DNA of 32,313 nucleotides, from contig CANJCO010000055.1 in assembly GCA_947473045.1 (NCBI GenBank), positions 1 to 32,313 of the forward strand, given 5' to 3'. How positions within the stretch are numbered: the stretch's first letter is position 1; every line of letters starts with the position of its first letter. Origin of the DNA: Myxococcales bacterium. GTDB lineage: Bacteria > Myxococcota_A > Polyangia > Polyangiales > Polyangiaceae. The notes under the pieces are model-generated. The model had not been told where the DNA came from and ran no database searches. It was given only the letters and a program-made list of their open reading frames with translations. This document shows, in pieces, positions 1 through 32,313 of the stretch. The position numbers and the translations under genes are program-made.

Positions 1-147
1 AGCAGGGTGTTGAAAAACACCCTGATAGTAATTGGCGAAGCCAATTGCGTGGGGTGGGGACCCCGAAAAACCGCGTTTTTCGGGGCGGGGAGGTGCATAC
101 CTCCCCGAGATGAAAGGCTAGCAGGCCGTTCTTCAACGGCCTGCTAG
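1..147 (-). repeat. Multi-hairpin repeat, copy 1
   Basis: This copy carries five consecutive stem-loops. In this reading direction they are: CAGGGTGTT/AACACCCTG with loop GAAA (3-28); AATTGGC/GCCAATT with a 3-nt loop; CCCCGAAAAAC/GTTTTTCGGGG with a 3-nt loop; GGGGAGGT/ACCTCCCC with a 4-nt loop; and CTAGCAGGCCGTT/AACGGCCTGCTAG with a 4-nt loop, ending at 147. It matches the reverse complement of 32165-32313 at 146 of 147 positions; the single difference is base 2 (G here, T there). The first two bases of the full 149-bp unit are cut off by the window edge. No coding potential is seen. Strand is given relative to copies 2 and 3. Confidence 0.93.
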
Positions 148-389
148 CACCGCTTCGGCAGCCGCGTGCGTCGCCGATGTCCTCCCAGGCGGCCGGGCTG
201 ACGCTGAAACGACTCCGCAAAAAACACGCGTATTTTGCAGGTATCGGCCTCTGCCCGCACAGAACCGCCACATCTCGGCTCAACAAATTAGGCCGACCGC
301 GCGCAGGCGAAGTAACCTCCCGGATGTTCTTGCGCAACTCTGCCTGCGACAGCGCAGCCGAGCTGACGCGTGATCACACGAGGAAGACC
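148..389. other. Non-coding leader upstream of pilQ
   Basis: This stretch lies between the repeat and the pilQ start. An open frame in phase with pilQ runs back to 177, but its translation is Arg/Lys-rich and unlike an exported protein, so it is read as leader rather than coding. No convincing RNA gene or sigma-factor consensus could be picked out. A pilQ promoter must lie here, within the repeat, or beyond the window. Confidence 0.5.
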
Positions 390-2687
390 ATGTCGAATCG
401 CGGCACCTACGCCCGCCCCATCGCGTTGCTGGGCTCTCTTGGCCTGCTCCTTCTTGCGCAGTCTGCACGTGCGGCTGGCGCAACGCCGAACCACGTTCGC
501 GACGTAAAGGTGCACACTGCTGCTGGCGCTGCCGGCGCCACCGACACCGACATCGAAGTCGTCGGTACGGAGGCTCCGTCGTTCATCGTCCGCGCCGAAG
601 ATGGTGGCAAGCGCCTCATCGTCGAGCTGGCGAATGCCGACGTGGCCGGCGCTCCTGCCGCCCTGACCGAGTCGAAGGGCTCGGTCACCGGCGTGCTCAC
701 GCAGGCCTACAAGACAGACTCGGGCAGCATGACCCGCCTGACCGTCAATCTGGCGACCGACGCGGCTTACCGCGTTCGGGCCGACGGGACGACGCTGCAT
801 ATCTCGCTGTCGAAGGGCTCGCCTCCGGCACCGGTTGCCGCGCCCGTCGTCGCCGCCGACAACGTCGACTCGGAGCTCAAGGGCGTTCGGTTCGAGCGCA
901 CGGCCGCCGGCAAAGATCGCGTGATCGTCGCGCTGACCGACATGCCGACCTACGCGCTGTCGACCACGCCGTCGGGCAAGGTTCGCCTCGAACTGCGCGG
1001 CACGAAAGTGCCCGATACGCTGCTGCGTACGCTCGATGTTGGCGGTTATCGCGGCGCGCTGAAGACGGTCAGCACGTTCGTAGACGCCAAGGCGGGCACC
1101 GCCATCGTCGAGATCGATCGCGCCGGCGATACGCAGGGCGAGGTCTCCATCGAGGAAGGCCGCATTATCTGGTCGTTCGAGGTTCCCAAGGGCGCCCAGG
1201 GCCAGACGGTTGCGCAGGGCGCTTCGTCTGCGGTTCGCCACACGGTTACCGTGGCCCGCGAAGAAGAGGTCGCGACCACGCGCGTCGAGACGTCGATTCA
1301 CGACGCTGACGGCACCGCCGAGCACCTCACGGGCGGCAGCCAGGCGGGCTTCACCAGCTCGATTCCGATGCAGGCCGCAGGCAGGTACACAGGCCGCCGC
1401 ATCGACCTCGACCTCAAAGACGCGGACATTCACAACATTCTGCGGCTGCTCGCAGACGTGGGTCGCGTCAACATCGTCACCGCCGACGACGTCTCCGGCA
1501 GCGTGACGATTCGCATGCGCAACGTTCCCTGGGATCAGGCGCTCGACGTCGTTCTGCAGGCGAAGACGCTGGGCATGAGCCGCCAGGGCAATCTCATCCG
1601 CGTCGCGCCGCTCGGCGTGTTGCAAAAAGAGCGCGAGCTCGAGATCGCGCGGCACAAGCAGGAGCTCGACCTTGCCCCGCTCGAGACGCGGCTCATTCCG
1701 GTCAGCTACGCGTCGGCCGAGGAGCTTCAGGCGCGGGCCAAGGACCTGCTCTCTTCGCGCGGCTCACTCGCCGTCGACGAGCGCACCAACGTGCTCATCG
1801 CGCGCGATGTCGGCGGAAACCTCAACCACGTCGAAGAGCTCATTCGCTCCCTCGACACGCAGACCCCGCAAGTGCTCATCGAAGCGCGCATCGTGGAGGC
1901 CACGAGCAAGTACCTGCGCGACGTCGGCATTCAGTGGGGCGGCGACGGCACCTTCTCGCAAGCCACGGGCAACCCGACGGGCATCGCCTTTCCGTCGAAC
2001 GTCACCGTCGCCGGCGGCGCTTACGATGGTCAAACGCCGAAGGCCGGCCTGTCGCCCATCTCGCCCACGGTCGCCGTGCCGAACTTCGCGGTCAACATGC
2101 CCGCGGCCGTCGGTACCGGAACCGGCGGCGCGATTGGCCTGACGTTCGGAGCCATCGACAACCTGCTTAATCTCTCGCTGCGCCTGTCGGCGGCTGAGTC
2201 GAGCGGCATGCTCCGCATCGTGTCGAGCCCGCGCATTCTCACCCTCGACAACCGCGAAGCGCGCATCAGTCAAGGCACCCTGATTCCGTTCGCGCAGGTC
2301 AGCGCGCAAGGCGTGCAGACGACCTTCCAGGAGGCCAAGCTCCAGCTGCTCGTTCGCCCGCACGTCACGGCCGACGGCTCGGTCTCGATGCACGTCAAGA
2401 TCAACCGCGACGAGCCCGACTTCAACCAGACGAGCGCGCGCGGCGATCCGACGATTCTCAAGCGCGAAGCCGAGACCGATCTGCTCGTGATGGACGGCCA
2501 CACGGCGGTCATTGGCGGCATCTACACCCGCAACACCGGTCGCAACCTCGATCAGGTTCCGTTCTTCGGCGACATCCCGATCCTCGGCGTGCTGTTCCAG
2601 CGCCGCAGGGCCAGCGACTCGCGCAACGAGCTCGTGATCTTCCTGACGCCCCGCATCGTCAATCGCGCCGAGGCCCTCGGCCGCTGA
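390..2687 (+). CDS. pilQ: Type IV pilus secretin PilQ
   Basis: This is the outer-membrane secretin that forms the gated channel for the type IV pilus, which drives twitching (S-) motility in myxobacteria. The product is 765 aa from the ATG at 390. That start is chosen because a Shine-Dalgarno-like GAGGAAG precedes it and it opens a clean signal peptide (hydrophobic about 10-23, cleavage near ARA-AG at 28/29); the frame stays open back to 177. In order there are two AMIN peptidoglycan-binding domains (about 51-142 and 163-264), an STN/N0 domain (about 337-408), a secretin N1 domain (about 435-490) and the secretin beta-barrel domain (about 495-757). The barrel ends in the characteristic VPFFGDIPILGVLF segment followed by ELVIFLTPRIV. 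The length fits the family. pilM-N-O-P, usually directly upstream, are not in the window, and the repeat lies where they might end. A strong hairpin follows the stop. Confidence 0.95.
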   Translation: MSNRGTYARPIALLGSLGLLLLAQSARAAGATPNHVRDVKVHTAAGAAGATDTDIEVVGTEAPSFIVRAEDGGKRLIVELANADVAGAPAALTESKGSVTGVLTQAYKTDSGSMTRLTVNLATDAAYRVRADGTTLHISLSKGSPPAPVAAPVVAADNVDSELKGVRFERTAAGKDRVIVALTDMPTYALSTTPSGKVRLELRGTKVPDTLLRTLDVGGYRGALKTVSTFVDAKAGTAIVEIDRAGDTQGEVSIEEGRIIWSFEVPKGAQGQTVAQGASSAVRHTVTVAREEEVATTRVETSIHDADGTAEHLTGGSQAGFTSSIPMQAAGRYTGRRIDLDLKDADIHNILRLLADVGRVNIVTADDVSGSVTIRMRNVPWDQALDVVLQAKTLGMSRQGNLIRVAPLGVLQKERELEIARHKQELDLAPLETRLIPVSYASAEELQARAKDLLSSRGSLAVDERTNVLIARDVGGNLNHVEELIRSLDTQTPQVLIEARIVEATSKYLRDVGIQWGGDGTFSQATGNPTGIAFPSNVTVAGGAYDGQTPKAGLSPISPTVAVPNFAVNMPAAVGTGTGGAIGLTFGAIDNLLNLSLRLSAAESSGMLRIVSSPRILTLDNREARISQGTLIPFAQVSAQGVQTTFQEAKLQLLVRPHVTADGSVSMHVKINRDEPDFNQTSARGDPTILKREAETDLLVMDGHTAVIGGIYTRNTGRNLDQVPFFGDIPILGVLFQRRRASDSRNELVIFLTPRIVNRAEALGR

Positions 2688-2704
2688 TCGCGCCGGGTGT
2701 GACC

Positions 2705-2742
2705 GATGCCCCGCCTGCCCCCTCGGGGGTGCGCGGGGCATC
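2705..2742 (+). terminator. Probable intrinsic terminator of pilQ
   Basis: A perfect 10-bp stem, GATGCCCCGC/GCGGGGCATC, encloses a second small CCCCC/GGGGG hairpin. It starts 17 bp after the pilQ stop and is followed by GCCCATTTT. The T-tract is short and offset, so termination is likely but not certain. Confidence 0.65.
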
Positions 2743-2787
2743 GCCCATTTTGGTTATCGTTACGCTCGTTTCAAGGCAGCTGCCGCA

Positions 2788-4023
2788 GTGAACAACGTCA
2801 ATCCCCCCAGCGCGCGTCCGTTTCCGGTGAAGCTGTTTCTGTTCGCCTTTTTTGGGTGGACGTTCGACTTCTACGATTTGGTTCTCCTGGGCTTTCTAAA
2901 AGAAGACGTCGGGCGCTCGCTCTCCCTCACGCACACGACCGAAACCTGGATGCTCGGGGTGGCGCTCGGCACGAGCGGAATCGGCGGAATCGTGTGCGGC
3001 GCGCTCGCCGATCGCGTGGGCAAGCGCACCATGCTCTCGTCGACGATCCTGCTGTATTCAGCCGGATCCGTGATCGCCGGTCTCGCTCCGAACCTGTGGG
3101 TTTTCCTGCTCGGGCGCGGCATCGTCGGACTCGGGGTCGGCGGCGAGTGGGCGATCGGTCACGCCATGGTCGCCGAGGCGATGCGCAGCGAGGTGCGCGG
3201 TCGCGGCGCTGCGTTGCTGCAGGCCGGCGAGCCCATCGGCGTGGCGCTCGCGGCGGTCGCGGGCTACCTCGTGGCTCCGCGGGTGGGCTGGCGCGCGGTG
3301 ATGGTCGGCTCAGCCGTCACCGCCCTGCTCGCGCTCGCGGCACGAAAATCGATGCACTTGCCCGATGATGTTGCCCCGCGTCCGGACTTCGCGGCCGCGC
3401 GCGCCGTGGTGAAGTTTCCGCGGGTCGCGTCGGCGTGGCTGCTCGGCGTGTTCAAGCTCGGCACCTACTGGACCTGCTATACTTGGTTACCGACATTTCT
3501 CATTCGCGAGATGCATCAGGGCACCGGCAAGAGCCTCGCGTGGGTGGCCTCGGCGCAGGCGGGCCAGTTTGCCGGGATGCTTTCGTTCGGTTGGGTCTCT
3601 GATCGCCTCGGGCGCCGCCCCGCGTTTTCGATCTTCTCGCTGATCACCGCGTGCGCCATCGCGCCGCTCGCGTACCGGTGGAGCTTCCTGTCGGTCCATC
3701 CGCCGCTCTTTTGGCTCGTGATGGTCACGCTAGGCTTTGGATCGGGCTGCACCGCAGGGTTCGGCGCGCTGCTCGCCGAGCTGTATCCGACCGAGGTGCG
3801 GAGCCTGCTGATGGGCACCACCTACAACCTCGCGCGCGCCGCTCAACTTGGCGCACCGGTGCTGGTCGGATGGGCCGTCGCCACCGGCGGGCTCGCGGGC
3901 GGATTGTCGGTGCCCCTTGTTCTCGCCATCGCAACCGCGTCGTGGGTCTGGGTGCTGCCCGAGACGCGCGGCATCGCGCTGCCTACGCTCGCGAGCGCGC
4001 CCGCGGGGCCCCGCGCGCCTTGA
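2788..4023 (+). CDS. MFS transporter (metabolite:H+ symporter type)
   Basis: This is a 411-aa inner-membrane secondary transporter of the major facilitator superfamily with about 12 hydrophobic segments. It starts at GTG 2788, just ahead of the first membrane helix. The signature loops are visible: ADRVGKR between helices 2 and 3 (about residues 74-80) and SDRLGRRP between helices 8 and 9. Helix 1 carries FDFYD (acidic residues 27 and 30), and helix 4 has GRGIVGLGVGGEW, which resembles the sugar/aromatic-acid:H+ symporter branch. The substrate cannot be told from sequence. It lies 100 bp after pilQ across a terminator, so it is probably transcribed separately. Family assignment is firm; substrate is unknown. 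Confidence 0.9.
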   Translation: MNNVNPPSARPFPVKLFLFAFFGWTFDFYDLVLLGFLKEDVGRSLSLTHTTETWMLGVALGTSGIGGIVCGALADRVGKRTMLSSTILLYSAGSVIAGLAPNLWVFLLGRGIVGLGVGGEWAIGHAMVAEAMRSEVRGRGAALLQAGEPIGVALAAVAGYLVAPRVGWRAVMVGSAVTALLALAARKSMHLPDDVAPRPDFAAARAVVKFPRVASAWLLGVFKLGTYWTCYTWLPTFLIREMHQGTGKSLAWVASAQAGQFAGMLSFGWVSDRLGRRPAFSIFSLITACAIAPLAYRWSFLSVHPPLFWLVMVTLGFGSGCTAGFGALLAELYPTEVRSLLMGTTYNLARAAQLGAPVLVGWAVATGGLAGGLSVPLVLAIATASWVWVLPETRGIALPTLASAPAGPRAP

Positions 4024-4077
4024 CCCGCGCGGCCCCCTGCGAGACTGTCACGCTACTGGTCTGCCTCGGAGGTTCGC

Positions 4078-4986
4078 ATGCGCATCATCACCCTCGTGCT
4101 CACGTTGTCGGCCGGCGCCGCTCTTGCTGCAGCGTGCGGGGGCTCGTCGCCCTCGATCTTCGGGGCTGATCCCGACGCCGGCACGTCGCCCGACACGGGC
4201 CCGGGCAGCGCCGTCGACGATTCGGGCGCGCCGGTCATCAACCCCGATGCTGGGCCCGTGCAGCAGGTCGACGCGGCGCCGCCGCCGCCGGTCACCGTCG
4301 TCTACGCGCACAGCCCCGACAAGCTCTACCGCCTCGATCCCACCACGAAGAAGGTGACGCTCATCGGGCCGTTCGACGGCTGCAGCTCGGTGATCGATCT
4401 CGCGATCGACGCGAACTCGAGCGCGTTCGTCACGACGTTCGGCGGCTTTTATTCGCTCGACCTCAAGACCGCCAAGTGCACCGAAATCGCTACGGGCAGC
4501 TACCCGAATTCGCTGTCGTTCGTACCGAAGGGAACGCTCGACCCGAATCAGGAGGCGCTCGTCGGTTACAACGGATCGACCTACGTTCGCATCGACGTCA
4601 AGACGGGCAAAGTCTCGACGGTCGGCACGCTGAGCGGCGGCTACGCGTCGAGCGGCGACATCGTCTCGGTCATCAACGGCGGCACGTTTCTCACCGTCAC
4701 CAGCCAGACCTGCGGCGACTGTCTGATTCAAGTCGACCCCAAGAGCGGCGGCCTCGTCAAGGCCTACGGATCGGTCGGGCACGGGGCCGTTTACGGCCTC
4801 GCGTTCTGGGCCGGCACGCTCTACGGCTTCGACAACGCGGGCCAGCTCTTCGAGATTACGCCGAACGGCAACGGCATTCAAACCAAGGACATTCCCCTCG
4901 CGGCCGGCTTGCAGTGGTGGGGGGCGGGCTCGAGCACGAGCGCGCCGGTGGCCAACGCCGACGGCGGCGTGATTCCGATCAACTGA
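4078..4986 (+). CDS. Beta-propeller-like lipoprotein, function unknown
   Basis: The product is 302 aa. The start ATG has an excellent GGAGG about 7 nt upstream. An N-terminal signal of about 19 residues ends in AAAC, so Cys20 is the likely lipidation site. It is followed by a flexible Asp/Ala/Gly/Pro tract (about 21-75), a common myxobacterial lipoprotein linker. The rest has recurring short motifs of the kind LYRLDPTTKKV, YSLDLKTAKC, YVRIDVKTGKV and LIQVDPKSGG, which are typical blades of a WD40/YVTN-like beta-propeller. No catalytic signature is visible. It is likely anchored on a periplasmic membrane face and may bind a partner or ligand. It is the first gene of a plus-strand run and could be cotranscribed with the next gene 31 bp downstream. 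Confidence 0.75.
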   Translation: MRIITLVLTLSAGAALAAACGGSSPSIFGADPDAGTSPDTGPGSAVDDSGAPVINPDAGPVQQVDAAPPPPVTVVYAHSPDKLYRLDPTTKKVTLIGPFDGCSSVIDLAIDANSSAFVTTFGGFYSLDLKTAKCTEIATGSYPNSLSFVPKGTLDPNQEALVGYNGSTYVRIDVKTGKVSTVGTLSGGYASSGDIVSVINGGTFLTVTSQTCGDCLIQVDPKSGGLVKAYGSVGHGAVYGLAFWAGTLYGFDNAGQLFEITPNGNGIQTKDIPLAAGLQWWGAGSSTSAPVANADGGVIPIN

Positions 4987-5017
4987 CGCCCCCGCTTGGG
5001 TGCGCGGCGCGTGTAGA

Positions 5018-5674
5018 GTGATCTGCGATTTGCGCATCCTCGCCATTTTCCTCTTCGCGCTGTGCGGCTGCGGCACGACGCAGCTCCTGCGGCCGGTCGG
5101 CGCGGGGCAGACGCGCGCGTCGGTCAGCCTGGGCGGTCCGCTCATCGTCTTCGGCGGAGCGCCGGTTGCGCTGCCCGTGTCGACGCTCGGCCTCGCGCAC
5201 GGGGTGACCGACAGCCTCGACGTCCACGGCGATCTTCACCCAACCGCGGCGGCATTCGGCGTGGCCGGACTCGATCTCGGCGTCGCCTGGCACCCGCTCC
5301 GGCGCCGGCGCGCTCTCACGCTCGGCTTCGACGCCTACGGCTTCGGAAATGGCCCCGACGCGGTGCTCCTCGCCGACCCGTGGATCGGCGGTCAGGCGCG
5401 GGTTGCCCCCTGGCTGTCGCTCGGGGCCGGCGCGCATCTCGGGCTGCGCGTCGCGACCACGTCGAGCTACCAGCGCGGCTTGACGCCGGTCGCGCCGACG
5501 CTGTTTCTGCAGGCTGCGTTTCACCTTGGCCGCACCACCATCGAAGTCGAGCCGCGATGGTACGGGATCGGCTCGTGCGCTGACTGCACTGCGCCCGACT
5601 ACCTGTCACCCGGCACCGGCGCCCTCGGCCTCGTGCTCGGCCTCTCCTACGACGTGAACGGAGCTGCGCGATGA
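5018..5674 (+). CDS. Small outer-membrane-type lipoprotein, function unknown
   Basis: The product is about 218 aa and probably begins at GTG 5018; GTG 5000 and TTG 5030 are in-frame alternatives and no Shine-Dalgarno decides between them. The N-terminus is a short hydrophobic signal ending in LCGC, so a lipobox is likely. The remainder is rich in Gly and alternating hydrophobic residues, with strand-like repeats (for example SLGGPLIVFGG, LTLGFDAYGFG, LSLGAGAHLGLR, TIEVEPRWYGIG, GALGLVLGLSYDV). This resembles a small beta-barrel or barrel-associated protein. Its stop overlaps the start of the next gene (ATGA at 5671), which implies translational coupling. No named family was recognised. Confidence 0.7.
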   Translation: MICDLRILAIFLFALCGCGTTQLLRPVGAGQTRASVSLGGPLIVFGGAPVALPVSTLGLAHGVTDSLDVHGDLHPTAAAFGVAGLDLGVAWHPLRRRRALTLGFDAYGFGNGPDAVLLADPWIGGQARVAPWLSLGAGAHLGLRVATTSSYQRGLTPVAPTLFLQAAFHLGRTTIEVEPRWYGIGSCADCTAPDYLSPGTGALGLVLGLSYDVNGAAR

Positions 5675-6516
5675 AGCGCCTGCTTTTGCTGCTCATCGCG
5701 CTCGCCTGCGCTTGCGCGAGTCTCGACTCGTTTCTGTACAATCCCGAGAGGGTCGACGCCTACGCGCTCACCTACGCCGAGAGCGTGCCGCAGTCGTGGC
5801 GCGTGCCCGAATCGCAGCGCGACCCGGTGACGTTCCCCGCCGACGATGGCACTGCGGTCTACGCAGTGTTTTTGCGCCGCCCCGATGCCGAGCGCCGGGC
5901 CGCGCCGACCGTGCTCTACCACCATGGCAACAAGGGGGGCATCGACACCTACTGGGAGCGCGTGTCGCACCTGTGGTCGCTCGGAGCCAACGTGCTCATC
6001 TATGACTATCCCGGTTATGGAAGGTGCGAGGGCGACCCCTCTGAGGCTGGAATTTACAGCCATGCGCGCGCGGCGGTCGGCTACCTGCGGCGACAGGGCG
6101 ACGCCATCGATCAGCTGCGCATCTTCAACTACGGCTACTCGCTCGGGGGCGGGCCTGCGATCGAGACGGCGAGCCGCATGGGAAACTTTCGCGGGTTGAT
6201 CACCGAGTCGACTTTTGCGAGCGTTGCCGCCCTCGTCGAAGACGGATCGCTGGTTGTGCCGCGGAGTTTCGTCACCGGTAACCAGTTCGATAACGTCGGC
6301 AAGATTCGCGCGGCCGCGTCTCACGCCACCAGCGGAGCGCTGCTGTTTCACGGCGACGCCGACGACTTCGTACAGCCCAGGTATGTCGACCAGCTGGGCG
6401 ACGCCATCGGCGCGGGCGCCCGTCACGAAGTTGTGCACGTTCCGGGCGCCGACCATGGCGGCGTTCCGGCCTCTCCGCTCTATGATTCGCGCCTGATCTC
6501 CTTCTTCTCCCGGTGA
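5671..6516 (+). CDS. Alpha/beta hydrolase, probable lipoprotein
   Basis: This is a 281-aa serine hydrolase of the alpha/beta fold (ABHD12/BEM46-like group). A short Leu-rich signal ends in ACAC, so Cys13 or Cys15 may be lipidated and the enzyme would act in the envelope. The oxyanion-hole strand carries HHGN (about 84-87), followed by YDYPGYGRCEGDPSE. The nucleophile elbow is GYSLGG with Ser157. The acid is probably Asp231 in FHGDADD, and the base is His262 in PGADHGG, giving a complete triad. The substrate is unknown; carboxylesters or lipids are reasonable for this branch. It is translationally coupled to the preceding lipoprotein, and the amidohydrolase gene follows after 4 bp. Confidence 0.88.
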   Translation: MKRLLLLLIALACACASLDSFLYNPERVDAYALTYAESVPQSWRVPESQRDPVTFPADDGTAVYAVFLRRPDAERRAAPTVLYHHGNKGGIDTYWERVSHLWSLGANVLIYDYPGYGRCEGDPSEAGIYSHARAAVGYLRRQGDAIDQLRIFNYGYSLGGGPAIETASRMGNFRGLITESTFASVAALVEDGSLVVPRSFVTGNQFDNVGKIRAAASHATSGALLFHGDADDFVQPRYVDQLGDAIGAGARHEVVHVPGADHGGVPASPLYDSRLISFFSR

Positions 6517-6520
6517 TTCG

Positions 6521-7531
6521 ATGACCTCCCAATATCCCAGGTTCTCCTCTCTCTTCGACCTCGCGCGTCTTCCCTACTTCGAGATTCGTGATGGGCGCCT
6601 GCGGCTCGCCGACGCGGCGCTCGGGCCTGTGTTCGACGTGCACACGCACCTCGCGCTGGCCTACGGGCGCACGGCCACGGTCGATCTGGCGCGCGAGACG
6701 CCGGCCGCCGAGCTGTATCTGCGCGCCGACAAGCCGATCGATTTCGGCGTTTACATGAATCGTAACTATGCCCCGCACGACCTGGTCGCGATCGAGCGCG
6801 ACATGACGCGCGAAGTGCTGGGAGCGGGCGGAATGCGCGCCACCCACACGCTGCCGAACCTGCAGCGCGACATGGCCGAGATGGGCGTTCGCCGCAGTGT
6901 GCTGCTCCCCATCGACTTCCCGTTTTTGTCTCACAACTCGGAGTCATGGCTGAAGCTGACCCGCGGCGTGGACCCCATCGTGTGCTTCGGCTCGGTGCAC
7001 CCCTACCGGTGGGGCATGCGCGCGCACCTCGACGCCCTCGTCGCCATGGGGGCCCGCGGGCTGAAGTACCACCCGGCGGTGCAGATGGTCGGCCCCGACG
7101 ACGATCGCGCCATGCGTCTGTTTCGTATGGCCGGCGAGCGAAGCCTCCCGATCCTGTTTCACTGCGGCCCCGTCGACATCGAGACCAAGCTCGGCAGGCG
7201 CCTTTCGCAGGTCAAACGCTACGAGCGCGCCATCGCCGAAAATCCCGGAACCACGTTCGTGCTCGGCCACTCGGGCGCCCTGCAAATGGACGAGGCGATC
7301 GCGTTTTCGGCGAAATACCAAAACGTCTATTACGAGATCGCAAGCCAGAGCCAGCCGGCGGTGGAGCGTCTCATCGCCGAGCTTCCGGCGGGGAGGCTCA
7401 TGCTCGGGTCGGACTGGCCATTTTACCACGTCGCCGTGCCCATCGCGAAGGTGCTGCTCGCGACCGAGGGTGACGATGCCATGAGGCGCGCGGTGCTTCA
7501 CGACAACGCCGCCGCGCTGTTTGCGGCATGA
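6521..7531 (+). CDS. Amidohydrolase-2 family metal-dependent hydrolase
   Basis: This 336-aa protein is a TIM-barrel amidohydrolase of the COG2159 type (relatives include aminocarboxymuconate-semialdehyde decarboxylase). The N-terminal metal motif is HTH in FDVHTHLAL (41-43). Further conserved sites are the Lys/His strand GLKYHPAVQ, the histidine in LFHCGP, the histidine in VLGHSG, and the late aspartate in LGSDWPF, which together make a full metal-binding set. No signal peptide is evident, so it is cytoplasmic. The substrate cannot be inferred. Its stop overlaps the next start (ATGA at 7528), so it is probably in one operon with the hydrolase upstream and the methyltransferase downstream. Confidence 0.88.
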   Translation: MTSQYPRFSSLFDLARLPYFEIRDGRLRLADAALGPVFDVHTHLALAYGRTATVDLARETPAAELYLRADKPIDFGVYMNRNYAPHDLVAIERDMTREVLGAGGMRATHTLPNLQRDMAEMGVRRSVLLPIDFPFLSHNSESWLKLTRGVDPIVCFGSVHPYRWGMRAHLDALVAMGARGLKYHPAVQMVGPDDDRAMRLFRMAGERSLPILFHCGPVDIETKLGRRLSQVKRYERAIAENPGTTFVLGHSGALQMDEAIAFSAKYQNVYYEIASQSQPAVERLIAELPAGRLMLGSDWPFYHVAVPIAKVLLATEGDDAMRRAVLHDNAAALFAA

Positions 7532-8304
7532 TCGAGCTGCGCGACGATGAGCTGACCGTCGACGGCCTCACTTCGGGCTGGACGATGGTTCAGCGCAAGC
7601 GCGGGCACCGCCACTCGACCGACGACTTGCTCACGGGCTGGTATGCCGCCGAGTGCGTGCGCGGGGCCCGGCGCATTCTCGATCTCGGCGCGGGCATCGG
7701 GTCGGTAGGCCTTTTGGCGCTCTGGCGCTCACCCGGTGCCACGCTGACCTCGATCGAGGCGCAAGCGCTCAGCTTCGCGCTGCTGGAGCGCAACGTCGCC
7801 GCCAACGCGCTGGGCGATCGCGTGCGCGCGATTTACGGCGACCTGCGCGAGATCAGCGTCGACGCGGCCGCGTACGATCTGGTGACGGGCAGCCCTCCGT
7901 ACTTCGATCCGAAAGCCGGCGTCGTACCCGCCGACTCCCAGAAGGCACATGCGCGCTTCGAGCTTCGGGGCGACGTGTTCGACTACTGCCTCGCGGCGCG
8001 CTCGGCGCTCTCGCCGTCCGGGCGGTTCGTGTTCTGCTTTCCCTGGGCGCAGCGCGTGCGCGCCGAGCGCGCGATCGACTGCGCCGGACTTGCGCTCGTC
8101 TCGTCGCGCGACGTCATTCCCCGCGAAGGGGCGGCGCCCCTCTTTTCGCTGTTTTGCTGCGCCTACGACGGCCACGGCCTCGGCGAGCCCACGCTGCCGG
8201 AGCCCTATCTCGTGCGCGACGCGCTGGGCCGCCAGACCGCGACGCATGCGGCGACGCGCGCGACTTTCGGCTTCTTTTCTGCCGATCCCGAGGACGCGCC
8301 GTGA
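7528..8304 (+). CDS. TrmN6/YfiC-like adenine-N6 methyltransferase
   Basis: This is a 258-aa class I SAM-dependent methyltransferase of the COG4123 type, which includes tRNA1(Val) A37 N6-methyltransferase. Motif I is LDLGAGIGSVG (about 51-61). Before it lies RKRGHRHSTDDLL, the substrate-side segment conserved in this family. Motif IV is GSPPYF (121-126), where the usual Asn/Asp of NPPY is Ser; the Pro-Pro-Tyr core that flips and stacks the base is kept. The enzyme probably methylates an amino group in tRNA, but specificity is inference. It shares an ATGA overlap with the amidohydrolase upstream. Confidence 0.82.
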   Translation: MIELRDDELTVDGLTSGWTMVQRKRGHRHSTDDLLTGWYAAECVRGARRILDLGAGIGSVGLLALWRSPGATLTSIEAQALSFALLERNVAANALGDRVRAIYGDLREISVDAAAYDLVTGSPPYFDPKAGVVPADSQKAHARFELRGDVFDYCLAARSALSPSGRFVFCFPWAQRVRAERAIDCAGLALVSSRDVIPREGAAPLFSLFCCAYDGHGLGEPTLPEPYLVRDALGRQTATHAATRATFGFFSADPEDAP

Positions 8305-8345
8305 AGCAATCAAGTTACGCGCCGTTCGGCCGTTCTGTAGGCGCG

Positions 8346-9446
8346 ATGAAGTTCGCTCGGCCTGCGCTATGGCTCACCCTCACGCTGCTCGCTGGCGCCT
8401 GCAAGAAGTCGCAGGCTCCGGGTGACCAGCTTGACGCGGGCAAGGTGGCCGAACACGCAGCGGTCGCCGACGCGGCCTCCGCCGAGCACGCGCAGCACGC
8501 CGACCCGGCCGAGCACGCTGAGCACGCCAACCCTGACGAGCACGGTGAGCACGGGGACCACGCCGACGCGGGCGGCGCGCCCGCTGAGCACGCGGAGCAC
8601 GGACAAGACGCTTCGGCGTTCACCGTGCCGTTCGTCGATCAGCAAGATCCGCTCGAGCAGACGCGCAACTTCTTCAAAGATGCGCTCGGAGACAACGCGG
8701 CCTTTCAGCGCGAGCACGACCCCGACTTCTTCAAGGCGTTTGCCTCTTCGCAGAAGCCGCGGGTCACGGTCGTGACCTGCTCCGACTCTCGCGTGCAGAG
8801 TACAGCTTTCGATCACGCGCCCGAAAACGACCTGTTTACCATTCGCAACATTGGCAATCAGGTGCGCCTCAACCTGGGCTCCGTCGAATACGGAGTTCGT
8901 CATCTCAAGACGCCCGTGCTGCTCGTGCTTGGGCACACCGGGTGCGGCGCAGTGAAGGCTGCGATGGGAGACGCGAGCCACGAGAGCGAAGCCATTCGCC
9001 ACGAGCTCGACGGCCTTGCGCTGCCGAAAGGCAAGGATGGCGCGTCGGGCGACGATCCGGGCCCGTGGCTCGAAGGCGTTACCAAAAACGTGCACGATCA
9101 AGTCGCCTTCGCGCTCACCACGTTCGCCGAAGAAGTTCGCACCGGCCGGCTCACCGTCGTAGGCGCGGTCTACGATTTTCGAAACGACATGAAGCGCGGC
9201 GCGGGCAAGCTCTCGATCATCGACGTCAACGGCATTACCGCGCCGGCAAAAATGCAGGCGTTCGAGCGTTTGGTCCTTGGGCTGCCGCTTCTTGCAGCGG
9301 CGCCGCCAAGCGCCAAGCGCCCCGCGCCGCCGGCGGCTTCGGCTGCGCGATCGGCCGAGCTGAAGAGTTTGATCGAGCTGCGCGACGAGCTGCGCAAGGC
9401 CACGACGGCGGCCGGTGCCTCGAGCGCGCAGGTCAACGCCCCGTAG
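8346..9446 (+). CDS. Lipoprotein beta-carbonic anhydrase with His-rich tract
   Basis: The product is 366 aa from the ATG at 8346, which opens a lipoprotein signal ending in AGAC (lipid Cys19); a GTG at 8301 is in frame but would bury that signal. Residues about 35-90 are a low-complexity tract with ten His, mostly in EH/DH pairs (for example AEHAEHANPDEHGEHGDH), which looks metal-binding. The catalytic domain follows: CSDSR (Cys145, Asp147, Arg149) and HTGCG (His197, Cys200) supply the zinc ligands and Asp-Arg dyad of beta-class carbonic anhydrases, which interconvert CO2 and bicarbonate. The C-terminus has an Ala/Pro linker and a short charged helix. It is probably anchored in the periplasm, unusual for a beta-class enzyme. 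It follows the methyltransferase by 41 bp. Confidence 0.9.
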   Translation: MKFARPALWLTLTLLAGACKKSQAPGDQLDAGKVAEHAAVADAASAEHAQHADPAEHAEHANPDEHGEHGDHADAGGAPAEHAEHGQDASAFTVPFVDQQDPLEQTRNFFKDALGDNAAFQREHDPDFFKAFASSQKPRVTVVTCSDSRVQSTAFDHAPENDLFTIRNIGNQVRLNLGSVEYGVRHLKTPVLLVLGHTGCGAVKAAMGDASHESEAIRHELDGLALPKGKDGASGDDPGPWLEGVTKNVHDQVAFALTTFAEEVRTGRLTVVGAVYDFRNDMKRGAGKLSIIDVNGITAPAKMQAFERLVLGLPLLAAAPPSAKRPAPPAASAARSAELKSLIELRDELRKATTAAGASSAQVNAP

Positions 9447-9514
9447 CTTTTGCTTTTTTCAGGGGTCTGCCAATTCGCTTGCCGCGCGGGCGACTCTCGC
9501 GAGAGATTGTCCGT

Positions 9515-10927
9515 ATGGGCATTAAAGTATTCAGTGCGCTTGGGTTGTCTCTTGGGTTGTCGCTTGTGGCTTGCGGGAGCACGCCGACGAGCGGGTTCCC
9601 CGGCGACGACAAGCCCGACGCGAGCTTGGGCGGCGACGACGCGAGCGCGCTCCCCGACGAGGGGGTGCCGCAGTTCGGTGACGTCAACGTCGAGGCCGCG
9701 CCGCCGTGCGAGGGTCTCAAGTGCCAGCAGGTCGCCTGCAACAACGGCACGACGACGAGCGTCAGCGGCACGGTGTTCGACCCGGCCGGCAAGAACCCGC
9801 TCTACAACATTGTGGTGTTCGTTCCGAACGCGCCGCTCGACCCGATTACCCACGGCCCCGTCTGCGACTCGTGCGGCGGCGCGCCCATTTCCGGAAAGCC
9901 GGTCGTCACGGCTTTGACCGACGAAAAGGGTCATTTCAAGCTCGAGAACGTGCCTGTGGGCACCAACATTCCGCTCGTGATGCAGGTGGGCAAGTGGCGC
10001 CGCAAGATCACGATTCCCAACGTTGTGCAGTGCGTCGATACGCCGATTAGCGACGTTTCGCAGACGCGCCTGCCGAAGAACAAGAGCGAGGGCGATATGC
10101 CGCTCATCGCGCTCGCCGCCGGCTGCGATCCGATTCACACGCTGGTGCAGAAAATCGGCATCGACCTCGCCGAGTTCACTCCCGGTAGCGGCAACGGCAT
10201 GGTGCGCGTGTACTCAGGCTATGGCAACCAGGCCGGCAACGTTCCGGGCGCGACCGACACCTACAAGTTCTGGGGCACGCTGAGCGAGATGATGAAATAC
10301 GACATCATCATCAACGAGTGCGAGTGCGCTCCTCACCCGCGCGACACCATGGGGCCCGCGTACGCCAACATGGCCTCGTACCTCGACGCCGGCGGACGCG
10401 TCTTCGCGTCGCACTACCAGCTGAACTTCTACGGTTCTTCGCCCGAAAATGGCGGCAAGGCTGCGGCCGAGCTCCAGAGCGCGGCAACTTGGACGCTCTG
10501 GAGCGGCTCGAGCCCCGGGGGCTCTCCCTACCTCATCGACACTACGTTCCCGAAGGGCAAGTCGATGGACGACTGGCTGTGGAACCTCAAGACCGCGAGC
10601 GGCTGGGGCCCGACCATCAAGAACACCCCCAAAGGGCAGATTCAGATCTCCAACGTTGGCGACATCGGCGCGGCGAAGGCCGGCATTTCGCAGCGCTGGA
10701 TCTACCCGCAGAGCGGCTCGTCGGTGGTTTATCTCTCGATGAACCTGCCCACGGCTGCGGCCCCCGACAAGCGCTGCGGCCGCGCGGTCGGCACCGACCT
10801 GCACGTCGGCAGCGGCAGCCTCACCACGATGAGCGAGCAGGAAGCGGCGCTCGAATACATGTTCTTCGATCTCGCCTCGTGCGTCATCGACGACGGCAAG
10901 CCGCCGGTTCCGCCGACCCCGAACTGA
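9515..10927 (+). CDS. Large lipoprotein with carboxypeptidase-regulatory-like domain
   Basis: The product is 470 aa. The signal peptide ends in LVAC (lipid Cys20), followed by an Asp/Gly/Ala linker. From about residue 70 there is a Cys-containing segment (CEGLKCQQVAC) leading into a CarboxypepD_reg-like beta-sandwich (VSGTVFDPAGKNPLYNIVV through DEKGHFKLENVPVG). The C-terminal half has VRVYSGYGNQ, YDIIINECEC and YLDAGGRVFASHYQLNF; the order beta-strand, Cys, Gly-rich turn, His suggests a glutamine-amidotransferase/ThuA-like Rossmann fold, but this is a guess. No enzyme activity is assigned. It is preceded by a 68-bp gap and followed by a bidirectional terminator hairpin. Confidence 0.75.
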   Translation: MGIKVFSALGLSLGLSLVACGSTPTSGFPGDDKPDASLGGDDASALPDEGVPQFGDVNVEAAPPCEGLKCQQVACNNGTTTSVSGTVFDPAGKNPLYNIVVFVPNAPLDPITHGPVCDSCGGAPISGKPVVTALTDEKGHFKLENVPVGTNIPLVMQVGKWRRKITIPNVVQCVDTPISDVSQTRLPKNKSEGDMPLIALAAGCDPIHTLVQKIGIDLAEFTPGSGNGMVRVYSGYGNQAGNVPGATDTYKFWGTLSEMMKYDIIINECECAPHPRDTMGPAYANMASYLDAGGRVFASHYQLNFYGSSPENGGKAAAELQSAATWTLWSGSSPGGSPYLIDTTFPKGKSMDDWLWNLKTASGWGPTIKNTPKGQIQISNVGDIGAAKAGISQRWIYPQSGSSVVYLSMNLPTAAAPDKRCGRAVGTDLHVGSGSLTTMSEQEAALEYMFFDLASCVIDDGKPPVPPTPN

Positions 10928-10948
10928 GCGCCACGCACAAAACGACGA

Positions 10949-10982
10949 CGCCCGCCGGGCTGCACTTCGCAGCCTGCGGGCG
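10949..10982. terminator. Bidirectional terminator hairpin
   Basis: CGCCCGC at 10949-10955 pairs with GCGGGCG at 10976-10982, and an inner stem GGCTGC/GCAGCC closes on loop ACTTC. An A-rich stretch precedes it and TTTCGCTTT follows, so it could end transcription on both strands. It sits between two convergent genes. Confidence 0.65.
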
Positions 10983-11006
10983 TTTCGCTTTGGCGGGGGC
11001 GCCGCG

Positions 11007-11336
11007 TCAGTTGACGGTGACTTCTTTCGAGAACGGAATGCAGTTGTCAGCCGAACACACGCCGCCCTTGATAACGGCCTTGCCCTTGGGCAACCCGTTC
11101 ACGGTCGCCGACGTGGCCGACAGCGCGAAGCCTGTCTTGTCGATCGTCTTGTCGCCGGCCTTGGCCTTCCACGGATATTGCTCGTTGATATGCCACGAGC
11201 CCTTGGCGGTGACGGTGACGGAGTCGCCCTTCACGTTTACGTCGAACTGATCTTCGGCCTGGGCGGTGCCCGCGTAGCCGACGGCGGCGGCGATGAGAGC
11301 GGCAGCGGCGAGTTGGAGGGCGGAAACGATGCGCAT
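11007..11336 (-). CDS. Small exported protein with Cys pair, function unknown
   Basis: The product is 109 aa with a clear Sec signal peptide (hydrophobic about 7-22; cleavage after AQA, residue 27). The mature part of about 82 aa is beta-rich, with WHINEQYPWK followed near the end by CSADNCIPFSKEV. The spacing and context of the two Cys resemble the N-terminal domain of DsbD-like proteins, where such a pair can form a disulfide, but the similarity is too short to name the family. It is probably periplasmic. It stands alone on the minus strand, converging with the large lipoprotein; the next minus-strand gene ends... upstream at 11425, 88 bp away, so readthrough into this gene is possible. Confidence 0.7.
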   Translation of the reverse strand: MRIVSALQLAAAALIAAAVGYAGTAQAEDQFDVNVKGDSVTVTAKGSWHINEQYPWKAKAGDKTIDKTGFALSATSATVNGLPKGKAVIKGGVCSADNCIPFSKEVTVN

Positions 11337-11424
11337 GTCGGGTGCTCCTGCTTGGGTCGTTGAACTTGGGGTTGGACGAGGCTGACGGGAAAACGAAGCA
11401 ACGGCGGGGAAGAAAATCGCCCCG

Positions 11425-12498
11425 CTACTGGCGGGTCCAGTGGCCCACGCCGCAGTATTGATGCGTCGCGGCGAGGCCGTATTTGTTCATCTGGCTCTGC
11501 GTGCACGCGCAGATGTTGCCGTAGGTGCCGTTGTAAAAGTCGTAGTCGTACGCGAAGTTGAAGGCCGAGCTGCCGCTCTGTCCGTCGGGCGGGTACCATG
11601 AGCCCTTGGTGCCGTAGGCGCAGTCGTACTGCTGCCAAATGCAGACCGAGTTGGTGACCTGGTTGCAGACCTGCTGCGCTTCGCAGCTGTAGTCGCCCGC
11701 CTTGCAGTTGACGACGACGTTGGCGTGCCCCTCGACTTCGATGCTCAGGCCCGCGATGCACAGGCCGGCGCTGCAGTTGGGCGTCTGCCCGCTGCAGGCG
11801 ATGCCGCAGCCTCCGCAGTTGGCCGGGTCGGTCATCACGTCGACGCACGCGCCACCGCAGAAGGCCTTGCCGGTCGGGCAGCAGTGGCCACCGCCGCACC
11901 ACTCGTCGAACGCGCACGCCGTGCTGCAGTCGCCGCAATGGTCGTGGTTTTGCTGCACGTCGAAGCAGACGCCGGCGCAATCGAGCTTGCCGCCGCTGCA
12001 GGCGATGCCGCACTTCGACTGCACACACGCGGGCGAGCCGAGATCCCACGGAGCGCCTGCGTCGGGGCCGGCGTCGAAGGGCACGCCAGCGTCGGGGTTG
12101 CCGTTGCCCGGGTCGAGCGCGCCCGCGTCGCCGACAGCGCACACCGTGGCGCAGGCGCCGCAATGTTTCGGGTCGCTCGTGAGATTAACGCACAGCGGCT
12201 CGCCGGCGCATTTTACCGCGGGCGCCGTGCACTCGGCCTTGCAAGCGCCGCTGCTGCACACCTGCCCTGACGCGCACGCGTGACCGCAACCGCCACAGTT
12301 TTTCGGATCGCTCGACGTGCTCGCATCGGGGCACGCGGAAGTGTCGGCTGTGGCGTCCGCCGGGGCGCCCGTGCTGGCGTCGTCGGACACGAGGGGCAAC
12401 GCAGCGGTGGCACACGCCGAGGCCAGACTCGCGGCCATCGCTCCGATGAGCGTCACCGATCCCGCGGCCGCGCCGATTCGAAAATGGGACTGTCTCAT
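11425..12498 (-). CDS. Cys-rich MXAN/Stig1-like lipoprotein A
   Basis: The product is 357 aa from the ATG at 12498, supported by GGGAGA 7 nt upstream; the frame is open beyond this but lacks a signal. The signal ends in LASAC (lipid Cys29). Four or more Cys-rich modules follow, each of the form DPxNCGGCGxxCxxGxxCxxGxC, interrupted by an Asp/Pro/Gly linker (about 150-185). The C-terminal ~100 residues form a different Cys-containing, Tyr/Asn-rich domain (for example NFAYDYDFYNGTYGN) with no module repeats. Such proteins are frequent in myxobacterial genomes and are thought to be cell-surface, disulfide-stabilised proteins; function is unknown. It lies 34 bp behind another Cys-rich gene on the same strand. 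Confidence 0.82.
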   Translation of the reverse strand: MRQSHFRIGAAAGSVTLIGAMAASLASACATAALPLVSDDASTGAPADATADTSACPDASTSSDPKNCGGCGHACASGQVCSSGACKAECTAPAVKCAGEPLCVNLTSDPKHCGACATVCAVGDAGALDPGNGNPDAGVPFDAGPDAGAPWDLGSPACVQSKCGIACSGGKLDCAGVCFDVQQNHDHCGDCSTACAFDEWCGGGHCCPTGKAFCGGACVDVMTDPANCGGCGIACSGQTPNCSAGLCIAGLSIEVEGHANVVVNCKAGDYSCEAQQVCNQVTNSVCIWQQYDCAYGTKGSWYPPDGQSGSSAFNFAYDYDFYNGTYGNICACTQSQMNKYGLAATHQYCGVGHWTRQ

Positions 12499-12532
12499 GT
12501 GCGATCTCCCAGAAAGCGGCCCGCCGGGCAGC

Positions 12533-13666
12533 TCACGGCAGACACTGCCAGGTGACCGTCTGGCAGAGGATCGGGCCGAACTGGTCGGAGCCGCAGGAGC
12601 CGCCGCCGTCGTAGGTCTCGTTGCCCGGCGCGTTGCAGGTCTCTTTCGCCCCCTGACAGTAGCCACACACGTCTGAGCAGGTGCCGCCGATTTTGCCCAC
12701 CTTGGTGTAGCCGAGCTTCTGACAAATTTGCAGAGAGTGGTAGTGCCCTCCGCCCGGGTTGTTGTGCGACAGCCAGGCGCTGTTCGAGTCGGCGCGGCAC
12801 ACGACCCAGGGGTCGTTCGTCTCGAGATCGTTTCCGGAAAGGCAGACCTGCACCGTTGAGTTCTTGCATGCGCCCGCGCTGCAGAACTTGCCCGCGGGGC
12901 ACGCGGCGCCGCACTGGCCGCAGTTCATGTTGTCGGTCTGTCCGTCGACGCAGTAGGGCGCGCCCGCGTCGCCGCCGCACTGCAGTTGGTCGGGCCCGCA
13001 CACAGGGGTGCACGCGCCGGCCGTACAGGTCTCCATCGCGGCGCAGCTGACGCCGCACGCGCCGCAGTTGCTGTTGTCGGTCTGCACGTTCGCGCAGTAG
13101 CCCGCTCCGCCGTCGCCGCCGCCGCAGCGTGTCTGGTCGGTCGTGCAGAAGCTCTGGCAAACCCCAGACGCACACACCTCATCGGATTTGCAGGCGGCGC
13201 CGCACTTGCCGCAGTTGCTGCCGTCGGCCTTGAGGTTCGCGCAATAGGGAGCGCCGGCGTCTCCGCCGCACAGGGTCTGGCCGCTCGTGGAGTCTCCGCA
13301 GGTGCCCGTGCAGAAGCCGCCGTTGCAGACCTCGCCTGACTTGCACGCCTTGCCGCACCCGCCGCAGTTGGCGTTGTCGGTTTTTGCGTTCACGCACGTC
13401 GCCGCGCCGCCGTCGCGCGCGCACTTCGTGTTGCTCGCGGGGCAGTCCTGCGAGCACACGCCTTTGTCGCACGCTTGGCCTGCGCTGCAGACCAACCCGC
13501 ATTTTCCGCAGTTTTCGGTGTCGGCCTGCACATCGATACACACGGCACCGCAGGCTTCTTTGCCCGGCTCGCAGGTGACGATCGCGGTCGCGTTTGCGCA
13601 GGAGGCCATCAGCAGCGTGAGGCCGATGAACAGCGCGGACCAGAAGGCGATTCGTTTCGTTTGCAC
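12533..13666 (-). CDS. Cys-rich MXAN/Stig1-like lipoprotein B
   Basis: The product is 377 aa from GTG 13666, which has GAGGT about 6 nt upstream. The signal peptide ends in MASC (lipid Cys23). Five to six tandem Cys modules follow, of the form CGGDAGAPYCxxxxTDNxNCGxCGxxC, spaced about 45-50 residues. The final ~110 residues are a separate domain with Trp- and Cys-rich segments (WVVCRADSNSAWLSHNN, CSDVCGYCQGAKETC) that differs from the tail of the neighbouring protein A. The modules should be disulfide-bonded in the periplasm or at the surface. It is probably cotranscribed with gene A downstream and diverges from Cys-rich gene C. Confidence 0.82.
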   Translation of the reverse strand: MQTKRIAFWSALFIGLTLLMASCANATAIVTCEPGKEACGAVCIDVQADTENCGKCGLVCSAGQACDKGVCSQDCPASNTKCARDGGAATCVNAKTDNANCGGCGKACKSGEVCNGGFCTGTCGDSTSGQTLCGGDAGAPYCANLKADGSNCGKCGAACKSDEVCASGVCQSFCTTDQTRCGGGDGGAGYCANVQTDNSNCGACGVSCAAMETCTAGACTPVCGPDQLQCGGDAGAPYCVDGQTDNMNCGQCGAACPAGKFCSAGACKNSTVQVCLSGNDLETNDPWVVCRADSNSAWLSHNNPGGGHYHSLQICQKLGYTKVGKIGGTCSDVCGYCQGAKETCNAPGNETYDGGGSCGSDQFGPILCQTVTWQCLP

Positions 13667-13795
13667 GCGGTACCTCGCTTTGAACCCTCAGCGTACCTGA
13701 GGCCGCGGCGGCCAGTCGCTCAAATGCGCGTCGATTGCGGTGCGATGATTTCCGCGATTGCCATCGGCGCGTCGCTTGCTGCATCCTCACGGTCT

Positions 13796-14656
13796 ATGGC
13801 CCCTCATCACACGCAGCGCGCCCGACGCGCGATGTTCTTCGCTCTCGTGCTGTCGGCGCCCGCGGCCATCCTCGCAGCTTCGGCGTGCGGAAGCGTTGAG
13901 GCGCCGCCGTGTCCGGGCGCGCTCGGCCAGTGCGGCGGCAAGTGCGTTAACGTCCAAAACGACCCGCTCAACTGCGGCGCGTGCGGCACCGCGTGCGACT
14001 CGACCTCGCTGTGCTCGCACGGCACCTGCGCCTCTGTTTGCGGCGCGGGCGAGCAGGGGTGCCCTTCCGGGGCGAGCGGGTTCTGCACGAGCCTCCAGAG
14101 CGACAACGCCAACTGCGGCGCGTGCGGCGCGGCCTGCAAAGCCCTCGAAAAATGCAGCGCCGGAAAATGCGCCGCGGGCTGCACGACGGGCGAGACCGGC
14201 TGCACGCCGAAGGTCGGCGCGCCGTATTGCGCCAATACGCAATCTGACGGCACCAACTGCGGCGCGTGCGGAGTGAGCTGCAAGGCGCTCGAGGTCTGCA
14301 ACGCAGGCGCGTGCGCGTCGACGTGCTCGGCGGGCCAAACCACGTGCCTCGGCGACGGCGGCCCCGGATACTGCGCAAAAACCGACACCGACAACGCCAA
14401 CTGCGGCGCGTGCGGGCACGCCTGCGGATCGCTCGAGGCTTGCATCGGCGGCGTGTGCAAGGGCGCGTGCACCAAGACGCAAACGCTCTGCGATCCCGAT
14501 GGCGGCACGCTCCAGGATGGCGCGACCGCGCCTCCGTTCTGCACCGACACGAGCAGCGACAACGCCCACTGCGGAGCGTGCTTCAACGCCTGCACGCCGA
14601 GCAAGCCGCTGTGCGTCAGCGGCGCCTGCTACAGCCTCGACGCGTCGCCGGGCTGA
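13796..14656 (+). CDS. Cys-rich MXAN/Stig1-like lipoprotein C
   Basis: The product is 286 aa if it starts at ATG 13796, which gives an Arg-containing n-region, a hydrophobic core and the lipobox AASAC (lipid Cys31). ATG 13832 is a shorter alternative with the same lipobox; no good Shine-Dalgarno decides. The mature protein is almost entirely tandem Cys modules: NCGACG or HCGACF occurs five times, at DNA positions near 13971, 14110, 14260, 14398 and 14573. Unlike proteins A and B it lacks a distinct C-terminal domain. It diverges from gene B, with which it shares DNA-level module sequence in inverted orientation. Confidence 0.8.
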   Translation: MAPHHTQRARRAMFFALVLSAPAAILAASACGSVEAPPCPGALGQCGGKCVNVQNDPLNCGACGTACDSTSLCSHGTCASVCGAGEQGCPSGASGFCTSLQSDNANCGACGAACKALEKCSAGKCAAGCTTGETGCTPKVGAPYCANTQSDGTNCGACGVSCKALEVCNAGACASTCSAGQTTCLGDGGPGYCAKTDTDNANCGACGHACGSLEACIGGVCKGACTKTQTLCDPDGGTLQDGATAPPFCTDTSSDNAHCGACFNACTPSKPLCVSGACYSLDASPG

Positions 14657-14721
14657 TCGCCGCGCGCCAACCGGGCGCCTTTGTCTGGTAATCTTCGGGG
14701 CCCAACCCTACGAGGATTTTC

Positions 14722-15222
14722 ATGATCAAGATTGGCGACAGCATCCCCGACGCGACCCTCTCCGAGACTGTTGAATTCGGCGACTTCTGTCCGATCAACC
14801 CCAGCCCGGTTTCCGTCGCCGAAGCGACCAAGGGCAAGCGCGTGGTCATCTTCGGCGTTCCCGGAGCGTTCACGCCCACGTGCAGCGCGCAGCACGTTCC
14901 CGGCTACGTCGAGCACCTCGCCGCGTTGAAGGCCAAGGGCGTCGATGAGGTGTGGTGCGTGGCGGTCAACGACGGCTTCGTGATGGCCGCCTGGGGCCGC
15001 GCGGAGAACGCAATCGGCAAGGTTCGCATGCTCGGCGACGGAAGCGGCGAGTTCGCGCGCAAGCTCGGCCTCGATGTCGACCTGACGAAATACGGCATGG
15101 GCACGCGCATCGGCCGCTGCTCGCTCCTCGTCGAGGACGGCGTCGTCAAGCAGGTCAACGTTGAAGGCCCCGGCAAGTTCGAGGTCAGCGACGCGGCGAC
15201 GATGCTCGGTCAGCTCGGCTGA
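14722..15222 (+). CDS. Peroxiredoxin, Prx5-like
   Basis: This is a 166-aa thiol peroxidase of the AhpC/TSA (redoxin) superfamily, Prx5 subgroup. The active site reads GVPGAFTPTCS, with the peroxidatic Cys54 preceded by the conserved Thr and Pro. The later FVMAAWG and the Arg in GTRIGRCSLLVEDG also match the subgroup. It reduces hydrogen peroxide and organic hydroperoxides in the cytoplasm, probably with glutathione or thioredoxin. Cys117 or Cys74 might act as resolving Cys, but this is unsettled. The ATG follows GAGGA at good spacing. It is monocistronic by appearance and converges with the DUF1287 gene. Confidence 0.92.
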   Translation: MIKIGDSIPDATLSETVEFGDFCPINPSPVSVAEATKGKRVVIFGVPGAFTPTCSAQHVPGYVEHLAALKAKGVDEVWCVAVNDGFVMAAWGRAENAIGKVRMLGDGSGEFARKLGLDVDLTKYGMGTRIGRCSLLVEDGVVKQVNVEGPGKFEVSDAATMLGQLG

Positions 15223-15230
15223 AGCGTGGC

Positions 15231-15266
15231 GCGCGCTCCTGGCTCCGCATGGGGTAGGGAGCGCGC
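15231..15266. terminator. Stem-loop between convergent genes
   Basis: A perfect 9-bp stem GCGCGCTCC/GGAGCGCGC lies 8 bp after the peroxiredoxin stop and 13 bp before the end of the convergent DUF1287 gene. There is no T-tract, so it is a candidate bidirectional terminator or mRNA 3'-end stabiliser. Confidence 0.45.
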
Positions 15267-15279
15267 GGACGCGGGCTGC

Positions 15280-15894
15280 TCAAGGCAACAGGCGGTAGTG
15301 CGCGAGCCGCGGCCACGCGTCGAGGGTGTCGTCTTCGGTCGGCGTGGGCCCCAAATTGTGGATCATCAGCGGCAACCCGCGTGGCCCTTTGCGATCGCTG
15401 ACCACGCCCACGTGCTGCGGTGAGCACGCGGGACATGCGGCGAACGAGATGATGACGACGTCGCCGGGGGCATAGGATTTTGCGTCGTCGACGGGCAGGC
15501 GCGCGGCGTGGCGTTGCAGGTAGACGCCCAGCGGGCCGACGCGCCGGTGGTCGATGTTCGCGTCGGGGCGTTTCACCCAGCCCGCATAGGCGCTCGGCGC
15601 GCGAACGACGTCTTCGTGCACGAGCTGCTGCAGGTCGAGTCCCGCCGCGCGGTAGCCGCGGATGACGACGTCGGTGCACACGCCCGAGCCGGCAGGCACG
15701 TCGCCGCCGGGGTAGCGGATCGGTACCCATCGACCGTCGTAACTGACGGCGCGCTCGACCTCCTGACGCGCACGCGCGACGACGGCCAGCGCGGGCGGGG
15801 CCTGCGTCGGGCTGAGCGGGGCGGGAGGTTGGGCCATCGCGGGCAGGGCGATACAGGCCAGCGAGACGAAGAAGAGCGGCAGCACTTTGGCCAT
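15280..15894 (-). CDS. DUF1287 exported protein
   Basis: The product is 204 aa from the ATG at 15894, preceded by GGAG; the frame is open upstream but the signal peptide starts here. Cleavage is expected after AMA (residue 21). The DUF1287 hallmarks are present in order: GGDVPAGSGVCTDVVIRGYR (Cys73), LVHEDV, KRPDANIDHRRV, YAPGDVVI, HVGVVSD (His161) and IHNLG (His179). The Cys/His/His arrangement suggests an NlpC/P60-like hydrolase fold, possibly a peptidoglycan-active thiol enzyme, but activity is not established for the family. It acts outside the cytoplasm and diverges from the helicase gene. Confidence 0.88.
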   Translation of the reverse strand: MAKVLPLFFVSLACIALPAMAQPPAPLSPTQAPPALAVVARARQEVERAVSYDGRWVPIRYPGGDVPAGSGVCTDVVIRGYRAAGLDLQQLVHEDVVRAPSAYAGWVKRPDANIDHRRVGPLGVYLQRHAARLPVDDAKSYAPGDVVIISFAACPACSPQHVGVVSDRKGPRGLPLMIHNLGPTPTEDDTLDAWPRLAHYRLLP

Positions 15895-16004
15895 CGACGC
15901 TCCGACACCGAAAACGTTCGAACCTTGGGCGCTTTTCACGCCGCTTGGGGCCGCGCAATCTTCCATCCGGCGCGTCTCCGTGGTTGATGTGTTTGCACCG
16001 CGCG

Positions 16005-18146
16005 ATGAAGCCCGTTCCGCTCAACGAAGCCCAGCAGCGAGCGATCGAGCACCACAGCGGGCCGATGCTGGTTTTGGCCGGTGCCGGCTCGGGTAAGACG
16101 CGCGTCATCACCCAGCGCATCGTCCGGCTCATCGAGCGCGGAGTACCTGCTCGCGCGATCGTCGCGGTCACGTTCACCAACAAGGCAGCGTCCGAGATGG
16201 CGGAGCGTGTGCACGCGCTCGGCAAGGCGACGGGGCACACGTCGGTGCGCGACGCGACGATCAGCACGTTTCACTCGTTCGGCCTGTCGGTGCTGACGAA
16301 GGAGAAATCCGCGCACGGCGGGGCCTTCACCATTTTCGATCAGGGCGACTGCCTGGGCGCGATCAAAGAGATCATGCGCCATCTCGATCACGGCAAGCGC
16401 TTCGATGTGCCGAGCGTGCTCGCCCGCATTTCGCTGGCCAAGAATGCGTTCGTGTCCCCCGAAGAATACGCGAGGCGGGTCGCGGCGGGCTCGGGCACCG
16501 ATGCCTACGACGAGATCGCGTCGGAGGTGTACCCGAAGTACCAGTCGGCGCTCCGCAACTTTCACGCGTACGACTTCGACGACCTCGTCTGCGAAGTGGC
16601 GCGCGTGTGGACCGAGCGACCCGACGTGCTGGCGCGGTGGCGCGAGCGCTTTCGCTTCGTCCTCGTTGACGAGTATCAGGACACCAACGGCGCGCAGCTC
16701 GAGATGCTCAGGCTGCTCAGCGGCCCTACCAACAATGTGTTCGTGGTCGGCGACGACGATCAGTCGATCTATGCGTGGCGCGGCGCGGACGTGAAAAACA
16801 TTTTGTCGTTCGACGAGCATTTCGCCGGCGCCAAAGTCGTGAAGCTGGAGCAGAACTACCGCTCGCGCGCGCCGGTGCTCGCGGTGGCGAACGCCGTCAT
16901 TTCGCGCGACCACGCCCCGCTGGCCGAAGGCGAGATACGCTCCGTCAAAAAGCACAAAAAGACGCTCTTTACCTCGAAGGTCGGCGGCGAAAAGGTGCGC
17001 CTCGCCGTCTGCCCGACGCCCGAGATCGAGGCGGCCTTCGTGGCGCGCGAGCTGCGCGGGCTGATCAAAGACGAGCACAAAAAGGCCCGCGAGCTCGCCG
17101 TGCTGTACCGCTCCAACGGCCAGGCCAAGCTCATCGAAGATGCGCTGCGCGAGCAGGGCGTGCCGTACCGCGTTGTGGGCGGGCAGCAGTTCTTCGAGCG
17201 CAAAGAGGTCAAGGATCTCATCGCGTATATGAAGCTCGCGCTCAACCGCGCCGACGAGATCAGCTTGCGCCGCATCGTGAACTATCCGGCGCGCGGCATC
17301 GGAGACACGAGCGTCGAGAAGTTGTCGCAGCTCGCCCTCGCCAAGGGCTGGTCGCTCTGGGAGGCGATCGAGCGGGTCGATGCGCTCGACGGGATCGCCT
17401 CCGCGGCGCGCGATGGTTGCAGAGCGCTCGAGCGCAGCATCGCCGACCTTCGTCGCAAACTGCTGGTCGAGCGCGTGCGCGCGAGCGAGGCCGGGCGATG
17501 GCTCGCGGAGCACATCAAGCTGCGCGCGGACCTCGACGCTGCGAGCGGAAGCACCACCGCGGCCGCGAGGCGATGGGCCAACGTCGAGGCCATTTTGCAG
17601 ACCTTCGCCACGCGCGAAAAGCGCGAGGTGGCCGCCGGTGGTGACCCGACGGGAGAGGCAGGCCTCGCGTCTTTTTTGCGGGCGCTTTCGCTCGACCACT
17701 CGGGCGATGACGAAGAGGACAAAATCGAGCGCGTGACCCTCTCGACGCTTCATGGCGCGAAGGGGCTCGAGTTCGAATACGTGTATTTGATCGGTGTCGA
17801 GGAGGGCCTGCTTCCGCACGCGCGGACGATCGACACCAAGGCGACCGATGCGCGCACGAGCGTCGTCGGGCGGAGCGAGGACGGCGACGCCGCGACCGAC
17901 ATCGACGAGGAGCGCAGGCTGTTTTACGTGGGCGTGACCCGCGCGAAGGAGCGGCTCACGATCTCGCGTTGCCGGGTTCGCGCCTCGCGCGGAAAGCCCG
18001 CTGCGCGGACGCCCTGCCGCTTCCTCATCGACATCCCCGAGGATCTGCTCGAGGTGAGCGAGATCGCCGAGGCGCCGCCGATGAGTCCGCAGGCCATGGC
18101 CGAGCAGGCCAACGCGCTGCTCGCCGCGCTCGACGCGCTGGGTTGA
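16005..18146 (+). CDS. rep: Rep/UvrD-family DNA helicase
   Basis: This 713-aa superfamily 1A ATP-dependent 3'-5' DNA helicase acts in replication restart and repair. Motifs appear in order: Walker A AGAGSGKT (25-32), Ia VTFTNKAASEM, II DEYQD (222-226), III VGDDDQSIYAWRGA, IV LEQNYRS, V TLHGAKGLEFEYVY and VI EERRLFYVGVTRAKERL (about 635-651). The C-terminal segment CRFLIDIPEDLL matches Rep more closely than UvrD, and the protein lacks the long C-terminal tail of UvrD/PcrA, so Rep is favoured; UvrD or PcrA remains possible. The start is ATG 16005, just before LNEAQQRAI; no strong ribosome site is seen. The stop is one base from the end of convergent proS. Confidence 0.92.
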   Translation: MKPVPLNEAQQRAIEHHSGPMLVLAGAGSGKTRVITQRIVRLIERGVPARAIVAVTFTNKAASEMAERVHALGKATGHTSVRDATISTFHSFGLSVLTKEKSAHGGAFTIFDQGDCLGAIKEIMRHLDHGKRFDVPSVLARISLAKNAFVSPEEYARRVAAGSGTDAYDEIASEVYPKYQSALRNFHAYDFDDLVCEVARVWTERPDVLARWRERFRFVLVDEYQDTNGAQLEMLRLLSGPTNNVFVVGDDDQSIYAWRGADVKNILSFDEHFAGAKVVKLEQNYRSRAPVLAVANAVISRDHAPLAEGEIRSVKKHKKTLFTSKVGGEKVRLAVCPTPEIEAAFVARELRGLIKDEHKKARELAVLYRSNGQAKLIEDALREQGVPYRVVGGQQFFERKEVKDLIAYMKLALNRADEISLRRIVNYPARGIGDTSVEKLSQLALAKGWSLWEAIERVDALDGIASAARDGCRALERSIADLRRKLLVERVRASEAGRWLAEHIKLRADLDAASGSTTAAARRWANVEAILQTFATREKREVAAGGDPTGEAGLASFLRALSLDHSGDDEEDKIERVTLSTLHGAKGLEFEYVYLIGVEEGLLPHARTIDTKATDARTSVVGRSEDGDAATDIDEERRLFYVGVTRAKERLTISRCRVRASRGKPAARTPCRFLIDIPEDLLEVSEIAEAPPMSPQAMAEQANALLAALDALG

Positions 18147-18147
18147 T

Positions 18148-19881
18148 TCAGCCGACCTGAAGCGCGCTCTGCACCCGCGCAGCAAGCACGGCGGCTGCGC
18201 TGGCCACCGGAATGAACTCCGCCTTCTTGGGATCGGGCTCGGTGCGCGGCTTGAGCTCGATGTTGCCCGCGGCGAGGCCTTTGCCCCCGATGGTCACGCG
18301 GAGCGGAATGCCGATGAGATCGGCGTCTTTGAATTTCACGCCCGGGCGCTCGTCGCGATCGTCCCAGAGCGCTTCGACGCCGAGTGCCCACAGCTCGTCG
18401 TACAGCTGCTTGGCGGCGTCCAGGACGGCCGCGTCCTTGCCCAGCGAGCAGATGTGCACCTGATAGGGCGCGAGGCTCATCGGCCAGCGAATTCCGTCAG
18501 CGTCGTTGTGCTGCTCGATCGCGGTCGCCACGAGGCGCGAAACGCCGATGCCGTAGCAGCCCATGATCACCGGGCGTGACTGCTGCGCTTCGTCGAGGAA
18601 CGTGGCCCCCATCTTCGCGCTGTAGTGGGTGCCGAGAATGAAGATGTGTCCGGCCTCGATGCCCTTGTACGCGGTCAGGGTGCCGGCGTCGCAGTTGGCG
18701 CAGGCATCGCCCGTGGCGGCGAGGCGCACGTCGACGACCTCTCCCGAGTAGTCGCGGCCGTGGCTCACGTTGCCGAGGTGCCAGTCGGTCTCGTTGGCGC
18801 CTGCGATGCCCGCGGTGACCGCAGCCGCTGCGCGATCGACGAGGATCCGGCCTTTGAAGCCGACGGGGCCCGCGAAGCCGATCGCCGCGCCGGTTGCGCG
18901 CTTGACGTCGGCTTCGGTCGCGAAAAATACCTCGGCGACGCCGAGCGCGCGCGCCACCTGAATCTCGTTGACGCTGTGATCGCCGCGCACGACGACCATC
19001 ACGACGTCGGTGCTGCCGCCGGGCACGTAGAGCAGGCTCTTGAGCATGTCGCACGCGCCCACCTTGAGCACCGCAGCCACGTCATCGATCGCGCCGGCTC
19101 CGGGGGTGTGCAGCCGCGAAATCGGGGCGACCTCACCGGCCTGGGTGGCGCTTGCCGCCGGGGCCCGCACGGTCGCGACCTCGACGTTTGCTGCGTATTC
19201 GCACTTGTCGCAAGCCACGATCGCGTCTTCGCCCGAGTCGACGAGAACCTGAAATTCCGCGCTCGTGTTGCCGCCGATCGCGCCGCTGTCGGCGGCCACC
19301 ATGCGGTAGCGCAGGCCCATGCGATCGAAGGCGCGCACGTAGGCCTGACGCATCGTCTCGTAGCTCGCCTTCGCGCCCTCCTCGGTCGCGTCGAACGAGT
19401 AGGCGTCTTTCATGATAAACTCACGGCAACGCAGCAGGCCTCCGCGCGGGCGCGGCTCATCGCGGAATTTGGTCTGAATCTGATAGAGATTCTGGGGCAT
19501 GTCGCGCCAGCTCTTGATCTCGCGGCGCGCGATGTCGGTGACGATTTCCTCGTGCGTCGGCGCGAGGTTGTAGTCGCTCGATTTGCGGTCTTTCAGTCGA
19601 AAGAGCACGTCGCCGTAGACGTCCCAGCGTCCTGTTTCTTTGTAGTATTCGCACGGCAGGAGCACGGGCATCAGCACCTCCTGGGCGCCGGCGCGATCCA
19701 TCTCGCTGCGCACGATGCGCTCGACCTTTCGCAGCACGCGCAGACCGAGCGGAAGGAAATCGTAGATGCCCGCGCCGACCTTGCGCACGTAGCCCGCGCG
19801 CGTGAGAAATACGTGGCTCGCGCTGGTGGCGTCGCCGGGTGCTTCTTTGACCGTGGGAATGAGGGCGCGAGAAAAGAGCAT
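18148..19881 (-). CDS. proS: Prolyl-tRNA synthetase
   Basis: This is a 577-aa class II aminoacyl-tRNA synthetase that charges tRNA(Pro). Motif 1 lies in FLPLGLRVLRKVE (about 42-54); motif 2 is FRDEPRPRGGLLRCREF (139-155); motif 3 is GCYGIGVSRL (441-450). Between motifs 2 and 3 there is a long insertion (about 220-400), the bacterial-type INS editing domain that hydrolyses misacylated Ala-tRNA(Pro). The C-terminal anticodon-binding domain follows (about 465-577). The ATG at 19881 fits the canonical N-terminus; the frame stays open far upstream by chance. It converges with the helicase gene with a 1-bp gap and diverges from the broken kinase gene by 65 bp. Confidence 0.95.
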   Translation of the reverse strand: MLFSRALIPTVKEAPGDATSASHVFLTRAGYVRKVGAGIYDFLPLGLRVLRKVERIVRSEMDRAGAQEVLMPVLLPCEYYKETGRWDVYGDVLFRLKDRKSSDYNLAPTHEEIVTDIARREIKSWRDMPQNLYQIQTKFRDEPRPRGGLLRCREFIMKDAYSFDATEEGAKASYETMRQAYVRAFDRMGLRYRMVAADSGAIGGNTSAEFQVLVDSGEDAIVACDKCEYAANVEVATVRAPAASATQAGEVAPISRLHTPGAGAIDDVAAVLKVGACDMLKSLLYVPGGSTDVVMVVVRGDHSVNEIQVARALGVAEVFFATEADVKRATGAAIGFAGPVGFKGRILVDRAAAAVTAGIAGANETDWHLGNVSHGRDYSGEVVDVRLAATGDACANCDAGTLTAYKGIEAGHIFILGTHYSAKMGATFLDEAQQSRPVIMGCYGIGVSRLVATAIEQHNDADGIRWPMSLAPYQVHICSLGKDAAVLDAAKQLYDELWALGVEALWDDRDERPGVKFKDADLIGIPLRVTIGGKGLAAGNIELKPRTEPDPKKAEFIPVASAAAVLAARVQSALQVG

Positions 19882-19946
19882 GGCGGCGCTCGTAGCACAG
19901 GCGCGCCGCTGCTCGAAGCCGCCCGAGCGCGTGCTAGTCTGGGGCG

Positions 19947-21157
19947 GTGCTGGATGACGCGACGAGCGCCGGAGCCGTAGAGATCGTGGCCGGTCGCTTC
20001 GCGATTCAGGCGCTCGCCGGGTCGGGCGGCATGGCGCGCGTCTACCGCGCGGTCGATCTCGCCGGCGCGCGCGATGGAGCTCGCCGCGCCCGGCTCCGAG
20101 CCCAGTCTCCGCGCGATGGCTTGCGCGGTGATGAGCGCGGCGCGACTCTCGCGCGGCTCCGAGCTTCGCGACCTGCTCGTAAAAACTTTCGATCTCGCGC
20201 AGCGCAACCTTTCTTCGCCGTTCGCTGTTCGGCTGGCGGCGACCGCGGGCACCGCAGCGGTCTTCGCAGGCGAGGTTGTTCTCGCGCGCCAAATCCTCGC
20301 CGTGATCGTCGATGGTCGCGTACTCACTGGCGCGGACGACCGGACGCGTGCTGCCGTGATGATCTTCAGGGCCTTCGTCTCCGATTTCGATGGCGACCTC
20401 GAGGGCCAGGTCGACCATTTCGAGGAAGCGGCGGCGGCATTTACGCGCAGCGGTGACCTGCGCGGCGCGGCGATGATGCGCGCGAACGTGGGGTACTCGA
20501 TGGCGCTGCTCGGGCTGCTCCCCGAGGCCGAAGCGCGCCTGCGCGATGTGCTGGCGCTCGCTGAACAGTCGCAGCTGTCGATCGTCGCCGGCACGGCGCG
20601 GACGACTCTCGCGACCGTGCTCGAGTGGAGGGGGCGCTTCGACGCGGCGCGCGCCATGAGCCAGCTCGCGACGCAGAGCTATGTGACCATTCGCGACAGA
20701 CGCATGGAGTCGGGTGCGCGAGCCTCTCTCGCGCTTGCGCTGCTGCGGGCGGGCGACGCCGAGGGGGCGATGACCGAGGCGCAGCAGGCCCTCGCGCTTG
20801 CCGCGCCAGGCACCGAGGCGCATGCGTATGCCTGCGCCATGCTCGCACACGCGCTCCTCAAAGCGGTGCGCCACGCGGAGGCGATGCCGCTGGCTGAAGA
20901 CGCGATGCGTGTCGTGACGGTGCCCGGGTCGGTAAGCTCCGGCCGGCAGCCGTTCATGCGTCTCGTGTACGCACGCGCGCGCGCTCTGGGAAAACGGTCG
21001 CAAGGTCGAGGCGCGCGCTGCCCTCGAGGCCGGGGCGGCGCAGATCAACGCCGTCGCTTCCCGTATCCGCACAGAGGCCGGTCGCGCCAGGTTTTTGGGT
21101 GTGCGATGGGAGGTGGTGCAGCTGCTGGAGTGGGCGCGATCGCGCCAGCGCGGCTGA
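19947..21157 (+). pseudogene. Remnant of Ser/Thr kinase-TPR protein
   Basis: The first ~40 codons from GTG 19947 read as the start of a Hanks-type Ser/Thr kinase: AGRFAIQALAGSGGMARVYRAVDLA, with the Gly-rich ATP loop (written here only as GSGGMARVYR). At about 20062-20075, in a GCGCGC run, the sequence jumps and changes frame to a TPR-rich region (20074-~20985, starting MELAAPGSEP) like the C-terminus of large myxobacterial kinases. The kinase core, including the catalytic HRD and DFG motifs, and any ATPase domain are missing. A second frame change in a GC repeat near 20975-20988 moves the sensible reading to LWENGRKVEARAALEAG and on to TGA 21155-21157. Two lesions make this a pseudogene, although a TPR fragment might still be expressed. 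Confidence 0.8.
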
Positions 21158-21210
21158 GGCCTCCGCCGATCGGCTTGCGCGTCACCGGGCTTTGCGGTGA
21201 TCTTGACCGT

Positions 21211-21591
21211 ATGGCCAAGGCACACAGCGAAGCGTTCGTTAAGCTCGTCGAGATCGCGCGAAGCGTCATTCGCGAATGCTCCATTTCAGACGTGAAATCG
21301 CGCATCGATCGCGGCGACGCGATCACGCTGATCGACGTGCGGGAGGAGTCCGAATTTGCAGCCGGTCACCTGCCCGGCGCGGTTCATATCGGACGCGGCG
21401 TGCTCGAGCGCGACGTAGAGGGTGCCTTTCCCGACCCCGCGCGCGAGCTGGTGCTGTACTGCGGCGGCGGCTTTCGTTCCGCGCTCGCCGCCGAGAGCCT
21501 CGGCAAGATGGGATACGCCGACGCGGTGTCGATGGACGGCGGCGTGCGCGCCTGGCGCGAGGCCGGCTACCCCATGGTCAAACCAGCGTGA
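21211..21591 (+). CDS. Rhodanese-domain protein
   Basis: This 126-aa single-domain rhodanese-like sulfurtransferase starts at ATG 21211. IDVREESEFAAGHLPGAVHI (about 41-60) is the CH2-type conserved first half, and the active-site loop is CGGGFRS with Cys84, which could carry a persulfide. No signal peptide is present, so it is cytoplasmic. The physiological sulfur acceptor is unknown. It follows the kinase-TPR remnant; because of a frameshift there, one long open frame fuses TPR and rhodanese, but the linker between them is out-of-frame, Arg-rich sequence and the rhodanese is taken as its own gene. Confidence 0.88.
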   Translation: MAKAHSEAFVKLVEIARSVIRECSISDVKSRIDRGDAITLIDVREESEFAAGHLPGAVHIGRGVLERDVEGAFPDPARELVLYCGGGFRSALAAESLGKMGYADAVSMDGGVRAWREAGYPMVKPA

Positions 21592-21690
21592 TCCCGCGAG
21601 CGCCGCGCGCTTAAGTGCCCCGCGCGTTTGGCCGTTGGCCAGCGCATGTGGTTAAGTTCCTCGCGCTACTTACTGGGGGGGAACAGCACA

Positions 21691-22392
21691 ATGAATGTCA
21701 GCGAACGACCCGTGATTCGTTCCGGGAAAGCCGCGGTCGCCGTGGGCGACGCGATTCAAGAGCCGCTCGCGCACGCGGTGATGAGTCTTGATTTCATCGC
21801 CTTGCAGCTCGAGCACAGGCGTCGCGGTCCGGTCGCCTTCGACGAAGTGGAGCGTGCGCTGGCCGACGCGCGCGAGGCGGTGCGGCGCGCGCTTTCGATC
21901 GCAAGCGATTTGCGCGTGGCTGCGAACCCCGACGGCGGGTTCGAGCTCGTCGTCGACGCGGCCGCGGCCGAGGCGCGCGCGTCGTTGTCAGAGGCGGTCG
22001 CGCGCGGGGAGCCTGCGCCCTTGCGCGTGCTGGTGGTTGACGAGGAGGCGTCGATTCGCCGGGCGTTCGAGCGCATGCTCGAAGGTCACGTCGTGCGCTG
22101 CGTCGCGGGCGCGACCGAGGCCCTCGCGCTGTGCGCCGAGCAGTCGTTCGACGTCGTGTTCTGCGCGCTCATGCTGCCCGAACGCGGCGGCGAGGCCGTC
22201 TATCACGCGCTCGCCGCGCAGACTCCGAGTCGCGCATCGACCATCACCTTCATCACGGGCGGAGGCTCGGACGCGGCGATGCTCAAGTTCGTCCAGGCCG
22301 CAGGAAACGCCGTGCTCTTCAAGCCGTTCGAGCGCGGCGCGCTGCTCGCTGCCCTCGGTGACACAGCTCGCGACCCAATTCGTGGCGAGTGA
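21691..22392 (+). CDS. Degenerate histidine-kinase/receiver protein
   Basis: The product is 233 aa from ATG 21691, with GGGGGGAA 8 nt upstream. Residues about 15-76 resemble the dimerisation helices of hybrid histidine kinases, but the HEINNPL-type H-box reads DAIQEPL (20-26), so the phosphorylated His is Asp20. No HATPase domain follows. Residues 112-225 are a receiver domain with the acid pair Asp117/Glu118, Thr189 and Lys211, but the phospho-acceptor Asp is Ala159 (FCALMLP). Both phosphotransfer residues are therefore gone, and it could act as a phosphorylation-independent binding or decoy module or be decaying. Its stop abuts repeat copy 2. Confidence 0.85.
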   Translation: MNVSERPVIRSGKAAVAVGDAIQEPLAHAVMSLDFIALQLEHRRRGPVAFDEVERALADAREAVRRALSIASDLRVAANPDGGFELVVDAAAAEARASLSEAVARGEPAPLRVLVVDEEASIRRAFERMLEGHVVRCVAGATEALALCAEQSFDVVFCALMLPERGGEAVYHALAAQTPSRASTITFITGGGSDAAMLKFVQAAGNAVLFKPFERGALLAALGDTARDPIRGE

Positions 22393-22395
22393 GCC

Positions 22396-22546
22396 CTGGC
22401 AGGCCGTTGAAGCAGCGGCCTGCTAGCCTTTCATCTCGGGGAGGGATGCACCTCCCCGCCCCGAAAGACGCGGTTTTTCGCCGGTCCCCACGCCACGCAA
22501 TTGGCCTCGCCAATTACTATCAGGGTGTTTTTCGAGCGCCCTGCTA
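22396..22546 (+). repeat. Multi-hairpin repeat, copy 2 (diverged)
   Basis: This copy has the same order of stem-loops as copy 3 and the same orientation, with about fifteen differences including two one-base insertions. The GGCctcGCC hairpin keeps its stem and changes only its loop. The CCCCGAAA/TTTTTCG stem and the right terminal palindrome are damaged. It starts 4 bp after the TGA of the receiver gene, and its last three bases CTA form the TAG stop codon of the convergent GMC gene, so it fills almost the whole gap between two gene ends. Confidence 0.92.
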
Positions 22547-24058
22547 ACGGCTCGCGAGGTCGCGGGCGAACGTCATCGCCAGGGCCATGATCGTGTGCTG
22601 CGGATTGACGCCGAGGTTGGTGGGAATCACCGACGCGTCGGCCACGACGAGGCCCGTCGTGCCGTGCACCCGCCCGCGGTGGTCGACGACGCTCGTTCGC
22701 GCGTCGCGGCCCATCACGCAGCCTCCGAACAGGTGGCTCAGAATGGCGGTGTAGCGGCGAGGGTCGAGGGGCGCTTCTTCAAGGACGCCGAGGTCGTCGG
22801 GGCCGATCTTGTAGGGCAGCCCCGCGACGCCGGGGATTACGGCCCGCGCGCCCGCAGCGAAGTGCTGCTTCGCGATGAGCACCATCCCTTGACGAAAGCG
22901 CTCCATGTCGCCGCGATCGAGCTCGTAGCGCACGACAGGCTTGTCGCTGAAGAGCGAGCGGCTCACGCTTCCCTCGGATTCTGCGCGCACTGCGAGGCAC
23001 CACATGGCCACGTGCCTGAACTCCGAGAGTCGCTCGATGAGCTTGGCTCCGCCGCCTGCGAAGCGACTGCCGATGAGCTCGAGCGGCATCGACAGCGTCT
23101 CGAGCTTGAGCCCCGGGTCGGAACGAAAGCCCGTGCTCGCCCAGCCCTGCGTGGCGCCGGTGTTCATGTCGATCGGCGTGTCGTAGCAGCCGAAGAGGCC
23201 CGTGCCCGGATGGGCCCGGAAGTGCTTGCCGAGCGCGGCGTGGCGCAGGCCCGAGCGCATGAGCAGAAGAGGCGAATGCGTGGCGCTCGCCGCCACGATC
23301 ACGGCCTTGCGGGCGCGGATCTGAAAGCGCGTGCCGCGGGCGCGCGACGCGGGATGCGCAAACCTTCCGACGACGCCGACCGCGCGGGTGCCTTCGAACA
23401 CGACGCGATCGACCGGCGCGCACGAAAGCACCATTCCGCCCCGCGCGATCGTCTCGGGGATGTAGTTGAGGTTGGTGCTTTGCTTGCGCAGCTTCTTGCA
23501 GCCCTGCAGGCACTGGCCCGAGCCGGCGCAGCCGTTGACGTACCTGCGCATGTAGTGCGATTCGGGGTAGCCGAGCGCCTCGGCGCCCTTCATGGCGAGG
23601 AGGTTGGAGCGCCCCCGCGACTCCGGCGGCGCTTCTTCGACCGACAGCTCGCGCTCGAGCACGTCCTGCGCTGCGAGCATCTCGGCGCGCAGCTCGCCGA
23701 CGCCGTGGTCTCGCTCCCATTGCGCAAAGATGTCGTCGGGCGTGCGCACGCAGATCGCGCTGTTGATGACGGTCGTTCCGCCGACGGTCCTTGCTTGAAC
23801 TACAGGCCAAAATGCGCGCCCGACGGTGACCTGCGAGCCCCAGTCATCCATCATGTCGCGCATCGCGCCGTACGCCGAAATCGGGTAGTCGTCGGGATCG
23901 CGCCAGGCGCCCGCTTCGACGATGGCGACGCGTGCGCCGGCCCGCGCGAGCGTGACCGCGGCAGCCGCACCGCCTGCGCCCGAACCGACCACGACGTAGT
24001 CGGCCTCGCCGTCGAAGTCCGCTTCGTCGCGTCCGCGAAATGCGACGTGCCCGCTCAT
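22544..24058 (-). CDS. GMC-family FAD-dependent oxidoreductase
   Basis: This 504-aa flavoprotein is of the glucose-methanol-choline type. The FAD dinucleotide-binding loop is VVVGSGAGGAAAA (22-34), the signature around RTVGGTTVINSAI lies at about 90-102, and the C-terminus has SHLFGGCVMG (His442) and VNPQHTIMALA (Asn485, His488) near the flavin. A Cys group (Cys177, Cys183, Cys187 in GCAGSGQCLQGC) resembles segments in bacterial GMC dehydrogenases that bind or once bound a metal or iron-sulfur site; this is unproven. It oxidises an alcohol or sugar of unknown identity. ATG 24058 has GGAG 6 nt upstream and overlaps the stop of the small partner gene (ATGA). The TAG stop is contributed by repeat copy 2. 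Confidence 0.9.
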   Translation of the reverse strand: MSGHVAFRGRDEADFDGEADYVVVGSGAGGAAAAVTLARAGARVAIVEAGAWRDPDDYPISAYGAMRDMMDDWGSQVTVGRAFWPVVQARTVGGTTVINSAICVRTPDDIFAQWERDHGVGELRAEMLAAQDVLERELSVEEAPPESRGRSNLLAMKGAEALGYPESHYMRRYVNGCAGSGQCLQGCKKLRKQSTNLNYIPETIARGGMVLSCAPVDRVVFEGTRAVGVVGRFAHPASRARGTRFQIRARKAVIVAASATHSPLLLMRSGLRHAALGKHFRAHPGTGLFGCYDTPIDMNTGATQGWASTGFRSDPGLKLETLSMPLELIGSRFAGGGAKLIERLSEFRHVAMWCLAVRAESEGSVSRSLFSDKPVVRYELDRGDMERFRQGMVLIAKQHFAAGARAVIPGVAGLPYKIGPDDLGVLEEAPLDPRRYTAILSHLFGGCVMGRDARTSVVDHRGRVHGTTGLVVADASVIPTNLGVNPQHTIMALAMTFARDLASR

Positions 24059-24447
24059 GAGGTTCTCCATGTTCCCGGGTCGCGTTCCATGGGCGCGAGC
24101 GCGAACTGCTCGCGCACGGCCGGATCCGCGCCCCACGCCATGCCCCCGGGCAATTTGAGAATGAAAATTGCCTGACGGATCAGGTACCACCGCGAACCCG
24201 CGATGCGATCGGCGTGCTTGTCGGCAAGGGCCGGCGAGAGCAAAAACGCAGGCAGCGGCACATGCACAGTAAGCGCCGGCGTCAGGTGGAACACCATCGC
24301 GCCCATCACCACGCCGAGCCACAGCAGCCACGGCGTCTCGCGTCGAAATCGGGCCACGAACGCGTCGAGACCGCCGTTGTCGACCCCGGGAAGATCGCCG
24401 GTCGGCGGGAACAGAATCGCGAGCGCGGAGCGAACAAGCCAGTTCAT
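24055..24447 (-). CDS. Small membrane partner of the GMC oxidoreductase
   Basis: The product is 130 aa from ATG 24447 (GTG 24513 is a longer in-frame option). It has a hydrophobic segment about 45-60 (WLGVVMGAMVFHL) and a polar tail. Its gene overlaps the GMC start by 4 bp (ATGA), a common arrangement for the gamma/small subunit of membrane-bound GMC dehydrogenases, which help export or anchor the flavoprotein. No Cys-based cofactor motif or heme site is visible. Function is inferred from position and size, and no family was recognised by sequence. Confidence 0.68.
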   Translation of the reverse strand: MNWLVRSALAILFPPTGDLPGVDNGGLDAFVARFRRETPWLLWLGVVMGAMVFHLTPALTVHVPLPAFLLSPALADKHADRIAGSRWYLIRQAIFILKLPGGMAWGADPAVREQFALAPMERDPGTWRTS

Positions 24448-24525
24448 GTGCGGGTCTCGGAGTGCGGGGACGCCATCGGACGTTTTAGCGTACGGGAGCG
24501 GGCGGGCGGTCACAAGGGCGGGGCC

Positions 24526-25068
24526 TCACGTCAGGCTCGCGCGCTCCAGCGTGCCGTCGAACGTGCTGGCGCCGACCGTGGCGTAGAGGCAGCCGTCGCT
24601 TCGCACGAGCTCAAGCCGCGTGTGCCGATCGATGCGCTCTTCGAGCGCGCCCAGAAAGCTCGGCTCGAGGCGCCACACTTCGATTTCGTCGACCTTGTGG
24701 ATGATCCGCGAGCTCGCCTCGCGCCTCAGTTGAGTCAGTTCAAAATGCGTGTAGATTGCAACCCTGCGCGCGGCCTTGGTGGCCTTGTGGAGCCGCTCCG
24801 CCGACGGCACCCCCACGTCGATCCACGCCAGCAGCAGCCCGGTGGGGTCGACGATCGCCACCGGCGGCTCGTCGGTCGACGACAGGCCGCCCTTGCTGAA
24901 CGCGATGCCGTCTTCGTAGTTGAGGCAGTAGGCGAGCGTGCGCGTGAGCATGTAGCGCATGCTCTCGGACGGGTGCTGTGCGAGGCGCAAATCGAGCGTT
25001 TCATAAACGCCGCGGTCGACGTCGGAGAGCGCGATCGTGAGCCGGTAGATCGTCGCGGTCTGCGCCAT
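24526..25068 (-). CDS. yaeQ: YaeQ family protein
   Basis: This 180-aa protein matches YaeQ from its first residues (ATIYRLTIALSDVDRGVYETLDLRLAQHPSES) through MLTRTLAYCLNYEDGIAFSKGGLSSTDEP and WIDVGVPSAERLHKA. The family has a PD-(D/E)xK nuclease-like fold but no proven activity; older work linked it to haemolysin regulation and transcription elongation. The start is ATG 25068. It lies 78 bp upstream of the small GMC partner gene on the same strand, so cotranscription is possible, and it diverges from the DEAD-box gene. Confidence 0.9.
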   Translation of the reverse strand: MAQTATIYRLTIALSDVDRGVYETLDLRLAQHPSESMRYMLTRTLAYCLNYEDGIAFSKGGLSSTDEPPVAIVDPTGLLLAWIDVGVPSAERLHKATKAARRVAIYTHFELTQLRREASSRIIHKVDEIEVWRLEPSFLGALEERIDRHTRLELVRSDGCLYATVGASTFDGTLERASLT

Positions 25069-25355
25069 GGTGACGCTATTTAGAGGCCGGGTGGTTGCGC
25101 GTCGAGCGATTCCGCGATACATAGCCGCTCGTTCACGGCGTTGGTTGCGAGGTTGTCTCGCACGCGACGTGACGCGCACCTTGTGGTGCGAAGCGCGCGC
25201 CGCATCCGGCGATGCTCCGGCATCACCCCTGCGCTGCGCGCGTCCCCCGCGGCAATCGCGCCGCCACCTGCCTTTCCGAACCCGCGGCAGCGAGGAACGG
25301 CCCCGATTCTCGAGCACCCGCGTTTTCGGGTGTTGCCGCAGAGAGCAACCCCATC
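25069..25355 (+). promoter_or_regulatory. Divergent intergenic region / possible long 5' leader
   Basis: This 287-bp gap must hold promoters for yaeQ and for the RNA helicase. A small hairpin CACCCG/CGGGTG (25315-25332) sits 24 bp before the helicase start. DEAD-box helicase genes often have long regulated leaders in other bacteria, but no cold-shock box or riboswitch was identified here. Confidence 0.35.
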
Positions 25356-26726
<1,371 letters not shown>

Positions 26727-26759
26727 CAGCTGCTAATTGCGGCTGCGACGCGGCGCGCG

Positions 26760-26978
26760 TCAGCGCTTGCCGCCCTGCCAGTAGTCTCTCAGCACGGCGC
26801 GATTGGTCGTCGTGCCGAGCGTGACCGCGCAGCGCGTGCAGCGGTAATCGACCCGTACCGGCCTCGGCGTGCCGCCCATCACGAGCAGCAGCCAGCCGGG
26901 CACGCTGTAGTGCTCGCTCGTCTCGACCATCGGGTGGGTGAGCGTGTAGCCGCAGCGGCATTGGTCGGGATAGTCCAT
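26760..26978 (-). CDS. Small Zn-ribbon protein, function unknown
   Basis: The product is 72 aa from ATG 26978. Cys7 and Cys9 (CRCGY) with Cys47 and Cys50 (CTRC) make a plausible four-Cys zinc knuckle; between them lies a hydrophobic stretch (SVPGWLLLVMGGTP). The frame is open upstream, but that sequence is Arg-rich and not protein-like. It converges with the RNA helicase gene and diverges from glyS. The gene was not recognised; it is supported by Cys spacing and codon usage. Confidence 0.6.
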   Translation of the reverse strand: MDYPDQCRCGYTLTHPMVETSEHYSVPGWLLLVMGGTPRPVRVDYRCTRCAVTLGTTTNRAVLRDYWQGGKR

Positions 26979-27182
26979 GGCTCGTCGCAAGATGGCGACG
27001 AAACCGTCCGCCGTCGAGAGGCGTGTCGCGCGGCGCGCGCTCGTTGCGTGTATTGTGCATGCACCGTGCGGGCGCGGCGAGGCCCATGGGACACGTAGCT
27101 TGACGGAAAAATGAGCCACTTCGTTTCTGGGCGCGGGCGCTAGTGGTGGAAAATTGCCGCGATTGTAGGCAAGGTGCGCGCT

Positions 27183-29324
27183 GTGAATCCCTTTGTGCTT
27201 CTGCTCGAAATTGGCGTCGAAGAGCTGCCGTCGTCGTTTGTCGACGCCGCGCTCTCCGCGCTCCCCGGCCTCGTCCGCGACAAGCTCGCGCAGCTGCGCA
27301 TCGCGCATGGCGCGGTCGAGGCGCTCGGAACACCGCGTCGCCTCGCCGTGCTCGTAGCCGATGTGGCCGGGGCGCAGTCCGACGTTGATGAAGAGGTGGT
27401 CGGACCGCCCGAAGCCGCCGCGTTCAAGGGCGGCGCACCGACGCGAGCCGCGGAGGCGTTCGCCGAAAAGCTAGGCGTGCCGGTCGCGCAGCTCGAGGTG
27501 AAGGAGCTCTCCGGCGCCGCTGCGAAGAAGCCGGGCCGGTATGTCGTTGGCCGCCGAGTCGAAGCCGGGCGCCCGTCGCGCGAGCTGCTTGGCGCCGCGC
27601 TCGCCGAGATCTGCGGCGCGATCCCGTTTCGCAAATCGATGCGCTGGGGCTCCGGCGAGGTCGCGTTCGGAAGGCCGGTGCAGTGGCTCGTTGCGCTTGC
27701 AGGCGACGCAGAAATCGCGGTCACGTTTGCTGGCGTGACGAGCGGACGCGTGTCGCGCGGGCATCGCTTTCTGTCTGCCGGCCCGATCGTCATCGCCCGC
27801 CCGGAGACCTACAAGGAGCAGCTGCGCGCCGAGCACGTTGTGTGCGATCGCGATGAGCGCGCGCGCGTCATGATGCAGCGCGTGGCCGCGGCGGCTACGG
27901 CGATGGGCGGAACCCATGATCCGGAGCCGGGCCTCGTGAGCGAAAACGCGTCGCTCGTCGAGGAGCCGCACATCGTGGTGGGCTCGTTCGACGAAGCGTT
28001 TCTTGCGCTGCCGGCGGCCGTGATTCGAGCGGTCGCGCGGGGTCACCAGAAATATTTTTGCGTCCAGGCCGACGCCTCGGGGGACGTGCTGCTGCCAGGC
28101 TACCTCGCCGTCGCCAACACAGCGCAAAAGCCTGAAAACGTAGCGCGCGGAAACGACCGCGTGATGCGCGCGCGACTTTCGGACGCCCGCTTCTTCTTCG
28201 ACGAAGACAAGAAAGTTCGCCAGGAGGCCCGCGTCGAAAAGCTCGCTGGCATCGTGTTTCACAATCGCCTCGGCACGGTTCGCGAGAAGGTCGACCGCAT
28301 GGGCCGCATCGCCGCGCACCTCGCAGGCGAGCTGGGGCTCGGCGAGGCGCAGACCGCGAGCGTCGCGCGCGCCGCGCTGCTGGCAAAAAACGATCTCGTC
28401 GCGCTCATGGTCGGTGAGTTTCCCGAGCTGCAGGGCACGATGGGCCGGGTGTACGCCGGCCATGCGGGCGAGGCCGCCGAAGTGTGCGACGCGATTCGCG
28501 ATCACTACGCGCCGGTGGGCGCCGACGGTGACGTTGCCGCTTCGGACGTCGCGCGGATCGTAGCGTTGGCCGACCGACTCGACTCGCTGGTGGGCTGCTT
28601 CGCGGTCGGGCTTCAGCCCACAGGCACGGCCGATCCCTACGCGCTGCGCAGGGCGACGATCGGCATTTTGCGCACGCTGCTCGAGTCGGGCGACGCGCGC
28701 TACGCCTCGATCGACGTGCTCGAGCTCTTTGCCTACGTTTACAGGGGTTTCAGCGACAAAAAGTTGGATTTGTCGGAGCTCGAGACCGTCGCCAAAGTCG
28801 GCGAGTTTGCGAGCGAACGGCTGCGCGGCCTCATCGAGTCGCGCACGAGCCGGGCGTCAGCCGACGCGGTGATGGCGGGCGGCGCGTTCGTTCGGGGCAA
28901 GCACGTCGCGGTCGTCTCGCACCCTCCGTACGCCCTCGCGCGAGCGCGGGCACTCGAGGCGGTGATCGGGAGCGGAGCCGCGTGGCTCGACAAGGCGCGC
29001 ACCGTCGCCAAGCGCCTCTCGGGCATCAGCAAAGAGAGCGCGCCGGAGCTCGTCGCCAAGAGCGCGCTGCCGAGGCCGGGCGATCAGGCGATCGTCGACC
29101 TGGTGCAGATCCTCGACGAAAAAACCCGCGCGCTGATCGACGAGGAGGGGGTCCGCGAAGCCCTGCTGGCGATGGGCTCGCTCGCGCTGCAGGTCGATGC
29201 CATCTTCACCGAGACGCTCGTCAACGATCCCGCCGACGCTTCGACCCCGCGCAGGCTGTCGCTGCTGTCGTACGGCGCGGGCTGTATGCTCCGCATCGCA
29301 GATTTCTCCCGCATCGGAGGTTAG
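27183..29324 (+). CDS. glyS: Glycyl-tRNA synthetase beta subunit
   Basis: This 713-aa subunit belongs to the heterotetrameric (alpha2beta2) glycyl-tRNA synthetase. The N-terminus NPFVLLLEIGVEELPS and the internal GHQKYF, RLSDARFFFDEDKK and LGTVREKVDR segments are diagnostic; ADPYALRR lies in the HD-like part, and the C-terminal third is the anticodon-binding region. GTG 27183 is preferred because AAGG ends 8 nt upstream (27171-27174); GTG 27174 is an alternative three codons earlier. The catalytic alpha subunit gene glyQ is not in the window, although it normally lies directly upstream. The PPDK-like domain gene follows 2 bp after the stop. Confidence 0.94.
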   Translation: MNPFVLLLEIGVEELPSSFVDAALSALPGLVRDKLAQLRIAHGAVEALGTPRRLAVLVADVAGAQSDVDEEVVGPPEAAAFKGGAPTRAAEAFAEKLGVPVAQLEVKELSGAAAKKPGRYVVGRRVEAGRPSRELLGAALAEICGAIPFRKSMRWGSGEVAFGRPVQWLVALAGDAEIAVTFAGVTSGRVSRGHRFLSAGPIVIARPETYKEQLRAEHVVCDRDERARVMMQRVAAAATAMGGTHDPEPGLVSENASLVEEPHIVVGSFDEAFLALPAAVIRAVARGHQKYFCVQADASGDVLLPGYLAVANTAQKPENVARGNDRVMRARLSDARFFFDEDKKVRQEARVEKLAGIVFHNRLGTVREKVDRMGRIAAHLAGELGLGEAQTASVARAALLAKNDLVALMVGEFPELQGTMGRVYAGHAGEAAEVCDAIRDHYAPVGADGDVAASDVARIVALADRLDSLVGCFAVGLQPTGTADPYALRRATIGILRTLLESGDARYASIDVLELFAYVYRGFSDKKLDLSELETVAKVGEFASERLRGLIESRTSRASADAVMAGGAFVRGKHVAVVSHPPYALARARALEAVIGSGAAWLDKARTVAKRLSGISKESAPELVAKSALPRPGDQAIVDLVQILDEKTRALIDEEGVREALLAMGSLALQVDAIFTETLVNDPADASTPRRLSLLSYGAGCMLRIADFSRIGG

Positions 29325-29326
29325 TC

Positions 29327-29698
29327 ATGGCCGTCATCGCACGAGGGCAGGGCGCGAGCCCGGGAGCAGCCACCGGGCCCATTGCCCTCACGCCTGAAGT
29401 CGTTGTCGCCTTCGCGGCGCAGGGAACTCCTGCGATCTTCGTGCGCACCGAAGTGCTCGCCGAAGACATGGCCGGCATCGCCGCCTGCGCCGCCCTCGTG
29501 ACGACGCGCGGCGGCATCACGGGCGACGGTGCCATCGCAGCCCGCGCGATGGGCAAGCCGTGCATCGCCGGCGTGCTGATGATGCGTGTAGACTACATGA
29601 GCAAGACGGTGCTGGTGACCGGCGAGGTCTCCCTCACGCTGCGCGAGGGGGAGACGCTGACGGTCGACGCTTCGCGCGGGGTGCTCGAGCGCGACTGA
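29327..29698 (+). CDS. Lone PPDK-type swivelling domain lacking the His
   Basis: This 123-aa protein starts at ATG 29327 with GGAGG 6 nt upstream. Its whole length matches the central phosphohistidine domain of pyruvate phosphate dikinase: GASPGAATG (9-17), FVRTEVLAEDM, then TTRGGITGDGAIAARAMGKP (59-78). In PPDK this last segment carries TSHAAVVAR with the phosphorylated His; here the position is Asp67 (GAC, one base from CAC). The nucleotide-binding and PEP-binding domains are absent. It cannot catalyse phosphotransfer as PPDK does, so it is a remnant or a repurposed binding domain. Being 2 bp behind glyS, it is cotranscribed; glyQS-ppdK linkage is known in other bacteria. Confidence 0.85.
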   Translation: MAVIARGQGASPGAATGPIALTPEVVVAFAAQGTPAIFVRTEVLAEDMAGIAACAALVTTRGGITGDGAIAARAMGKPCIAGVLMMRVDYMSKTVLVTGEVSLTLREGETLTVDASRGVLERD

Positions 29699-29711
29699 CG
29701 CGCCTCGCGGC

Positions 29712-30374
29712 TCACTTCGGCGACAGCGCCGACGGCAGCTCGAGCTTCTTGTAGTCTGCAGGCACCGCGAAGAGCTCGTCGCCGAGGCGCTTACCCTCGA
29801 TCTTGACGACCTCCATGCGCGAGACCTCGACGCCCTTGCTGTCGTAGTCGACGCTTCGAAGCGGAAACAGGCGCTTTTCGCGCAGCTCTTTGGCGAGGCC
29901 CGAGCCGCCGCCCTTGAGCGCGTTGATGTCGAAGAACGCGATTCCGGTCGCGATGCAAACCTCGGTGCGCTTGCCGCTGACGTCGGCGGCGATCCACGTC
30001 TCGCAGTCGACGCCCGCGACCTTGTCGTGCTTGCCCGTGTGCTGCACCTGACTCGTGTCGGGGCTGGTGTTGGCGACCGGAGCGCCCGCTCGCGCGAAAT
30101 CGACGTCGATATAGGCGCGCTGAGCGTCGAGGAGCATCTGCACCTTGCCCGTCGCCGGATCAAAAATGGCGTGCGACATCTCACCCCCGGGAGAGGCAAC
30201 GTCGAAGCGCAGCTTGTCGCTCTTCGTCTTGACGACCATCTCCGTCGAAGCGCCGCCGACGCGCTGTGTGCGCATGGTGATCTCTCCCTCGAAGCCCTGA
30301 CCGAAGCCCTTCGAGCAGCCCGCGCCAGCAGCGAGAGTCAGCCCCACGAACGCCCCAAGAGTCGCTTTGCGCAT
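29712..30374 (-). CDS. DUF4412-like lipoprotein
   Basis: The product is 220 aa with a signal peptide ending in GAGC (lipid Cys20). The mature part matches the DUF4412 pattern: FEGEITMRTQ, an outer-membrane-like lipoprotein carrier fold with alternating strands, then AIFDPATGKVQMLLD, DVDFARAG, HDKVAGVDCETWIA and ELREKRLFPLR. Such proteins are periplasmic with unknown ligand. Start ATG 30374 fits the signal. It converges with the PPDK-like gene (13-bp gap) and diverges from the aldo/keto reductase (158-bp gap). Confidence 0.75.
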   Translation of the reverse strand: MRKATLGAFVGLTLAAGAGCSKGFGQGFEGEITMRTQRVGGASTEMVVKTKSDKLRFDVASPGGEMSHAIFDPATGKVQMLLDAQRAYIDVDFARAGAPVANTSPDTSQVQHTGKHDKVAGVDCETWIAADVSGKRTEVCIATGIAFFDINALKGGGSGLAKELREKRLFPLRSVDYDSKGVEVSRMEVVKIEGKRLGDELFAVPADYKKLELPSALSPK

Positions 30375-30532
30375 CGGTGCACCATCGCACGAAACGGTCG
30401 CAGACGAACACCCCGCGCGGCCCGCCGCGGTCCGGTGCTACGTTGCCGCAGGTGATTCGGTGCGCGCGCGGCGCTGCGCAAGCCGCGCTTCAGTGTCGCC
30501 GACGCTTCGCAACCCAAGGTAGCCCTCGCCCC

Positions 30533-31432
30533 ATGACCGATTTCGCACACCTGCCCGCCACCACCCGCCTCGGCGATATTGAAGTCTGCCGCGTTGGCTT
30601 CGGCGCCATGCAGCTCCCCGGCCCCATGGTCTGGGGACCTCCCAAAAATCCCGAGGAGGCGCGCGCGGTGCTTCGGCGCGTCGTGGAGCTGGGCATCAAC
30701 TTGATTGATACGTCCTGGTACTATGGGCCGCACGTCTCGAACGAGCTCATCGCCGCGACGCTGCGCCCCTACGCGAAAGACCTCGTGCTCGTGACCAAGC
30801 TCGGCGGTCGTCGCACCGACGACAAAGGCTGGGCGTCTGCGCTGAGCCCGGAGGAGCTTCGCTTCGGCTGCGAGGAAGACTTGCGCACGCTCGGGCTCGA
30901 GCGCCTCGACGTGGTGCACCTCCGCTGGATCCCGCACACGTCCGTGCCCTTTCGCGAGTCGCTCGACGCCATGATCGCGTTGCAGCAGGCGGGCAAGATT
31001 CGCCACATCGGCCTGTCGAACGTGACCCCCGCGCAGCTGCGCGACGCCATGACGCGCGCGAAGATCGTCTGCGTCTCGAACCTCTACAACGTGGCGCACG
31101 GTGAGCAGAAGCTCGGAAGTTTGCCGCATGCTTCGACCGAGGGTCAGGAAGCGATCGTCGACCTTTGCGCGGAGCACGGGATGGCGTTTCTGCCGTTTTT
31201 CCTGCTCGCTATCCCCGGACCGAGGCGCGAAAACACTGCGCTCACCGAGATCGCGGAGCGTCACGGCAAGACGTTGGCGCAGGTCGCCATCGCCTGGCTG
31301 CTCGCGCGCTCACCGACGCTCGTGCCCATTGCCGGCACCAGCCGTGTCGCGCACCTCGAAGAGAACTGGGAGGCGCGGCGGCTTGCGTTATCAAAAGAGG
31401 AGTTCGACGCCATCTCCGCTGCGCGCGGCTGA
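30533..31432 (+). CDS. Aldo/keto reductase
   Basis: This 299-aa NADPH-dependent oxidoreductase is of the AKR superfamily with a TIM barrel. The catalytic tetrad is visible as Asp59 (NLIDTSWYYG), Tyr64, Lys89 (LVTKLGG) and His129 (LDVVHLRW). The cofactor-side segment VPIAGTSRVAHLEEN is typical of AKR13-like and related bacterial members. ATG 30533 is chosen since upstream in-frame sequence is Arg/Gln-rich and non-conserved. The substrate is unknown. It ends 2 bp before the end of convergent bpt. Confidence 0.92.
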   Translation: MTDFAHLPATTRLGDIEVCRVGFGAMQLPGPMVWGPPKNPEEARAVLRRVVELGINLIDTSWYYGPHVSNELIAATLRPYAKDLVLVTKLGGRRTDDKGWASALSPEELRFGCEEDLRTLGLERLDVVHLRWIPHTSVPFRESLDAMIALQQAGKIRHIGLSNVTPAQLRDAMTRAKIVCVSNLYNVAHGEQKLGSLPHASTEGQEAIVDLCAEHGMAFLPFFLLAIPGPRRENTALTEIAERHGKTLAQVAIAWLLARSPTLVPIAGTSRVAHLEENWEARRLALSKEEFDAISAARG

Positions 31433-31434
31433 AT

Positions 31435-32151
31435 CTAAGCGGTGCGCCACTCCGGACCTTCGTTCATCGCGGGCCGGCCTACCAGCACCTCGTGGGGGCG
31501 GAACGCGCCTTTGTATTCGAGCGACGCGCATCCCTGAACGCGATAGCCGAGGTACATGTGGCGTAGCCCCCAATTGCGTGCATCCTGCACGAGATGCACC
31601 ACGTTTGCGACGCCGAGCGAGCCTTGCTGCTGCGGTTCGTAGAAGAAGTACGCGGCGCTGAGCGCGGTGGGCGTTTGATCGATGAGCCCCAGGCCCACGA
31701 GGCGATCGCCGTCGTAGTAGGCGACTTCGCGGGCGCAAGGGTGGGGGAAGGCGAAGTCCATGCGGTAGCGCTCGGCGTCCATTTCGCTCTCTTCCCAGCC
31801 GCGCGCGCCTTCGCGCGACGCGTGCCAGCGGCTGTAGAGGCGCAGGCGCGCATCGTCGACGGTGGGTACGCCAACCACGCGCCGCAGTCCGGCCGCGAGG
31901 CGCACGGCGCGCCGCTGGCTTCGCGTGGGCGCGAATTGCGATGCGATCACGCGCGTCGTGACGCACGCTTTGCACGCAGCGCACTGAGGGCGAAAATAGC
32001 AGGGCCCGAAGCGCCGCCACCCGCGCGACAGCAGCGCGTCGAGCTCCAGCGGCGTGACGTCGAGCATGAGGCGCACGTCGAGCGACGCCCGCTGAGCGGG
32101 AAGGTAGGTGCAGGGGTGCGGCGTTTCGACGACGCGCTGGAGAAGCCGCAT
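31435..32151 (-). CDS. bpt: Aspartate/glutamate leucyltransferase (N-end rule)
   Basis: This 238-aa aminoacyl-tRNA-protein transferase of the bacterial Bpt (ATE-like) type transfers Leu from Leu-tRNA to N-terminal Asp or Glu, marking proteins for ClpAP. The N-terminal signature is present: PHPCTYLPAQRASLDVRLM (Cys14) then CYFRPQCAACKACVTTRV (Cys51, Cys57, Cys60, Cys63), which supply the iron-sulfur or metal-type Cys set known in ATE proteins. The C-terminal GNAT-like half has VAYYDGDRLVGLGLID and YLGYRVQGCASLEYKGAFRPHE. The ATG at 32151 fits the family N-terminus; no strong ribosome site. Repeat copy 3 begins 14 bp upstream, so its promoter must be within or beyond the repeat. Confidence 0.92.
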   Translation of the reverse strand: MRLLQRVVETPHPCTYLPAQRASLDVRLMLDVTPLELDALLSRGWRRFGPCYFRPQCAACKACVTTRVIASQFAPTRSQRRAVRLAAGLRRVVGVPTVDDARLRLYSRWHASREGARGWEESEMDAERYRMDFAFPHPCAREVAYYDGDRLVGLGLIDQTPTALSAAYFFYEPQQQGSLGVANVVHLVQDARNWGLRHMYLGYRVQGCASLEYKGAFRPHEVLVGRPAMNEGPEWRTA

Positions 32152-32164
32152 GACAAGCCCGACC

Positions 32165-32313
32165 CTAGCAGGCCGTTGAAGAACGGCCTGCTAGCCTTTC
32201 ATCTCGGGGAGGTATGCACCTCCCCGCCCCGAAAAACGCGGTTTTTCGGGGTCCCCACCCCACGCAATTGGCTTCGCCAATTACTATCAGGGTGTTTTTC
32301 AACACCCTGATAG
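32165..32313 (+). repeat. Multi-hairpin repeat, copy 3 (full length)
   Basis: This is the complete 149-bp unit. The left terminal palindrome is CTAGCAGGCCGTT-GAAG-AACGGCCTGCTAG and the right one is CTATCAGGGTGTT-TTTC-AACACCCTGATAG, both 30 bp with a 13-bp stem and 4-nt loop. Between them are GGGGAGGT/ACCTCCCC, CCCCGAAAAAC/GTTTTTCGGGG and AATTGGC/GCCAATT. It is inverted relative to copy 1 and essentially identical to it. It runs to the last base of the window. Confidence 0.93.

Follow-up and report, generated by a model that had tools for sequence, protein, structure and literature searches.

A free-standing PPDK swivelling domain with an acid in place of the catalytic histidine in Polyangiaceae-type myxobacteria

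Introduction

The closest described relatives of the protein presented here are the central (swivelling) domain of PPDK and three kinds of proteins in which a domain of this type is found in another setting. VadK (Rv1127c) of M. tuberculosis is a truncated, PPDK-derived protein that lacks outer domains, retains the ATP domain and a phosphorylated histidine, and has a role outside PPDK function, acting on methylcitrate enzymes (PMC13400623). The PEPut domain of B. subtilis PykA is a PPDK-type swivel domain outside a dikinase; it is fused to its partner domain, which it regulates, has kept its TSH motif, in which D substitutions have effects, and acts on pyruvate kinase and replication (PMC9009071). 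In the PpsAB, CreHI and HpeHI dikinases, the swivel domain resides on a polypeptide apart from the ATP-grasp domain, together with a substrate-binding domain and an essential histidine. Replacement of the histidine led to loss of kinase function or of phosphorylation in HpeH (H581Q; PMC12167813) and VadK (H422A; PMC13400623).

The 123-aa protein described below resembles the PPDK central domain (PF00391; TIGR01828 residues 386-499; PDB 2fm4) in fold, length (Z 17.9-23), identity (30-41%), the GGxT motif, Arg73 and Cys79, but it is encoded by a separate gene, carries Asp instead of the catalytic His and Gly instead of the preceding Ser, and is accompanied by no ATP or PEP domain. Like VadK it derives from PPDK and misses the outer domains, whereas both the ATP-binding domain and the catalytic His of VadK-type proteins are absent and only a swivel domain with an acid is left. 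Unlike the PykA domain it is separate and naturally acidic, and unlike the swivel subunits of the split dikinases it has neither a substrate-binding domain nor the histidine. A search of openly licensed papers for free-standing acidic swivel domains and for glyS-ppdK operons returned nothing relevant, and the single-domain family with an altered active site is apparently undescribed.

The gene and its locus

The window, i.e. the whole stretch of DNA that was analysed (32,313 nucleotides), is an entire contig (C55) of the near-complete genome of a Myxococcales bacterium (G000; 5.15 Mb, 138 contigs, 99.98% complete). The relevant features are as follows.

27174..29324, + strand: glyS (glycyl-tRNA synthetase beta), directly upstream of the domain gene (PF02092)
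29316..29320, + strand: GGAGG ribosome-binding site, within the last codons of glyS; spacing to the ATG of the domain gene 6 nt (read from the sequence)
29327..29698, + strand: free-standing PPDK central (swivel / PEP-utilizers) domain, 123 aa (ORF, Pfam, NCBIfam, PDB sequence match, AlphaFold2)
29519..29521, + strand: ACG codon, Thr65, equivalent of the regulatory Thr in TSH (invariant in all aligned free-standing homologues)
29525..29527, + strand: GAC codon, Asp67, where PPDK has its catalytic His (alignment)
29543..29545, + strand: CGC codon, Arg73, equivalent of PPDK R462 (invariant in free-standing domains and PPDKs)

The open reading frame extends from an ATG to a TGA codon and begins 2 nt behind the stop codon of glyS (TAG, 29322-29324); the ribosome site and intact frame that a reading of the sequence alone had claimed are both present. 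When the genome's own full PPDK was used as tblastn query, the swivel domain was the sole match and no other PPDK parts were found in the window, nor was a free ATP-grasp partner gene recognised there next to the domain gene. A complete PPDK with an intact TSH, for which the sequence-only reading had advised to look, is encoded elsewhere in the genome (C2:138055-140724), and a third PEP-utiliser gene on C31 codes for 886 aa with the motif GGPLSH.

At the locus of the full-length gene (L067:5394-11669, C2) the order is mutL, protein kinase, ppdK and miaA; the kinase gene (276 aa) overlaps the ppdK start by 4 nt and could be linked to PPDK control. The window also contains adjoining genes (11425-13666, - strand, and 13832-14656, + strand) whose Cys-rich products have recurring Cys-Gly units, e.g. 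NCGxCGxxC.

Domain identity and active site

Profile searches assigned the protein to the PEP-utilizers family PF00391 (5.6e-15; 55.1 bits against a gathering score of 23.1) and to the PPDK model TIGR01828 (1.2e-26), the latter over model residues 386-499 only and with 92.9 bits against an equivalog cut-off of 843, the ATP-binding and PEP-binding domains being absent. Among PDB sequences it matches residues 394-506 of maize PPDK (1.2e-19). An AlphaFold2 model computed with 18 homologues as input (pLDDT 95.9) has the swivelling beta/beta/alpha fold and superposes on PPDK residues 390-509 with a Z score of 23 and 0.9 A over 120 residues, and on the isolated PPDK carrier domain (PDB 2fm4) with a Z score of 17.9. 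The match to PPDK is far beyond chance and covers the whole length of the protein, as had been proposed.

The predicted change at the phospho-site was equally confirmed: the motif reads GGITGD as opposed to GGMTSH in PPDK, so that the catalytic His of TxH is replaced by Asp67, which opens helix 67-74 in the model. Asp is found at this position in 21 of 26 free-standing homologues, Glu in two (genus g12) and His in three (genus g13, TGH), whereas His is found in each of the 31 PPDK domains used for comparison. Asp67, whose conservation the sequence-only reading had proposed to test, is thus matched by an acid in 23 of 26 copies, one genus having Glu and another, with three copies, carrying His.

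The best-conserved stretch of the free-standing domains surrounds the site: G63, T65, A69, A72 and R73 are invariant and GGxT is kept. Class-specific residues (G9, L64, G66 and I70) mark the group, and the protein of the window has all features by which the family is defined here (single-domain ORF, G9, T65, G/S/A66, D/E67 and R73). PPDK-like surface residues (46, 47 and 73) are retained in most lineages; the acidic pair 46-47 is present in nearly all free-standing domains and lost in genus g12 (C-E). In non-plant PPDKs the equivalent of Arg73, R462, possibly contacts the PEP-binding domain through a salt bridge (PMC5371819).

Two observations concern other proteins of relatives. Three genomes of one genus (G047, G070 and G083) encode a longer PPDK-like protein of approximately 340-600 aa whose swivel domain reads TGE and not TSH (L050:4297-6045, - strand; L059:9410-10432, + strand; L060:8327-10135, - strand). 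In the one that was scanned only the swivel domain reaches Pfam, and these proteins are possibly pseudo-PPDKs with a parallel His-to-acid change. The PPDK match in G072 (C4, L049:4410-6038) is broken into two within a single 1347-aa frame, the break lying in the swivel domain at TSH; an in-frame insertion would explain this, as would a fault in the assembly.

Distribution and selection

Homologues were collected from 144 relatives and 108 genomes of the family, complemented by a scan of named genomes. The 26 free-standing copies whose site was read come from 12 genera, namely Polyangiaceae-type myxobacteria and one genome of another family of the same order (G128). Apart from the latter, carriers are the window's own genus, g5, g9, g12, g13 and several single-carrier genera. 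Within genus g5 the gene occurs in 12 of 12 genomes, with the site read in 11; matching records are named Labilithrix sp., Polyangiaceae bacterium and Myxococcales bacterium.

Frame-disrupted copies, which the sequence-only reading would have taken as counter-evidence, were not encountered among the 26 read. In genus g5 dN/dS ranges from 0.10 to 0.43 among the 16 closest pairs, with a median of 0.30 over all 55 pairs; a value of about 0.26 between G000 and G001 is rough because dS is high (1.3). With 26 intact homologues, an acid in 23 of them and dN/dS ratios of about 0.1-0.4, well below 1, the swivel-domain gene does not merely look maintained: it is maintained, and under purifying selection.

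Genomic context

A lone swivel domain follows glyS in G000, G001, G009 and genus g13, that is in 3 of the 12 genera, which are scattered. In the others the neighbours are ruvA, a dihydrouridine synthase, a sigma factor or protease/kinase-type genes. The coupling to glyS read from the window is thus real for this genome but not general. In genus g5 and G026 the domain lies behind ruvA and a 275-aa gene, ruvA being somewhat farther away in some g5 genomes. This neighbour belongs to a family of 230-290 aa next to or near ruvA (L053:8755-9582, - strand, and homologues) that has no Pfam match and was detected in 21 of the 23 genomes tested; being common across the whole family in genomes devoid of the swivel domain, it was rejected as a candidate partner. 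No consistently linked partner gene was found across the carrier contexts.

Many members of the family have a full ppdK directly after glyS (e.g. G016, G017, G021, G024, G062, G078, G005 and G454), and in G029 the ppdK in this position runs to the contig end. The same order of glyS and full ppdK is seen in Nitrospinota and Neomegalonema records. In G088, G099, G119 and G132 (L048, L045, L044 and L047, respectively) glyS is followed by a frame of 566-641 aa for a truncated, VadK-like PPDK with TSH kept; the frame of G099, which was scanned for domains, comprises the ATP and swivel domains but lacks the PEP domain. The same genome encodes, in addition, a PEP synthase and a PPDK in a full-length frame of its own.

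Most genomes with a free-standing domain encode a full PPDK. None was found in the carriers G012 (100% complete) and G053, both of genus g12, G128 (90%) and G009 (83%); genus g12 lacks the enzyme, G128 probably does so as well, and G009 may. An apparent absence in G050 was rejected, as glyS is there immediately followed by the start of a PPDK, where the contig ends.

Origin of the free-standing domain

The free-standing domain is derived from PPDK. In the domain tree, a branch with support 90 parts PPDKs and two truncated forms from all free-standing domains. A single clade of the latter is not rejected (p-AU 0.525), although a short alignment and long branches make the details of the tree uncertain; the free-standing domains, which share the class-specific residues G9, G66 and I70, probably have one origin. 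A clade restricted to the acidic forms, the His forms lying outside, is not rejected either (p-AU 0.512), so that the His of g13 may be ancestral or a reversion. The domain may evolve faster in the absence of PPDK, as PPDK-less lineages have its three longest branches, but the retention of PPDK-invariant residues does not set these lineages apart from g13, G011 and G029.

In a glyS tree of 66 genomes all carriers of the family fall into one subclade (27 genomes, mostly carriers), with G128 outside. The domain is therefore old in this subclade, and its distribution requires at least 6 losses or gains. Descent from ppdK, which the earlier reading had deduced from the gene order, agrees with the glyS-ppdK arrangement in relatives and other phyla, but the loss of outer domains from an only copy fits worse than a partial duplication of ppdK: most carriers still have the full gene, and we infer that the domain arose by such a duplication.

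Possible functions

The explanation that we tentatively prefer is that the acid-bearing swivel domain would act in trans as a charged module on PPDK-type machinery. The domain itself would be catalytically dead and no longer carry phosphate. The acid at the tip of the catalytic helix would imitate phosphohistidine and turn the domain into a permanently "charged" swivel module, which would take up a docking site normally filled by a phosphorylated swivel domain, in the simplest case that of the PPDK of the same cell, if it has one, and thereby damp or tune PPDK-type activity. Because the gene is under selection, the protein probably serves in binding or regulation and not as part of an enzyme. 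The fold match, the acid in 23 of 26 copies, the conserved surroundings of the site, the low dN/dS ratios, the single origin that is not rejected, the possible role of R462 and the VadK and PykA precedents all speak for this explanation. Exchange of His for Asp has been used as a phosphomimetic in VadK, where H422D did not replace the wild type (PMC13400623); mimicry is thus not a given. As PPDK was not found in the two genomes of g12 and is probably missing in G128, it cannot be the sole partner. Loss of the acidic pair 46-47 in PPDK-less g12 would fit a relaxed docking, in one genus only. Against the explanation speaks the His of g13, and the Asp at the helix start could be kept for stability alone.

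A domain kept in g12 and G128 without PPDK might also have left PPDK biology behind and serve as a docking or scaffold domain that binds another enzyme, the acid being part of a new binding surface. Varying contexts (glyS, ruvA, dihydrouridine synthase, sigma factor, protease/kinase-type genes), the C-E of g12 and the precedents of the PykA PEPut domain (PMC9009071) and VadK (PMC13400623) point in this direction; the lack of a consistently linked gene, the neighbour in g5 being family-wide without the domain, and the retention of PPDK-like residues 46, 47 and 73 in most lineages make it doubtful, although quite conceivable. Another possible target is the regulatory protein of PPDK and PEP synthase, DUF299 (PF03618), a kinase for the motif Thr that accepts its target only in the catalytic phospho-form, with phosphate on the adjacent His (PMC2817694). 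With an acid next to its invariant Thr, the domain would therefore suit the role of a constitutive substrate or decoy, in which D or E makes the Thr always acceptable and which would buffer the regulator or report on it. Thr65 is indeed invariant in all free-standing domains, but so is the motif Thr in PPDK, where it may be structural. Of the 26 family carriers, 25 have DUF299, PPDK-less ones among them (the exception is a 72% complete genome), and so does G128. This strong raw count is void as evidence once phylogeny is considered: carriers lie in one subclade in which DUF299 is near universal, and a paired test on independent pairs (3 pairs, median p 1) lends no support. DUF299 is, moreover, kept in genus g6 and G045 without PPDK and without the swivel domain, and we regard this role as unlikely.

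That the protein still carries phosphoryl groups, as an acyl phosphate on Asp or Glu formed by an ATP-grasp partner or through an active His form in g13, is very improbable. Fold, Thr and the Arg of the catalytic helix are preserved and g13 reads TGH, yet the HpeH and VadK substitutions show what relatives lose without the His, and no free ATP-grasp gene adjoining the domain gene was recognised in the window. Just as little credit can be given to a decaying ppdK fragment that was left by a deletion and is kept by chance through translation after glyS. The glyS-ppdK order in relatives and the fast evolution of some lineages would suit such a remnant, whereas 26 intact copies at several genomic positions, dN/dS well below 1, the conserved acid and the usual presence of a full ppdK would not.

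Implications

In phosphocarrier domains the histidine is often mutated to Asp or Glu to imitate phosphorylation. Evolution apparently made the same His-to-acid change on an isolated domain and retained it in some dozen genera. It is conceivable, if still rather doubtful, that these proteins form a pseudo-phosphocarrier family, in which a natural phospho-mimicking swivel domain split from PPDK would regulate PPDK-type enzymes or DUF299 in trans. Should it bind PPDK or the PPDK regulator, the domain would offer a ready-made probe of swivel-domain docking and would add a pseudoenzyme layer to the control of the PEP-pyruvate node. For small genes annotated as "PEP-utilizing enzyme", the histidine should be checked before they are listed as active carriers.
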